Origin: Bradyrhizobium sp. LTSP849
GTDB lineage: Bacteria > Pseudomonadota > Alphaproteobacteria > Rhizobiales > Xanthobacteraceae
Assembly (NCBI RefSeq): GCF_000938255.1
Contig: NZ_JYMR01000031.1
Location: 1 to 64,000 of the forward strand
Reading direction: 5' to 3'
DNA: 64,000 bases
Shown here piece after piece: positions 1-64,000 of this stretch (position 1 is its first letter; every line of letters starts with the position of its first letter). Below the pieces are notes generated by a model. The model was not told the origin of the DNA. It searched no databases and saw nothing but the letters and a program-made list of their open reading frames with translations. Both the position numbers and the translations under genes were made by a program.

Positions 1-1
1 T

Positions 2-271
2 GGCATCAAGGACCGCCTGATGCATCGGCCCAACAAGCATCATCCCGAACTGCCGCCGCGGCAGAAGCTGCGCAACAAACTAATCGCCAAGGTGCGCGCC
101 GCCGTCGAGCGTCCGTACGCCGTGTTCAAGGAGCATTATGGTCTCCGGCGGATGCGCTTCTTCAACTTCGAGCGCAATCAGGTGCACATCGTGCTGGCCT
201 GCTGCGCCTACAACCTACGGCGTGCGGCCGGCGCATTGGCCGCACAACGCCAGGAGTCCGTCTCCGCATGA
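2..271 (+). mobile_element. IS5-family transposase, C-terminal part (cut by window edge)
   Basis: An open frame enters from outside the window and runs to a TGA at 269-271. The visible ~89 residues contain AAVERPYAVFKEHYGLRRMR followed by a conserved CAYNLRRA end. This matches the end of the DDE catalytic domain of IS5-group transposases, with the E of the DDE triad expected in the AAVERP segment. The start lies upstream of position 1, so it cannot be judged whether the element is intact. I do not see a clear terminal inverted repeat in the bases after the stop. Confidence 0.8.
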
Positions 272-321
272 AAAAACAGAGGACAACAGGGGATGAAATG
301 AGCAAAATGCCGCTCACTGTA

Positions 322-346
322 GCGGGCTGACATCAAAAAAGCCCGC
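322..346. terminator. hairpin between transposase and FecR-domain gene
   Basis: GCGGGCT at 322-328 and AGCCCGC at 340-346 form a 7-bp GC stem around an A-rich loop. It lies downstream of both convergent genes (transposase on +, FecR protein on -), so it could terminate either. There is no strong U-run directly after the stem, so the call is weak. Confidence 0.35.
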
Positions 347-411
347 GACGCACCTCAAGCGCCCGCTCGCCCCTCTGTGCAAAGCCCTCACAAGGGGAGA
401 AGGAAGAAAGG

Positions 412-1809
412 TCACCGCTTCTTCTTCTCTTTCGGAGCTGCCGCAGGCTTGCGCGGCGCGGCGGGGCGTTGTGCGCCTGGCAGGCGCTGCAAGCCGGGCT
501 GGCGTTGCACGCCGCCTTGTTGCGGCTGGACCGCCGGCTGTGCGCCGGGCTGCAATCCGGTACGCGGTGCCTGCGGGGCCGTGCCCGGTTGTGCTGGCGT
601 GGCTCCGCCAGGCTGCTGCGGAGTCTGTCCGCTGCGCTGGGGCTGCGTCAGCCCTGTGCCGCCGGGCTGCGTGCCTTGTCCGGTGCGCGGCTGGCCTGTC
701 GGCTGTCCCGTACCTTGCTGACCTGGTTGCTGCTGACCCTGGCCCGCGCGCGGCGTGCCCGGTTGCGCGGCGCCGCCTTGCCGTTGCGGGGTCTGCGTTC
801 CCGGCGGTTGCTGACCCGGACGGTTGTTCTGACCGGGCTGGCCGTTCGGCCGTTGCGGCTGTTGGCCCGGCGTTGTCGTCGGCCGCAATTGCTGCTGTTG
901 TGGCGGCTGCGCCGGTCGCGGAATGCGGCTGCTTGCGGCAGGATTGGCGCGGCGGAAGTCGCGCTGCTCGGTGACGATCTGCCGGCCCGTGGCCTGCGCC
1001 GTATGCACCTGGCTGACGAAGCCGCGGTCGCGCGCAATCTGCTGCGGCGGAATCGTGATCGGCACCGCGGCAAAGCGCATGCCGCCGGGGCCGCCGGCAC
1101 CTGGCCGGATCGCAAAGCCGCTCGAGGCCTGCGTCAGTGCGCCGAGCCGCGTGCCGCTGGCACGGTCATTGACGTCGATGTGCCCGACCCGGCCGTCGGC
1201 GTCGGGATAGAGCTTGATGTTGACGTTGTTGGCGGTGCTCGCGGCCGCGCCCTCGGGGACGTCGACGACGCCGGTGGTGCCGCGGATGCCGAGCGTTGCG
1301 GTCGGCGTCGCGATCTTCATGTCGCCGGTTTTCGCCACTGCCGCTGCAACGAAGGCGACCGTGCCCTTGCCGATGTCGAAGATCGCCGAATTCTGCTTGC
1401 CGCCGTCCTCATAGACGTAATTGTCGATGGTGATCTTGGCGCTGGCCGAGAGGTTGAACGTGGTCGCGTCGTTGAAGGTGATGCCGAGCGCGGAGTTCGA
1501 GGAGGTCTGCACGACGTCGTTGAGATAGATGTCGTCGCGCACTTTCAGCGGATATGAATTCTTGTCGCGGATCACGGTCGCGATCCCCGTGACGGTCGCG
1601 ACGTTGCCGATCGGCTCGACGGCGGCAGATTGCGTATCCGCAGCCGGCGTCGGCGAGACTGATGGTGCCGGAGAGGGCGAGGGCGCCGGCTGTGCTTGCG
1701 GCTGCACCTGCGCAAGCTCGATCGCATCGGATGCGTACGCATTGCCCGCGTCGGCCAGCGGCAACGCCAGCAGCGGAACGACAAACACGAAGCGGCGCCA
1801 AGCCACCAT
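412..1809 (-). CDS. FecR-domain secreted protein with Pro/Gln-rich tail
   Basis: A secreted protein of about 465 residues. The ATG at 1809 is chosen because it opens directly on a signal peptide (MVAWRRFVFVVPLLALPLAD, AxA-like cleavage near NAYA). The longer frame to 1920 would need a TTG start. After a Pro-rich spacer comes a FecR-like domain (about residues 65-200) with the typical pattern GxATVIRD, DDIYLNDVVQT, FNDATTFNLSASAKI and ATLGIRGT. FecR domains of this free-standing type are exported, unlike the anti-sigma FecR of iron uptake, and no sigma factor or TonB receptor is adjacent. The last ~190 residues are low-complexity Gln/Pro/Gly ending in a basic KEKKKR, suggesting a flexible or wall-associated tail. 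Function unknown. Confidence 0.8.
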   Translation of the reverse strand: MVAWRRFVFVVPLLALPLADAGNAYASDAIELAQVQPQAQPAPSPSPAPSVSPTPAADTQSAAVEPIGNVATVTGIATVIRDKNSYPLKVRDDIYLNDVVQTSSNSALGITFNDATTFNLSASAKITIDNYVYEDGGKQNSAIFDIGKGTVAFVAAAVAKTGDMKIATPTATLGIRGTTGVVDVPEGAAASTANNVNIKLYPDADGRVGHIDVNDRASGTRLGALTQASSGFAIRPGAGGPGGMRFAAVPITIPPQQIARDRGFVSQVHTAQATGRQIVTEQRDFRRANPAASSRIPRPAQPPQQQQLRPTTTPGQQPQRPNGQPGQNNRPGQQPPGTQTPQRQGGAAQPGTPRAGQGQQQPGQQGTGQPTGQPRTGQGTQPGGTGLTQPQRSGQTPQQPGGATPAQPGTAPQAPRTGLQPGAQPAVQPQQGGVQRQPGLQRLPGAQRPAAPRKPAAAPKEKKKR

Positions 1810-2001
1810 CAAAGCCACAATGAAGTCCCGGTGAGAACGCGAGGCGAGATCGACCGATATCAGCCGGGGCCGGCTGAACGGCGGATGAACATCTGTCGCA
1901 TGGGAGGGCCGAACGTTCAAACGCCACGTCCCCGTGTCAGGGACGTGGCGCCATTATAAAAACAAGAAAGCTTGTCAGCCGCGGGGGATGAAGCGGTCGC
2001 C

Positions 2002-2742
2002 TCAGCTCACCCGCTTCCAGGTCTGGCCGCCGCAGAACATGCCGCCGAAGGCGCAGCCCTGCACGCGCATCGTGCTCGGGCTCTTCATGGCGATCGTCGA
2101 GTCGTAGTTCTTGCCGGACTCGGGATCACGGATGGTGCCGCTCCACTTGGCGCCGTCGGGCTTCATGTTGATCAGGATGCGCTCGTTGTTCTTCTCGGCG
2201 TAACCGCAGAGATTGGTGCCGCACTGCTCGACGCGCACATTGCCCTTGTTATCCTCAACGGCCCACACGCCGATCGGTGTGTTCGTGGCCTGCACGGGCG
2301 CGGCCGCCACCGGAGCGGGCGCCGGCGCGGTCGCGGCCGGCGCGGGAGCCGCAACCGGCGCAGGCTGTGCGACCGTGTCGACGGACGACGCAGCGGCAAC
2401 GGTGGTGGCCGGGGCAGCGGGAGCGGCCGGCGCGGCTGGCGCGGCCGCCTGCTGGACGGGCTGCTGCTGCACCGGCGCCGGCTGCGTGGTCGTCGTCGCC
2501 GGCGTGGCGTCGTCGTCGTCGTGCTTGGAGCCAAGGCCGTTGAGGTTGATGTTGCTCAGCTTGATCGGCTTGTTCGACAGGCCCGGTGCCACGATGGTGA
2601 CGCAGTCGAGCGAGGCGCAGTTGCGCGATGTCTCGATGCGGATGTGCTGGCCTTCGATCTCGAACGAGATCGAATTGCCGGCATGGGCTGCGGCGGTCGA
2701 AGCGAGGAAGAGCGCGGTGGTGGCGATGTAGAGCTTGTTCAT
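2002..2742 (-). CDS. secreted DUF2147-domain protein (paralogue 1)
   Basis: About 246 residues from the ATG at 2742, which has a good GGGAGG ribosome site at 2748-2753 and opens a signal peptide (MNKLYIATTALFLASTAAAH). After cleavage there is a short conserved beta-like segment (ISFEIEGQHIRIETSRNC, with two Cys spaced as NCASLDC), then a ~90-residue Ala/Pro/Thr linker, then a C-terminal DUF2147 domain (TPIGVW, VRVEQCGTNLCGYA, LINMKPDG, WSGTIRDPESGKNY, VQGCAFGGMFCGGQTWKRV). DUF2147 proteins are small exported beta-barrel-like proteins without a firmly known role. The divergent neighbour at 2936 has the same three-part layout. Confidence 0.85.
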   Translation of the reverse strand: MNKLYIATTALFLASTAAAHAGNSISFEIEGQHIRIETSRNCASLDCVTIVAPGLSNKPIKLSNINLNGLGSKHDDDDATPATTTTQPAPVQQQPVQQAAAPAAPAAPAAPATTVAAASSVDTVAQPAPVAAPAPAATAPAPAPVAAAPVQATNTPIGVWAVEDNKGNVRVEQCGTNLCGYAEKNNERILINMKPDGAKWSGTIRDPESGKNYDSTIAMKSPSTMRVQGCAFGGMFCGGQTWKRVS

Positions 2743-2832
2743 GACAACCTCCCAAAATTCGTGGTCCCGATCACCCAAAGTCGGTGAACGACTGGATGTG
2801 GTTCGACCCTATGCCGAGCCCGTCTCGCCTTC

Positions 2833-2848
2833 TGTGATGGACGTCACA
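2833..2848. promoter_or_regulatory. CRP/FNR-like palindrome between divergent DUF2147 genes
   Basis: TGTGATGGACGTCACA is an exact TGTGA-N6-TCACA inverted repeat, the classical binding pattern of CRP-type regulators. Its centre is 98 bp from the start codon of the left gene and 95 bp from that of the right gene, so one bound dimer could control both. The motif is seen; the binding protein is inferred. Confidence 0.6.
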
Positions 2849-2935
2849 ACGGTCGCGCCGCCGCCTGGGTGAGCCAGCGCACATTCAGCGGCTGTTCATC
2901 TGCGTACCATCGTCGCGACACAGAGGGAGGCGTCG

Positions 2936-3772
2936 ATGAAGCGGCTTTCGACTTTGCTTGGCACATTGATCGCACTGATGGCGGTCTCGCCCGCAGCCGA
3001 GGCCGGCTCCTATTCCTTCTCGATCAGCGGCCATCGGTTCCATGTCGAGGCGCCGCGAAACTGCCGGTCTACCTCGTGTGTCTCGGTGTCTTCCGAACGC
3101 GGTGTTCGGCCAACAGACGATGTTGGCGCGACCCCGGTTCCGCCTCCTGCGCCGACGCCGGTCGTCCTTCCGCCGCAGCCGGCCTGCTCTGTTGCTCCGG
3201 TCAGGCCGCCGCAAGCGAGCGTCGTCTACGCGCCATCCGCACCGGCTCCGCCTGCGCCCGTCCTTGCGGCTGCGACTTCCCAGCCCGCCGTCCTGCCGCC
3301 GGCACCGAGGCTCGAGCCGCCGCGGATCGAGCCGCCGCAAACCACGTCTCTCGATCCGCCACGCGTTGCCGCGCCGGTCGCCGTACCAAAGCCGGTGACG
3401 ATCTCACAGCATAGCGACGATAAGCCCACGCCGCTTGGCCAATGGGAGAGTACGGGTGCCAAGGGCGTGGTCCGCATCGAGCCCTGCGGCACCGCGCTGT
3501 GTGGTTACGCGTTGACTGAAGCTTCGAGCAAGGGCGAGAGCGTACTCGTCAACATGAAGCCGAAATCGGACGGCGTCTGGACCGGCAACATCTACAGCCG
3601 CTCCAGCGGCAACACCTATTACGCAACCATGACGCTGAAGGCGTCCGGTAAGCTCCACGTCGAAGCCTGCGCGCTCGGCCACTTCTGGTGTTCAGGCAAC
3701 GACTGGGCCCGCGTCGACGAGCAGCAGGAGAAGGTGATCACGACGTCGCGGCAATGGAGCGCGCGGTCGTAG
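2936..3772 (+). CDS. secreted DUF2147-domain protein (paralogue 2)
   Basis: 278 residues. The start has a GAGGGAGG ribosome site about 8 bp upstream and a clear signal peptide (MKRLSTLLGTLIALMAVSPA, cleavage after AEA). The mature N-terminus carries YSFSISGHRFHVEAPRNC plus a second Cys, homologous to the same segment of the divergent gene. A long Pro/Ala linker (about residues 60-165) leads to a DUF2147 domain: LGQWES, VVRIEPCGTALCGYA, LVNMKPKSDGVWTGNIYS, VEACALGHFWCSGNDWARV. The two genes look like a duplicated, divergently arranged pair. The Cys positions in both domains are conserved and could form disulphides in the periplasm. Confidence 0.85.
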   Translation: MKRLSTLLGTLIALMAVSPAAEAGSYSFSISGHRFHVEAPRNCRSTSCVSVSSERGVRPTDDVGATPVPPPAPTPVVLPPQPACSVAPVRPPQASVVYAPSAPAPPAPVLAAATSQPAVLPPAPRLEPPRIEPPQTTSLDPPRVAAPVAVPKPVTISQHSDDKPTPLGQWESTGAKGVVRIEPCGTALCGYALTEASSKGESVLVNMKPKSDGVWTGNIYSRSSGNTYYATMTLKASGKLHVEACALGHFWCSGNDWARVDEQQEKVITTSRQWSARS

Positions 3773-3901
3773 TTTTTCGCTCACCCTCCCCTGGAGGGAG
3801 AGAGTGGAGCACCCCCTGTCCAATTTGTAATCGTCCTGCACCGAACCTGCCTCTCCCTTGCACGCGACCGATGGCTGACGACGCAAGCAAGGAGAGCTCA
3901 T

Positions 3902-4234
3902 ATGAAACGTCTCGCCCTCATCGCTGCACTGCTGATCGGCAGCGCGATCTCGGCTCACGCCGACACCGATATCTGGACCAACGTTCTGAAGCAGAAGCGC
4001 GGCGACGATGCGCTGAATGTCGACAGCGGGTTTTGTGATGCGCAGTTCGGCGCGCCGCAAAACGGCACGGCGACATCCGCAGACTACAGGCGCTGCATGC
4101 GCGCACGCGGTTGGCGCTTCAGCTATACGCGTCACGAGAGGGACGATCGCTATCCCGATCCCGACAATCCCGGGATGATGTGCCGCAGTTTCAAGATCGG
4201 CGGCATCACGGGATCGGACTGCTCGAATTTCTGA
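3902..4234 (+). CDS. small secreted Cys-containing protein
   Basis: 110 residues, start preceded by AAGGAGAG. The signal peptide is [20 protein letters not shown]. The mature ~90 residues contain four Cys ([29 protein letters not shown]) and an aromatic, charged middle ([20 protein letters not shown]). I do not recognise a named family; the layout resembles small rhizobial exported proteins stabilised by two disulphides. It follows paralogue 2 on the same strand after 129 bp that contains a palindromic CCCTCCCCTGGAGGGAG-type sequence, so co-transcription is uncertain. Confidence 0.7.
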
Positions 4235-4306
4235 GCAGCACACAACGCCCGGCGGCCGGATGATCCGGTGCAGCCGGGCGAGCCCGTGATGTTGTCGATG
4301 AATGCT

Positions 4307-4390
4307 CTAGATCATCCCGAGCACGATGGCGCCGACAAAGGCCATGGCGAGGTACGCAGTGATAACGCTCAGTCTCCCGACGAACGTCAT
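4307..4390 (-). CDS. 27-residue single-span membrane peptide
   Basis: A short frame read by eye from the sequence: ATG at 4390, stop TAG at 4309-4307. It encodes MTFVGRLSVITAYLAM followed by AFVGAIVLGMI, one hydrophobic helix after a single Arg. A strong ribosome site (AGGGAGC) lies about 7 bp upstream of the ATG. It sits alone in the gap between two + strand genes. The combination of a good ribosome site and an uninterrupted hydrophobic helix argues for a real micro-protein; function unknown. Confidence 0.6.
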   Translation of the reverse strand: MTFVGRLSVITAYLAMAFVGAIVLGMI

Positions 4391-4603
4391 GACGTTGCTC
4401 CCTGAGATCCCCTTGGGATCACTCCCTCCGCGCGCCGCTTTGCACGCGACCATCATGGTTAACAGAGAGTGACCTTCCAAAAAAGTCAGCCTTGCTGTCG
4501 TTCACCCGGCGCGGCGACCTCACGCGTCGCGACCGGCATGGTTAAAGAAAGCTGAAATCAACACGTTGAAGAGTCTTTAAGTAAATTCACCGAACCTGCG
4601 CGC

Positions 4604-5803
4604 ATGACGCGCGGAGTTCGTTTGTATCTCGTCGGCTCCATCGTCCTTGTTTCGCTTGCGGGTTGCGGACGCGGCTTTTTCCAGGCCGAACGTGAACCGT
4701 GGCGGGCCGAGGCCGAAGCGGCGTGCCTGAAATCCGGCGCGGTCAAGGAAAACGCGGACATCGTCCGCATCGAGCCGATCTCCGGCCCCGGCATGTGCGG
4801 CGCCGAGTTTCCGCTGAAGGTCGCCGCCATCGGCGATCCCTCGAGCAGCTATGGTTTCGCCGACGAGGAACTGCGCCCGCCCGGGAATGTTGGCAACCAG
4901 CCGCGCTGGCCGGTGAGGCAGCCGCAGTCGAATTATCCGGCGTCGTCCTATCCGCAGCGGTCGAACTATCCCGAGAGCGCGGTGCGCCAGCCGTCAGGCT
5001 ATGGCGCATCCTCAGGCCCGGTTTCGCTCAGCGCGCCCGGCGTTGCGGCGCAGGAAGACGAGATCGATTTGCCGCCTGATGGCACCGACGCCGCGGGTGC
5101 CGCACGCTATATGAATGCGCCGAGCTATCCCGCGCGGCAGCCCGGTCCGTCACCTTACTCCCAGGCCCCTGCGCAACAGCCGCCGCCGCGGCTCGGCCCC
5201 GCGCAGGGCAATCCCGTCACCGCCGTCGGACCGGTCGCGATCAAGCCGACCGCGACGCTGGCCTGTCCGATCGTGTCCGAGCTCGACCGCTGGTTCGCCG
5301 ACACTGTGCAGCCTTCGGCGATGCGCTGGTTCGGCGCCCGCGTGGTCGAGATCAAGCAGATTTCCGCCTATTCCTGCCGCGGCATGAACGGCAATCCGAG
5401 CGCCCACATTTCCGAGCACGCCTTCGGCAATGCGCTCGATGTCGCCGCCTTCGTGCTTGCAGACGGCCGCCGCATCAGTGTGAAGGACGGCTGGCGCGGC
5501 ATGCCGGAAGAGCAGGGTTTTCTGCGCGACGTGCAGTCGGGCGCGTGCGCGCATTTCACTACCGTGCTCGCGCCGGGCTCCAACGTCTATCACTACGATC
5601 ACATCCACGTCGATTTGATGCGCCGCGCCAGCCGCCGCCTGATCTGCCAGCCCGCAGCGGTCTCCGGCGAAGAAGTCGCCGCGCGCGCCGGCGGTCGCAG
5701 CCCTTACGCGAACTCGCGCGATCCCTCTGTGACCGGCGCGCTCGGTGCGCACAAGAGCAAGCACGAGAAGGTCAACGAGGAAGACGAGTTCTCGGACGAT
5801 TAG
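4604..5803 (+). CDS. extensin-like C-terminal domain lipoprotein
   Basis: 399 residues. The N-terminus is a lipoprotein signal with lipobox LAGC (Cys about residue 21), so the protein is probably membrane-anchored in the envelope. Residues ~80-210 are a Pro/Ser/Tyr-rich linker. The C-terminal ~185 residues are an extensin_C (PF06904-type) domain: LACPIVSELDRWF, SAYSCRGMNG, SEHAFGNALDVAAF and YHYDHIHVDL. The H-x6-D and D-H-x-H arrangement resembles the zinc ligands of M15/VanY-type peptidases, so peptidoglycan hydrolysis is a reasonable guess but unproven for the family. The ATG at 4604 is used because it opens the signal peptide directly. Confidence 0.85.
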   Translation: MTRGVRLYLVGSIVLVSLAGCGRGFFQAEREPWRAEAEAACLKSGAVKENADIVRIEPISGPGMCGAEFPLKVAAIGDPSSSYGFADEELRPPGNVGNQPRWPVRQPQSNYPASSYPQRSNYPESAVRQPSGYGASSGPVSLSAPGVAAQEDEIDLPPDGTDAAGAARYMNAPSYPARQPGPSPYSQAPAQQPPPRLGPAQGNPVTAVGPVAIKPTATLACPIVSELDRWFADTVQPSAMRWFGARVVEIKQISAYSCRGMNGNPSAHISEHAFGNALDVAAFVLADGRRISVKDGWRGMPEEQGFLRDVQSGACAHFTTVLAPGSNVYHYDHIHVDLMRRASRRLICQPAAVSGEEVAARAGGRSPYANSRDPSVTGALGAHKSKHEKVNEEDEFSDD

Positions 5804-5812
5804 CCGGACGCA

Positions 5813-6436
5813 ATGTGCAATCAGATGCCTGCCGACATCGTCCGCTATCTCACCCACCCGCAGGTGCAAATCGATCCCGACGTGCCGGTGCCGCAATGGG
5901 GCCTGAGCCCGATCGGACGTGCGCGGACCGAGACGGTCGCGAATGCGAGCTGGCTTGCGCGCACCACGCAGATCGTCGCCAGCGGCGAGCGCAAGGCGAT
6001 CGAGACCGCCGAGATCATCGCAGGCTCACTCGGCCTCATGATCGAGATCCGCGAGGCCATGCATGAGAACGATCGCTCGGCGACCGGCTTCCTGAAGCCG
6101 GCCGAGTTCGAGGAGGTCGCCGATCAGTTCTTCGCGCAGCCTCATCTCAGCGTCCGCGGTTGGGAGCGCGCCATCGATGCGCAGGCGCGCATCATCCGCG
6201 AGGCTGAGGCGGTGCTGGCGCGCAATCGGCCGGGCGATGTTCTGTTCGTCGGCCACGGCGCCGTCGGCACGCTGTTGTTCTGCCATACTGCCGGCCAGGC
6301 CATCGACCGCCGCCACGATCAATCCGCAGGCGGAGGCCACGTCTTCGCGTTCACACGCGACGGGCGGAAGATCCTGCATGGCTGGCGAAGACTGGAAGAC
6401 ATTTCCCAGCGTCGTCCCGGCGAAGGGGATCCATAA
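5813..6436 (+). CDS. histidine phosphatase family protein with altered RHG motif
   Basis: 207 residues (203 if the ATG at 5825 is used). It has the layout of the phosphoglycerate-mutase-like superfamily: an N-terminal catalytic-His strand (RYLTHPQVQ), the S-x-x-x-R-A-x-x-T-A element (SGERKAIETAEI), and the second His in DVLFVGHGAVGTLLF. The usual R-H-G reads T-H-P, so the His is kept but the phosphate-binding Arg and the Gly are not. The last residues (QRRPGEGDP) and the stop codon are encoded by a palindromic repeat at 6410-6530, so the C-terminus has been rewritten by repeat insertion. It starts 9 bp after the extensin gene and may be co-transcribed. Confidence 0.75.
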   Translation: MCNQMPADIVRYLTHPQVQIDPDVPVPQWGLSPIGRARTETVANASWLARTTQIVASGERKAIETAEIIAGSLGLMIEIREAMHENDRSATGFLKPAEFEEVADQFFAQPHLSVRGWERAIDAQARIIREAEAVLARNRPGDVLFVGHGAVGTLLFCHTAGQAIDRRHDQSAGGGHVFAFTRDGRKILHGWRRLEDISQRRPGEGDP

Positions 6437-6530
6437 CCACGAAATGCAGTTTGGCGAAGACTCGTGGTTGCCGGCCTCGCACCGCAACTTCTCTCTGGGA
6501 GTATGGGTCCCGGCCTTCGCCGGGACGACG
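6410..6530. repeat. palindromic intergenic repeat (family C)
   Basis: CGTCGTCCCGGCGAAGG at the left and CCTTCGCCGGGACGACG at the right form a long inverted repeat around ~85 bp that also contains ACCACGAAATGC / GACTCGTGGT complementarity. It overlaps the 3' end of the histidine phosphatase gene and lies between convergent genes. Confidence 0.75.
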
Positions 6531-6555
6531 GTGAGTGTTTGACGACGATCTCGCC

Positions 6556-7191
6556 TTACTTCGACCGATAGGCCGCCAGAAACATCCGCGTCGCGCTGTC
6601 GACGACTTCGGCCATGCGTTCTTCCGACGGCGGTGGTGCGGCCTGGAAGACGAAGGGGAGAAACAGCGAGGCCTTGGACAATTCCATGAACTGCGAGGCG
6701 GCGAGGTCGCAATCGTCGATCTCGAGATCGCCGGAGGCGACATGGGCTTTGAGGTAGTCGGACAGACGGTTGATGGTCTGGTCCAGCACGCGCAAATAAT
6801 AGCGGCGGCCGACATCGGGCATGCGCTCGGCGATCGCCATCACGGTGCGGATCGCCGATCCGCCGCCGGGCCGGCAGAGCAAATGGATATAGCCCTGGCC
6901 GAAATCCTTTAGCGTGGTCTCGACGTCGCGCGCGGGGTCGAAATTGAACACGACCTGGCCGTACTGGAAGGCCTCCTGCTCGAGGATGGCTTCGAACAGG
7001 GCGGTTTTGTCGGCGAAGTAGACATAGAGCGTGCCCTTGGAGACGGCGGCGGCGCGCGCGATCTCGCCCATGCTGGCGCCGTCAAAACCCAGATCCATGA
7101 ACACCTTGCGGGCGCCGTCCAGGATCTGGCGGCGCTTGGAGCTGTCCTCCTCTGGGATGATTTGCAGATGTTCGCGGCCGGCTACAACCAT
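6556..7191 (-). CDS. TetR/AcrR-family transcriptional repressor
   Basis: 211 residues. The N-terminal helix-turn-helix is typical: RRQILDGARKVFMDLGFDG, then SMGEIARAAAVSKGTLYVYF (about residues 40-58) and DKTALFEAIL. The C-terminal ligand domain resembles the TetR_C group found next to AcrAB/Emr pumps. It is transcribed away from the EmrA-like gene, and a perfect palindrome at 7289-7311 lies in the shared promoter region, so it very probably represses the pump genes and itself until a drug-like ligand binds. Confidence 0.9.
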   Translation of the reverse strand: MVVAGREHLQIIPEEDSSKRRQILDGARKVFMDLGFDGASMGEIARAAAVSKGTLYVYFADKTALFEAILEQEAFQYGQVVFNFDPARDVETTLKDFGQGYIHLLCRPGGGSAIRTVMAIAERMPDVGRRYYLRVLDQTINRLSDYLKAHVASGDLEIDDCDLAASQFMELSKASLFLPFVFQAAPPPSEERMAEVVDSATRMFLAAYRSK

Positions 7192-7288
7192 TGGTTCAGG
7201 GTCTCGGAAGGTTTTTGGATCGGGCCGCGGACAATGAACGCAAATAAAGGATTCGGGCCAGTACGGTTCGCCTGGGAATATTATCTAT

Positions 7289-7311
7289 ATTGACCGAACC
7301 GTTCGGTCAAT
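7289..7311. promoter_or_regulatory. perfect palindromic TetR operator
   Basis: ATTGACCGAAC at 7289-7299 and GTTCGGTCAAT at 7301-7311 are exact reverse complements around one C. On the - strand the palindrome includes TTGACC, 17 bp from TAGATA, which could be the repressor gene's own -35/-10. On the + strand TATATT at 7286-7291 overlaps its left edge. Binding would block promoters in both directions. Confidence 0.8.
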
Positions 7312-7387
7312 GGTATTTGGGATGGGCGAGGGGGAAGAGGCCGTGCGACGGCCGTCCCTGATCGTGCTTTTTATTGGGGAGGCCTTT

Positions 7388-8707
7388 ATGGCCGTATCGA
7401 GAGACCAAGCTGCGCGCGTCCTTCGCCAGGAAGCGGTGGAGACGAATTCGGCGAATGATGAAGCTGCGACCGAGAAATCGGCAGCGCTCGCCGAGCAGTT
7501 GCGCTCTCATGTGTCCGAAGAGGCCAAGCGCCGCACCAACGAGGCGCCGGAGAAGCCCGTGACCGACAAGCCGGCCCCCGCTGCGCCCACTGCCGCGCCC
7601 GCCGCTGCCGCGCCAAAATCCGGCAAGCGCAAATTCGTCATGATGGGCATCGGTCTGGTGCTGGCGCTCGCGGCCGCGAGCTATGCCGGCTACTACACGC
7701 TGGTCGGCCGCTTCTACGTGTCCACCGACGACGCCTATGTCCGTGCCAACAACACCATGCTGGGCGCGCGCGTTGCCGGCCATATCTCCTCGATCCTCGC
7801 CGGCGACAACACGCTGGTGCACGCCGGTGACACCGTCCTTCGCATCGACGACGGCGACTACAAGATCGCGGTCGATGCCGCCGCGACCCGGATCGCGACC
7901 CAGCAGGCCACCATTGATCGCATCGGCCGCCAGGTCGCGGCGCTCGACAGCCAGGTCGCGCAGGCCAGGGCGCAACTCGTCTCCGCGGAAGCGGGCCTCA
8001 AGCGCGCCGATCTCGATTATGAGCGCCAGCAGGCGCTGAGCAGCAAGGGCTTTGCCTCCCGCGCCACGTTCGAAACGGCGGAAGCCGGACGCGACCAGGG
8101 CGCCGCCGCGGTCAAGGCCGCGCAGGCCGCGTTTGACGTCGCCGTCAGCAATGTCGACGTCGCCAAGGCGCAGCAGGCCGAAGCACAGGCGCAGCTTGCC
8201 GAGCTCAAGACCACGCTCGCCAAGGCCGAGCGCGACCTCTCCTTCACCGCGGTGCGCGCGCCGGTCGACGGCATCTTCTCCAACCGCCTCGTCAGCGCCG
8301 GCGACTTCATCGCCGTCGGCCAGCGGCTCGGCAACGTCGTGCCGCTCGACGACGTCTATATCGACGCCAATTTCAAGGAAACCCAGCTCAAGCGCATCCG
8401 TCCCGGCCAGCCGGTGACGATCAAGGTCGATGCCTACGGCATGCGCAAGTTCTCCGGCGTCGTCGACAGCATCGCGGCCGGCTCGGGCTCGGTGTTCACG
8501 CTGCTGCCGCCGGATAATGCCACCGGCAACTTCACCAAGATCGTGCAGCGCGTGCCGGTCCGCATCCGCGTGCCGAAGGCGGTCGCGAGGCAGAACCTGC
8601 TGCGCGCCGGCATGTCGGTCTATGCGAGCGTCGACACCAACAAGGGCGCGGCCGACGCCGACAGCGAGATCGATCTCGACGATCCCACCATGATCCATCC
8701 GCAGTAG
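7388..8707 (+). CDS. HlyD/EmrA-type periplasmic adaptor of an efflux pump
   Basis: 439 residues from the ATG at 7388, which has GGGGAGG 5 bp upstream (7376-7382); an upstream in-frame ATG at 7310 lies in the operator and is unlikely. Residues 1-80 are a cytosolic Ala/Pro/Lys-rich segment, 83-104 a single membrane helix, then STDDAYVRAN, which opens the barrel-sandwich (biotinyl-lipoyl-like) domain of EmrA proteins. A long alpha-hairpin (about 165-260, many AQAQ/AKAE repeats) and a beta-barrel (VRAPVDGIFSNRLVSAGDFI) follow. It links the inner-membrane carrier encoded 28 bp downstream to an outer-membrane channel, not found here. Confidence 0.9.
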   Translation: MAVSRDQAARVLRQEAVETNSANDEAATEKSAALAEQLRSHVSEEAKRRTNEAPEKPVTDKPAPAAPTAAPAAAAPKSGKRKFVMMGIGLVLALAAASYAGYYTLVGRFYVSTDDAYVRANNTMLGARVAGHISSILAGDNTLVHAGDTVLRIDDGDYKIAVDAAATRIATQQATIDRIGRQVAALDSQVAQARAQLVSAEAGLKRADLDYERQQALSSKGFASRATFETAEAGRDQGAAAVKAAQAAFDVAVSNVDVAKAQQAEAQAQLAELKTTLAKAERDLSFTAVRAPVDGIFSNRLVSAGDFIAVGQRLGNVVPLDDVYIDANFKETQLKRIRPGQPVTIKVDAYGMRKFSGVVDSIAAGSGSVFTLLPPDNATGNFTKIVQRVPVRIRVPKAVARQNLLRAGMSVYASVDTNKGAADADSEIDLDDPTMIHPQ

Positions 8708-8735
8708 AGCACTTCAAGCGCTGCGAGGTCAGACC

Positions 8736-10319
8736 ATGGCGAACGCCACGACTGCTTCACCTGCCATGATGGCGGCCGCCGCTTCGGAGCGCATTGCGCC
8801 GAAGCGGCTGATCGCCTTCATCATCATGGTGTTCGGGATGTTCATGTCGATCCTGGACATCCAGATCGTCTCGGCCTCCCTCAGCGAGATCCAGGCCGGA
8901 CTGTCGGCAAGCTCCAGCGAAGTCTCCTGGGTCCAGACCGCCTATCTGATCGCCGAAGTGATTGCGATTCCACTGTCGGGATTCCTGTCGCGCGCGTTCG
9001 GCACGCGGCTGCTGTTCGCGGTCTCGGCCGCCGGCTTCACCATCTCGAGCCTGCTCTGCGGCTTTGCCACGACCATCGAGGAGATGATCCTCTGGCGCGC
9101 GCTCCAGGGCTTTCTCGGCGCCGGTATGATCCCGACGGTGTTCGCCTCGGCCTATACTGTTTTCCCGCGCTCCAAATTCCACATCGTCGGTCCCATCATC
9201 GGGCTGGTCGCGACGCTGGCGCCGACCATTGGCCCGACGGTCGGCGGCTACATCACCGATCTGATGTCGTGGCACTGGCTGTTCTTCATCAACATCGTGC
9301 CCGGCATCGGCATCACCATCGGCGTGCTGGCGCTGGTCGATTTCGACCAACCGAACTTCGCGCTGCTCGATCGTTTCGACTGGTGGGGCCTGATCTTCAT
9401 GGCCGGCTTCCTCGGCACGCTGGAATATGTGCTGGAGGAGGGCCCGCAATATGAATGGTTGCAGGATACGTCGGTCGCGATCTGCGCCCTGATCTGCGTC
9501 ATCTCGGCGATCGCCTTCTTCTGGCGCGTCTTCGCGGCGGCCGAGCCGATTGTCGATCTCCGCGCGTTCAACAACCGTAATTTCGCGGTGGGCTGCGTCT
9601 TGCAATTCTGCATCGGCATCGGGCTCTATGGCCTGACCTACATCTATCCGCGCTATCTCGCCGAAGTGCGTGGCTACAGCGCGCTGATGATCGGCGAGAC
9701 TATGTTCGTCTCCGGCATCACCATGTTCCTGGTCGCGCCGCTGGTCGGCCGTCTCATGGTGAAGCTCGATATGCGCTACATGATCGCGTTCGGGCTGATC
9801 GTGTTCGCGATCGGCTCGTACCAGATGACCTGGATCACACGCGACTTCGACTTCTACGAGCTGTTGATACCGCAGGTCCTGCGCGGCGTCGGCATGATGT
9901 TCGCGATGGTGCCGACCAACAACATCGCGCTCGGCACGCTGGCGCCGGACCGGGTGAAGAATGCGTCCGGCCTGTTCAACCTGATGCGCAATCTCGGCGG
10001 TGCGGTCGGCCTCGCCGTCATCAACACCGTGCTCAACGACCGTACTGATCTGCATATCACGCGCCTCCAGGAGCGCGTGACCTGGGGCAATGCGACCGCG
10101 ACCGAAACCCTGACCATGCTCACGCAGAAATTCCAGGGGCTTGGCGACGCCACGCTGATGGCGATGAAGCAGCTCAGCCAGATCGTGCACCGCCAGGCCG
10201 CGGTGATGGGCTATGGCGACGCCTTCTTCATCCTGACGCTGTTTTATTTGGGCCTCAGCCTGCTGGTCACGCTGCTGAACAAGCCGGCGTCCATGACCAG
10301 CGGCGGCGACGCGCACTAA
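8736..10319 (+). CDS. DHA2-family (EmrB/QacA) 14-helix drug exporter
   Basis: 527 residues with about 14 hydrophobic spans. MFMSILDIQIVSASLSEIQ in the first helix, the motif-A-like loop (FLSRAFGTRLLF), and the motif-C antiporter signature in helix 5 (LAPTIGPTVGGYI) mark a DHA2-group MFS proton antiporter. The late helices contain APDRVKNASGLFNLMRNLGG, typical of EmrB. It follows the adaptor gene by 28 bp and forms one operon with it under the palindromic operator. Together they would export hydrophobic compounds or uncouplers across both membranes. Confidence 0.9.
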   Translation: MANATTASPAMMAAAASERIAPKRLIAFIIMVFGMFMSILDIQIVSASLSEIQAGLSASSSEVSWVQTAYLIAEVIAIPLSGFLSRAFGTRLLFAVSAAGFTISSLLCGFATTIEEMILWRALQGFLGAGMIPTVFASAYTVFPRSKFHIVGPIIGLVATLAPTIGPTVGGYITDLMSWHWLFFINIVPGIGITIGVLALVDFDQPNFALLDRFDWWGLIFMAGFLGTLEYVLEEGPQYEWLQDTSVAICALICVISAIAFFWRVFAAAEPIVDLRAFNNRNFAVGCVLQFCIGIGLYGLTYIYPRYLAEVRGYSALMIGETMFVSGITMFLVAPLVGRLMVKLDMRYMIAFGLIVFAIGSYQMTWITRDFDFYELLIPQVLRGVGMMFAMVPTNNIALGTLAPDRVKNASGLFNLMRNLGGAVGLAVINTVLNDRTDLHITRLQERVTWGNATATETLTMLTQKFQGLGDATLMAMKQLSQIVHRQAAVMGYGDAFFILTLFYLGLSLLVTLLNKPASMTSGGDAH

Positions 10320-10336
10320 GCCGGCTACACAACCGG

Positions 10337-10438
10337 TGTCATCGCCCGGCTTGACCGGGCGATCCAGTACTCCGAGACAGCTGTGATTGAACCGACGGGC
10401 CGCGGCGTACTGGATGCCCCGCCTTCGCGGGGCATGAC
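10337..10438. repeat. palindromic repeat family A, copy 1
   Basis: Two hairpins separated by ~50 bp: left CGCCCGG-CTTGA-CCGGGCG, right CCCCGCCTTCGCGGGG, with CCAGTA and TACTGG as an inner inverted pair, ending CATGAC. Nearly the same sequence recurs at 32881, 50877 and 52438. The 481-bp gap 10320-10800 otherwise holds only the short frame at 10575. Confidence 0.85.
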
Positions 10439-10574
10439 GGCGGAAATCAGATCGGCGGCCGACGACGCGCTCAAATTGCAACACTCGCGCGTGATCTCGC
10501 GCGGGGCCCGTTGCAAATCGCAAACGACACATCTATAAAACGCACCTCATTCATTTGAACCGGGGAGGATTTGC

Positions 10575-10649
10575 ATGATTTCGTCGCATTCGCAGATCGC
10601 ACACCCGCGCTCGATGATGTTCTGGCTCGGTATGTGCGCGGCCCTTTAG
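10575..10649 (+). CDS. possible 24-residue leader or micro-protein
   Basis: ATG at 10575 has an excellent ribosome site (GGGGAGGA, 10562-10569, 5 bp upstream) and reads MISSHSQIAHPRSMMF then WLGMCAAL before TAG. It begins 226 bp before the ABC exporter start. It could be a leader peptide or an independent micro-protein. The only evidence is the ribosome site and its spacing; the frame is too short for codon statistics. Confidence 0.4.
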   Translation: MISSHSQIAHPRSMMFWLGMCAAL

Positions 10650-10800
10650 AGGCCCTTTCCGCCAGATTCGATTGGGTTTTGTGTCCCGATCGCCTCGCTT
10701 CCCAAGTCAAAATCAATCCTAAGTGACGCTGTTTCGGCCCGCGCGGCCGGCCTGCGTCCATCGATGGAGCCGGCCCGCGCCAAAGCGGCCGGATGATGCC

Positions 10801-12600
10801 ATGACCGCTCTGTCAAAAAAGCCCGCGGCGATACGCGTGGTGCTGCCCTTCGTGTTCCGGCACTGGCTGAAGCAGCCGGGGCGTACGCTCGCCATCGCGG
10901 TCGGCCTGTTGGGTGCGACTGTCGCCGACCTGTTCATGCCGGTGTTTTCGGGACATCTGGTCGACGCGCTGACGCGCGGCCCGTCCGATCCCGCCGCGCG
11001 CCACGCGGCGCTGGTGGCGTTGGGCGGCATCGTCATCCTGGGCGCGGCCTCGATGGTGCTGCGGCTGACCGGGCTCCAGGTGATCGTGCCGTTCACGCTG
11101 AAGATCATGTCCGATGTGGCGCAGGATGCCTTCCTGCGCGTGCAACGCTTCTCGACCGACTGGCACGCCAACTCCTTTGCCGGTTCGACCGTGCGCAAGA
11201 TCACCCGCGGCATGTGGGCGCTCGACCTGTTGAACGACACCATCCTGCTGGCGCTTCTGCCTTCGCTGTTCGTGCTGATCGGGTCGATGATCCTGCTCGG
11301 CACGCACTGGGCCTCGCTCGGCGTGGTGATCGCGCTCGGCGCGGCCGCCTATGTCACGATGACGGTGCTGTTCTCGACGCGCTACATCGCGCCGGCCGCG
11401 CGCATCTCCAACGCCTGGGACACCAAGGTCGGCGGCACGCTGGCGGATGCCCTGACGTGCAATGCAGTGGTGAAATCCTTTGGCGCCGAAGCGCGCGAGG
11501 ATGCGCGGCTCGCCCGCGTCATCAACCGCTGGCGCGTGCGGGTGCGGCGAACGTGGTTCCGCTATAACTACACTGCGATGACGCAGCTCTCCTTGCTGCT
11601 ATGCCTGCGCGCGTCGGTGATCGGCGGATCGGTGCTGCTGTGGATGTCGGGGCATGCCTCGCCCGGCGACGTCACCTATGTGCTGACCAGCTACTACGTC
11701 ATCCACGCGTACTTGCGTGACGTCGGCATGCACATCAACAACCTCCAGCGCTCGGTCAACGACATGGAGGAGCTGGTGGCGATCCATGACGAGCCGATCG
11801 GGATCGCGGATGCCGCCGCCGCGCAGCCGATCGCGATTGCGGGCGGCGAGATCGTGTTCGACGACGTCACGTTCCTCTATGGCGGTCATCGCGCACCGCT
11901 GTACGACGGGCTGTCGGTCACGATCCGTGCCGGCGAGCGGGTCGGCCTCGTCGGCCGTTCCGGCTCCGGCAAGACCACCTTCGTCAAGCTGGTGCAGCGG
12001 CTCTACGACGTCACGGACGGCCGCGTGCTGATCGACGGTCAGGATATCGCGCTGGCGACGCAGCAATCGCTGCGCAGCCAGATCGCGATCGTGCAGCAGG
12101 ATCCGATCCTGTTCCACCGCTCGCTCGCCGAGAATATCGCGTACGGCCGGCCCGGCGCCAGCCTGGAGGCGATCGAGCAGGCGGCGCGGTTGGCGAATGC
12201 GCACGACTTCATCCTTCGCCTGCCCAAGGGCTACGGCACGCTGGTCGGCGAGCGCGGCGTCAAACTGTCGGGCGGTGAGCGGCAGCGCGTGGCGCTGGCG
12301 CGCGCCTTCCTGGCGGATGCGCCGGTGCTGATCCTGGACGAGGCGACCTCGAGCCTCGATTCGGAATCGGAGGCGCTGATCCAGCAGGCGATGGAGCGGC
12401 TGATGAAGGGCCGCACCTCGATCGTGATCGCGCACCGGCTGTCGACGGTCCGCAGCCTCGATCGCATCCTGGTGTTCGATCGCGGCGAGATCGTCGAGCA
12501 AGGCACGCATGCCGCGCTCGCCGGGAAGTCTGGCGGCATCTATCGCAGCCTGTTCGAGCGCCAGGTGGTGGAACTCGGGCACATCGCAGCAGCGGAATGA
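10801..12600 (+). CDS. ABC exporter, fused membrane and ATPase domains
   Basis: 599 residues from the ATG at 10801 (a GTG at 10723 in frame would add a non-conserved Pro/Arg-rich stretch). Residues ~20-320 form a six-helix type-IV ABC transmembrane domain. The ATPase follows: Walker A GRSGSGKTT near residue 386, Q-loop IVQQDP, signature LSGGERQRVALARA near 489, Walker B VLILDEATSSLD near 510 and H-loop IVIAHRLST near 543. All catalytic residues are intact. This half-transporter layout (probably a homodimer) exports lipids, peptides or drugs; the substrate cannot be read from sequence. A MATE exporter follows after 52 bp, so the two may be co-transcribed. Confidence 0.9.
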   Translation: MTALSKKPAAIRVVLPFVFRHWLKQPGRTLAIAVGLLGATVADLFMPVFSGHLVDALTRGPSDPAARHAALVALGGIVILGAASMVLRLTGLQVIVPFTLKIMSDVAQDAFLRVQRFSTDWHANSFAGSTVRKITRGMWALDLLNDTILLALLPSLFVLIGSMILLGTHWASLGVVIALGAAAYVTMTVLFSTRYIAPAARISNAWDTKVGGTLADALTCNAVVKSFGAEAREDARLARVINRWRVRVRRTWFRYNYTAMTQLSLLLCLRASVIGGSVLLWMSGHASPGDVTYVLTSYYVIHAYLRDVGMHINNLQRSVNDMEELVAIHDEPIGIADAAAAQPIAIAGGEIVFDDVTFLYGGHRAPLYDGLSVTIRAGERVGLVGRSGSGKTTFVKLVQRLYDVTDGRVLIDGQDIALATQQSLRSQIAIVQQDPILFHRSLAENIAYGRPGASLEAIEQAARLANAHDFILRLPKGYGTLVGERGVKLSGGERQRVALARAFLADAPVLILDEATSSLDSESEALIQQAMERLMKGRTSIVIAHRLSTVRSLDRILVFDRGEIVEQGTHAALAGKSGGIYRSLFERQVVELGHIAAAE

Positions 12601-12652
12601 CGCGCGTGTCCGGCAGATGAATGCCGGCCACGCCGCCAGAGGATGGAATGAG

Positions 12653-14053
12653 ATGAAAGACCTGACGCACGGCTCCATCGTGAGACACATCCTGGCCATG
12701 GCGCCGCCGATCATGGCCGGGATGATCTCGATCATGATCTGCCAGTTGGTCGATCTGTATTTCGTTTCGGGATTGGGCGATGCCGCCGTTGCGGGTGTCG
12801 CCGCGGCCGGCAATGCCGGTTTTCTCGTCAATGCGCTGCTGCAGGTGCTCGGCGTCGGCGCGGTGGCGCTGATCGCGCATGCGGTGGGACGCAAGGATCG
12901 GCCGGATGCGAATCTGATCTTCAACCAGGCGGTCGCGCTGTCGGTGATCTTCGGCCTGTTGACCCTGGTCGCGGGCGCGGCGCTGTCGCGCCTCTACATG
13001 CGTTCGGTTGCGGCGGACCAGGCCACGGTCGAGGCGGGGACGACTTACCTGTTGTGGTTCATGCCGGCGCTCGCGCTGGAATTCATCATGCAGGTGATTG
13101 CATCCGCGCTGCGCGCGACCGGCATCGTGCGCCCCGCCATGCTGGTGCGGGTCCTCGCGGTTGCCATCAACATCGGGCTGGCGCCGGTGCTGATCTCGGG
13201 GTGGGGCACCGGCTATGCGCTCGGCGTGGCCGGCGCGGGGCTGTCGAGCTCGATTGCGGTCGCGATCGGCGTTCTGATGCTGCTTGTGTATTTCCGCAAG
13301 GTCGAGCGCTATGTCGCCTTCAATGCAACGCAGTGGCGTCCCCAGCCGCGCCATCTGAAGCGCATCCTCAACGTCGGTCTGCCGGCGGGCGGCGAGTTCG
13401 CGATGATGTTCATCTTCATGGCGGTGGTCTATTACGTTCTTCGCGATTTCGGCGCGGCGGCGCAGGCGGGCTTCGGGATCGGACAGCGCGTGCTCGGCCT
13501 GATCCAGATGCCGGCGCTTGCGGTTGCGCTCGCCGCGGGGCCGATTGCCGGCCAGAACGTCGGCGCCGGGAACGGCGAGCGCGTGTGGGAAACCTTCGTC
13601 AAGGCGGCGCTGATCACCAGTGTCGTGATGATCGGCTTCATGCTCCTCGCGCAGTTGAAGCCGGAGCTCCTGCTGGCCGGATTCTCCAACGACCAGGAGA
13701 CCATGGCGATTGCCTTCCTGTTCTTGCGGATCATCTCGCTCAACATGGTGGCGCAGGGCCTGATCTTCACCTGCTCGAGCATGTTCCAGGGCCTCGGCAA
13801 TACCAAGCCGGTGTTGTGGAGCTCGGCGACGCGCGTGTTCACCTATTCGCTGCCGGCGATCTGGCTCTCGACGCGACCCGGCTTCCGCATGGAGCACGTC
13901 TGGTACCTGTCGATCGCGGCGACCACGCTACAGGCCGGGTTGAGCTTGTGGCTGCTGCGCCGCGAGTTCAGGAAGCGCCTGGTGTCGCAGAAGAAGGCTG
14001 GGGAGCCAGCGAGCCCCAAGCCCGTCGCGCCTCTCGCACGCGAGCCTGCGTAA
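12653..14053 (+). CDS. MATE-family efflux transporter
   Basis: 466 residues from the ATG at 12653. About 12 hydrophobic helices in two six-helix halves. The first half opens IVRHILAMAPPIMAGMIS, and DLYFVSGLGDAAVAGVAAAG matches the MATE first repeat. The second half repeats the pattern from about residue 235 (LKRILNVGLPAGGEFAMM, RVLGLIQMPALAVALAAGPI). MATE proteins export cationic or amphipathic compounds using H+ or Na+ gradients. It sits 52 bp downstream of an ABC exporter and could be read from the same message. A hairpin follows the stop codon. Confidence 0.9.
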   Translation: MKDLTHGSIVRHILAMAPPIMAGMISIMICQLVDLYFVSGLGDAAVAGVAAAGNAGFLVNALLQVLGVGAVALIAHAVGRKDRPDANLIFNQAVALSVIFGLLTLVAGAALSRLYMRSVAADQATVEAGTTYLLWFMPALALEFIMQVIASALRATGIVRPAMLVRVLAVAINIGLAPVLISGWGTGYALGVAGAGLSSSIAVAIGVLMLLVYFRKVERYVAFNATQWRPQPRHLKRILNVGLPAGGEFAMMFIFMAVVYYVLRDFGAAAQAGFGIGQRVLGLIQMPALAVALAAGPIAGQNVGAGNGERVWETFVKAALITSVVMIGFMLLAQLKPELLLAGFSNDQETMAIAFLFLRIISLNMVAQGLIFTCSSMFQGLGNTKPVLWSSATRVFTYSLPAIWLSTRPGFRMEHVWYLSIAATTLQAGLSLWLLRREFRKRLVSQKKAGEPASPKPVAPLAREPA

Positions 14054-14065
14054 CGACAGTCTGTT

Positions 14066-14108
14066 CCATCCCCTCGGCTCCGGCTAATTTGCCGGGCTGA
14101 TGGGATGG
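14066..14108 (+). terminator. hairpin after the MATE gene
   Basis: CCATCCC...GGCTCCGGC and GCCGGGCTGATGGGATGG pair imperfectly around TAATTT. There is no U-tract, so it may be a weak terminator or an mRNA-stabilising stem before the next gene. Confidence 0.4.
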
Positions 14109-14130
14109 CGGGCTGTAGTAGAGAGGCGGA

Positions 14131-15402
14131 ATGAACGGAGTGACGAACGAGCAGCAGCCGGCATCTTGGCTTGCCGCGATCTGGGCGGCGCGCTACCGCA
14201 CGCCGGCTCGTTTCGTCGCGCTGGTTGCGCTGCTGTTGCCGTGGACGACGACCGGGCTGACTTTCGCCCTCATCCCCTGGCTGATCGCTTTCGCCTTCGT
14301 CGATCTTCGCGCGTTTCCGCGCTCGCTGCTCCGTCCGGTCTGCCTGCTGCCGATCGCGCTGTTTGCGCTCGCCGTCGTCGGCACGCTCTGGTCGGAGGCA
14401 GCCTGGCCCGAGCGGTTGCATGCGATCGGGCCGTCGGCGAAGCTGCTGGTGCTGCCGCTACTGATCTACCAGTTCGAGCGCTGGCCCTACGGCGACTGGG
14501 TGTTTAAGGCCTTCCTCGCATCCTGCGCGCTGCTGATGCTGTACTCCTTCGCCGCCGCGATCGATCCCAATCTCTCGCTGAAACTCTATTTGTCGCGTGG
14601 GCCCTACAAGGTCGAGAGCGGGGTCGCGGTGCGCAACTATATCGACCAGAGTCAGGAGTTCGCGCTCTGCGCGATCGCGCTGGTCTATCCGATCGTGACG
14701 CTGTTCCGCGCCGGCCGTGTTCGTATCGCGGTGCTGCTCGCGGCGCTGGCGATCGGCTTCCTCGCCAACATGATGTTCGTGGTGGTGTCGCGTACGGCGC
14801 TGGTGACGCTGCCGATCCTCCTCGTGATAATTGCGCTCCTGCATCTACGCCGGCGCACGGCGCTCGTCGCCGCCGGTGCGCTGGTGCTGATGGCGGTCGT
14901 GCTGTGGAACGTTTCGCCGCATCTGCGAGAGACCATCGCGAAATTCCAGGGCGATTATGCAATGAGCGTGGAAGGCAACCAGGTCAGCGGGATGGGTTCA
15001 CGCCTGGAATATTGGCGCAAGTCGGTGCAATTCATTGCCGACGCTCCGCTGTTTGGTCACGGCACCGGCTCGATCCGCGGCCTGTTCGCAAGCGTGGCTG
15101 CCGATGCGGAGATCGATCCGCTGCGCGGCGAGGTCGTCAGCAATCCGCACAATCAGACGCTGAGCGTTGCCGTGCAATGGGGCGCAGTGGGCGTCCTGGT
15201 TCTCTACGCGCTTTGGTTCGCGCACCTGTTGATGTTTCGCGGCGAGGGGCTGGCCTGCTGGATCGGCCTGCTTGTCGTCGTGCAGAACATGCTGTCCTCG
15301 CTGTTCAACACCCATCTGTTCGACTTCACGTCGGGCTGGATCTACGTGCTCGGCGTCGGCGTTGCCGGTGGCATGGCGCTCGCGAACAAAACGAAGGGTT
15401 AG
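14131..15402 (+). CDS. O-antigen ligase/polymerase-like membrane protein (Wzy/WaaL fold)
   Basis: 423 residues with about 11 membrane helices and one large periplasmic loop (about residues 265-345) between helices, the hallmark of Wzy/WaaL/RfaL proteins. The loop contains GMGSRLEYWRKSVQFI and HGTGSIRG, then NPHNQTLSVAVQWG, matching the conserved R and H of the Wzy_C domain. Such enzymes join polysaccharide to lipid A core or polymerise repeat units from undecaprenyl carriers. No other polysaccharide genes are nearby, so the substrate is unknown. Its stop codon overlaps that of the convergent TauE/SafE gene by 4 bp. Confidence 0.85.
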   Translation: MNGVTNEQQPASWLAAIWAARYRTPARFVALVALLLPWTTTGLTFALIPWLIAFAFVDLRAFPRSLLRPVCLLPIALFALAVVGTLWSEAAWPERLHAIGPSAKLLVLPLLIYQFERWPYGDWVFKAFLASCALLMLYSFAAAIDPNLSLKLYLSRGPYKVESGVAVRNYIDQSQEFALCAIALVYPIVTLFRAGRVRIAVLLAALAIGFLANMMFVVVSRTALVTLPILLVIIALLHLRRRTALVAAGALVLMAVVLWNVSPHLRETIAKFQGDYAMSVEGNQVSGMGSRLEYWRKSVQFIADAPLFGHGTGSIRGLFASVAADAEIDPLRGEVVSNPHNQTLSVAVQWGAVGVLVLYALWFAHLLMFRGEGLACWIGLLVVVQNMLSSLFNTHLFDFTSGWIYVLGVGVAGGMALANKTKG

Positions 15403-16145
15403 GGCGCACTGAGGCTGTTCCAGACGAGGACGGCACCGGACAGGAACAACAGGCCGAGCACGACATCGCCGAAATGCTTGTCGCTCAGCGCGTGATAGAC
15501 GCGCGCGCCGGCCCATGCGCCGATCAAGGTGCCTGGAAACGCGACCAGCGCAAGCCAGACCACCTTGAACGCGACCAGGCCTGATGCCGTCTGCAACACC
15601 AATGCGGTCGCCAGCACGGTGAAATTGAAGAGCTGGAAGATGCCGCGCCGCTCATGCTTGTTCCAGCCGCGGATGTTGGCCCACAGGATCGGCAGCGGCC
15701 CCGACAGTCCGGGAAGGCCGCCCAGAATGCCGCCGGCAAAGCCGATCGCGCCATCGGCGATCCGGCCGCCGAACGTGATGGCGAGCGGCCGCTTGTTCAA
15801 ATAGAGCGCGGTCGAGAAGATCAGCAACAGCACGCCGACGCTCAGCTTGAATACTTTTGGATCGGCGGCAGCCACCAGCATGGTCCCTAGCGGCACGCCG
15901 ATCAGTCCGCCGATCAGGAACGGCCACACCAGCGAGAGGTCAAAGCTCTTCCACATCGACGGCAGCGTCGAGGTCTGCGCGATCACCGAACAGATCAGCA
16001 CCAGGGGCACCGCAAGCGAGGGCGGCAGCACGTAGAGCCAGATGCCCAGCGCCATCAGCGCCGTGCCGAATCCGGCCAGTCCCGAGACGAAGCCGCCGGC
16101 CAGCGCGCCGAACAGCAGCAGCGCAGTGTGGGACGTTTCCACCAA
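15399..16145 (-). CDS. TauE/SafE-family sulfite/anion exporter
   Basis: 248 residues with about 8 hydrophobic helices. ALAGGFVSGLAGFGTALMALG near the N-terminus and FAGGILGGLPGLSGPLPILW in the middle are the two glycine-rich repeats of the TauE/SafE family. Members export sulfite, sulfoacetate or other small organic anions. There are no sulfur genes alongside, so the substrate is open. It is convergent with the preceding gene. Confidence 0.88.
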   Translation of the reverse strand: MVETSHTALLLFGALAGGFVSGLAGFGTALMALGIWLYVLPPSLAVPLVLICSVIAQTSTLPSMWKSFDLSLVWPFLIGGLIGVPLGTMLVAAADPKVFKLSVGVLLLIFSTALYLNKRPLAITFGGRIADGAIGFAGGILGGLPGLSGPLPILWANIRGWNKHERRGIFQLFNFTVLATALVLQTASGLVAFKVVWLALVAFPGTLIGAWAGARVYHALSDKHFGDVVLGLLFLSGAVLVWNSLSAP

Positions 16146-16384
16146 ACAATTCCTGTCGTTACCGGCGATCCCGAGGCGTTGATCGCCGTTTGGCGCATAG
16201 CACAGATGCGGCCGGGGAGGTCAATTTCAAAACCGCACGCAAGCGTGATCCCCAAGAGCGGGGCAAGGGCGGGCGTTCTCGGAAGACGCGCCTACATGAT
16301 GCTCGTACTTCAATCTGGGGGGCCGCCCGACGCCATCATGCGCTCCGGTTTGCCTGTCCCCGAACGAGATGATGGAGAATGACC

Positions 16385-16645
16385 ATGACCCGCACGAAGA
16401 TTGCCATTTCGGCCGCGTTGCTGTCGGCGGCGGCCCTGATGCCGACAATGGCGCAGGCGCAGTTTTCCGAGCCCGCTGCCTATCAGGCCGCCCATCCCGA
16501 TCGCGACGTGCTGAACGGCGGACAGCTCACGCCGGCGGGGCGCGCGGCTCGCGGTGAGCCGGTCGTGTCGAGCGATGCCTACGCGGCCTATCCGTCGCCT
16601 GCGGTGCCGGCCCTCCGCCCCCGCCATCGCCGTCAGCATCAGTAA
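16385..16645 (+). CDS. small secreted protein, function unknown
   Basis: 86 residues from the ATG at 16385, chosen because GGAG at 16374-16377 is 7 bp upstream of it, while it would touch the in-frame ATG at 16379. The signal peptide (MTRTKIAISAALLSAAALMP, cleavage near AQA) leads to a short mature protein with QAAHPDRDVLNGGQLTPAGRA and a basic end (RPRHRRQHQ). No family recognised; similar small Ala-rich exported proteins are frequent in rhizobia. Confidence 0.65.
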   Translation: MTRTKIAISAALLSAAALMPTMAQAQFSEPAAYQAAHPDRDVLNGGQLTPAGRAARGEPVVSSDAYAAYPSPAVPALRPRHRRQHQ

Positions 16646-16651
16646 TTTCTG

Positions 16652-18022
16652 CTAGACGATCTGCCTCGTATCGGCGGGCTTGTGCAGCGCGCCGACGAGG
16701 ATGCGCAGCGCCTCCGTCAATTCCGATCTGTTGCGCGCCGCGCCCAGCGAGACGCGCGCGGCATGAGGCGGTGTCCCGTCGACTGCAAAGGCATCGCCGG
16801 CAACGACCGCGAGTCCATGTCGTAAGAGATGCGCCGCGACGTCGGGTCGACTATCCGGCAGCATGAGCCACAGATGATGGGCGGCTGGTTTTGCCCGGAA
16901 CCGAAAGCCCTTCAGCGCGCGTTGCGCCAGTTGCTGGCGGCCGACGGCCTCGTTGCGGATCGCGGTGATGATGCGGTCGGCGATGCCGCTCTCGAGCCAG
17001 TGCGTGACCAGCGCGACCATCAGCGGCGCTGGCATCTGCACAGTGGCTTGCAACCAGCTCCGCATCTCCTGCTGCGAATTGCTGTCGGGCGTCAGCAGAT
17101 AGGCGACGCGCAACGCCGACGCGATGCATTTTGACAGCGTGGTCGCCAGATACGTCCGCTCCGGAATGAGGTTGGCGATCGGCGCTGCCGCGCGATCGAG
17201 CAGCCCGTAGGCGTCATCCTCGATCAGCACCGTGTCGGCATCGCGGATGATCTTTGCAATCGCGCTGCGCCGTTCGGGAGCAAGCGTTGCCGTGGTCGGA
17301 TTGTGCAGCGTCGGAATGAGATAGACGGCCTTCGGTCTGTGCGTGCGACAGGCTTTCGCCAGCGCGTCTGGAAGAACACCATTTTCATCCATCGCCACGC
17401 CGACCAGCTTGACGCCGAGCCGCGTTGCGGCGGCCTTGATGCCGGGGAAGGTGAGCGCCTCCGTCAGCACGACCTCGCCGGGTCGCGCGAGATGGGCGAG
17501 CAGATTGAACAGAATGGTCTGCGTGCCCGGAAAGATCACGAGCTTGTCGGCATGCGCATGCGGAACGCGTGCGCGCATCCATCGCGCCGCGACCTCGCGC
17601 TCATGCGCGCTGCCGCCGGGGGGCTGGTAGTTGAGATGCGCGGTCAGGCCCGATTGCGCGCGGATCGCCTCCAGCCCTGCGATGATGCGTTCGTCGAGCT
17701 GCGCTTCGAGCGGATGTGGCGGCACGTTCATCGAGAGGTCGATCGCGACCGGATGCGGCATGTCGACCGCGCGGCGCGCGCTGGTCTCCGATACGAACGA
17801 TCCCTGACCGACCCTGGCCTCCATGATGCCGCGGCGCCGCGCCTCGGTGTAGGCGCGCGTCACAGTGGTCAGGTCGATGCCGAGCGCTTTGGCGAGCGCG
17901 CGTTGCGTCGGCAGTTGCTGTCCCCGCACCAGTCGGCCGGCGGCGATGTCGGCCTCCATGGCTTCGACGATGCGCTGATAGCGCGGCCCGCTCAGCTCCG
18001 AGATTGTAGGGGTCCAATCCAT
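16652..18022 (-). CDS. MocR-type regulator: GntR helix-turn-helix fused to PLP aminotransferase-like domain
   Basis: 456 residues from the ATG at 18022. Residues ~10-75 are a GntR winged helix (IVEAMEADIAAGRLVRGQQL, then PTQRALAKALGIDLTTVTRA). Residues ~100-450 are a fold-type-I aminotransferase domain with TLHNPTTATL, VLIEDDAYGLL and the PLP Schiff-base lysine in TTLSKCIASALRVAYL. MocR proteins use PLP as a sensor and usually control a vitamin B6, amino-acid or transport gene read divergently. The divergent neighbour is the DUF983 gene, and direct repeats lie between them. Confidence 0.88.
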   Translation of the reverse strand: MDWTPTISELSGPRYQRIVEAMEADIAAGRLVRGQQLPTQRALAKALGIDLTTVTRAYTEARRRGIMEARVGQGSFVSETSARRAVDMPHPVAIDLSMNVPPHPLEAQLDERIIAGLEAIRAQSGLTAHLNYQPPGGSAHEREVAARWMRARVPHAHADKLVIFPGTQTILFNLLAHLARPGEVVLTEALTFPGIKAAATRLGVKLVGVAMDENGVLPDALAKACRTHRPKAVYLIPTLHNPTTATLAPERRSAIAKIIRDADTVLIEDDAYGLLDRAAAPIANLIPERTYLATTLSKCIASALRVAYLLTPDSNSQQEMRSWLQATVQMPAPLMVALVTHWLESGIADRIITAIRNEAVGRQQLAQRALKGFRFRAKPAAHHLWLMLPDSRPDVAAHLLRHGLAVVAGDAFAVDGTPPHAARVSLGAARNRSELTEALRILVGALHKPADTRQIV

Positions 18023-18047
18023 GCAATTTAGGCCCATATCCTTTGAA

Positions 18048-18077
18048 TGTATGGATACAACATATTATTGTATGGAT
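18048..18077. promoter_or_regulatory. direct repeats TGTATGGAT, likely MocR-type operator
   Basis: TGTATGGAT occurs at 18048-18056 and again at 18069-18077, 21 bp apart start to start, i.e. two helical turns on the same DNA face. MocR-type regulators such as GabR and PdxR are known to bind direct repeats. The sites lie between the regulator start (18022) and the DUF983 start (18102). Confidence 0.65.
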
Positions 18078-18101
18078 CATCGAAAAGGAAGAGGTGATGT
18101 C

Positions 18102-18536
18102 ATGGCGACCGGTTCAATCTCTCTCGCACAGGCGATGTGGCGCGGTTTTCGCGGCAAGTGCCCGAACTGCGGCGAAGGGCACATGTTCGGGCGCTTCCTC
18201 AAGGTCGCCGACGCTTGCGATCATTGCGGCGAGGAGCTGTTTCACCAGCGTGCCGATGACTTTCCGGCTTATCTGGTGATGGTCGTGGTCGGACATCTCG
18301 TCGTGCCCGCGATCCTCGCGGTCGAGACCGTCTACGCGCCGCCGGTCTGGCTGCAATTGGCGGTGTGGCTGCCGGTGACGCTGTTTGCTTCGCTCGCGCT
18401 GCTGCAGCCGACCAAGGGCGCCATCGTGGGCCTGCAATGGCAGATCGGAATGCACGGTTTTGAGGCGAGTAAGCTGCGGCGGGAAGGTGGCCAGCTTGCA
18501 CCCGTGCTGATGAAAGCGAACACGCGCGCCGCTTGA
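18102..18536 (+). CDS. DUF983 membrane protein with zinc-ribbon
   Basis: 144 residues. The ATG at 18102 has an AAGGAAGAGG ribosome site 7 bp upstream; two upstream in-frame ATGs lie within the operator repeats and are rejected. Two CxxC pairs near the N-terminus (GKCPNCGEG and DACDHCGEE) form a zinc-ribbon. Two membrane helices follow (LVMVVVGHLVVPAILAVE and WLQLAVWLPVTLFASLALL). DUF983 proteins have no settled biochemical role; some neighbour respiratory or haem genes. The position opposite a MocR regulator suggests it is that regulator's target. Confidence 0.85.
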   Translation: MATGSISLAQAMWRGFRGKCPNCGEGHMFGRFLKVADACDHCGEELFHQRADDFPAYLVMVVVGHLVVPAILAVETVYAPPVWLQLAVWLPVTLFASLALLQPTKGAIVGLQWQIGMHGFEASKLRREGGQLAPVLMKANTRAA

Positions 18537-18596
18537 CGCGCGGCGGCGTTTACATCGCGAACTCGGCCGCTACACTCCATCGTATCAACAAAAACG

Positions 18597-19322
18597 ATGG
18601 AAACGCCGATGGCCGCGCGCTCGAAGACCTTCCTGCTTTGTCACGGCGCGTGGTCCGGCGGATGGGCCTGGAAGAAGATGTATCCGCTGATGGCGCAGGC
18701 CGGCCATCGCCTGATCGCGCCGACCTACACCGGGCTCGGCGAGCGATCGCATCTCGCCAGTCCCGCGATCGACCTCGAGACACACATCCAGGACATCCTC
18801 AACGTCATCAAGTTCGAGGATATCAGTGATATCGCGCTGCTCGGCCACAGCTATGGCGGCATGGTCGCGACCGGCGTTGCCGACCGCGCGCGCGAGCGCG
18901 TGACGCAATTGATCTATCTCGACGCCTTCGTGCCGCGCGACGGCCAGTCGCTGTTCGACCTCAACGAGAGCGGGCGCGAGCCGATGCGCAAGGCGGCAGC
19001 TGCGGGTGACGGCTATCGCATTCCGCCGAACCCGCCGCCGCCCGATACGCCGCAAGCCGATCTCGATTGGCTCAACGCACGCCGCATCAACATGCCGCTT
19101 AAATGTTTCGAGACCAAGCTGAAGCTCCAGCACGGCGAGCCGGCAATGCCGCGCAGCTACATCTATTGCAAACGCATTCCGCCCGGCGATGTGTTCGGAC
19201 AGTTCGCGAAGCGGGCCAAGAGTGAGGAGGGCTGGGGCTATTTCGAACTCGACGCCAGTCATGCGCCGAACGTGACGGCGCCGGAGGCGCTAATGGGCGT
19301 GTTGGGCGAGATCGTCGGCTAG
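18597..19322 (+). CDS. alpha/beta hydrolase (EstC/methylesterase-like)
   Basis: 241 residues. The oxyanion segment FLLCHGAWSGGWAWKKMYPL is followed by THIQDILNVI, the nucleophile elbow LLGHSYGGMVATGVA (Ser near residue 88), a likely acid in the LIYLDAFVPRDG strand region or later, and a catalytic His in ELDASHAPNVTAPEAL near the C-terminus. This arrangement is shared with plant-type methylesterases and bacterial EstC-like carboxylesterases. The substrate is not predictable. It follows the DUF983 gene by 60 bp and is ended by a strong hairpin. Confidence 0.85.
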   Translation: METPMAARSKTFLLCHGAWSGGWAWKKMYPLMAQAGHRLIAPTYTGLGERSHLASPAIDLETHIQDILNVIKFEDISDIALLGHSYGGMVATGVADRARERVTQLIYLDAFVPRDGQSLFDLNESGREPMRKAAAAGDGYRIPPNPPPPDTPQADLDWLNARRINMPLKCFETKLKLQHGEPAMPRSYIYCKRIPPGDVFGQFAKRAKSEEGWGYFELDASHAPNVTAPEALMGVLGEIVG

Positions 19323-19342
19323 CTCCTTCGTCACCAAAAATG

Positions 19343-19382
19343 GTGAGGGGTCCGATGCGTTAGCATCGAACCCCTCGTCACT
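19343..19382. terminator. strong hairpin between convergent hydrolase and rnpB
   Basis: GAGGGGTCCGATGC and GCATCGAACCCCTC pair (13 of 14) around GTTA, with GTGA/TCAC extending the base and TTTCTT after the stem. It can terminate the hydrolase message and, read the other way, transcription past rnpB. Confidence 0.65.
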
Positions 19383-19445
19383 TTCTTAGTAAGACGCGTT
19401 TCCTTCACGCGAACCGGAAGACCACTTCGCTCGAAAACGCTTTAG

Positions 19446-19930
19446 AATATCAGCCGGCCTGTAAGCCGGGTTCTGTAAGGCACCGCCCGCTTGCGCGAAC
19501 GATACGTGACGGCCATTCCTCTGGGACAATGTTTGCACATTGCCTCGAGCAACCTACCCGGACGGCGGGCCTGACATCGCCCCGCGGCGTTATCGCTTGC
19601 GCGATCGGCCCGCATTTGCCGTCCCTATTCGGTTTTGCTCCCGGTGGGGTTTACCATGCCGACCCCGTTGCCGGAGCCGCGGTGCGCTCTTACCGCACCT
19701 TTTCACCCTTACCCGCCTACGCTGCTTGCGCAGCTTCGGCGTGGCGCGCCTTGCGGGCTTGTCACGCCATAGCCCCGTTAGGGGCGACGGCGGGCGGTTC
19801 GTTCTCTGTGGCACTTTCCCTGGGGTTGCCCCCGCCGGACGTTATCCGGCACCGTATGTCAAGGGAGCCCGGACTTTCCTCCCCGGCGGCCTTTCGGCAC
19901 CTACAGGGGCGGCCGTCCGGCCGACTGACG
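19446..19930 (-). ncRNA. rnpB: RNase P RNA (bacterial type A)
   Basis: Catalytic RNA of ribonuclease P, which matures tRNA 5' ends. On the - strand the conserved 5' core reads GCCGCCGGGGAGGAAAGTCC (near 19870-19895), with GAGGAAAGTCCGGGCT of the P3/P4 region. The 3' part contains TTACAGAACCCGGCTTACAG (near 19460-19480). The terminal helix P1 closes as a 10-bp stem between 19919-19928 and 19450-19459 (one G-U pair), which sets the ends to within a few bases. The length of ~485 nt is somewhat long because of alphaproteobacterial GC-rich stems. Open frames across this region are artefacts. Confidence 0.93.
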
Positions 19931-19958
19931 GCCTACGCATGGGCATTTGTGACGGTTT

Positions 19959-19964
19959 CGTCAA
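19959..19964 (-). promoter_or_regulatory. possible rnpB -35 element
   Basis: TTGACG on the - strand lies about 17 bp before CATGCG, a weak -10, which would place transcription start near 19930-19935, matching the P1 boundary of rnpB. Confidence 0.35.
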
Positions 19965-20075
19965 GCAGAGATCGCCGCGCACGCGGCTTGCAAATAATTT
20001 ATCCTGAAGATGTCGTTTGGTGTGTGCCCGGTTCGACTGGATGTCGGTGATCCCCCGAACAACAGGAGTTAAGCC

Positions 20076-20426
20076 ATGCAGTATCTGCTGCTGATCTACC
20101 GGAACGAAGCGGAATTGAGCAAGATGACTCCCGCAGACCGTCAGGCGATGTCGGCGGAGTACGGCACTTACACGCAGTCGATCGTCCAGAGCGGCCATTT
20201 CAAGGCCGGTGACGGGCTTCAGCCGACCACGACGGCGACCACCGTGCGCGTGCGTGAGGGCAAGACCCTGACGACCGACGGTCCGTTCGCGGAAACCCGC
20301 GAGCAGCTTGGTGGCTACTATCTGGTCGAGGCCAAGGATCTCGACGCCGCCATTGGGCTGGCTGCGCGGATTCCTGGGGCCAAGGCAGGCTCGATCGAGA
20401 TCCGGCCGGTCATGATCTACAAGTGA
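20076..20426 (+). CDS. YciI/DGPF-domain protein
   Basis: 116 residues, ATG preceded by ACAGGAG. A YCII-related ferredoxin-like fold: [17 protein letters not shown] at the start and the name-giving DGPF signature in [20 protein letters not shown], ending [13 protein letters not shown] proteins are the conserved partners of ECF42-group sigma factors, and the sigma gene here starts inside this stop codon (GTGA overlap), so the two are translationally coupled. The role of the DGPF protein is not established; it has been proposed to be part of the regulon or to sense a signal. Confidence 0.9.
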
Positions 20427-21658
20427 TCTCTTCCGCCGACATCGACAAGATCTTCCGCGACGAGGCGGGGCGGGCGCTGGCCACCCTGATCCGCCTCGTC
20501 GGTGATTTCGATCTTGCCGAGGACGCGCTCCAGGATGCCTTCGCGGTTGCACTGGAGCGCTGGTCGGCCGGCGAGGTGCCCGACAATCCACGTGCCTGGC
20601 TGGTCAATGTCGGCCGCAACAAGGCGATCGACCGTGTCCGGAGGCAGGCCGTCTTCCGCGGCAAGCAGCAGGCGCTCGTGCACGAGCTCGAGCTCAACGC
20701 GCAAGCACCCGCCGAGCCGCCGACGATGGTCGATGACGACATGCTGCGGCTGATCTTCACCTGTTGCCATCCGGCGTTCGCGGCCGAGGTGCAGGTCGCG
20801 CTGACGCTGCGCACCGTCTGTGGGCTTTCCATGGCGCAGGTTGCGCGCGCCTTCCTCATCAGTGAGGATGCGATGGCGCAGCGCCTCGTTCGCGCCAAGC
20901 AGAAGATCAGGCTCGCCGGCATTCCCTATGAAGTGCCGGAGCACGCCGCGCTGGCGCCGCGGCTCAACGGCGTGCTCGCCGTGATCTATCTCGTCTTTAC
21001 CGAAGGCTATGTCGCAACTTCAGGCGCGGATCTGATGCGGCCCGATCTCGCGGTCGAGGCGATCCGGCTCGGCCGGTTGCTCGACCGGCTCATGCCGGAT
21101 CGCGCCGCGATCAAGGGCCTGCTTGCGCTGATGCTGCTGCACGATGCGCGCCGCGCCGGGCGCGAAACGGCGGCGGGCGACATAGTCCTGCTCGAAGAGC
21201 AGGACCGTTCGCTCTGGGACCGTGCGCAGATCGAGCAGGGATTACGGCTGGTGGACGACGCGCTGCGCGTGCCCGGCCGGCCGCAGCCCTATGTGGTGCA
21301 GGCCGCGATTGCCGCGCTGCATGCACGCGCGCCAAGTTACGAGCAGACCGACTGGCCGCAGATCGCCGGGCTCTATGAGGTGCTGATGCGCATCAATCCG
21401 TCGCCGGTGATCGAACTCAACCACGCTGCCGCAGTCTCGATGGTCGATGGTCCCGCGCGCTCTCTCGATCTCGTCGATGCGATTGCCGCGCGCGGCGGGC
21501 TCGATGGCTACGAACTGCTGCCGGCGGTGCGCGCGGATCTGTTGCGGCGGCTTGATCGCAAGGAAGAGGCGCGCGAGGCCTATCGCGTAGCGACGGAGGT
21601 GACGCAACTCGAGCCGTTGCGAAGACTGTATGCGCGAAGGGTGAGGGAGCTTGGTTAG
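20423..21658 (+). CDS. ECF42-group sigma factor with TPR-like C-terminal extension
   Basis: 411 residues, GTG start overlapping the upstream stop by 4 bp. Region 2 is near residues 10-75 ([36 protein letters not shown]), region 4 near 105-165 ([34 protein letters not shown]). The remaining ~240 residues are helical with TPR-like pairs ([56 protein letters not shown]). This long extension replaces an anti-sigma factor in the ECF42 group, and no anti-sigma gene is present here. It likely directs transcription of its own DGPF operon. Confidence 0.9.
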
Positions 21659-21672
21659 AGCGTGGACGGCAA

Positions 21673-22698
21673 TCAGATGCCGAGCGCGCTCTGGTAGGCG
21701 AACAGGGCGGGCGCGCCGCCTGTGTGCAGGAAGATGACATCCTCGTCGTTGCGCCAACGGCCTTGGCGGATCATCGCGATCAGACCGGCGAGCCCTTTGC
21801 CCGAATAGACCGGGTCAAGCGCAAGAGCCTCCGATTTTCCTGCAAGCCGGATCGCTTCGATCGTGGCCTCGTGCGGTACCCCGTAGGCTGGTCCGGCATG
21901 ACCGGCAACGACTTCCACCATGGCCTCGTCGATGCCTGCGCCAAGCAGGTCCGCCGCTTGCCGTGCAAGAGCCACCACATCAGCGCGCACCCGCGCGGGC
22001 TCGGCATCGATATCGATCCCGACGATTCTCGTGCCCGGCATGGCCACGGCCGCGCCGACGACGAGACCGGCCTGCGTGCCGGCGCTTCCGGTGCAATGCA
22101 CGATCGCGGCCGGCGCGAAGCCCGCCAGCGCCGCCTGCTGCTCGATTTCGGAGATCGTGGTGGCATAGGCGACCGCGCCCAGCGCATTCGAGACGCCGTA
22201 GGGCACGAAATACGGCCTGCGCCCCGACGCCCGGAGATCGTCGACCAGCGTGCGGATGGCCGCATTGCGATCGCCGGTCCATGGCACGTCGTGCAGGTGC
22301 GCGCCGAACAGCCGGTTGAGAAAGGCGTTGCCCGAGGTTTCGTATTCCGGCGTCGGCGGCGCGAGTCGACCGTGATAGACGGCGAGATGACAGGCCAGCC
22401 CGAGCTTTGCTGCAACCGCGGCAACCTGCCGCTGGCTATTCGATTGCACGACACCGCCTGAGACGATCGTATCGGCGCCCTCTAGAACCGCATCGTGCAG
22501 GACGTAGTCGAGCTTGCGCAATTTGTTGCCGCCAAATCCGAGCCCGGTCGCATCGTCGCGTTTGACCCACAGTCGCGGCCCGCCGAGATGATCCGTTAGC
22601 CGCTTCATCGGTTCGAGTGGCGTGGGAAGATCGGCCAAGCCCAGGCGAGGAAAAGCTGCGAGTCGGTCAATCAGCGGCTTGCGATCAATCTGCGTCAT
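21673..22698 (-). CDS. D-cysteine desulfhydrase / ACC deaminase-family PLP enzyme
   Basis: 341 residues. Fold-type-II PLP enzyme: LADLPTPLEPMKRLTDHLGG at the N-terminus and the PLP lysine in GFGGNKLRKLDYVL (about residue 58), SGGVVQSNSQRQVAA for the cofactor phosphate and substrate carboxylate region, and a final LHTGGAPALFAYQ. The family covers D-cysteine desulfhydrase (D-cysteine to pyruvate, H2S, ammonia) and ACC deaminase, which lowers plant ethylene. The residues separating them cannot be assigned with confidence by eye, but the overall wording is closer to DcyD-type enzymes. Confidence 0.85.
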   Translation of the reverse strand: MTQIDRKPLIDRLAAFPRLGLADLPTPLEPMKRLTDHLGGPRLWVKRDDATGLGFGGNKLRKLDYVLHDAVLEGADTIVSGGVVQSNSQRQVAAVAAKLGLACHLAVYHGRLAPPTPEYETSGNAFLNRLFGAHLHDVPWTGDRNAAIRTLVDDLRASGRRPYFVPYGVSNALGAVAYATTISEIEQQAALAGFAPAAIVHCTGSAGTQAGLVVGAAVAMPGTRIVGIDIDAEPARVRADVVALARQAADLLGAGIDEAMVEVVAGHAGPAYGVPHEATIEAIRLAGKSEALALDPVYSGKGLAGLIAMIRQGRWRNDEDVIFLHTGGAPALFAYQSALGI

Positions 22699-22818
22699 TT
22701 CGTTCGCCCCGCTCGCACATGACCGTCGGACAATAGCCCGACGCCCGCAATTGCGGCGACGATCGCGTGATCACATTCAAGCGAACAGCGGAAGAATTCT
22801 TACCGCGAAGGACGTGCG

Positions 22819-23682
22819 TTACTTCGCAGCCACAGTCGTCTCCTCCGCCGGCAGGCTGGCCAGCAGCGCCTGTAGCGTCGACAGTGTCGAATGATCGGCG
22901 ACACCATCGAGCCGTGCTGGGCGAAAATGGCGTTGGAAGGCGGTGACGATTTCCATCGTCGATGCGTCGTATTTGCCGGTCAGCGGCACGCCATAGCCAT
23001 ATCGTGCGAGCGCCTGCTGAAGGCTCAGCACTTCGTCGCTGATGGTGCCGAGCATCAGGCTCTCGCCGCGCACGACCGGCGCGGGCGTCACCCAATGACC
23101 GACGCCCGAATTGGCCAACGAATGCCACGGAAACTTTTCGCCAGGGTCCTTCTTGCGCGCGGGCGCGACGTCGGAATGACCGAGCACCCGTTGCGGCGCG
23201 ACCTTGCGGCGGAGCATGATGCCGCGGCACAGCGCGATCACGGCGGCGATCTGGCGCAGCGGATATTCCGGGTAACCCCAATCGTGCCCGCGATTGATGA
23301 TCTCAATGCCGATCGAGCAGGAGTTGATGTCGTCCTCGCCGGCCCAGGACGAGACGCCGGCGTGCCAGGCGCGCCTCGCCTCCGGCACGCATTGCACGAT
23401 GCGGCCGTCCTCGAGCACGACGTAATGGGCCGAGACTTCGGTGCCTGCCGTGCACAGCCGCGCGAGCGCGCCCTCGACGTCGGGCATGCCGGTGTAGTGC
23501 AGCACGATCATGTCGGGCTGCCGTCCCTTGTTGCGGTCGCCATGATTGGGCGAGGGGATGATGTCGGAGACGATCGAGGAATCCGGCTCGAACGTCCGTA
23601 TGTTCGCCGCGGCCTTGGGAACCGGGAGAACGCGTTGACGCTTCGAATCAGTTCCAGATGGCGTGGACGAACCGGACGACAT
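22819..23682 (-). CDS. N-acetylmuramoyl-L-alanine amidase with peptidoglycan-binding domain
   Basis: 287 residues from the ATG at 23682 (the longer frame needs a TTG). AmpD/AmiD-type amidase_2 domain about residues 45-190: MIVLHYTGMPDVEGAL, VSAHYVVLEDGRIVQCVPE, AWHAGVSSWAG, SIGIEIINRG and VLGHSDVAPARKKDPGEKFP, which contains the zinc His and the catalytic Lys/Asp region. A peptidoglycan_binding_1 module follows (LSLQQALARYGYGVPLTGKY, VTAFQRHFRP). It cleaves the MurNAc to L-Ala bond during wall recycling or remodelling. No signal peptide is visible, which fits a cytosolic AmpD-like recycling role. It is divergent from the dcw cluster. Confidence 0.9.
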   Translation of the reverse strand: MSSGSSTPSGTDSKRQRVLPVPKAAANIRTFEPDSSIVSDIIPSPNHGDRNKGRQPDMIVLHYTGMPDVEGALARLCTAGTEVSAHYVVLEDGRIVQCVPEARRAWHAGVSSWAGEDDINSCSIGIEIINRGHDWGYPEYPLRQIAAVIALCRGIMLRRKVAPQRVLGHSDVAPARKKDPGEKFPWHSLANSGVGHWVTPAPVVRGESLMLGTISDEVLSLQQALARYGYGVPLTGKYDASTMEIVTAFQRHFRPARLDGVADHSTLSTLQALLASLPAEETTVAAK

Positions 23683-24113
23683 ATACCGCTCAAGTCGGAC
23701 AGAAGAGGTGGGCCAAGCCCTTCTCTTTACTATTCCTTTACCCTTCGCTTCGCGCAATCGCGCGTCACGGTTAACGGGCGCATTTTGGGGTCACTGTGTG
23801 GATGAAGCATCACCGCTCCTTCACCTTTTCGACTTGTAACCGAGCGATCAACGCTTTCTTAACGCTAAGGGCCGTTACTGAGAGGTGAAGAGCCGACCCG
23901 CGTCCGGAGGCGGCCAAAGCGTTTTTGGCTCGAAATCCCATGGCTGCCCGACAAATTCCACTGGGAACACCGGGGGTGCCACCTGGGACGACCGGGCTCG
24001 GTTACCGTGCTGCACAGGGGTTGGGTCGTGGAACCGCCGCGACGCGGAATTATTCGAGGCGTAATGGGCTGGCTCGCCCCCGATTTCACCTGTCCGTTCG
24101 ACAGGCGTGGCGC
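23683..24113. other. 431-bp gap upstream of the dcw cluster
   Basis: No gene is supported here. mraZ, which often opens dcw clusters, is absent, and the frame running into rsmH from 23925 shows no MraZ-like sequence. The gap contains GTTAAC at 23770-23775, TTAAC again near 23860, and a G-rich block (23962-23996) with TGGGAACACC-GGGGG and TGGGACGACC-GGG arranged at ~10-bp periods. The dcw promoter is presumably here. Confidence 0.5.
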
Positions 24114-25103
24114 ATGAGCTCCGCGCCTCACATTCCCGTGCTTGGCCGCGAGGCGATCGATCATCTCGCGCCGCGCGAGGGCGGCATTTATGTCGACGCG
24201 ACCTTCGGTGCCGGCGGCTACAGCCGTGCCATCCTCGACGTGCCGGGAACCCGCCTGATCGCGATCGATCGCGACAGCACGGCGATCGCCGGCGGTGCCG
24301 AGCTGGTCGAGCGTTCAGGCGGCCGGCTGACGCTGGTCGAGGACCGCTTCTCGAATCTCGCCGAGGTCTGCTCGGCGCAAGGCATCGATGCCGTCGACGG
24401 CGTCGTGATGGACGTCGGCGTGTCCTCGATGCAGCTCGACCAGGCCGGCCGCGGCTTTTCGTTCCGCCTCGATGGTCCGCTCGACATGCGGATGGGCCAG
24501 GAGGGACCGACGGCCGCCGATGTCGTCGCGCGCGCCTCGGAGAGCGATCTCGCCGACATCATCTATCTCTTCGGCGAGGAGCGGCATTCGCGCCGTGTCG
24601 CCCGCGCCATCGTGGCGGACCGGCAGGAGACGCCGTTCACGACGACGCGTTCGCTCGCGGATCTCGTCGGCCGGGTGGTTCGCTCGAAACAGGGCGATAT
24701 TCACCCCGCAACGCGGACGTTTCAGGCGCTGCGCATCTTCGTCAACGAAGAGCTCGAAGAACTCCAGACCGCGCTTGCGGCGGCCGAGCGCGTGCTCAAG
24801 CCCGGCGGCCGTCTCGTAGTCGTGTCGTTCCACTCGCTGGAAGACCGCATCGTCAAGAATTTCTTCTCAGAGCGCTCCAAGACCGGCGGCGGCTCGCGGC
24901 ATCGGCCGGAAATGGCGCAGACTGCGCCGAGCTTCCAGCTTCTGACGCGACGGCCCGTGATCGCCGGCGAGGAGGAGGTTGCGCATAACCCGCGCGCTCG
25001 CTCAGCAAAACTGCGCGCCGCCGAGCGCACTGATGCGCCCGCACATGACGATCGCGAGCCCTCGTCATGGCCACAACTCTCCGAAATCATGAGGGGTGGC
25101 TAG
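24114..25103 (+). CDS. rsmH: 16S rRNA (cytosine-1402-N4)-methyltransferase
   Basis: 329 residues from the ATG at 24114, where homology begins ([19 protein letters not shown]). The SAM-binding core [14 protein letters not shown] is at about 27-40, then [58 protein letters not shown] and [16 protein letters not shown], the full RsmH (MraW) set. It methylates the ribosomal P-site nucleotide C1402. It is the first gene of the dcw cluster, 3 bp before ftsL. Confidence 0.96.
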
Positions 25104-25106
25104 CGC

Positions 25107-25499
25107 ATGCGCTTCATTCACCTCCTCGTCATTGGCGCGCTGATCTTCGCGGCCGCCTATGTCTACCGGATCAAGATGGACTCCACCGCCCGCACCGAGA
25201 AGGTGCTGCGGCTGCATGCGGAGATCCGCGAGCAGCGCGATGCGATCGCGTCGCTGCGGTCCGACTGGGCCAGGCTCGACGCGCCCTTGCGCCTGCAAGG
25301 CCTGTCCGAGCGGCATCTGCCGCTCAAGCCCGTCAACGCCACACAATATGACTCGTTGAAGAACCTGCCGGAGCGGCCGCCGCGGATGTTCAGGCAGGGT
25401 GAGCCTGATCCGATCGGGTCCATGATCAACACCATCGAAGCCGCAAGCGATCCCGATACGGTGACGGGCTCCGTGCCTCAGTCCGAGGACAAGCAATGA
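25107..25499 (+). CDS. ftsL: cell division protein FtsL
   Basis: 130 residues: one N-terminal membrane helix (LLVIGALIFAAAYVYRI), then a coiled-coil with heptad leucines (EKVLRLHAEIREQRDAIASL) and an alphaproteobacterial LPLKPVNATQYD segment. A poorly conserved ~50-residue tail (PPRMFRQGEP to SEDKQ) extends beyond the E. coli length. Bitopic divisome protein that forms the FtsQLB-type complex. Identified mainly from position between rsmH and ftsI and from layout. The start of ftsI overlaps its stop (ATGA). Confidence 0.9.
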   Translation: MRFIHLLVIGALIFAAAYVYRIKMDSTARTEKVLRLHAEIREQRDAIASLRSDWARLDAPLRLQGLSERHLPLKPVNATQYDSLKNLPERPPRMFRQGEPDPIGSMINTIEAASDPDTVTGSVPQSEDKQ

Positions 25500-27238
25500 G
25501 CCCGGCGACGCCTGCAAAACCGACCGAACCTTGGCGGCAGCGTCTGATCCGCAGCCTGCTTTACGGGCGCAACGTCGATCGCGCCGCGAAAGCGCGCGCG
25601 CGCGTCGGGCTCGCGATCCTCGCCTTCGCCGGGGTCTACGCCCTGATCGGCGGCCGGCTCGTGATGTTCGCGATCGGCGCCGACGCCCACAGCGCACGGC
25701 GCGCCGCGGCGCAGGAGGTGGTCGCCACCGCGCGGCCTGATATCGTCGACCGCAACGGTGCGATCCTCGCAACCGACGTCAAGGCGGCGAGCCTGTTCGG
25801 CGAGCCGCGCCGCATCATCGACAAGGACGAGGCGATCGAGCTTCTGACCGCCACCGTACCCGACCTCGACGAGGCCGAGGTGCGCGAGCGGCTGTCGTCG
25901 CGGAAAGGTTTCGTCTGGCTCAAGCGCGAGATCACGCCGAAGCAGCAGCAGGACATCCACAAGCTCGGCCTTCCCGGCGTCGGCTTCCTGCGCGAGAACA
26001 AGCGCGTCTATCCGACCGGCAACGAGGTCGCCCACGTCATTGGTCTGGTCAACATTGACAACCAGGGCATCGCCGGCATGGAGAAGTGGCTCGACAATCA
26101 AGGGCTCGCCGATCTCCACCGCGCGGGCTTTGCTACCGACCGGCTGCAAAAGCCGATCGAGCTGTCGGTCGATTTGCGCGTCGAGCACGCGCTGCGCGAC
26201 GAGCTTCAGAAGGCCAAGGAGAAATTCCACGCCAAGGCGGCGTCCGGCATCATCTCCAACGTCAAGACCGGCGAGATCGTGGCCATGGTCTCGCTGCCGG
26301 ACTTCGATCCCAACAATCCGAAGGAAGCGCACGATCCCGATCGCATCAACCGCTTGACCACAGGCGTCTATGAAATGGGATCGACGTTCAAGTCGTTCAC
26401 GCTGGCGATGGCGCTCGATTCCGGAAAGATCAACCTGAACTCGTCGTGGGACGCCCGTGGGAACCTGCACTACGGCAAGTTCACCATCCATGACAGCCAC
26501 TCGCTCGGGCGTTTCATCAACACCAAGGAAGTGTTCACCTACTCGTCCAATATCGGCGCAGCGCGGATCGCGCTCGGCCAGGGCGTCGAGGCGCACAAGG
26601 CGTTCCTCGCCAAGATGGGCCAGTTGACGCGGCTGCGTACCGAATTGCCCGAGAGCGCGGCTCCGCTGGTGCCGCGTCGCTGGAGCGAGCTGAACACGGT
26701 CACCATCGCGTTCGGTCAGGGCCTGTCGGTCGCGCCGCTCCAGGCGGTGATGGGCATCAACGCCCTGATGAACGGCGGCTACCTGATTCCGCCGACATTC
26801 CTGAAGCGCAGCGAAGCAGAAGCGCAGGCGATGGCCAAGCGCGTGATCAAGCAGGAGACCAGCGACAAGATGCGGTATCTGATGCGGCTCAATGCCGAAA
26901 TCGGTACCGCCAAGTCCGCCGATGTCAAAGGCTACTATGTCGGCGGCAAGACCGGCACGTCGGAGAAGGTCATCAACGGCCGCTATGCCAAGAAGCGGGT
27001 GCTCAATTCCTTCACCGCGATCATGCCGTCGGACGATCCAAAATATCAGATTCTCGTCATGCTGGACGAGCCGCAGGCGCTGCCTGAAACGCATGGTTTC
27101 ATCACCTCGGGCTGGAACGCCGTGCCCACGGGCGGCAAGGTGATCGAGCGGATCGCGCCGCTCTTGGGCATCGAGCCTCGCTTCGATTTGCCGCCGTCCG
27201 ACCGCCTTATTCTTGCAGCATCCAGGGCAACCCAGTAA
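25496..27238 (+). CDS. ftsI: peptidoglycan D,D-transpeptidase FtsI (PBP3)
   Basis: 580 residues. An N-terminal membrane anchor ([20 protein letters not shown]) is followed by the PBP dimerisation domain ([16 protein letters not shown]). The transpeptidase domain has SxxK in [11 protein letters not shown] near 295, SxN in [10 protein letters not shown] near 350 and KTG in [10 protein letters not shown] near 483. All three catalytic boxes are intact. It cross-links septal peptidoglycan with FtsW. It overlaps ftsL by 4 bp. Confidence 0.96.
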
Positions 27239-27317
27239 TCAACGGGGTGGGCCACTGCCGCTGCTGAGTCGGGATTTTCCCGAAGATTCGGCTTTCCGGC
27301 ATGTCGACTGGAAGACC

Positions 27318-28793
27318 ATGAAGCTGCGCGATCTTCTTGGCAATGATGCCGCAATCGAGCCCGCTGTCGCAGCGCTCGACGCGACTTGCGCGCTGGAGGT
27401 GACGGGGATTGCGCTGGACAGCCGCGTGGTCAGGCCCGGCGACCTCTTTTTTGCGCTGGCAGGCAGCAAGACCGACGGCGCGCGCTTCATTGAGGCTGCA
27501 GTTGCCGCGGGTGCGTCGGCGGTCGTCGGCGATCATGCGCCAGCCGCCTGCAAGGTGCCCTTCATCGCTGTCGCCAATCCGCGCCGCGCGCTGGCGCTGG
27601 CTGCGGCAAAATTCTTCCCCGCGCAGCCTGCGACCATCGCGGCGGTGACCGGTACCAGCGGCAAGACCTCGGTGGCGGCGTTCACGCGGCAGATCTGGGA
27701 GCGGCTCGGGCATGCCTCCGCCAGCATAGGCACGATCGGCTTGGTCTCGCCCAAGCGCACGGTCTACGGCTCGCTGACGACGCCGGATCCGATCGCGCTG
27801 CATCGGCAGATCGACGAGATCGCACACGATGGCGTCACGCATCTTGCGTTCGAGGCATCTTCGCACGGGCTCGATCAATATCGCCTTGACGGCGTGCGTG
27901 TCTCCGCCGGCGGCTTCACCAATCTTTCGCGCGACCACATGGACTACCATCCGACCGTCGCGCATTATCTGGCGGCCAAGCTGCGGCTGTTCCGCGAGCT
28001 GGTTCCGCCGGGCGGTGCTGCCGTGATCTCGGCCGATCATGATTGTTCGGCCGAAGTGATCGACGCCGCCAGGACGCGCGGCCTGCGCGCGATGGCGGTT
28101 GGCCGCAACGGCGACGGAGCAGGCGAGGGCATCCGTCTCACTGAAGCCGAGGTCGAAGGTTTCTCGCAGAAGCTTGCGCTTGAGCATGGCGGCAAGCGTT
28201 ATGCGATCCGGCTGCCGCTGGTCGGCGAATTCCAGATCGAGAATGCGCTGGTGTCGGCCGGTCTTGCGATCGGGACCGGCAGCGATGCCGCCAATGTGTT
28301 TGCGAGCCTCGAACATCTCGAAGGTGCCAAGGGCCGGCTCGAGCGTGTCGGCGAGCGCAATGGCGCGCCGATCTTCGTCGACTATGCGCACAAGCCCGAT
28401 GCGCTGGCGAAGGCGTTGCAGGCGTTGCGTCCCTACGCCAAGCGCAAGCTGGTCGTCGTGTTCGGTGCCGGCGGCGATCGCGATGCCGGCAAGCGGCCGA
28501 TCATGGGCGAGATCGCGGCTGACAACGCCGACCGTGTCATCATCACTGACGACAATCCGCGCAGCGAGAAGCCGGAAGCCATTCGCGCCGCGATCCTCGC
28601 CGCCGCCAAGGGTGCCCGCGAAATCGGCGACCGCGCCGCCGCGATCCGCGCTGCGATCGAGGAACTTGAAGAAGGTGATGCGCTGCTCGTCGCAGGCAAG
28701 GGACATGAGACCGGGCAGATCGTCGGCGGAGAGGTGCTGCCCTTCAGTGATCACGAGGCGGTCGCCGCCGCATTAGCGTCGAGGGTCGCATGA
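27318..28793 (+). CDS. murE: UDP-MurNAc-L-Ala-D-Glu:meso-diaminopimelate ligase
   Basis: 491 residues from the ATG at 27318, where family homology begins ([11 protein letters not shown]). ATP loop [11 protein letters not shown] near 112, substrate segment [16 protein letters not shown], carbamylated-Lys region, and the diaminopimelate-selecting DNPR motif in [14 protein letters not shown] near 412. So the cell uses meso-DAP peptidoglycan. It lies 79 bp after ftsI and overlaps murF by 4 bp. Confidence 0.96.
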
Positions 28794-30169
28794 GCGCGCC
28801 AATTTGGACGGTGGCCGAGGTGGCGCGCGCGCTGGGCGTGGTCGGATCGTTCCCCGATACGCCGATCGACTTCGTCACCCAGGACAGCCGGCTGGTGAAG
28901 CCGGGCAGCCTGTTCGTGGCGCTGAGCGGCACGCCGAGCGGCGGCTTCATCTCGGCCTTCGCCAGCGCGCGCGACGGATGGGAGTTCGCGGACAAGGCGG
29001 AAGCCTCGGGCGCGGTTGCGATGATCGTGCCGCACGAAATCGCGGGCATCGGTATTCCGCAGATCGTCGTGAAGGACACGCTGATCGACGGGCTCTGGGG
29101 CCTCGCGCGTGCCGCACGCGCGCGCTTCAACGGGCCGGTGATCGGGCTCACCGGCAGCGCCGGCAAGACCAGCACCAAGGAATTTCTCGCGGCCTATTCA
29201 AACGCCTATGCGAGCCCGTCGAGCTTCAACAATTTCTGGGGCGTGCCGCTGACGCTGTGCAACGCCCGGCCCAATGCGAGCCTCTGGGTCGTCGAGATGG
29301 GTATGAACCAGACCGGCGAGATCGCGCGGCTGAGCGAACTGACGCGGCCGACCGTCGCGCTCGTCGTCAACGTCCAGCCGGTGCATCTGGAAAAGCTCGG
29401 CTCGCTCGAGGCGATCCGTCGCGAGAAGGTGTCGATCGCGCTCGGCCTGCCCGAGGGTGGTGTGCTGGTGCTGCCGGCCGGGATCAAGGCGCCGGACTGG
29501 AAGGGCAAGGTAGTCCGCTTCGGCGAGAAGGCCGAGGTGCATGAGATCACCCACGCGCCGCATGGCGAGAGCTGGCAGGTCGTGGCCGGGATCGGCAAGA
29601 AAGAGATCGCGTTCAGCCTGACGCCGGGCGCGCCGCACCGCGTTCAGAACGCGCTGGCCGCGCTCGCGTCGATCCATGCCGCCAAGCTCGAAGTTGCGAT
29701 GCTTGCGATCAAGCTCGACCGCGTCGGCATCATGACCGGCCGCGGCGTCGAGCAGGCGGTCGGCGGCGTCACCGTGATCGACGACAGCTTTAACGGCAAT
29801 CCGGCCAGCGTGGCTGCTGCACTGCAAAGTCTCCAGGCGCGTCACATGACCGGCGGCCGTCGCATTGCGGTGCTCGGCGACATGCTGGAGCTGGGCGGCG
29901 ACGCGCCTCACTATCACACCGCCCTTGCCGCGCATCTTGCCGGCATCGACGGCGTCTATTGCGTCGGGCCCCTGATGCGCCACCTCTATGATTTGCTTCC
30001 CGCCGGCAAGGGCCTCGGCTGGCACCACGACCCTGCCACGTTGAATCCGAGCGATGTTGCGGCGCTTCTGAAGGCAGGCGATGTGGTGGTTGTCAAGGGC
30101 AGCAAGAAGATGTTCTGGGTCAACAAGTTTGTGCCGGGCCTAGTGGCCGCCTTGCAGGCAAAGGCGTAA
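28790..30169 (+). CDS. murF: UDP-MurNAc-tripeptide:D-Ala-D-Ala ligase
   Basis: 459 residues. It adds D-Ala-D-Ala to the UDP-MurNAc tripeptide, the last cytosolic peptide step. Visible are the N-terminal substrate domain (FVTQDSRLVKPGSLFVALSG), ATP loop LTGSAGKTSTKEFL near 122, SFNNFWGVPLT, VVEMGMNQTGEIARL and the C-terminal IDDSFNGNPASVAAAL and VLGDMLELGG. It overlaps murE by 4 bp; a 176-bp gap without recognisable features separates it from mraY. Confidence 0.96.
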   Translation: MSAPIWTVAEVARALGVVGSFPDTPIDFVTQDSRLVKPGSLFVALSGTPSGGFISAFASARDGWEFADKAEASGAVAMIVPHEIAGIGIPQIVVKDTLIDGLWGLARAARARFNGPVIGLTGSAGKTSTKEFLAAYSNAYASPSSFNNFWGVPLTLCNARPNASLWVVEMGMNQTGEIARLSELTRPTVALVVNVQPVHLEKLGSLEAIRREKVSIALGLPEGGVLVLPAGIKAPDWKGKVVRFGEKAEVHEITHAPHGESWQVVAGIGKKEIAFSLTPGAPHRVQNALAALASIHAAKLEVAMLAIKLDRVGIMTGRGVEQAVGGVTVIDDSFNGNPASVAAALQSLQARHMTGGRRIAVLGDMLELGGDAPHYHTALAAHLAGIDGVYCVGPLMRHLYDLLPAGKGLGWHHDPATLNPSDVAALLKAGDVVVVKGSKKMFWVNKFVPGLVAALQAKA

Positions 30170-30345
30170 ACTGCTTGGAAGGCACTGTTCCTGATCCCAC
30201 CTATTTGCGGCGCGCAACCATCAGGTTTCTTGCAGTCCGGTTTTTTGGAGGTCATCCGACCCATGATGAAGACCAGCAAATGCGCGTGAGGCGAAATCTG
30301 CGTCTGAAAAAGCCCGCGTGCGGAAGGCGCCATAGGACCGTCTGA

Positions 30346-31449
30346 ATGTTTTACTGGCTGATCGAGCTCTCCAACACATTTCCAGGCTTCGGTGCGATTC
30401 GCACCGTCTTGAACGTCTTCCGCTACATCACGTTCCGCACCGGCGGCGCCGTCGTCACCGGCGCGCTGTTCGTGTTCCTGTTCGGACCCTGGATCATCGA
30501 CCACTTACGCATCCGCCAGGGCAAGGGTCAGCCGATCCGGGCCGACGGTCCGCAATCGCATCTGAGCAAGAAGGGCACGCCCACCATGGGTGGGCTGATG
30601 ATCCTGTCCGGCCTCACGGTCGGCACGGTGCTGTGGGCCAATCCACTCAATCCCTATGTCTGGATCGTGCTCGCGGTCACGCTCGGCTTCGGCTTCGTCG
30701 GCTTCTATGACGATTACCTCAAGGTGACCAAGCAAACCACGACCGGGTTCGGCGGCAAGCTGCGCCTGCTGATCGAGGCGCTGATTGCGCTGGTCGCCTG
30801 CTATGCGCTGGTGCGGCTGAACCGCGATCCCGCGTCGACCGCGCTGACGATTCCTTTCTTGAAGGATACGGTGCTGCATTTCGGCTGGTTCTTCGTCGTG
30901 TTCGGCGCCTTTGTCATCGTCGGCGCCGGCAATGCGGTGAACCTCACCGACGGTCTCGACGGCTTGGCAATCGTGCCCGTGATGATCGCGACTGCGAGCT
31001 TTGCGATGATCGCCTATCTCGCCGGCAACGCGGTGTTCGCCGACTATCTCCAGATCAAATATGTCGCCGGCACCGGCGAGCTCGCGGTGCTCTGCGGCGC
31101 GCTGTTGGGTGCCGGCCTCGGCTTCCTCTGGTTCAACGCGCCGCCTGCCTCGATCTTCATGGGCGACACCGGCTCGCTCGCGCTTGGCGGCATGTTGGGT
31201 TCGATCGCGGTCGCGGTGAAGCACGAGATCGTGCTTGCGGTGATCGGCGGCCTGTTCGTGCTGGAGGCGGTCTCCGTCATCGTGCAGGTTGTGTCGTTCA
31301 AGCTCACGGGAAAGCGCATCTTCCGCATGGCGCCGATCCACCACCATTTCGAGCAGCTCGGCTGGACCGAGCCGCAGATCGTCATCCGCTTCTGGATCAT
31401 CTCGGTGATGCTGGCGCTCGCCGGCCTCTCCACGCTGAAGCTGCGGTGA
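30346..31449 (+). CDS. mraY: phospho-MurNAc-pentapeptide translocase
   Basis: 367 residues, about 10 membrane helices. It transfers phospho-MurNAc-pentapeptide to undecaprenyl phosphate, forming lipid I. Conserved cytosolic loops carry the active site: [12 protein letters not shown], the DD of [13 protein letters not shown] near 120, [14 protein letters not shown] near 200, [12 protein letters not shown] and [12 protein letters not shown]. The first residues ([10 protein letters not shown]) match the usual MraY start. Confidence 0.97.
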
Positions 31450-31456
31450 TCGATCG

Positions 31457-32857
31457 ATGATCCCGGTCACGTCCTTTGCCGGCAAGACGGTCGCGGTGTT
31501 CGGCCTCGGCGGCTCGGGGCTGGCGTCCTGCCACGCGCTGCAGGCCGGTGGCGCCGAGGTGATCGCGGGCGATGACAGTGCCGAGAATATCGCCAAGGCT
31601 GCGCAAGCCGGCTTCATCACTGCGGATCTGCGCAACGTCTCCTGGACGAATTTTGCGGCGCTCGTGCTCGCGCCCGGCGTGCCGCTCACCCATCCGGTGC
31701 CGCATTGGAGCGTGCTGAAGGCGCGCGAGGCAGGCTGCGAGGTGATCGGCGACATCGAGCTGTTCTGCCGCGAGCGGCGCCGGCACGCGCCGGATGCGCC
31801 CTTCGTCGCCATCACCGGCACTAACGGCAAGTCGACCACGACGGCGCTGATCGCGCATCTCACGAAAGTCGCCGGCTACGACACCCAGATGGGCGGCAAT
31901 ATCGGCACCGCGATCCTGTCGCTGGAGCCGCCGCGCATGGGCCGCGTCCATGTGATCGAGATGTCGTCCTACCAGATCGACCTCACGCCCTCGCTAGATC
32001 CTTCCGTCGGCATCTTGCTCAATGTCAGCGAGGACCATATCGACCGCCACGGCACCATCGCGCATTACGCGGCGGTGAAGGAACGCCTCGTCGCAGGCGT
32101 GCAAGGAGGCGGCACCTCGATCGTCGGCGTCGACGACGGCTTTTGCCGCGACATCGCCGACCGGCTCGACCGCGCCGGCAAGAAGGTCGAGCGCATCTCC
32201 GTCAAGAATCCGCTGGCGAGCGGCATTTATGTGGAGCACGGCACTATCGTGCGCGCGTCAGGCGGTGCGAAGAGCGAGGTCGCAAAGCTCGGCGGCATCG
32301 GTTCGCTGCGCGGCCTGCACAACGCGCAGAACGCGGCCTGTGCCGCGGCCGCTGCGCTCGCGATGAGCATCAGTCTCGATGTCTTGCAGAACGGCCTGCG
32401 CAGCTTTCCGGGTCTGGCCCACCGCATGGAGCAGGTCGGCCGCCGCGCCAACGTGCTGTTCGTCAACGACTCCAAGGGCACCAACGCCGACGCCACCGCG
32501 CATGCGCTGTCATCCTTTTCGGAAATCTTCTGGATCGCTGGCGGCAAGCCGAAGGCCGGCGGCATCACTGGCCTCACCGGTTTCTTCCCGCGCATCCGAA
32601 AAGCCTACCTGATCGGCGAGGCGGCACAGGAGTTTTCCGGCACGCTCGGCAGTGTGGTGGCGCACGAAATCAGCCAGACGCTCGACGTCGCGGTTGCGCA
32701 TGCCGCGCGCGACGCGGAAGCCTCGGGGCTCTCTGACGCGGTCGTGCTGCTGTCGCCGGCCTGCGCTTCCTTCGACCAGTACCGCAACTTCGAGATCCGC
32801 GGCACCAAGTTCCGCGAATTGGTGCAGGCGCTGCCGGGTGTGAAACCGGTGGTGTAG
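31457..32857 (+). CDS. murD: UDP-MurNAc-L-Ala:D-Glu ligase
   Basis: 466 residues. It adds D-glutamate to UDP-MurNAc-L-Ala. Features: N-terminal Rossmann-like [22 protein letters not shown] loop [14 protein letters not shown] near 121, [36 protein letters not shown] and [11 protein letters not shown]. It starts 7 bp after mraY, so the two are co-transcribed. It ends before a palindromic repeat. Confidence 0.96.
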
Positions 32858-32880
32858 GGCTCGCTTGCTCCTCATTCTTT

Positions 32881-32979
32881 GTCGTCGCCCGGCTTGACCG
32901 GGCGACCCAGTATCCAGAGGCGGTGCTTGAGCTGAGGGGCCGCGGCGTACTGGATGCCCCGCCTTCGCGGGGCATGACC
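32881..32979. repeat. palindromic repeat family A, copy 2
   Basis: Same arrangement as at 10337: CGCCCGG-CTTGA-CCGGGCG, then CCAGTA...TACTGG, then CCCCGCCTTCGCGGGG and CATGAC. It lies in the 232-bp murD-ftsW gap inside the dcw cluster. Confidence 0.85.
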
Positions 32980-33089
32980 AGCATTTGAGGTGCGCTCCCC
33001 CGCTATCTCCAAACATCCGCATTCCCTTAACCCCCCGGTAACCAACCTCGGCGACCAATGGACCATCTCTGTCCGAAAGTCGGCCGCGC

Positions 33090-34241
33090 ATGCTCTCCCG
33101 TGAAGAACGCACCCCCTTTACCGAGTGGTGGTGGACCGTCGACAAGCCGCTGCTCGGCGCGATCCTGGTGTTGATGCTGACCGGCGTCATTCTGTCACTG
33201 GCGGCGAGCCCGCCGGTTGCGACCCGCATCGGGCTCGATCCCTTTCACTTCTTCAGCCGGCACGTGATGTTCCTGGCGCCGTCCTTCATGGTGCTGGTCG
33301 GCGTCTCCTTCCTGTCGCCGCGGGCGATCCGCCGCTCGGCCCTGATCATTTTTGCCGCCAGCATCATCCTGATCGTGCTGACGCTGGCGGTTGGCCCCGA
33401 GGTGAAGGGCTCGCGGCGCTGGATCACGCTGCTCGGCGTCAACATCCAGGCTTCCGAAATTGCAAAACCATCGTTTGTCGTCATCGCGGCCTGGTTGTTC
33501 GCGGAATCGACCAAGCGGCCGGAGATGCCGGCAACCTCGATGGCGCTGGTGCTGCTGTTGATGCTGGTTTCGCTCTTGGTGATGGAGCCCGACTTCGGCC
33601 AGACCATGCTGATCCTGATGGTATGGGGCTCGTTGTTCTTCATCGCGGGCATGCGCATGATCTGGGTATTCGGCCTTGCCGGCATCGGCGCGGCTGGCCT
33701 GTTCAGCGCGTACTTATTCGTTCCGCACGTTGCGGGCCGCATCAAGCGCTTCATGAATCCGGGCTCGGGCGACACCTTCCAGGTCGATACCGCCATGGAG
33801 GCCTTCTATAACGGCGGATGGTTCGGGCTCGGACCGGGCGAGGGCATCGCCAAACGCAGCCTGCCGGACAGCCACACCGACTTCGTGTTCGCGGTTGCCG
33901 CCGAAGAGTTCGGCATCATCCTGTGCCTTGCGATGCTGGCGCTGTTCGCCTTCGTCGTCATCCGCACGCTGTCGCGCGCCTATGCCAACGAGGACATGTT
34001 CTCGCGCTTCGCCGCCTCGGGCCTCGCGATCCTGTTCGGCGTACAGGCCGCGATCAACATGTCGGTCAATCTCCAGCTCATCCCCGCCAAGGGCATGACG
34101 CTGCCATTCATTTCCTATGGCGGCTCCTCGATCGTGTCGCTGTCTTATGGCGTCGGCATGATGCTGGCGCTGACGCGGCTGCGCCCGCGCACCGAGGTGG
34201 AGTCGATCGGCCGCGCCGAAGCGATGCGGAGTTACGCGTAG
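33090..34241 (+). CDS. ftsW: septal peptidoglycan glycosyltransferase FtsW (SEDS family)
   Basis: 383 residues with about 10 membrane helices. SEDS signatures: FFSRHVMFLAPSFM, VKGSRRWITLLGVNIQASEIAKPS shortened here as SRRWITLLGVNIQ, MEPDFGQTMLILMVWG (containing the catalytic Asp region in the large loop), GPGEGIAKRSLPDSHTDFVF and LPFISYGGSSIVSL. It polymerises lipid II at the septum together with FtsI. The 5' gap carries a family-A repeat, so it may have its own promoter or rely on read-through. Confidence 0.95.
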   Translation: MLSREERTPFTEWWWTVDKPLLGAILVLMLTGVILSLAASPPVATRIGLDPFHFFSRHVMFLAPSFMVLVGVSFLSPRAIRRSALIIFAASIILIVLTLAVGPEVKGSRRWITLLGVNIQASEIAKPSFVVIAAWLFAESTKRPEMPATSMALVLLLMLVSLLVMEPDFGQTMLILMVWGSLFFIAGMRMIWVFGLAGIGAAGLFSAYLFVPHVAGRIKRFMNPGSGDTFQVDTAMEAFYNGGWFGLGPGEGIAKRSLPDSHTDFVFAVAAEEFGIILCLAMLALFAFVVIRTLSRAYANEDMFSRFAASGLAILFGVQAAINMSVNLQLIPAKGMTLPFISYGGSSIVSLSYGVGMMLALTRLRPRTEVESIGRAEAMRSYA

Positions 34242-34246
34242 TTTTT

Positions 34247-34328
34247 CGTCGTTGCGAGCACAGCGAAGCAATCCAGGCTGTCTCCTCGCAGGTAGTCTGG
34301 ATTGCTTCGCTTCGCTCGCAATAACGGG
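34247..34328. repeat. palindromic intergenic repeat (family B)
   Basis: TTGCGAGCACAGCGAAGCAA and TTGCTTCGCTTCGCTCGCAA are near-perfect inverted arms around CCAGGCTGTC...GTCTGG. It fills most of the ftsW-murG gap and would form a long stem in the mRNA directly before murG. Confidence 0.8.
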
Positions 34329-34352
34329 AGAGACATTGTAAAAGCTGTCTCC

Positions 34353-35453
34353 ATGGACAAATCCCCCTTGATTCTTCTCGCCGCGGGCGGCACCGGCGGT
34401 CATCTGTTTCCGGCCGAGGCGCTCGGCGTCGAATTGATCCGGCGCGGCTTTCGCGTTCGTCTCGTCACGGATGAGCGCGCGTTGCGCTATAGCGGGCTGT
34501 TCACCAAGGACATGATCGACGTCGTTGCAAGCGAGACCGCGCGCGGCCGCAATCCGTTGCAGATCGCCTATGCCGGCCTCACGCTCGCCACGGGCACGCT
34601 GTCCGCTTACGGCTTGATCAAGCGACTGAAGCCGGCCGCCGTCGTCGGCTTCGGCGGCTATCCGACATTGCCGCCGCTGGTCGCTGCGAAATTCGCCGGC
34701 GTGCCCGGCATCATCCACGACGCCAACGCGGTGCTCGGCCGCGCCAACCGGTTTCTCGCAAGCCGTGTCCGCGCCATTGCGACGTCGTTGCCCGGCGTGC
34801 TCGATCGTGATCCGGCGCTCGCCGGCAAGACCACGACGGTCGGCACGCCGATGCGGCCCGCGATTCTTGCCGCTGCCGCCGTGAAATATGCCGCACCCGA
34901 AATGAACGGACCGCTGCGCCTGCTCGTCGTCGGCGGCAGCCAGGGTGCGCGCATCATGGCCGATATCGTGCCGGGCGCGATCGAGCGGCTCGAGCCTGCG
35001 CTGTGGGGCCGGCTGATCCTCACCCAGCAGGTGCGCGACGAGGATACGGCGCGCGTGCGCGCGGTCTACGACAAGCTCAAGATCAATGCGGAGCTCGCGC
35101 CGTTCTTCACCGACTTGCCGGCGCGGCTCGCCTCCAACCATCTGGTGGTGTCGCGCTCCGGCGCCGGCACGGTCGCCGAGCTCGCCGCAATCGGTCGGCC
35201 CTCGATCCTGGTGCCGCTGCCGGGTGCGATCGACCAGGACCAGTTCGCCAATGCTGGTGTGCTGGCCAAAGTCGACGGCGCGATCCGCATCCCGCAGGCC
35301 GAATTTACCTCCGATCGACTGGCCGCCGAGATATCCGCCTTCGCCGCCGAGCCGGCGCGCCTGGCCGCCATGGCCGATGCCGCCCACAGTGCCGGCCGGC
35401 TCGATGCCGCTGAGCGTCTGGCCGATCTGGTGGTCAAGGTCGCGGGAATCTGA
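34353..35453 (+). CDS. murG: UDP-GlcNAc:lipid I GlcNAc transferase MurG
   Basis: 366 residues from the ATG at 34353; the longer frame is encoded by the upstream repeat. It makes lipid II. N-terminal LLAAGGTGGHLFPAEALG, VVGFGGYPTLPPLVAA, PLRLLVVGGSQGARIMADI and C-terminal VVSRSGAGTVAELAAIGRPS with IDQDQFANAGVL are typical glycosyltransferase family 28 motifs. The usual HEQNA-x-x-G lipid-I loop reads HDANAVLGRAN, so E and Q of the motif are replaced. Confidence 0.95.
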   Translation: MDKSPLILLAAGGTGGHLFPAEALGVELIRRGFRVRLVTDERALRYSGLFTKDMIDVVASETARGRNPLQIAYAGLTLATGTLSAYGLIKRLKPAAVVGFGGYPTLPPLVAAKFAGVPGIIHDANAVLGRANRFLASRVRAIATSLPGVLDRDPALAGKTTTVGTPMRPAILAAAAVKYAAPEMNGPLRLLVVGGSQGARIMADIVPGAIERLEPALWGRLILTQQVRDEDTARVRAVYDKLKINAELAPFFTDLPARLASNHLVVSRSGAGTVAELAAIGRPSILVPLPGAIDQDQFANAGVLAKVDGAIRIPQAEFTSDRLAAEISAFAAEPARLAAMADAAHSAGRLDAAERLADLVVKVAGI

Positions 35454-35563
35454 GGGCTCGGCTCTTGCGCAACCATCAGTAGCGCGTCGATCTCGGAACA
35501 TGCTAAGAATGATCTGAGTTTTTTTCTTCCTGCCTTCGCGCGACGGTTTACCCCTTCATACTC

Positions 35564-36106
35564 ATGACGCAGTTGTTGCTTCTGCCCTTGATGGTCTATG
35601 CCGCGTGCGGCCTCGTGCTGAGTTTGGCTGCCCACATTCTCTCCCTGTTCGGGGTGGAGTTTGGCACAGCGCTGTTCTTTGCTCTGCATGTCGGGATTTT
35701 TCCGCTCTGGATTCCAGTCGTTTTTCTGTCGATGAAGATGGCCAGCGGCACAAGCCGTAGGGATTTCTGGAAGGTCGCGCTCTCAGGGTGTCCTCCCTGG
35801 ATGCGGTACATGACGCGCGGGTTCTTCATCTATGCGATCGTGAATTTTGCGATCTTCTTTTTTCTCGCGGTCGGGCATCCCTCTGTTAAGCAGGTCAGCG
35901 GAGCTCCTTCGGCTGTCGAGCTTCACGGCTTTTCCGGCCATTGGATGGCATTCTATTCCGCGGGTCTCGCGGTCCTGACCACGGCCTATCGGCGAGGGCT
36001 TTCGAATCTCCAGCGACACTGCCCGTTCGGCCACGACGTTGGCTGGAGCGACAAGTTTTGCCCGACATGCGGCGCCTCGATTCCTGCCGATTCGAGCCTG
36101 TCGTAA
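35564..36106 (+). CDS. membrane protein with C-terminal zinc-ribbon, inserted in the dcw cluster
   Basis: 180 residues with about four hydrophobic helices (LLLPLMVYAACGLVLSLAAH; FGTALFFALHVGIFPLWIPV; FFIYAIVNFAIFFFLAVG; WMAFYSAGLAVLTTAY) and a C-terminal metal-binding-like motif: HCPFGHDVGWSDKFCPTCGA. I do not recognise a family. It lies between murG and murC, where most dcw clusters have nothing, and its codons are visibly less GC-rich than those of its neighbours, suggesting later acquisition. Function unknown; its place alone does not show a role in wall synthesis. Confidence 0.7.
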   Translation: MTQLLLLPLMVYAACGLVLSLAAHILSLFGVEFGTALFFALHVGIFPLWIPVVFLSMKMASGTSRRDFWKVALSGCPPWMRYMTRGFFIYAIVNFAIFFFLAVGHPSVKQVSGAPSAVELHGFSGHWMAFYSAGLAVLTTAYRRGLSNLQRHCPFGHDVGWSDKFCPTCGASIPADSSLS

Positions 36107-36120
36107 CGGCAGATTTGTCT

Positions 36121-36158
36121 TGTCATGACCGGCGAAAGCGGGGCATCCAGTAGTCATG
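36121..36158. repeat. partial family-A repeat (right arm only, reversed)
   Basis: GTCATGACCGGCGAAAGCGG followed by GGCATCCAGTA is the reverse complement of the right half of family A (TACTGGATGCC...CATGAC) with several changes. It lies between the membrane protein and murC. Confidence 0.6.
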
Positions 36159-36228
36159 AATGCGGCTGATTTGATCCGCAACCTTTAGCCAAGGCTGCCC
36201 CTGTGGCGGTGAGGTCAGGGAACAGAGC

Positions 36229-37632
36229 ATGAGACTGCCGCGCGAGATCGGACCCATCCACTTCGTCGGGATCGGCGGGATCGGCATGAGCGGCATCGCC
36301 GAGGTGCTGGTCAATCTCGGCTATGCGGTGCAGGGCTCGGACGCTTCCGACAATTACAATCTCGACCGTCTCCGCAAAGCGGGCGCAAAGGTCTCGGTCG
36401 GCCACAAGGCGGAGAATGTCGACGGCGCCGATGTCGTCGTGGTGTCCTCGGCGATCAAGCGCGACAATCCGGAATTGATGGCGGCGCGCGAGCGGCGCAT
36501 TCCCGTGGTGCGCCGCGCCGAGATGCTGGCCGAACTGATGCGGCTCAAAAGCTGCGTGGCGATCGCCGGCACCCATGGCAAGACCACGACGACGACGATG
36601 GTCGCGACGCTGCTCGATGCCGGTGGGCTTGATCCCACCGTCATCAATGGCGGCATCATCAATGCCTACGGCTCCAACGCGCGGCTCGGTGCTGGCGAGT
36701 GGATGGTGGTGGAGGCCGACGAGAGCGACGGTACATTTTTGAAGCTGCCGACCGAGGTCGCGATCGTCACCAATGTCGACCCCGAGCATCTCGACCACTT
36801 CAAGACGTTCGACGCCGTGCAGGACGCGTTCCGAAACTTCGTCGAGAACCTGCCGTTCTACGGCTTTGCCGTGATGTGCATCGATCACCCCGTGGTCCAG
36901 ACCCTCGTTGGCAAGATCGAGGATCGCCGCATCATCACCTATGGCGAGAATCCGCAGGCCGATGCGCGGTTGCTCGATCTGACCCCGATGGGCGGCGGAT
37001 CGAAGTTCAAGGTCGCGTTCCGCGATCGCAAGACCGGCGCCGTGCACGAGATCGTCGATCTCATGCTGCCGATGCCGGGGCGCCACAACGCCTCCAACGC
37101 GACGGCGGCGATCGCGGTGGCGCGGGAGCTCGGCGTGTCTGACGAAGCCATCCGCAAGGCAATCGCCGGCTTCGGCGGCGTCAAGCGCCGCTTCACCAAG
37201 ACCGGCGAGTGGAACGGCGTCACCGTGATCGACGATTACGGCCATCACCCCGTCGAGATCGCTGCGGTCTTGAAGGCTGCGCGGGAATCCACCAACGGCA
37301 AGATTGTCGCCGTGGTGCAGCCGCATCGCTACACCCGCCTGCAATCGCTGTTCGAGGAATTTTGCACCTGCTTCAACGATGCCGATTCGGTGATTGTTGC
37401 AGATGTCTATGCTGCCGGCGAGACGCCGATCGAAGGTATCGACCGCGATCATTTTGTCGCGGGCCTGCGCGCGCACGGCCACCGTGAGGTGATCCCGCTG
37501 CCGGCAGCGCCGGAGCTCGCGGGCATCGTCAAGGGATTGGCGAAGTCGGGCGATCTCGTCGTGTGCTTAGGGGCCGGCAACATCACGCAATGGGCGTATG
37601 CCTTGCCGGGTGAATTGAAAGCGTTGGGGTGA
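36229..37632 (+). CDS. murC: UDP-MurNAc:L-alanine ligase
   Basis: 467 residues. First amino-acid addition to UDP-MurNAc. N-terminal [21 protein letters not shown] loop [15 protein letters not shown] near 114, [47 protein letters not shown] with [15 protein letters not shown] and [14 protein letters not shown]. All catalytic loops look intact. The start is set by the conserved [14 protein letters not shown]. Confidence 0.96.
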
Positions 37633-37677
37633 GGGCGAGCGGATGTCGAGTCATCATCGATCACTGCCCGTGTGGCC

Positions 37678-37840
37678 ACCCCTCTCCCTAACCCTCCCCC
37701 GCAAGGGGGGAGGGAACCCATCCGCCGGTGCCTCCCTGACTCTCGCAAAGGAGCAGAGCGCAGCTGTGGCGCTAGGTGAGGCGAGCACGCTGGTCAAGCT
37801 CCCTCCCCCCTTGCGGGGGAGGGTTGGGGAGAGGGGTAAG
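37678..37840. repeat. long inverted repeat (family D) between murC and murB
   Basis: CCCCTCTCCCTAACCCTCCC at the left and GGGAGGGTTGGGGAGAGGGG at the right are complementary apart from a few positions, around ~105 bp. The inner flanks CCCGCAAGGGGGGAGGG and CCCTCCCCCCTTGCGGGGGA also pair. The 276-bp murC-murB gap holds nothing else. Confidence 0.8.
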
Positions 37841-37908
37841 CCCCGGGCGCTGGCGGACAACGTCACGCGACGCAATCTCAATCCAGCTCGCATTTGGGTC
37901 TGCGGGCC

Positions 37909-38829
37909 ATGAGCTTTCCCGACATCACGCCCGACCTCAAAGCCGCGATGCCCGATCTCCGTGGCCGGCTGCTCGCCAACCAATCGCTCGCTGAACTGAC
38001 CTGGTTTCGCGTCGGCGGTCCGGCGCAGGTGCTGTTCACGCCGGCCGATGAAGACGATCTTGGCTATTTCCTCGCGCATCTCGCCAGCGACATTCCCGTT
38101 TATGTCGTCGGTGTCGGCTCCAATCTCATTGTGCGCGACGGTGGCATTGCGGGCGTCGTGATCCGGCTGGCTCCGCGCGCTTTTGGTGAGGCGAATGCCA
38201 GCGGCGACATCGTCACGGCGGGCGCATCTGCGCTCGACAAGCGCGTGGCGGAGGTGGCGGCTGGCGCTGATGTCGGCGAGCTCGAATTCTTCTTCGGCAT
38301 TCCCGGCACGATCGGCGGCGCGCTGCGCATGAATGCGGGCGCCAATGGCGGCGAGACCAAGGACGTGCTGATCGAGGCGACCGGTATCGCCCGTGACGGC
38401 AGCAAGCATGTCTTCTCCAACGCCGAGATGAAATTCGTCTACCGCAACAGCGGCGTCGATCCGTCCATCATCTTCACCTCCGCGCGCTTTCGCGGCGAGA
38501 TCAGGGACGCTGATGCGATCCGTGCGCGCATGGCGGAGGTGCAGAGCCATCGCGAAACCGCGCAGCCGATCCGCGAGAAGACCGGCGGCTCGACCTTCAA
38601 GAATCCGCCCGGCCATTCCGCCTGGAAGCTGGTCGACGCCGCCGGCTGCCGCGGCCTGCGTGTCGGCGGCGCGCAGGTGTCCGAGATGCACTGCAATTTC
38701 CTGATCAACACCGGCGAGGCCACCGCGCACGACATCGAGACCCTGGGCGAGACTGTGCGCGAACGGGTGAAGGCAAATTCCGGAATTGAGTTACATTGGG
38801 AAATCAAGCGGATCGGGGTTTCCGGTTGA
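37909..38829 (+). CDS. murB: UDP-N-acetylenolpyruvoylglucosamine reductase
   Basis: 306 residues from the ATG at 37909 (the upstream TTG frame adds only five residues). FAD enzyme that reduces enolpyruvyl-UDP-GlcNAc to UDP-MurNAc. Motifs: [53 protein letters not shown], proton-donor Ser in [16 protein letters not shown] and the C-terminal Glu in [10 protein letters not shown]. It is a type-IIb-like short form. Confidence 0.95.
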
Positions 38830-38852
38830 ACGACGCAGACGGGCGAGAGAAC

Positions 38853-39839
38853 ATGCGCATCACCATCCTCTTCGGCGGCTCCAACCGGGAGCGTCTGGTT
38901 TCCGTGGCCTCAGCCCAGGCGCTGCATCAGGCGCTGCCCGAGGCCGATCTCTGGTGGTGGGACGTCGAGGACAAGGTACACACCGTCCAGTCGAAGCAGC
39001 TGCTCGAACATGCCCGTCCGTTCGAGGACGAGTTCAAGCCGGGCACGCGCGGCATTCCGCTGGAGCAGGCGCTCGACCAGGCCAAGGCGGAGGACCGCGT
39101 GCTGGTGCTCGGCCCGCATGGCGGGCGTGCCGAGAACGGCGAATTGCAGGTGATGTGCGAAGCGCGCGGCGTGGCCTTCACCGGATCGGGCTCGGCCTCC
39201 TCACATCTCGCCTTCGACAAGATCGCCGCCAAGCGGTTTGCCGCGCTCGGCGGCGTGACGCCGCCGGCAAGCGTGGCGCTGGACAATATCGATGAAGCCT
39301 TCGCCAAATACGGCCGGTTGATTGCAAAGCCGGCGCGCGATGGTTCGAGCTACGGCCTGATCTTCGTCAATGCCAAGCAGGATCTCGTCGCCGTCCGCAA
39401 TGCGGCGAAGCACGAAGAATATGTGATCGAGCCCTACATCGCCGGCATCGAGGCGACCTGCGGCGTGCTGGAGCGCACCGACGGCTCGATCATCTCGCTG
39501 CCGCCGATCGAGATCATTCCGGGTGAGGGCAATTTCGACTACGCCGCAAAATATCTTCTGAAGTCGACCCAGGAGATCTGCCCAGGCCGCTTCACGGTGG
39601 AGATCACCGCCGCGCTGAAGGAGCAGGCGATGCTGGCCCATCGGGCGATGTCCTGCACCGGCTATTCCCGTTCCGACTTCATTGTCTCGGACAAGGGGCT
39701 GGTCTATCTCGAAACCAACACGCTGCCCGGGCTGACGAAGTCCTCGCTCTACCCCAAGGCGCTGAAGGCCGAGGGCATCGCGTTCGTCGACTTCCTGCGG
39801 GGCCTGATCGAGCTCGCCGAGCGGCGGGTACAGAAATAG
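38853..39839 (+). CDS. ddl: D-alanine:D-alanine ligase (divergent N-terminal motifs)
   Basis: 328 residues from the ATG at 38853. ATP-grasp ligase that supplies D-Ala-D-Ala to MurF. Conserved parts: FGGSNRERLVSVASAQAL (Glu of the GG-x-S-x-E-R box kept), GSGSASSHLAFDKIAAKRFA, KPARDGSSYGLIFV, PPIEIIPGEGNFDYAAKY, GYSRSDFIV and LETNTLPGLTKSSLYPK. The usual HG-x-x-GEDG box reads PHGGRAENGELQ, so the GED is changed to AEN. Position after murB supports the assignment. Confidence 0.9.
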   Translation: MRITILFGGSNRERLVSVASAQALHQALPEADLWWWDVEDKVHTVQSKQLLEHARPFEDEFKPGTRGIPLEQALDQAKAEDRVLVLGPHGGRAENGELQVMCEARGVAFTGSGSASSHLAFDKIAAKRFAALGGVTPPASVALDNIDEAFAKYGRLIAKPARDGSSYGLIFVNAKQDLVAVRNAAKHEEYVIEPYIAGIEATCGVLERTDGSIISLPPIEIIPGEGNFDYAAKYLLKSTQEICPGRFTVEITAALKEQAMLAHRAMSCTGYSRSDFIVSDKGLVYLETNTLPGLTKSSLYPKALKAEGIAFVDFLRGLIELAERRVQK

Positions 39840-40188
39840 TTAGGATTGGTTAACGGCCAAACCGGCGAAAACGCCCGGTTCGACGGCCAAAACCGGTAAA
39901 ATGCCGGACATCGTGGCATAACTGCCTCACACGGCTGGGCAAAAAGCATCGGCCGTTAACGAACTTTACCTTTTGTTTACCAGGAAGTCCGAAGGTTAAC
40001 GCTGGCGGCGCATATGGCGTTTTGGCTGCCGGCGCGTGAACTGTTGCGGATGTCTCCGACAGCAGCGAACGCTTTGATGGGGAGAGGCTTCTTCTGCTGA
40101 AGACCAGTACCCGGCCCGGCAAGACCGAGACGTCATGTTCGCCAGGACCCGCGCGATGTCGCGGGCAAACTGTTGACGAGCTCGTGCA
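39840..40188. other. 349-bp gap with three GTTAAC hexamers before ftsQAZ
   Basis: No gene is supported. GTTAAC occurs at 39849-39854, 39955-39960 and 39995-40000. A short hairpin CCGGCG-AAAA-CGCC follows ddl at 39862-39875. In Caulobacter the ftsQA and ftsZ promoters are controlled by CtrA (TTAA-N7-TTAAC); I see only half-sites here. A promoter for ftsQAZ is likely in this gap. Confidence 0.45.
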
Positions 40189-41211
40189 ATGGATGGAGCA
40201 GGAAGCCTCACCCGGTCGTTTTTCAGATCGCTGAGGCCCCAAGCTGACCTGAAGGCGGCCGCTATCGGAGCGGTCGTGCTTCTGCGCGAGTGGGTGCAGG
40301 ACAAGCGCCAGGAACGACTTCAAGAAAAGCGCGCTGTCGCCAAGCAAAAGGCCAAGGCCGTCGTCGAACGCACGCCGCCGCCGCGCGTGATCGCGCTGGT
40401 CGAGCGCTATCTGCCGCGCCGGGTCGGGATCAGCATGACCGTGCTGCTTTTGATCGGTAGCTGCGGCTTCGGCATCGTCAAGGGCGGCCATCTCCAGGAT
40501 TTCATCACCGCCGTCAGCGACGCGCGCAATGCGATGGCCAATTCCGCCGGCTTCCGCATCACCTCGGTCGTAATCAACGGCCGCAAGCAGCTCAGCCAGG
40601 ACGAGATTCTCGCGATCGGCGGCGTCAGCGGTCGCTCCTCGCTGCTGTTCCTCGACGCCGACAGCGTTCGCGACAAGCTGAAGGCCAATCCCTGGATCGC
40701 GGATGCGACCGTGCTGAAGCTCTATCCGGGCCGGCTCATGATCGAGATCACCGAGCGCCAGGCGTTCGCGCTGTGGCAGGAGGGCGGCCGGCTCTCCGTC
40801 ATCGCCGACGACGGTGCCCTGCTCGAACCCTATGTCTCGCGCCGGTTCCTGTCGCTGCCGCTCGTGGTCGGCAAGGGTGCCGACGCGCAGGCCCGCGACT
40901 TCCTCGCGCTGCTGGCGCGCTATCCGCAGGTGAATTCGGTGACCAAAGCTGCAATCCTGGTCGGTGAGCGGCGCTGGAATCTGCGGCTGAAGGATGGCCT
41001 CGACATCCGCCTGCCCGAGCAGGACGTCGGCAACGCACTTGCCGCGCTCTCCAAGCTCGACAAGGAGGACAAGCTGTTCTCCCGCGATATCGTCGCGGTC
41101 GACATGCGATTGCCCGATCGCCTGGTGGTGCAGCTGTCCGACGACGCCGCCAAGGTGCGTGAGGACCTGTTCAAAGACAAAAAGAAAAAGAAGGCCGGGG
41201 ACGCCGCATGA
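40189..41211 (+). CDS. ftsQ: cell division protein FtsQ
   Basis: 340 residues. A basic, charged cytosolic N-terminus of ~80 residues, one membrane helix (ISMTVLLLIGSCGFGIVKGG), a POTRA domain (FRITSVVINGRKQLSQDEIL) and an FtsQ domain (ANPWIADATVLKLYPGRLMI, ERQAFALWQEGGRLSVIADD), ending in a Lys-rich tail. It scaffolds the divisome through FtsL/FtsB. It overlaps ftsA by 4 bp. Confidence 0.95.
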   Translation: MDGAGSLTRSFFRSLRPQADLKAAAIGAVVLLREWVQDKRQERLQEKRAVAKQKAKAVVERTPPPRVIALVERYLPRRVGISMTVLLLIGSCGFGIVKGGHLQDFITAVSDARNAMANSAGFRITSVVINGRKQLSQDEILAIGGVSGRSSLLFLDADSVRDKLKANPWIADATVLKLYPGRLMIEITERQAFALWQEGGRLSVIADDGALLEPYVSRRFLSLPLVVGKGADAQARDFLALLARYPQVNSVTKAAILVGERRWNLRLKDGLDIRLPEQDVGNALAALSKLDKEDKLFSRDIVAVDMRLPDRLVVQLSDDAAKVREDLFKDKKKKKAGDAA

Positions 41212-42530
41212 CCGGTCTTGATCGCACCCAGACGCCGAAGACGCGCCAGATGCCGCACAAGCGCGGCGGCCTCGTCGCCTGCCTCGACATCGGCACCAGC
41301 AAGATCGCCTGCATGATCGCGCGGCTGAAGCCGTCGGCTCCGAGCGAAGCCCTGGGCGGCCGCACCCATGCGGTGGAGCTGATCGGTTACAGCCAGATCC
41401 AGTCGCGCGGCATGAAGGCCGGTGCGGTGGTCGATCTCGCCGAATGCGAGCAGGCAGTGCGCCAGGCCGTCGGGCTTGCCGAGAAAATGGCCAAGGTGCG
41501 GGTCGAGTCCGTGCTGCTGTCGGTCTCCGGCGGTCGGCTCTCCGGCCAGCTCGTCGAAGCCGCGGCCGACATCCGCGGCGGCGCAGTGACGCCGGCCGAC
41601 GTCAGCCGCGTCACCTCCACTGGCATGCGCCACGCCACCGGCGATGGCCGCACCGTGCTGCACGCGCTTCCGGTCGGCTACACGCTGGACGGGGTCAAGG
41701 GCATCCGCGATCCCCGCGGCATGGTCGCGCGCCAGTTCGGCGTCGACATGAACGTGGTCACCTGCGACGCCACGGTGGCGCGGAACCTGATGCTGGCGGT
41801 GGAACGCTGCCACCTCAACGTCGAAGCCATGGCGGCGAGCCCCTATGTCGCCGGCCTGTCGGTGCTGACCGACGACGAGGCCGATCTCGGCGCCGCCGTG
41901 GTCGAGATGGGCGCGGGCACCACCACGATCGCGGTTTATGCCGGCGGCCGCTTCGTGCACGCGGCCGGTTTTGCGGTCGGCGGGCAACACATCACGATGG
42001 ATCTCGCGCGTGGACTCTCCGCGACCATTGCCGATGCCGAGCGAATCAAGACTTTATACGGCACCGTCCTCACCGGCGGATCGGACTCGCGTGAGCTGAT
42101 GTCTGTACCGACGGCCGGTGATGAGCAGGATCTGCCGCAGATCGTTTCGCGCGCCACCATCGCCAACATCGTCAAGCACCGTGCTGAGGAAGTCTTCGAA
42201 ATGGTTCGGGACAAGCTGAAGGATTCGCCCTTCGCGGCAGAGCCCAAGGGCCGTGTCGTGCTCTCGGGCGGCGCCTCGCAGCTCACCGGTCTCGTCGAAC
42301 TCGGAACGCAAATTCTCGGCCGGCCCGTGCGGGTCGGACGTCCGCTCGGTTTTGGCCGGCTGCCCAACGAGGCGAAGAACGCCGCGTTCGCGGTGCCGGC
42401 CGGACTTCTCGTCTACCCGCAATATGTTCACCACGAACATGTCGAACCGCGGCATACGCGGCAGCAGGTCAAGACAGGGACCGGCGGTTATTTCGGAAAG
42501 GTCGGACGATGGCTACGCGAGGGCTTTTGA
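41208..42530 (+). CDS. ftsA: cell division protein FtsA
   Basis: 440 residues. Actin-like ATPase that tethers FtsZ to the membrane. Phosphate-1 loop GLVACLDIGTSKIACMIARL, the 1C subdomain insert (SVSGGRLSGQLVEAAADIRG), phosphate-2 VVEMGAGTTTIAVYAGG and the adenosine motif VVLSGGASQLTGLVEL. The C-terminal amphipathic helix (GYFGKVGRWLREGF) is the membrane-targeting sequence. ATG overlaps the ftsQ stop. Confidence 0.96.
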   Translation: MTGLDRTQTPKTRQMPHKRGGLVACLDIGTSKIACMIARLKPSAPSEALGGRTHAVELIGYSQIQSRGMKAGAVVDLAECEQAVRQAVGLAEKMAKVRVESVLLSVSGGRLSGQLVEAAADIRGGAVTPADVSRVTSTGMRHATGDGRTVLHALPVGYTLDGVKGIRDPRGMVARQFGVDMNVVTCDATVARNLMLAVERCHLNVEAMAASPYVAGLSVLTDDEADLGAAVVEMGAGTTTIAVYAGGRFVHAAGFAVGGQHITMDLARGLSATIADAERIKTLYGTVLTGGSDSRELMSVPTAGDEQDLPQIVSRATIANIVKHRAEEVFEMVRDKLKDSPFAAEPKGRVVLSGGASQLTGLVELGTQILGRPVRVGRPLGFGRLPNEAKNAAFAVPAGLLVYPQYVHHEHVEPRHTRQQVKTGTGGYFGKVGRWLREGF

Positions 42531-42617
42531 TGACTCCTTTCCGCAATTCCCGACTTTCACCAACTCCCGCGGCCGCCGGCCGGGGCGAACCCACGCGCGC
42601 GTGATCGAGAGGCAAAC

Positions 42618-44387
42618 ATGACCATCAGTATCAATGCTCCTGATATTCACGAACTGAAGCCGCGGATCACCGTGTTCGGCGTCGGCGGCGCCGGCGGCAA
42701 TGCCGTCAACAACATGATCACGGCCGGCCTCCAGGGCGTCGACTTCGTGGTCGCCAACACCGACGCGCAGGCGCTGACGATGTCGAAGGCGCAGCGCATC
42801 GTGCAGATGGGCACGGCGGCGACGCAAGGGTTGGGCGCAGGCTCGCAGCCGGTCGTCGGCGCGGCCGCGGCCGAAGAGGTGATGGACGAGCTCCGCGACC
42901 ATCTCTCCGGCGCCAACATGGTGTTCGTCACCGCCGGCATGGGCGGCGGCACCGGCACCGGTGCAGCTCCCGTCATCGCCAAGATCGCGCGCGAGATGGG
43001 CATCCTCACCGTCGGTGTGGTGACCAAGCCGTTCCACTTCGAGGGCGGTCGCCGCATGCGCACCGCGGAAGCCGGCATCAACGAGCTGCACAAGGTGGTC
43101 GATACGCTCTTGATCATCCCGAACCAGAACCTGTTCCGGGTCGCCAACGAGAAGACCACCTTCGCCGACGCCTTCGCGATGGCCGACCAGGTGCTCTACT
43201 CGGGCGTTGCCTGCATCACCGACCTGATGGTCAAGGAAGGCCTGATCAACCTCGACTTCGCCGACGTGAGAGCGGTGATGAAGGAAATGGGCAAGGCGAT
43301 GATGGGCACGGGCGAAGCCTCCGGCGACAAGCGCGCGCTGACCGCCGCTGAAGCCGCGATCGCCAACCCGTTGATCGACGATAGCTCGATGAAGGGCGCC
43401 AAGGGCCTTCTGATCTCGATCACGGGCGGCAAGGACCTCACCCTGTTCGAAGTCGACGAAGCCGCGACCCGCATCCGCGAGGAAGTCGACCAGGACGCCA
43501 ACATCATCGTCGGCGCCACCTTCGACGAAGCGCTCGACGGCCTGATCCGCGTCTCGGTCGTTGCCACCGGCATCGAGCAGGCCGCGATCGCCCGCAACAC
43601 CCAGGCCAGCAGCGCTCCGGTTGCGAACGCGGCCCCGCAGGCCCAGCAGGCCCCGGCGCCTGCTGTGGCTGCCGAGAGCCGTCTCGCCGATCTGACTGCA
43701 CGGCTCCGCGCCGACAACCAGCGCATGGCCGAACGTGCCCAGAAGCTGGAAGGGCAGGTCCCGGCCGCGCCGCGTGCCAATGTCGAGCGTGCAGCGCTCG
43801 CGGCCATCGCCGCCGCCGTTTCCGAAGTTCCGCAGGCGCCCGCGCCGATGCAGACCTATGGCGACGTCACCGTGCGTCCGATCGCACAGAAGCCGACGCT
43901 GTTCCCGGAGCCCGAGCAGGCGCCGATGGCGATGCATGAGCCGATGATGCCGGAAACATTCATCCCGCCGCAGGCCGAGCGTGCGCCGGTGCGTGCGCCG
44001 CGGATGCCGCGCCTCGAGGAACTGCCGATGCCGGCCCAGGCCGAGATTCGTCAGGCCCGTGGCGAAATGGAGGACGAGACGCCGCAAAAGACCCGGCTGT
44101 CGCTGCTCCAGCGCCTCGCCAATGTCGGCCTTGGCCGTCGCGACGAGGAGACCGAGGCACCGATCGCAGCCCGATCCGCTGCTCCGGCGATGCCGGCGTT
44201 GCCCGATCGCAAGCCGCAGCGCTCCGTTGCGCAGCAGATCGCAGCCAGCGAGCCGGTCTCCGAGTATGCCCGCCGGCCCGCGCCGCAGGGTCTTGACGCC
44301 CATGGCCGCCCCGCGCCTGTTGCGCCGGCGCCACAGGGAGACGACCATCTTGATATCCCGGCCTTCCTGCGGCGGCAGGCGACCTGA
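42618..44387 (+). CDS. ftsZ: cell division GTPase FtsZ, long-linker form
   Basis: 589 residues. It forms the Z-ring. GTPase core in residues 1-~320: [18 protein letters not shown], tubulin signature [15 protein letters not shown] near 108-120, [21 protein letters not shown] long disordered linker (~320-570) rich in Ala, Pro, Gln leads to the conserved C-terminal peptide [13 protein letters not shown], which binds FtsA. The long linker is normal for alphaproteobacteria. It begins 87 bp after ftsA and is followed by a strong terminator. Confidence 0.97.
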
Positions 44388-44413
44388 GGATTGTTACAAT
44401 AAGGCGGACGAAA

Positions 44414-44451
44414 AAAGGTCCCGGCAGCAAGCTTGCCGGGACCTTTCCTTT
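44414..44451 (+). terminator. rho-independent terminator after ftsZ
   Basis: AAAGGTCCCGGCA and TGCCGGGACCTTT form a perfect 13-bp stem around GCAAGCT, followed by CCTTTTG. It closes the dcw transcription block before lpxC. The rest of the 361-bp gap (to 44748) holds no gene; the lpxC promoter should be in it. Confidence 0.85.
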
Positions 44452-44748
44452 TGTCCGGTGCATGCCCGGGTTGCGCGCGCAAGCGACTGATTTTAAATCA
44501 TTAATTACTTATTCGGTGGTTCAGTAAAGTTGCCGATAACGGCCCCAAACCCCGGCGTAATTTGGTTAAGCCTTGGCGCGAATACGGCAGGTTTGGGGTA
44601 ACAATCGGTAAAAAAGCGTGAGTTGGCGCTGTTTGAGGCAGTGACTATGGTTTGGCGTGACTTGGGGATACGGATTCGGACGGTCGGCCTTGGCCGGTTA
44701 ATCGGGTCTTGTATAAGTCGCGTTGGGTCGTAGTGGGGCGGGTTCCTG

Positions 44749-45711
44749 ATGAAATTTAGCCGGCAAACAACGCTTCGTGCGCAAGCCAGTGTGGCCGGCG
44801 TCGGCGTTCATTCCGGTCTTCCCGTCACGCTCACGCTCGGACCTGCGCCTGTCGATGCAGGTTATGTTTTTGTCCGCACCGGCCTCGAGGGAAGTGACCG
44901 CGAAGTTCAGGCGACTGCCGAGCAGGTGATCGCGACCGATTTCGCGACTGTCCTCGGTGACCGCAGCGGTCCGCTGGTCTCGACCGCCGAGCACGTGCTT
45001 GCTGCGCTGCGGGGCATGGGCGTCGACAACGCCATTATCGAGATCGACGGTCCGGAAGTGCCGATCATGGACGGCAGCGCCGCGGCCTTCATTGCGGCGA
45101 TCGATCAGGCCGGCATCGTCAACCAGCCGGCACAGCGCCGCTTTATCCAGGTTTTGAAGCCGATCTCGGTCAAGATCGGCGACTCCTTCGGCGAGATCCG
45201 GCCCTACGCCAACGGGTTCCGCGCCGAGGTCGAGATCGACTTCACCAATCCCGTCATCGGCCAGCAGAGCTACGGCTTCGACCTCAGCCCTGAGCGTTTC
45301 CGCCGCGAAGTCGGCCGCGCCCGGACTTTTGGTCTGATGGGCGATGTCGCCCGGCTCTGGAGCGCGGGCTATGCGCTCGGCGCCTCCTTCGACAACACCG
45401 TCGTGTTCGACGAAGAGCGGCTGCTCAACACCGAGGGCCTGCGCTACGCCGACGAATGCGCCCGTCACAAGGTGCTGGACGTGATCGGCGATCTGGCGCT
45501 GGCCGGCCTGCCGCTGCTCGGCGCCTATCGCTCGGTGCGTGGCGGCCACAAGCTCAACCACGCCGTCCTGACCGCGCTGCTCGCCGACCGTACCGCCTGG
45601 CGGGTGGTCGAGGGCGAGGCGGCCCGCCGCACCACGCGTCCCGTTGTCGAGATCGGCAGCGGCATGGTCGGTGGCCGGATTGCCGCGGCCTACGGCCCGG
45701 ACGTATCCTGA
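44749..45711 (+). CDS. lpxC: UDP-3-O-acyl-GlcNAc deacetylase
   Basis: 320 residues. Zinc enzyme for the committed step of lipid A synthesis. Zinc ligand His in VSTAEHVLAALRGMGVDNA and zinc His/Asp in CARHKVLDVIGDLALAG, with the general base region VPIMDGSAAAFI and catalytic His in GGHKLNHAVL. Complete. Separated from ftsZ by a terminator, it is probably read from its own promoter. Confidence 0.96.
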   Translation: MKFSRQTTLRAQASVAGVGVHSGLPVTLTLGPAPVDAGYVFVRTGLEGSDREVQATAEQVIATDFATVLGDRSGPLVSTAEHVLAALRGMGVDNAIIEIDGPEVPIMDGSAAAFIAAIDQAGIVNQPAQRRFIQVLKPISVKIGDSFGEIRPYANGFRAEVEIDFTNPVIGQQSYGFDLSPERFRREVGRARTFGLMGDVARLWSAGYALGASFDNTVVFDEERLLNTEGLRYADECARHKVLDVIGDLALAGLPLLGAYRSVRGGHKLNHAVLTALLADRTAWRVVEGEAARRTTRPVVEIGSGMVGGRIAAAYGPDVS

Positions 45712-45955
45712 AGATCTGTTGTCGCTAGCGGTTGGCCGCTGCTTCCCCCGGGAAACTCCCGGTAACCATGATCCACTAGGATTGCGGCACGTTCGCCTTA
45801 ATCCGGGCGGAATGCCTGCCTATCCCGTTGGTTAACGATCGTTTTTCGGTTACATCGGCGTGGTCGCATGGCAGGTACCACGGTTACATTTTGCGCCCAT
45901 GACGGGATTCATGGGCTGGCGGGCACCGCATCACAGGGCGTCAGGTCTTAAATTC

Positions 45956-46846
45956 ATGTCGGCACAGCGTATGACGCGCGGATATCTTTCAGTTTCGCCA
46001 AAGGCTCGCGGGCTGCTCCAGGCTGCGACCTTCTTCTTGCTCGCGCTGCCGCTTGGCGGCTGCGGCACCGGCGCGCTCTGGGACAAGTTCACCGCCAAGG
46101 ACGACACCTTCGTCGAAGAGCCTGCCGACAAGATCTACAATGAGGGCCTGTACCTCATGAACGAAAAAAAGGACATGAAGGCGGCGAACAAGAAGTTCGA
46201 AGAGGTCGACCGCCAGCATCCTTATTCCGACTGGGCGCGCAAATCGCTGCTGATGTCGGCCTATGCGTCCTACCAGGGCGGCGACTATGACGGCTGCATC
46301 GGTGCGGCCACCCGCTACGTCACCCTACATCCCGGCAGCCCGGACGCCGCCTACGCGCAATATCTGATCGCCGCCTCGCACTACGACCAGATTCCGGACA
46401 TCAGCCGCGACCAGGCCCGGACCGAGAAGGCGATCGCCTCGCTGGAAGAGGTGAACCGCAAATATCCGAACTCGGAATATGCGACCTCCGCCAAGGCCAA
46501 GATCGAGGGCGCCCGCGACCAGCTCGCCGGCAAGGAAATGAATGTCGGCCGCTACTACATGCAGAAGAAGGACTACACGGCTGCGATCAACCGCTACAAG
46601 GCCGTGGTGACGCAGTATCAGACCACGCGTCACGTCGAGGAGGCGCTGTACCGCCTCACCGAGGCCTATATGGCGATCGGCATTGTCGGCGAAGCCCAGA
46701 CCGCCGCCGCCGTGCTCGGGCATAATTTTCCTGACAGCCGCTGGTACAAGGACGCCTATAATCTTGTAAAATCCGGCGGTCTCGAACCGAGCGAGAATCA
46801 GGGGTCCTGGATCAGCCGGACCTTCAAGAAGATAGGTCTCGGCTAG
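45956..46846 (+). CDS. bamD: outer membrane assembly lipoprotein BamD
   Basis: 296 residues from the ATG at 45956 (a start at 45971 is possible). Lipoprotein signal ending in LPLGGCG. The mature protein has tetratricopeptide-like repeats: ADKIYNEGLYLMNEKKDMKA, DWARKSLLMSAYASYQGG, VTLHPGSPDAAYAQYLIAAS, REYYxKK-like YYMQKKDYTAAINRYKAVV and HVEEALYRLTEAYMAIG. It is the essential partner of BamA in inserting beta-barrel proteins. It lies 13 bp before recN. Confidence 0.95.
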   Translation: MSAQRMTRGYLSVSPKARGLLQAATFFLLALPLGGCGTGALWDKFTAKDDTFVEEPADKIYNEGLYLMNEKKDMKAANKKFEEVDRQHPYSDWARKSLLMSAYASYQGGDYDGCIGAATRYVTLHPGSPDAAYAQYLIAASHYDQIPDISRDQARTEKAIASLEEVNRKYPNSEYATSAKAKIEGARDQLAGKEMNVGRYYMQKKDYTAAINRYKAVVTQYQTTRHVEEALYRLTEAYMAIGIVGEAQTAAAVLGHNFPDSRWYKDAYNLVKSGGLEPSENQGSWISRTFKKIGLG

Positions 46847-46859
46847 GAAATTTGGTTCC

Positions 46860-48533
46860 ATGCTGGCGCGTCTGTCGATCCGTGACATCGTCCTGATCGA
46901 AAGGCTCGATATCGAATTCGCCACCGGCCTTGCGGTTTTGACTGGCGAGACCGGTGCGGGCAAATCCATCCTGCTCGATGCCTTTGCGCTGGCGCTCGGC
47001 GGCCGCGGCGACGCCGGCCTCGTGCGCCACGGCGCGGAGCAGGGGCAGGTCACTGCCGTGTTCGATGTCCCCAAGAATCACCCCGCGACGAAGATCCTCG
47101 CCGAGAACGGGCTGGACGATACCGGCGAGATGATCCTGCGCCGGGTCCAGCTTGCCGACGGCCGCACCCGCGCCTTCATCAACGACCAGTCGATCAGCGT
47201 GCAGACGCTGAAGGCGGTCGGCGCCGCGCTGGTCGAGATCCATGGCCAGCATGACGAGCGCGCGCTGGTCGATGCCGCCACCCACCGCCGCCTGCTCGAT
47301 GCCTTCTCCGGACTGGAGAAGGATGTCGTGGCCGTAGAAGCTCTCTGGGACGCGCGCCGTACTGCGAACACCGAACTCGAGGAGCATCGCGCGGGCATGG
47401 AGCGTGCCGCGCGCGAGGCCGACTATCTGCGCCATGCCTCCGACGAACTGAAGCAGCTCGCGCCTAAGGACGGTGAGGAAACCTCGCTTGCCTCCCGCCG
47501 CACCACCATGATGCAGGGTGAGAAGATCGCCTCCGACCTGCGCGAGGCGCAGGAGGTCGTTGGCGGCCACAATTCGCCGTCCGCGGCTCTCTCGGCCGCG
47601 GTGCGCAGGCTGGAGCGCCGCGGCGTCAATTCGCCGGCACTGGTCGAGCCCGCGGTGAGGGCGATCGATATTGCGATCAACGCGCTGGAGGAGGCCGATC
47701 AGCATCTCCAGGCCGCACTTGCCGCAACCGATTTCGATCCGGCTGAGCTCGAACGCATCGAGGAACGGCTGTTCGCGTTGCGCGCGGCCTCGCGCAAATA
47801 TTCGACGCCGGTCGATGGCCTGGCCGCGCTCGCCGCCAAATACGCCGCCGATGTCGTGCTGATCGACGCGGGCGCCTCGCGGTTGAAGAAGCTGGAGCAG
47901 GCCGCGATCGAGGCCGATGCGCGCTATGCTGCTGCCGCCAAGAAACTGTCGCTGGCGCGGCAGAAATCGGCCGAGAAGCTCAACAAGGCCGTCAATGCCG
48001 AGCTTGCCCCGCTCAAGCTCGAACGCGCAAAATTCATGACCCAGGTCGAGACCGACGAGAGCGCGCCGGGGCCGCAAGGCTTTGATCGCGTCGAGTTCTG
48101 GGTGCAGACCAACCCGGGCACCAAGCCGGGCCCGCTGATGAAGGTCGCCTCCGGCGGCGAACTGTCGCGCTTCCTGCTGGCGCTGAAGGTCGTGTTGTCC
48201 GACCGCGGCTCGGCGCCGACACTGGTGTTCGACGAGATCGACACCGGCGTGGGCGGCGCGGTCGCCGACGCCATCGGTGCGCGGCTCGCGCGGTTGGCCG
48301 GCAAGGTGCAGGTGATGGCCGTGACCCACGCCCCGCAGGTCGCAGCCCGTGCTGACCAGCATCTGCTCATTTCCAAGGATGCCCTCGACAAGGGCAAACG
48401 CGTCGCCACCCGCGTCAACGCGCTGGCCGCCGACCACCGCCGCGAGGAGATCGCGCGCATGCTCGCGGGCGCCGAGATCACGGCTGAGGCGAGGGCGGCC
48501 GCGGACCGGCTGCTCAAGGCCGCGACGGCTTGA
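46860..48533 (+). CDS. recN: DNA repair ATPase RecN
   Basis: 557 residues, SMC-like. It acts in double-strand break repair. Walker A LTGETGAGKSILLDAFALAL near 29, the RecN-specific ALVEIHGQHDERALVD, a long coiled-coil middle (about 150-400), ABC signature VASGGELSRFLLALKVV and Walker B TLVFDEIDTGVGG near 454, then VMAVTHAPQVAARADQHLLI. Intact and of normal length. It follows bamD by 13 bp. Confidence 0.96.
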   Translation: MLARLSIRDIVLIERLDIEFATGLAVLTGETGAGKSILLDAFALALGGRGDAGLVRHGAEQGQVTAVFDVPKNHPATKILAENGLDDTGEMILRRVQLADGRTRAFINDQSISVQTLKAVGAALVEIHGQHDERALVDAATHRRLLDAFSGLEKDVVAVEALWDARRTANTELEEHRAGMERAAREADYLRHASDELKQLAPKDGEETSLASRRTTMMQGEKIASDLREAQEVVGGHNSPSAALSAAVRRLERRGVNSPALVEPAVRAIDIAINALEEADQHLQAALAATDFDPAELERIEERLFALRAASRKYSTPVDGLAALAAKYAADVVLIDAGASRLKKLEQAAIEADARYAAAAKKLSLARQKSAEKLNKAVNAELAPLKLERAKFMTQVETDESAPGPQGFDRVEFWVQTNPGTKPGPLMKVASGGELSRFLLALKVVLSDRGSAPTLVFDEIDTGVGGAVADAIGARLARLAGKVQVMAVTHAPQVAARADQHLLISKDALDKGKRVATRVNALAADHRREEIARMLAGAEITAEARAAADRLLKAATA

Positions 48534-48536
48534 TTT

Positions 48537-50846
<2,310 letters not shown>

Positions 50847-50876
50847 GGAGGGTGTCCTGACGCCTCACGCTCCGCT

Positions 50877-50976
50877 GTCATTCCCCGCGAAGGCGGGGAA
50901 TCCAGTATTCCAGAGGCAGAGCGAGGATACGGAGAGGCTGCGGCGTACTGGATGCCCCGCCTTCGCGGGGCATGAC
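50877..50976. repeat. palindromic repeat family A, copy 3
   Basis: GTCATTCCCCGCGAAGGCGG opens the left hairpin, then CCAGTATTCCAGAGG, GGCGTACTGGATGCC and the right hairpin CCCCGCCTTCGCGGGG, ending CATGAC. Here both arms are of the same CCCCGC type. It sits between ligA and the convergent MFS gene. Confidence 0.85.
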
Positions 50977-51005
50977 ACTGTCATTGGAGACGCGCCGCGC
51001 ACCCC

Positions 51006-52283
51006 TCACATCATCCCGCTCTCTTCCTCCTCCGCCTGCTCGATCAGCGTCTCGCTCACTACCACCTCGCGGCGGGGGACGATGAAGATCATGGTGCAGG
51101 CGCAGAGCAGCGAGATCGCGAGGACGGCTGAGGTCAGCGGCAGCGTTGTGGCGGAGTGGCCGCCGAGATAGGCGCCGAATTGCGAGATTAGCGCGCCGAT
51201 GCCCTGCTGGAGGAAGCCCATCGCGCCAGACGCGGTGCCGGCCGCTTCGGGCCGGATGCTAATGGCGCCCGCGGCCGAATTCGCCATCACGAAGGCATTG
51301 CCGACCATCACGATCATCTGCGTGCCGAACAGCCAGCCCGGTGCCTCGTTCCATCCGGTAAAACTCCAGAGCAGGTTCAAAAAGCTGCCGCACAGCTGCA
51401 GCCCGAGCCCGAACCAGATCAGTTTTTCCAGCGAGTGTCGCGGCGCGAAACGCACGCAGAGTAGATTGCCGACCAGATAGGCGAATCCCGTCGTGGCGAA
51501 CCATGCGCCGTATTCCGCGCTGGTGCGCCCCATCTGGGTGACCACGATGTAGGGGCCGCCACCGGCGAATGCGAAGATGATCTGCGAAGCCAACACCTGA
51601 CACATCACATAGCCGACGAACGCGCGGCTCTTGATCAGCGTGCCGACGTCGCCGCGAAAGCCGCTGCCGGCGGCGCGGCTGCGGCGCGTCTCCGGCAGGG
51701 CCAGTGCGATGCCGATTGCGACCGCGATCGCGCCAATCGTGACGGCGTAGAAGATGGCGCGCCAGCCGAACGCGGTCTCGATCAGGCCGCCGGTCAGCGG
51801 AGAGACCATCTGGCCGATCATCAGGGCGGCGACCACGAGGCTGATCATGGAGGCAACGCGGTCGCGCTCGTAGATGTCGCGGATAATGGCGCGGCTCACC
51901 ACCATGCCGGAGGCGCCGCCCAAGGCCTGGAAGAAGCGCGCCGCGATCAGTTGCGGCAGGGTTTCGGCGAAGATGCAGGCGATGCTGGCGGCGACCATCA
52001 GCGTGAGGCCTCCAAGCAGCACCGGGCGTCGGCCGAATTTGTCTGACAACGGCCCCATGATCAGCTGCGACAGCGCGATGCCGACCATGTAGAGCGACAC
52101 CGTCATCTGCGCGATCGAGATGTCGCGCCCAAACGTCGTCGCAAGCACTGGCAGTGCCGGAACCAGGATGTAGAGCGAGATCGGTGCGATCCCGGTCATG
52201 ACGACGAGCAGCAGCAGCACCAGGCGCGAGGTCGCGAGGTTTGTCGTCGCCGTTCCCGGCGGCTTGCTGATCATGCCGTGCAT
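51006..52283 (-). CDS. Bcr/CflA-type MFS multidrug exporter
   Basis: 425 residues from the ATG at 52283. Twelve hydrophobic helices (DHA1 group). Motif A in loop 2-3 (LIMGPLSDKFGRRPVLLGGL), ARFFQALGGASGMVVSRAII of the Bcr/CflA subgroup and motif-C-like MIGQMVSPLTGGLI. A proton-coupled exporter for antibiotics such as bicyclomycin-type compounds or metabolites; the substrate is not predictable. Both ends of the gene are flanked by family-A repeats (50877 and 52438). Confidence 0.88.
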   Translation of the reverse strand: MHGMISKPPGTATTNLATSRLVLLLLVVMTGIAPISLYILVPALPVLATTFGRDISIAQMTVSLYMVGIALSQLIMGPLSDKFGRRPVLLGGLTLMVAASIACIFAETLPQLIAARFFQALGGASGMVVSRAIIRDIYERDRVASMISLVVAALMIGQMVSPLTGGLIETAFGWRAIFYAVTIGAIAVAIGIALALPETRRSRAAGSGFRGDVGTLIKSRAFVGYVMCQVLASQIIFAFAGGGPYIVVTQMGRTSAEYGAWFATTGFAYLVGNLLCVRFAPRHSLEKLIWFGLGLQLCGSFLNLLWSFTGWNEAPGWLFGTQMIVMVGNAFVMANSAAGAISIRPEAAGTASGAMGFLQQGIGALISQFGAYLGGHSATTLPLTSAVLAISLLCACTMIFIVPRREVVVSETLIEQAEEEESGMM

Positions 52284-52437
52284 GCGTGTCCGTCTTTCGA
52301 ATTCGAATCGGACTGTAGCGTGCTCGCACAAGACGGATATCGGCGTTTCGGAATGCGGCTATACGGATTCCGGGACGGTTATAATAACAGCGCGATGGCG
52401 ACGAATTGGGCGCGTTGCTCTCGCTGCTGTCTCCGCT

Positions 52438-52537
52438 GTCATTCCCCGCGAAGGCGGGGAATCCAGTATTCTAGAGGCAGAAGTCGTATACGGAGATGCC
52501 GCGGCGTACTGGATGCCCCGCCTTCGCGGGGCATGAC
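52438..52537. repeat. palindromic repeat family A, copy 4
   Basis: About 90% identical by eye to the copy at 50877 over 100 bp: TTCCCCGCGAAGGCGGGGAA, CCAGTATTCTAGAGGCAG, CGGCGTACTGGATGCCCCGC, CATGAC. It lies in the gap between the MFS gene and the aminopeptidase gene. Confidence 0.85.
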
Positions 52538-52592
52538 AGTCATGGTGGTGAGGAAGCAGCCTTGCGCAAATCGCGTAGCACTATGCGCGGCG

Positions 52593-54419
52593 TTATTTCA
52601 GCTCCGCCGTCGCCTGATCGAGCCAGGCCTTCGTCGCCTCATCCAGCGCCGGCCGTACTTCGGCCCTCACACGGGCGTGGTACGCATTGAGCCAGTCGAG
52701 CTCGTCCCTGTTCAGCATCGCGACATCGATCAGCCGGCGGTCGATCGGCGCCAAGGTCAGCGTCTCGAACGCGTTCATCGATTTCTCGGCGCCCTTGATG
52801 TCGGCGGCGACCACCAGCTCGAGATTTTCGATGCGGATGCCAAAGCCGTCGGTCTTGTAATAGCCGGGCTCGTTGGAGAGGATCATGCCGCGCTTCAGCG
52901 GCGTGGTGCCGAGCTTCGAGATCCGCGCCGGCCCTTCGTGCACCGAGAGATAGCTGCCGACGCCGTGGCCGGTGCCGTGCTCGAAATCGACGCCGGCCGC
53001 CCAGAGATATTGTCGCGCCAGCGTGTCGAGCTGCGCGCCGGTGGCGCCGTCGGGAAACACCGCGCGCGCGATCGCGATATGGCCGCGCAGCACGCGGGTG
53101 AAACGGTCGCGCATCTCATCCGTCGGCTCGCCCACCGCCATGGTGCGGGTGACGTCGGTGGTGCCGTCTTCATATTGCGCGCCGGAATCGATCAGCAGCA
53201 GATCGCCGCGCGCGATCCGCCGGTTGCTCTTGCGGGTGACGCGGTAGTGCACGATGGCGCCGTTCGGACCGGTGCCGGAGATGGTCGGAAACGAGACGTC
53301 CTTCAGCGCGCCGGTGTCGCGGCGGAATGTCTCCAGCGCCTCGACCGCGTCGATCTCGGTGAGCTTGCCGCTTGGTGCCTCGCGATCGATGAAGGCGAGG
53401 AAGCGCGCCAGCGCGATCGCGTCGCGCCGATGCGCCGTCCGCGTACCCGCGATCTCCGTCGGGTTCTTGACCGCCTTCAACAGCGCAATCGGATCGCTGC
53501 CACGCACCGGCTTGCCGCCGGCTCCCGAAATCAATCGGCTGAGTGCGTCGGCTGCCGTGGCATTGTCGAGCGCAATCGCGGCACCGCTCTTGGCCAGCGC
53601 CATCAGCGTCGGCGCCAGCGCGTCGGGCTCGCGTACGTCGGCCGACTGCTCGAGATGGTCGCGCGAGAGGTTGGAGAGTTTGCGATGGTCGATGAAGATC
53701 GTCGGCCGGCCGTCCTTCGGCACCACCGCGTAGGACAGCGGCAGCGGCGTATGCGCGACGTCGGCGCCGCGGATGTTGAAGGTCCAGGCGACCGCGTGGC
53801 TGTCCGAGAGCACCAGCGCGTCGACGCCGAGCCTGTCGATCTCGCTCTTGATCTGCGTCAGCTTCTCAGCCTCCGCGACGCCGGCATGTTGCAGGCCGTG
53901 GACCGCGACCGGGGCGATCGGCTGCGGCGGCCGGTCCTGCCAGATCGCGTCGACCGGATTGCTGTCGACGGCGACCAGCTCGGCGCCAGCCTTGGCGCAG
54001 GCGGCTGACAATCGCTCGGCTGCCGCAAAAGTGTGCAGCCACGGATCAAATCCGAGGCGGTCGCCAGGCTTTAGGTGCGCCGATACCCAGCTTTCCGGCG
54101 ACGGATCGATCAGCGATTCCACCGCCCAAGCTCTTGTATCGACCTGCTTGGGCGCCTGAAGCGTGTAGCGGCCATCGACGAACACCGCGGCCTTTTGGGT
54201 CAGAACGACGGCAAGTCCCGCCGATCCGGTAAAGCCGGTCAGCCAGGCGAGCCGCTCCTCCGATGGCGCCACGTATTCGTTCTGCTGCTGGTCGGCGCGC
54301 GGAATGACGAAGCCGGTCAGCTTGCGGCGGGCGAGTTCTTCACGGAGTGCAGAGAGCCGGGCGGTCAATGCGACGCCGGCCTCGGGCTCCTCGAATGTCT
54401 GGAAGTGTGCTTCGAACAT
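52593..54419 (-). CDS. aminopeptidase P family metallopeptidase (M24B)
   Basis: 608 residues. It removes N-terminal residues before proline. Two N-terminal creatinase-like domains (LSALREELARRKLTGFVIPR; TGFTGSAGLAVVLTQKAAVF) precede a pita-bread catalytic domain with metal ligands in LLIDSGAQYEDGTTDVTRTM, HGTGHGVGSYLSVHEGPARI, ILSNEPGYYKTDGFGIRIEN. The ~600-residue three-domain form is like eukaryotic cytosolic X-prolyl aminopeptidase (XPNPEP1) and is common in alphaproteobacteria. No signal peptide. Confidence 0.92.
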   Translation of the reverse strand: MFEAHFQTFEEPEAGVALTARLSALREELARRKLTGFVIPRADQQQNEYVAPSEERLAWLTGFTGSAGLAVVLTQKAAVFVDGRYTLQAPKQVDTRAWAVESLIDPSPESWVSAHLKPGDRLGFDPWLHTFAAAERLSAACAKAGAELVAVDSNPVDAIWQDRPPQPIAPVAVHGLQHAGVAEAEKLTQIKSEIDRLGVDALVLSDSHAVAWTFNIRGADVAHTPLPLSYAVVPKDGRPTIFIDHRKLSNLSRDHLEQSADVREPDALAPTLMALAKSGAAIALDNATAADALSRLISGAGGKPVRGSDPIALLKAVKNPTEIAGTRTAHRRDAIALARFLAFIDREAPSGKLTEIDAVEALETFRRDTGALKDVSFPTISGTGPNGAIVHYRVTRKSNRRIARGDLLLIDSGAQYEDGTTDVTRTMAVGEPTDEMRDRFTRVLRGHIAIARAVFPDGATGAQLDTLARQYLWAAGVDFEHGTGHGVGSYLSVHEGPARISKLGTTPLKRGMILSNEPGYYKTDGFGIRIENLELVVAADIKGAEKSMNAFETLTLAPIDRRLIDVAMLNRDELDWLNAYHARVRAEVRPALDEATKAWLDQATAELK

Positions 54420-54477
54420 GGCTCAGTTTAGGATCATGGGGATCAGTCCGCAATGTGGACGCATTTGAGGTCGCATC

Positions 54478-54493
54478 TGGCACGGACTGTGCT
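54478..54493 (+). promoter_or_regulatory. sigma-54 (RpoN) type promoter candidate
   Basis: TGGCACGGACTGTGCT matches the consensus TGGCACG-N4-TTGCW with one mismatch (G for the first T), and both invariant GG and GC dinucleotides have the correct spacing. Transcription would start near 54504, about 100 bp before the 57-residue gene at 54606. Confidence 0.55.
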
Positions 54494-54605
54494 TGAAAAA
54501 GTTCCATTCGAATTGAGTGGAGTAAAAGGATGCGGCTGTTGCGCTTCGTCCAGATAACAGGGAAATTCGAGCAAGTGGTTCATCTCAACGGCGAGAGGAC
54601 ACACG

Positions 54606-54779
54606 ATGCCAGCGTTCACGTTTGAGAAGATTTCGCCGCCGGTGCGCCGCGCGCCCGTGGTAGCGACCCCGAAGAAGCCGCGCGGCCTCATCAGCCAGAT
54701 GATCGGTCGTTTTGCCGAGCGCCGCGCGCGGCGTGCCTTGCGCGCATCTGCGCCTGGTCACGAGAAGCCGGCGAAGTAG
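54606..54779 (+). CDS. 57-residue basic protein
   Basis: Read by eye: ATG at 54606 with ribosome site GAGAGGA 6-7 bp upstream, TAG at 54777-54779. The protein starts MPAFTFEKISPPVRR, has APVVATPKKPRGLIS and QMIGRFAERRARRAL, and ends HEKPAK. It is strongly basic with a likely amphipathic Arg-rich helix in the second half. No family recognised. Its promoter candidate at 54478 is of the sigma-54 type, suggesting nitrogen- or stress-linked control. A palindromic repeat follows. Confidence 0.6.
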   Translation: MPAFTFEKISPPVRRAPVVATPKKPRGLISQMIGRFAERRARRALRASAPGHEKPAK

Positions 54780-54797
54780 CACCACGTTGATGATGCC

Positions 54798-54888
54798 GTA
54801 GGGTAGGCAAAGGCGCGAAGTGCCGTGCCCACCATGTTTCCTCGATCGCAATGAATTTGGTGGGCACGCTTCGCTTTGCCCACCCTAC
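54798..54888. repeat. palindromic intergenic repeat (family F)
   Basis: GTAGGGTAGGCAAAGGCGCG with GTGCCGTGCCCACCA at the left, and TGGTGGGCACGCTTCGCTTT with GCCCACCCTAC at the right, pair almost completely around ~23 bp. It fills the gap between the 57-residue gene and the end of prmA (opposite strand). Confidence 0.8.
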
Positions 54889-54893
54889 GCAGC

Positions 54894-55781
54894 TCACCCA
54901 ACCTTCCTTAGCAATAGACTGCTCCACCCCTCGATCCGCAGGTGCCGCAGCGGCACGAGGCCGCGTGCGCGATAGGCAGCGATCACGGCGGGCGCCTGGT
55001 GCGTCAGCAGGCCGGAGAGGATGACGCGAGCGCCGGGCGCGAGGTGCCGCGTCATCGGACCCGCCAATTGTCGTAACGGATTGGCAAGGATGTTGGCCAG
55101 CACCAGATCGAATGGGCCGGCCTTGCCAAAGTCCGGCGCGGCAAACCCGGTGGCGCGGATCGCCCGCACGTGGTTGCGAACTTCATTCAGGGCCGCGTTC
55201 TCGGCCGCGACCCGCACCGAGGGCGGGTCGATGTCGGAAGCCAGCACCGCGCGATGCAGCGCCTTCGCAGCCGCGATTCCCAATACGCCGGTACCGGTGC
55301 CGAGGTCGAGCACGCGCTTCGGCCGCGCGTGTTTCAAGACATGGTCAAGCAGCAGTAAACAGCCACGGGTGGTGCCGTGATGGCCGGTGCCGAAGGCGAG
55401 TGCCGCCTCGATCTCGATTTTGAGCTTGTTTGGCGCCACGCGGTCGCGGTCGTGGCTGCCATGGACGACGAAGCGCCCGGCCGGCACCGGGACGAGATCT
55501 TCCAGGCTCGCCTTGACCCAGTCCTTGGCCTCGATCGTGTCGAAGGCGAGCGTTGCCGCGATCTCGTTTCCTGCTGAAGTTACAATGAGTTCGCGTAAGC
55601 CCACCTGATCCGGCGCCTCGGCAAAATGCAGCGTGACGTCCCATTCTCCGTCTGGCCGTTCGAACGCGGCAACCGCGGCATCACCCTCGAAAAAGACCTC
55701 CGTGAGCACGTCGACGACGCGCCTGGCGGCGGCCTCGTTGCCGATCGAAAAACTGGCGCGATGGGTAGGTGAAGGCTGCAT
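54894..55781 (-). CDS. prmA: ribosomal protein L11 methyltransferase
   Basis: 295 residues. It trimethylates ribosomal protein L11. The N-terminal substrate domain is followed by IEIEAALAFGTGHHGTTRGC, the SAM loop RVLDLGTGTGVLGIAAAKAL near 147-163, ASDIDPPSVRVAAENAALNE and the catalytic-region motif FDLVLANILANPLRQLAGPM, all diagnostic of PrmA. Complete and monocistronic as far as seen. Confidence 0.94.
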   Translation of the reverse strand: MQPSPTHRASFSIGNEAAARRVVDVLTEVFFEGDAAVAAFERPDGEWDVTLHFAEAPDQVGLRELIVTSAGNEIAATLAFDTIEAKDWVKASLEDLVPVPAGRFVVHGSHDRDRVAPNKLKIEIEAALAFGTGHHGTTRGCLLLLDHVLKHARPKRVLDLGTGTGVLGIAAAKALHRAVLASDIDPPSVRVAAENAALNEVRNHVRAIRATGFAAPDFGKAGPFDLVLANILANPLRQLAGPMTRHLAPGARVILSGLLTHQAPAVIAAYRARGLVPLRHLRIEGWSSLLLRKVG

Positions 55782-55805
55782 CCTAGGGTTCCGCTCGGTT
55801 CAATT

Positions 55806-55909
55806 TTTGGAACTTTTGTTCCAAATTTTCCGCATAACTTGCAATTCCAAGATTAATCTACCCGTAGGTTGTATTCCGTAGTTTTCCGGGTGTTGGAACC
55901 AACCAACAC
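55806..55909. promoter_or_regulatory. two palindromes upstream of the Flp pilin gene
   Basis: TTTGGAAC-TTTT-GTTCCAAA at 55806-55825 and GTGTTGG-AACCAA-CCAACAC at 55890-55909. Both contain TTGGAAC. They lie between divergent prmA and flp and could be operators or mRNA stems; the second ends 16 bp before the flp ribosome site. Confidence 0.4.
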
Positions 55910-55936
55910 ACCTTGAAATGGAAATGGAGGCGAGTC

Positions 55937-56101
55937 TTGAAGCGCATGGTTTCGAAGTTCTGGTCCGATGAGTCCGGTGCGACTGCGATCGAATACGGCC
56001 TGATCGCGGCCGGTATCGCGCTGGCGATCATCACCGTGGTGAACAATTTGGGCACCAGCTTGAACGACAAGTTCGGTTCGATTAGCAGCTCCTTGAAGTA
56101 A
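55937..56101 (+). CDS. Flp family type IVb pilin, probable TTG start
   Basis: 54 residues if read from TTG at 55937, which stands 6 bp after a perfect GGAGG (55926-55930); the ATG at 55946 is 15 bp away, too far. The TTG form begins MKRMVSKFWSDESGATAIEY, matching the usual rhizobial Flp start. The prepilin peptidase site is followed by the E of ATAIEYGLIAAGIALAIITV, a hydrophobic assembly helix, then SLNDKFGSISSSLK. It would form tad-type adhesive pili. No cpaA or tad genes are adjacent, so it relies on machinery elsewhere. Confidence 0.88.
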   Translation: MKRMVSKFWSDESGATAIEYGLIAAGIALAIITVVNNLGTSLNDKFGSISSSLK

Positions 56102-56231
56102 TTTCTGCCTCCCATTTCCCAGCGGGGGCTCCTTTCTTCATAGACAGCTTTTTTGACACGCGCCCGCTGGGGGAATTGCCTTCCGGCGGGCGGAGTCGTT
56201 TTGGGGCTTCTCACCGGAAATGCTCGTTAGC

Positions 56232-56464
56232 GTCTCAGTTTGAAATTCTCTCGACCTGGACGCCGTCGAAGTTTTGATAATGAATCAGGCCCGCCTCATC
56301 GGTATCGACGAGCGTCCCTACTTCAAGATAGGCCCATTGCTCGGCAGGGTAATCTGGAGAAAATCTGCCCTCAGAGATTAGTGCGACGACACGGCCAGTC
56401 ATACCGTCGATTCGAATGCGGTCGCCGATCTCCATGCTCCCAGCCTCCAATTTCAAACTGAGAC
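56232..56464. repeat. 233-bp module bounded by perfect 16-bp inverted repeats
   Basis: GTCTCAGTTTGAAATT at 56232-56247 and AATTTCAAACTGAGAC at 56449-56464 are exact reverse complements. They enclose exactly one small gene, whose stop codon lies inside the left arm and whose ribosome site adjoins the right arm. I see no obvious target-site duplication outside. Confidence 0.75.
56235..56435 (-). CDS. 66-residue protein inside an inverted-repeat module
   Basis: From the ATG at 56435, with GGAGG about 8 bp upstream. The longer frame to 56456 would need a TTG. The sequence MEIGDRIRIDGMTGRVVALI looks like a small SH3-like beta barrel; it continues FSPDYPAEQWAYLEVGTLVD and ends in VQVERISN. No signal peptide or membrane segment. 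Not recognised as a named family. The last five residues and the stop are encoded by the left inverted-repeat arm. Confidence 0.6.
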   Translation of the reverse strand: MEIGDRIRIDGMTGRVVALISEGRFSPDYPAEQWAYLEVGTLVDTDEAGLIHYQNFDGVQVERISN

Positions 56465-56610
56465 ACTACCGAATGCCCACAGGCAGTCCGCTCATTTTTC
56501 GCATGCTGTCCACGGCCTTATCCCGCCGCTCATCCCCAGGTTTTCCACCGCCTTGTACCCAGTTTGGTCGGGCCGGCGCGCACCGCCTTCTCACAGCTCT
56601 CCCAACAGCC

Positions 56611-56642
56611 TGTCCACAGCCCATCCACAGGCCTATCCACGG
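56611..56642. repeat. three DnaA-box-like 9-mers at 11-12 bp spacing
   Basis: TGTCCACAG (56611), CATCCACAG (56622) and TATCCACGG (56634) resemble the DnaA box TTATCCACA with two to three changes. Further relatives (CTGTCCACGG, CTTATCCCG, TTTTCCACC) occur at 56505-56550 in the same 170-bp gap. Confidence 0.4.
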
Positions 56643-58243
56643 CTTGCGAACAGACCGCGGTGATCCCGCAAAATCGCGTGCGCCGCGTTGTGGCCGGGGG
56701 CGCCGGTGACGCCGCCGCCGGGGTGAGCGCCGGAGCCGCAATGGTAGAGGCCCTTCAAGGGGCCGCGGTAGTCGGCATGGCCGAGCATCGGTCGCGCCGA
56801 GAACAGCTGGTTCAGCGTCAAGGCGCCGTGGAAGATGTCGCCGCCGAGCAGGCCGAATTGTCGTTCGAGATCGAGCGGCGAGAGGATCTGGCGCCCGAGC
56901 ACGCTTGTCCCAAAGCCCGGCGCGTAGCTGTCCACCGTCGCGATCATGAGATCGGCGACCTCGTCGCGGTGGTCGTCCCAGGATTTTCCGTCGGGCAGTT
57001 CGGGCGCGACGTGCTGGCAGAACAGGCTCGCGACGTGTTGTCCCGCTGGCGCCAGCGTGTCGTCGAGCGTCGAGGGGATCAGCATCTCGACGATCGGCTG
57101 CCGGCTCCAGCCCTGCGCCCGCGCGTCGAGATACGCACGGTCCATATAGCCGAGGCTCGGCGCCAGGATGATACCGGAGGAGAGGTGATCGCCATCGCCG
57201 GGCAACGCCGTGAAGGAGGGCAGGCGGTCCAGCGCCACGTTCATGCGGAAGGTGCCGGAGCCGTTCTTCCAGTGGCGGATGCGCGCGAGGAAATCGGACG
57301 GCAGGGCGTCGGCTGCGATCAGCCGCGTATAGAGCAGCTTTGGATTGACGTTGGCCGCGACATATTTTGCGCGAATGGTTGAGCCGTTCTCCAGCACCAC
57401 GCCGACGGCGCGGTCGCGCTCGACGACCACCTCGCGCACGCCGGCATCGGTCTCGATCGTAACACCGCGGTCGCGCGCAGCGCGCGCCATCGCCTGCGTG
57501 ATCGCACCCATGCCGCCGATGGCGTGGCCCCAGACGCCCTTCTTGCCGTTCACCTCGCCGAAGGCGTGGTGCAGCATCACATAGGCCGAACCGGCCGCGT
57601 AGGGGCTGGCATAATTGCCGACGATCGCATCGAAGCCGAACAGCGCCTTGACGAGATCGTTCTCGAACCGGTCGTCCAGCATCTCGCCGGCCGAACGGGT
57701 GAAGAGATCGAGCAGGCTGCGGCTTTGCTCCAGCGTCAGCCCGCGCAGGATGTTGGCCGTGGTCAGCGCGTTCACGGCTTCGCGGAGTGCGCCAACGCCA
57801 AAACTCCCGAGCAGGTTCGGTGGCGCACGCAGCACGAACTGCCGCAGCACGTCCGCAATGTCTTCGAGCTCGCGCGAAAAGCCGTCGAGTGCGTCTGCGT
57901 CATGTGTGCTGAGTCGCGCGACGGAGGCCTTCGTCCGGCCCTCGCCGGTGAGGAGATAGCTGCCGTCGGGTGCGGGTAGAAAATTCTGCGCGCGCCGCTC
58001 GACGATTCGCAGGCCCTGTTCGGCGAGCCCGAGGTCGCGGCTCACCTGCGGATTGAGCAGGCTCACGGTGTAGGCCGCGACCGAATTCTTGAAGCCCGGA
58101 TGAAACTCCTCCGTGACCGCCGCCCCGCCGACTACCTTGCGGCGCTCGACCACATGCACGCGCAAGCCCGCTGCCGCCAGATAGGCCGCGCAGGTGAGGC
58201 CGTTATGGCCAGCGCCGATGATGACGACGTCGGTTTCGGTCAT
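56633..58243 (-). CDS. FAD-dependent oxidoreductase, phytoene-desaturase/PYROXD2-like
   Basis: 536 residues from the ATG at 58243, where the dinucleotide-binding fold starts (TDVVIIGAGHNGLTCAAYLA); starts at 58270 or further upstream cannot be excluded. FAD-binding GxGxxG and the trailing RVHVVERRKVVGGAAVTEEF are intact. The middle contains GGMGAITQAMARAARDRGV, the C-terminus LYHCGSGAHPGGGVTGAPGH as in carotenoid desaturase-type oxidoreductases. No carotenoid genes are near, and the sequence is closer to the PYROXD2 group of unknown substrate than to CrtI. Confidence 0.85.
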   Translation of the reverse strand: MTETDVVIIGAGHNGLTCAAYLAAAGLRVHVVERRKVVGGAAVTEEFHPGFKNSVAAYTVSLLNPQVSRDLGLAEQGLRIVERRAQNFLPAPDGSYLLTGEGRTKASVARLSTHDADALDGFSRELEDIADVLRQFVLRAPPNLLGSFGVGALREAVNALTTANILRGLTLEQSRSLLDLFTRSAGEMLDDRFENDLVKALFGFDAIVGNYASPYAAGSAYVMLHHAFGEVNGKKGVWGHAIGGMGAITQAMARAARDRGVTIETDAGVREVVVERDRAVGVVLENGSTIRAKYVAANVNPKLLYTRLIAADALPSDFLARIRHWKNGSGTFRMNVALDRLPSFTALPGDGDHLSSGIILAPSLGYMDRAYLDARAQGWSRQPIVEMLIPSTLDDTLAPAGQHVASLFCQHVAPELPDGKSWDDHRDEVADLMIATVDSYAPGFGTSVLGRQILSPLDLERQFGLLGGDIFHGALTLNQLFSARPMLGHADYRGPLKGLYHCGSGAHPGGGVTGAPGHNAAHAILRDHRGLFASRG

Positions 58244-58422
58244 GAGGGTTTCTGAATGTTCCATGCTCATTCCGGATGGTCCGAAGGACCCGACCTGGAA
58301 TGACATTTCTATATCAGGCATTTCGCGCGGCAACATCACGAGACCATTTATTGCCCGTTCAGGCGGCTTGTGCTCCATTGCGCGCGCCCGGCGCCCGCCG
58401 GGGATTGTCTGCCGGAGCTCCC

Positions 58423-60705
58423 ATGGATTCGATCGTGCAACCCGCCGCCACGGAGCAGCCGTCCTCGTCACGCAACCGGCTGCTGCTGACGGTCTATACG
58501 GCCGCGATCTTCGTCAGTGCGCTGCTGCTGTTCTCGGTGCAGCCGCTGTTCACGAAAATGGTGCTGCCGCGGCTCGGCGGCTCGCCGGCGGTGTGGTCGG
58601 TGGCGATGGTGTTCTTCCAGTCGCTGCTGCTGGCCGGTTACGCCTATGCGCATCTGCTGATGCAGATCAAGAGCCGCGTCGTTCCCATCGTGGTCCATCT
58701 CGCGTTGCTGATCGTCGCCTTCGTCACGCTGCCGCTCGGCATTGCCACCGCCTATGGCGAGCCACCGGCGTCCGGCTACGCGTTCTGGCTGCTCGGCCTG
58801 TTCGTGATGTCGATCGGGCTGCCGTTCTTCGCGCTGGCGGCCAACAATCCGCTGCTGCAAGCCTGGTTCGTCCGCACCGGTCATCCCGATGGGCGCGATC
58901 CGTATTTTCTTTATGCCTCGTCGAACATCGGCAGCTTCCTCGCGCTGTTGTCCTATCCGTTCCTGCTGGAGCCGATCTTCACGCTGCACACGCAGAACCG
59001 GCTCTGGACCGGGGGCTATGGCCTTTTGATCCTTTTGATCGCGGCCTGCGGCGTGCTGCTGTTGCGTTCGCCGAAGCTGGCGGTGGTTGACGCGCAAACC
59101 GAGCAAGCGAATGCGCCGGCGCCGGGTGTGGTGACGCGGCTGCGCTGGATCTTCCTCGCTGCCGTGCCGTCCGGCCTCCTCATCGCCGTGACCGCGCACA
59201 TCTCGACCGACGTCGCGGCGGCGCCGCTTTTGTGGGTGCTGCCGCTGTCGCTGTATTTGCTCACCTGGGTGGTGGTGTTCCAGTCGCGGCCGCTGTTGCC
59301 GCACAAATGGATGCTGATGCTCCAGCCGGTCGCGATCGCGGGCGTCATTTTCCTGCTCGCCTTCGGCGGCGAGCAGAATCTGCTGCTGACGCTCGGCGGG
59401 CACCAATTGTGCTTCTTCGTCATCGCCATGGCCTGCCATGGCGAACTCGCGCGGACCCGGCCGCCCTCAAAATATCTCACCGGCTTCTATGTCGCGCTGT
59501 CCTTCGGCGGCATGATCGGCGGCCTGTTTGCTGGCCTCGTCGCGCCCTTCACCTTCTCCTGGATCGCCGAATATCCGATCCTGGTCGCGTTGGCCGCGCT
59601 GTGCCGGCCCTCAGTGAACGAGCGTTTTGCCGGCATAGTCAAATGGTACTGGTTGGCGCTTGCCGCGCTCGCGGTGGCGCTGGTCGTGCCGTCCTACACG
59701 ACGGGCGATCTCTCGGCCTGGTTCGAGGATCATCGCGTCTGGGTCGCCGGCGCCGTCGGCGTACTCGCGGCACTTCTTGCGATCGCGGTCAACGCAGGCC
59801 GCTGGAAGATCTTTGCCACCGTCGCGCTCGCGCTCGCATTGATCCGGATCTATCCGGCGGACGAGGGCCGCGTCACCACCGTGCGCAGCTTCTTTGGCGT
59901 GCACAAGATCGTGGTGACGCCGGGCGGCTATTTCCACGTGCTGATGCACGGCACCACCATTCACGGCGCCGAGCGCTTCCGCAACAATGACGGCACGCCG
60001 GTCACCGGCCGGCCCGAGCCGATCACCTACTATCACAAGGATGGCGGCATCGGTCAGGCCATCACCGCGATCCGCGAGCGCAAGGGCGCGCCGCTGAAGG
60101 TCGCTGCCATCGGCGTCGGATCGGGCACGCTCGCCTGCGCCGCCGAGCCCGGCGAAGACTGGAAATTCTTCGAGATCGACCAGTCCATGGTCGATGCCGC
60201 GCGCGACCCGAAGAATTTCCGTTATATCTCGAGCTGCCTGCCGGATTTGAAGCCGGTGATTGGCGATGCGCGCCTCACCTTCGCCAAGGAGCCCGACGGG
60301 GTCTACGACCTCATTATCGTCGACGCCTATTCGTCGGATGCGATTCCGATTCATCTCGCCACCGAAGAGGCGATGAAGATCTACAAGGACAAGCTCGCCC
60401 CGCATGGTGCCGTGGTGATGCATGTCTCCAACCGTCATCTCGATCTCGAGCCCGTCGTGGTCGGGATTGCCGATGCTAATGATCTCAAGAGCTGGGTCTA
60501 TGACGAGGATTCGGGCCGTGACGCCGACTACATCTTCGCCACCGATGTCGTCATCTCCGCGCGTGAGGAGGCCGATGTCGGCAAGCTCGCTTCCTCCAAG
60601 CAGTGGGAGGAGACCGACGCGGACGAGAAGGTGCGGGTCTGGACCGACGACTATTCCAACATTCTCGGTGCGCTGTATCGGCGTTTGCGGTACGGGGAGC
60701 AGTAA
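58423..60705 (+). CDS. fused multi-helix membrane protein and spermidine-synthase-like domain
   Basis: 760 residues from the ATG at 58423; upstream in-frame codons overlap the divergent gene's promoter. Residues ~20-490 contain many hydrophobic helices (TVYTAAIFVSALLLFSVQPL, KMVLPRLGGSPAVWSVAMVF). Residues ~520-750 are a Rossmann methyltransferase-like fold of the spermidine-synthase type: VAAIGVGSGTLACAAEPGED, FFEIDQSMVDAAR, DLIIVDAYSSDAIPIHL. Such fused proteins are widespread, but whether they make polyamines is doubtful. Its stop lies 3 bp from the convergent gene's stop. Confidence 0.82.
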   Translation: MDSIVQPAATEQPSSSRNRLLLTVYTAAIFVSALLLFSVQPLFTKMVLPRLGGSPAVWSVAMVFFQSLLLAGYAYAHLLMQIKSRVVPIVVHLALLIVAFVTLPLGIATAYGEPPASGYAFWLLGLFVMSIGLPFFALAANNPLLQAWFVRTGHPDGRDPYFLYASSNIGSFLALLSYPFLLEPIFTLHTQNRLWTGGYGLLILLIAACGVLLLRSPKLAVVDAQTEQANAPAPGVVTRLRWIFLAAVPSGLLIAVTAHISTDVAAAPLLWVLPLSLYLLTWVVVFQSRPLLPHKWMLMLQPVAIAGVIFLLAFGGEQNLLLTLGGHQLCFFVIAMACHGELARTRPPSKYLTGFYVALSFGGMIGGLFAGLVAPFTFSWIAEYPILVALAALCRPSVNERFAGIVKWYWLALAALAVALVVPSYTTGDLSAWFEDHRVWVAGAVGVLAALLAIAVNAGRWKIFATVALALALIRIYPADEGRVTTVRSFFGVHKIVVTPGGYFHVLMHGTTIHGAERFRNNDGTPVTGRPEPITYYHKDGGIGQAITAIRERKGAPLKVAAIGVGSGTLACAAEPGEDWKFFEIDQSMVDAARDPKNFRYISSCLPDLKPVIGDARLTFAKEPDGVYDLIIVDAYSSDAIPIHLATEEAMKIYKDKLAPHGAVVMHVSNRHLDLEPVVVGIADANDLKSWVYDEDSGRDADYIFATDVVISAREEADVGKLASSKQWEETDADEKVRVWTDDYSNILGALYRRLRYGEQ

Positions 60706-60708
60706 CTC

Positions 60709-61692
60709 TTACGGCTCCACCGGCGTTCCCGCCGGCAGCGCAATCCCCTTCTCACCCGCGACCTGTCGCAACAGGTCCGGGCGGTCCGAGATGATGCCGT
60801 CGACGCCGGTCTCGATCATGCGCGCAATGTCTTCGGGCTTGTTGACCGTCCAGACCACGACGCGCAATCCGAGCGCGAGGGCTTCAGTGACGAGCGCCAC
60901 GGTCACATCGCCGAAATAGGGCGACCAAACCGCGCCTCCTGCGGCCTTGATCGTTCGCGGCAGTGAGCCGCCGTGATCGGCCGGACTGAAACCCGCCGTC
61001 CAGTTGGTGGCTTTGTCGAGGACGATGGTCGGTGCCGAGCCGCGCTGGAGCGTCAGATACACGGTCGGAATCTTCGGGGCTTGCTGCTGGACAAGTAGCA
61101 GCGTCCGCCAGTCGAAGGACTGGATCATGACGCGGTCGGAGAATTTCTCGACCTCGATCACCCCGAGCAGCTTCGCGACGAAGGCCTCGGGATCAAGAGA
61201 TTCGTCCGGATGGTCGGGATCGATCTTGGTCTCGATATTGAAACGCACGCTTCTGTTGCCGGACTTGCGCACCAGCGCGAACACCTCGCGCAAGGTGGGA
61301 ATGTGCGTCCCCGCCACGGCGCGCTGGTCGGGGAATTGTTTTGCATAGGCACTGTCCGGCCGAAGCTGGCCGACGTCGTAGCTCCTGACGTCGGCGAACC
61401 GTAGTTTCACGAATGGCGTGCCGGGCGCGGCGACATAAGCGCCGGCCGCATCCCGTGCGAGATCGGGATTGAGCCCGCGCTCATGCGAGACGACCACCTC
61501 ACCGTCCGCGGTCACGCCGACATCGAGCTCCAGCGTGTCCACGCCCATCGACAGTGCGTTGGCGAAGGCCGGCAGGGTGTTTTCCGGCATCAGCGCCCGC
61601 CCGCCGCGATGCGCCTCGAGATCGAATCCCATAGCTCGTCCCGCCATCAGAACTGAGAGCACGGTCAAAATTGTCGCAGCACGTGATGGCAT
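60709..61692 (-). CDS. exported glycerophosphodiester phosphodiesterase
   Basis: 327 residues with a signal peptide (ATILTVLSVLMAGRAMG). GDPD family: catalytic His in EAHRGGRALMPENTLPAF, metal ligands in TLELDVGVTADGEVVVSHER, then IETKIDPDHP, VMIQSFDWRTLLL and a C-terminal VVWTVNKPEDIARMIETGVD GIISDRPD ending typical of GlpQ/UgpQ. It hydrolyses glycerophosphodiesters to glycerol-3-phosphate and an alcohol in the periplasm. Confidence 0.92.
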   Translation of the reverse strand: MPSRAATILTVLSVLMAGRAMGFDLEAHRGGRALMPENTLPAFANALSMGVDTLELDVGVTADGEVVVSHERGLNPDLARDAAGAYVAAPGTPFVKLRFADVRSYDVGQLRPDSAYAKQFPDQRAVAGTHIPTLREVFALVRKSGNRSVRFNIETKIDPDHPDESLDPEAFVAKLLGVIEVEKFSDRVMIQSFDWRTLLLVQQQAPKIPTVYLTLQRGSAPTIVLDKATNWTAGFSPADHGGSLPRTIKAAGGAVWSPYFGDVTVALVTEALALGLRVVVWTVNKPEDIARMIETGVDGIISDRPDLLRQVAGEKGIALPAGTPVEP

Positions 61693-61741
61693 GGCGGCTC
61701 GGAGGGCAAGCGAAAAGGGCGGTATTTGAACGCATCTTGGC

Positions 61742-62809
61742 GTGTCCGACGTATTCTACAGGCTTTTGCGCCTGTTGAAACCTTGGGCGGCGGCTTGGGT
61801 TGCGCTCGCCCGGCGGTTATGTACTCATAGCCGCCTTGGAATCTCACCCGTGCACCAGAAACGCGATCACCGCATCATTCGCAGCCGGCATTTTCACAAG
61901 ATGCAGCGGCGGCATTTTGTCATATTCGACGTGCTGCCCTTCGTCGGCACGCTGGTTGCGCTGGGCCTGTTACTCTGTCACCCGATCGGCGTAACCGAGC
62001 TCGGCCTGTTCTTCGGCTTCTGGCTGATCACTGGCCTTGGTTTGACCGTCGGCTATCATCGCCTGTTCACCCATCGCGCTTTTGCCACCTCGTCCGCGAT
62101 GAGCGCGATCCTGATCATCATGGGATCGATGGCCGGCCGCGGCCCGATGCTGTCCTGGGCGGCAATGCATCGGCGCCACCACGAGCTGTCGGATCACGAC
62201 GGCGATCTGCATTCGCCGCGTCTGCATGGCGATGGCGCGTTCGGTCGCCTGCGCGGCTTCCTGCATGCGCACCTGACCTGGATGATCGAGCACGATTACC
62301 CCAACGTCGCGCATTACGTGCCGGATTTGATGGCGGACCGCAGGCTGGTCGCGGTCAACAGCTACTATTATACTTGGGTCGCGCTCGGCCTGTTGCTGCC
62401 GGCCGCGATCGGCGGCCTCGCCACGATGAGCCTGTGGGGTGTGCTGGGGGGCCTGCTCTGGGGCGGCGTGGTCCGCATGTTCGTGGTCGAGCAGACCATG
62501 TCCGCCATCAACTCGATCATGCATACGTTTGGCGCGCAACCCTTTGTCACGCGTGATGACAACAGCAGGAATCTCGGCGTGATGGCCTGGCTCGCCTGGG
62601 GCGAGGGCTGGCACAACAACCATCACGCCTTCCCGTATTCGGCCGCCTTCGGCCTGCGCTGGTTCGAGTTCGATCCCGGCTTCATCTTCATCCGCGCGCT
62701 GGAGGCGCTTGGGCTTGCCTGGGACGTCAAGGTGCCGAGCGAGGAGAAGATCGCGCGGCGCATGTCACCGCAGCCGGGCGACGCCGCGCCCGACCTCGAA
62801 ACGGGCTGA
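61742..62809 (+). CDS. acyl-CoA/fatty-acid desaturase (membrane di-iron)
   Basis: Up to 355 residues. The start is uncertain: GTG at 61742 gives a non-conserved ~50-residue N-terminus, and GTG at 61851 or ATG at 61901 are alternatives. Three histidine boxes of the delta-9-type desaturases are intact: GYHRLFTHRAF, MHRRHHELSDHDGD and GEGWHNNHHAFPYS; several membrane helices lie between them. It inserts a cis double bond into acyl chains, adjusting membrane fluidity. Divergent from the GDPD gene. Confidence 0.88.
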   Translation: MSDVFYRLLRLLKPWAAAWVALARRLCTHSRLGISPVHQKRDHRIIRSRHFHKMQRRHFVIFDVLPFVGTLVALGLLLCHPIGVTELGLFFGFWLITGLGLTVGYHRLFTHRAFATSSAMSAILIIMGSMAGRGPMLSWAAMHRRHHELSDHDGDLHSPRLHGDGAFGRLRGFLHAHLTWMIEHDYPNVAHYVPDLMADRRLVAVNSYYYTWVALGLLLPAAIGGLATMSLWGVLGGLLWGGVVRMFVVEQTMSAINSIMHTFGAQPFVTRDDNSRNLGVMAWLAWGEGWHNNHHAFPYSAAFGLRWFEFDPGFIFIRALEALGLAWDVKVPSEEKIARRMSPQPGDAAPDLETG

Positions 62810-62844
62810 GCATCATCGACCGGCGCAAGTGCCGGTGATGATGC
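62810..62844 (+). terminator. hairpin after the desaturase gene
   Basis: GCATCATCGACCGGC and GCCGGTGATGATGC pair with one bulge around GCAAGT, directly after the TGA. Only GGCTTT follows, so termination may be partial and the next gene may still be reached. Confidence 0.5.
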
Positions 62845-62856
62845 GGCTTTGAACCG

Positions 62857-64000
62857 ATGCTGTTCAACGACTACCCCTTTCTCCTGGTCTTCCTGCCGGC
62901 GGCGCTGCTGATCTACCGCCTGGTCGATCCATATCCACATTTGCGCATTGGCGTGCAGGTCGCGCTGTCGCTCGCCTTCTACGCCTGGGGCAGCCCCTCC
63001 TTCATCCTGCTGCTGATCGCGTCGATCGCGGTCAACTGGCTTGCCTCGGTCGCCTATGGCCGGGTGAAGTGGAAGGCGGTGCTGACACTCGTGATCGTGC
63101 TCGATATCGGCGTGCTGGCGCTGTTCAAATACGCGAACTTTGTGCTGGCCAACCTCGCCCTCTTGCTCGGCACGACGCTGCCGCCGCTCGACATCGGGCT
63201 GCCGCTCGGCATCTCCTTCTTCACCTTTCACCACATCATGTATCTGGTCGACCTGAAGCGCGGCAAGGCGCCGCTCTATGCGCTCGACCGCTACGCGCTC
63301 TACATCGCCTTCTTCCCGCAGGCGATCGCCGGCCCTCTGGCGCGCTGGTCGGAGGTGATGCACCAGTTCGGCAGGCAGGTCTACGTGCCGGGCTGGCAGC
63401 GCCAGTTCTGCATCGCGACCTGCTTCATCGCGATCGGCCTGTTCGAGAAGGTCGTGATCGCCGACAACATCGCGCATCTGCTCGATCCTATCTACACGCA
63501 GGCCGCGAGCGGGCCGCTCGCGAGCGGCGATGCCTGGCTCGCTTTCTGCTTCTCCTTCCAGATCCTGTTCGACTTCTCCGGCTATTCCGACATCGCGATC
63601 GGGCTTGGCCTGCTGTTCGGCGTGCAGCTCCCCTACAATTTCAATGCGCCGCTGCGCTCGACCAATATCCAGGATTTCTGGCAGCGCTGGCACATCACGC
63701 TGATGCTGTTTTTGCGCGACTATGTGTTCTATCCGCTGGTCAATCTGCGCCTCCTGCCGCGGCGCTGGCTGCCGGTGCAATTCTTTGGCGCAATGCTGAT
63801 CACCATGGCGCTGTGCGGATTGTGGCATGGCGCGAGCTGGGCCTTCGTGCTGTGGGGCGTGCTGCACGGCCTCGCGCTGGTCGCCTGCGCGTTGTGGCGC
63901 CGCTACGGGCCGGATTTTCCATCGTGGCTCGGCTGGGCGCTGACGGTGCTGTTTGTGCTCGCGACCGGCGTGATTTTTCGCGCCGGATCGATTGAAGCCG
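62857..64000 (+). CDS. MBOAT-family O-acyltransferase (AlgI-like), 3' end beyond window
   Basis: The frame starts at ATG 62857 and is still open at position 64000 (381 codons seen). Multiple membrane helices. Family hallmarks: FYAWGSPSFILLLIASIAVN, LALFKYANFVLANLALLL, LPLGISFFTFHHIMYLVDLK, YIAFFPQAIAGPLARWSE, FDFSGYSDIAIGLGLLFG, FWQRWHITLMLFLRDYVFYP and the active-site His in CGLWHGASWAFVLWGVLHG. AlgI-type MBOATs O-acetylate exopolysaccharides such as alginate or cellulose, usually with a periplasmic SGNH partner, which would lie beyond the window. Confidence 0.9.
   Translation, partial: MLFNDYPFLLVFLPAALLIYRLVDPYPHLRIGVQVALSLAFYAWGSPSFILLLIASIAVNWLASVAYGRVKWKAVLTLVIVLDIGVLALFKYANFVLANLALLLGTTLPPLDIGLPLGISFFTFHHIMYLVDLKRGKAPLYALDRYALYIAFFPQAIAGPLARWSEVMHQFGRQVYVPGWQRQFCIATCFIAIGLFEKVVIADNIAHLLDPIYTQAASGPLASGDAWLAFCFSFQILFDFSGYSDIAIGLGLLFGVQLPYNFNAPLRSTNIQDFWQRWHITLMLFLRDYVFYPLVNLRLLPRRWLPVQFFGAMLITMALCGLWHGASWAFVLWGVLHGLALVACALWRRYGPDFPSWLGWALTVLFVLATGVIFRAGSIEA

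Follow-up and report, generated by a model that had tools for sequence, protein, structure and literature searches.

The perfect 16-bp inverted repeats which enclose a small gene in the window (the whole 64,000-nucleotide stretch of a Bradyrhizobium sp. LTSP849 contig analysed here) are transposon ends, and the block that they bound is very probably an old, non-autonomous IS1-type gene cassette that has retained its gene. In the reading that we propose, two IS1-type transposon ends surround one small gene, which has a ribosome site of its own and is accompanied by no transposase; full-length elements bounded by the same ends encode an IS1-like transposase, which presumably mobilised the cassette in trans. 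Its insertion point was GAATGCCC, which lies downstream of an oxidoreductase gene with a Flp pilin gene next to it, and 8 bp were duplicated there (as shown by empty sites in relatives and by the decayed repeats). One end doubles as the gene's final three codons and stop, as in other cassettes, and transcripts of the codirectional gene upstream may read through into the cassette and so allow expression. Since insertion, the gene has been under purifying selection and the ends and target repeats have decayed, as comparison with a second copy (in genome G163) shows.

Limits and passenger gene of the cassette

The initial annotation described a 233-bp block bounded by a 16-bp arm and its exact reverse complement and holding one 66-codon gene. 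We confirm the arms, which occupy 56232-56247 (GTCTCAGTTTGAAATT) and 56449-56464, and find for the minus-strand ORF its start (ATG 56435) and stop (TGA 56235-56237), the position of its final codons (I, S, N and stop) within the left arm and the Shine-Dalgarno-like GGAGG directly against the right arm (Table 1). The arms stand as described, but the element is larger than the block they delimit, with an imperfect repeat running outward to 56226 and 56470. A chance origin of the arms had been considered very unlikely, and when the window was simulated 30 times with a first-order Markov model no comparable 16-bp perfect inverted repeat arose; the real window holds four further places with a 16-bp perfect inverted repeat at such spacing, two of them being near-identical copies of one palindromic repeat. 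The statement that no transposase is adjacent agrees with the ORF list.

As separate observations on the window, near-identical 88-bp palindromic repeats (beginning TCATTCCCCGCGAAGGCGGGGAATCC) lie at 50883-50970 and 52444-52531, further perfect inverted repeats at 37690-37825 (arms of about 26 bp) and 6410-6530, and the sole Rfam match at gathering threshold is a bacterial class A RNase P RNA at 19446-19928 on the minus strand. The TCCACA and TTATCC motifs of the spacer to the right of the cassette resemble DnaA boxes.

Table 1. Coordinates of the cassette and of its surroundings in the window.
Feature	Position	Strand	Remarks
Whole cassette, non-autonomous IS1-type element (very probable)	56226..56470		245 bp; genus-wide end motif, convergent pairs with 8-bp direct repeats
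Left end, GTTAGCGTCTCAGTTTGAAATT	56226..56247	+	differs from the 19-mer consensus at 2 positions
Right end, GGTAGTGTCTCAGTTTGAAATT	56449..56470	-	exact consensus
Left target-repeat copy, AAATGCTC	56218..56225	+	decayed; matches right copy at 6/8
Right target-repeat copy, GAATGCCC	56471..56478	+	also the sequence of the empty sites of L012, L032, L034 and L124 and of both G151-array spacer repeats
Passenger gene	56235..56435	-	66 codons and stop; ends in ERISN-stop within the left end
Ribosome-binding-like site, GGAGG	56444..56448	-	abuts the right end
TCCACA/TTATCC-rich intergenic tract	56479..56632		downstream of FAD-oxidoreductase-like gene; within the insertion hotspot

A DNA search found the whole cassette in just one genome besides its own among the 195 searched (own included), namely G163, where it occupies the same place in the same orientation. 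The two genes differ at 35 sites, 24 of them third codon positions (dN 0.096, dS 0.68, dN/dS about 0.14), and the G163 protein is 82% identical to the 66-residue protein of the window. This protein has no Pfam match above cut-off and none in NCBIfam, PADLOC or PHROGs, and its single-sequence AlphaFold model is poor (pLDDT 45). Homologs outside cassettes were found in G024 and G026 (among 60 genomes) and, putatively, in G297 (among 289 genomes).

The cassette end itself supplies the codons for I-S-N and the stop, and the native homologs in G024 and G026 have other C-terminal endings. Terminal genes across the family of elements with these ends tend to finish in the same way, inside the repeat as (I/N)SN-stop, on the TGA of the repeat. 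We counted non-transposase terminal ORFs over 114 arms of 57 elements (near-duplicates removed, L149, L120 and L178 dropped, and weaker pairs retained solely where flank repeats matched): at 60 residues or more, the stop frame of the end has 14 and the two alternative frames 1 and 5, the corresponding counts being 20 versus 7 and 11 at 40 residues or more, and 8 versus 1 and 4 at 80 or more. All 14 transposase hits, full or partial, are also in the stop frame. In two other cassette gene families, the end stands at the 3' terminus in 7/10 and 3/4 of the genus homologs found.

A shared end family and its transposase

The end is widespread. GGTAGTGTCTCAGTTTGAA occurs with at most one mismatch in 53 of 190 genomes of the genus (reversed-pattern control, 0), and a scan of named genomes gave at least 119 stretches with an exact 19-mer; among the matches listed for the latter are records of Bacteroidota, Acidobacteria, Nitrospirales and Proteobacteria, many of the listed records being metagenome bins, in which misbinning is possible. 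A convergent pair of ends, spaced 251-3927 bp, was present in 23 of the 48 loci read, the partner end being absent or more decayed in the remainder. Pairing by ends alone, with the flanks ignored and with the other stretches of the at least 119 used besides the 80 listed (the elements of the frame count above come from the loci read and those 80), gave 68 elements including the window copy (67 once two that are 96% alike are merged). Flanking 8-bp repeats match at 7/8 or better in 57 of the 68 (perfectly in 46 of those), and the 11 pairs without good direct repeats include the window copy, with its 6/8. The same ends bound unrelated genes and transposons. A literature search for the end and parts of it turned up one unrelated paper and no mention of this sequence; ISfinder and most subscription journals lay outside this search, and a named entry may exist.

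Two further candidate features of the family were rejected: a strict target motif, CTGT|GG, fitted at 5/6 or better at 5 of 48 sites against 0.4 expected, a count biased upward by the motif having been chosen after some of the same sites had been seen, and a shared 5' leader, GGTAAGCTTCGCAAGGGAGG, was present in just 5 of 290 arms (control, 0).

Transposase content divided these elements by size. Among the 41 longer than 1.2 kb, 33 (all between 2282 and 4224 bp) carry a near-full-length IS1-like transposase (at least 240 residues aligned), five a transposase fragment and three none; among the 27 shorter ones, 24 have no transposase, holding unrelated genes instead, and three have a fragment. 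Starting from the transposase led to the same ends: seven of eight loci selected in this way (from 3 of 17 plasmid records and 5 genome loci, with L116 left out) have them with at most three mismatches each, together with perfect 8-bp repeats, and these seven include plasmids of Acidiphilium multivorum, Hoeflea sp. and Mesorhizobium loti. The single miss comes from the genome of the window itself: it is a distant relative, 39% identical to the cognate transposase and on a different contig, and that genome has no other match to this transposase. The omitted L116 locus (genome G149) carries a single exact end, and its contig runs out without a partner.

Elements of the IS1 family make duplications of 8-10 bp and have ends starting with GGT, and the present family has 8-bp repeats and ends reading GGTAGTG. 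One protein (L038) was scanned against Pfam and matched PF03400 (DDE_Tnp_IS1) with 27.7 bits (cut-off 24.1); NCBIfam IS1 was the best match of four transposases out of four, at 61.6-71.4 bits, under its cut-off of 100. The classical IS1 transposase is made from two frames, insA and insB', unlike the intact transposases read here, which are single ORFs of 292-321 residues.

Other genes travel within these ends. A small ORF (MPRGPKGEKRP...) is present in 38 of the 68 elements, 31 of these with near-full-length transposase; in L109 it lies at 4481-4717 on the minus strand (2606-2842 of the element), and a relative in a Mesorhizobium loti element is annotated as histone H1. Further cargo comprises HTH-M78 proteins (one matching the RmrA models of PADLOC), a HigB-like protein, a RES/Xre pair, AAA/STAND ATPases and a GFA-family enzyme. 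An 804-bp element of the family holds a rifampin ADP-ribosyltransferase-like gene (L118, 1647-2102, minus strand; Arr-ms, 158 bits).

The insertion hotspot and the history of the window copy

The insertion locus is a hotspot. Empty sites were sought in relatives, and in 4 of the 21 compared the insertion point reads exactly GAATGCCC. The spacer between the flp and oxidoreductase genes was surveyed from 90 best flp matches (a partial one in G030 omitted), two of which have no second anchor; of the resulting 88 orthologous spacers, 75 are 124-230 bp long and free of ends, and 13 are 329-4088 bp long, each with an end. In G151, three different cassettes form an array with GAATGCCC between them, and 4 of the 7 right-end-to-left-end pairs spaced 0-40 bp have 8-bp-exact junctions. 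All 12 small cassettes read at the locus share one orientation, and the ORF of a larger element there (G096) runs in the opposite direction and does not terminate in the repeat. Cassettes also adjoin the oxidoreductase ortholog in G083 and G015, where flp was not found, and G001, G012 and G057 have related ones with neither anchor beside them.

The initial annotation named, as the outcome that would refute it, a block found once, in one place and orientation in all relatives, with freely diverging repeats. This describes the window copy, which is seemingly fixed (the G163 arms agree at 9/16 positions), but not the family overall, which is mobile. As far as the sequences tell, the window copy is old and its gene is under selection; it is probably now immobile, since no close helper transposase is encoded in the genome that carries it. 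That the window and G163 cassettes were inherited within a sister lineage finds no support in a tree of two flanking genes, in which the two genomes are not sisters and many loci without cassette stand between them. On this placement, the two copies may stem from a single early insertion followed by losses, from exchange or from separate insertions, two in number, at the hotspot.

Competing explanations and known systems

Three readings had been offered for the block, and the evidence favours the gene-carrying MITE-like cassette: the end sequence, the direct repeats, the empty sites, the occurrence of related cassettes elsewhere and a cognate transposase all speak for it. Perfect inverted repeats around a gene are also what a segment inverting by site-specific recombination between its arms would have, and the ORF list of 52-60 kb was read for a recombinase; yet the single orientation seen in G163 and in all the small cassettes at the locus, together with target repeats and empty sites that fit transposition, makes inversion hardly credible. 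Nor is it at all probable that the arms act in RNA (by mRNA end pairing, circularisation or a terminator hairpin selected for the gene): complementary arms do stand on either side of the coding region, but in G163 the protein is conserved while the arms have lost much of their complementarity, and the same ends surround unrelated genes and transposons.

A plain MITE with an incidental ORF would share with the window element its shortness, its two inverted ends and its lack of transposase, and the family has members of 141-228 bp (e.g. L161, L184, L193 and L165) without a long ORF into the ends. Purifying selection on the gene, the homologs outside cassettes in G024 and G026 and the preference of terminal ORFs for the stop frame of the end speak against this reading, which we consider very improbable.

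Integrons are the textbook route by which bacteria collect single genes, and their gene cassettes consist of little more than a single gene and its ribosome site and can be stacked one way round at one place. IS with passenger genes (tIS) reportedly occur in the IS1 and IS1595 groups, and MIC231 of Bacillus cereus is an example of a mobile insertion cassette (MIC). The MIC class is named in PMC3129680 and PMC6542083. In their accessible portions, these two sources, PMC7986276 and PMC10969869 treat MICs, tIS or MITEs as classes, and not this family with IS1-type ends. A MIC has IS ends around transposase-free passenger DNA and is expected to be moved by its cognate IS. The window element resembles it in its target-site duplication (from the GAATGCCC empty sites, the partly matching window repeats and the family's repeats), in carrying another gene and no transposase, and in having the same ends as transposase-bearing, putatively autonomous elements, the Acidiphilium, Hoeflea and M. 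loti plasmid copies included. It is most likely a settled MIC with IS1-type ends, and differs from MIC231 in these ends, in its one tiny gene, in a stop codon supplied by the end and in stacking at one target. The partner elements resemble tIS in that the same ends enclose an IS1-like transposase and, with it, HTH-M78, HigB-like, RES/Xre or AAA genes, whereas the window copy is transposase-free and the partner transposase falls below the NCBIfam IS1 cut-off.

The likeness to integron cassettes lies in single genes with a ribosome site, stacked one way at one place, and the difference in the transposon ends and 8-bp target repeats that bound the present family. It is a tentative idea, which we hold with considerable doubt, that the whole is a system analogous to integrons, in which IS1-type ends with a stop codon would pack promoterless single genes, one conserved end would spread in trans across phyla, and stacking in one orientation would follow from an 8-bp target regenerated at each insertion. 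Should the apparent movement and stacking of the cassettes be real, an IS1-like transposase would do an integron-like job without an integrase, and the cassette ends would even furnish the stop of the reading frame. This can be tested by way of the hotspot, the empty sites and the partners that carry a transposase, and with the conserved 19-bp end as a simple tag, such small, mostly unnamed genes can be located across many genomes.
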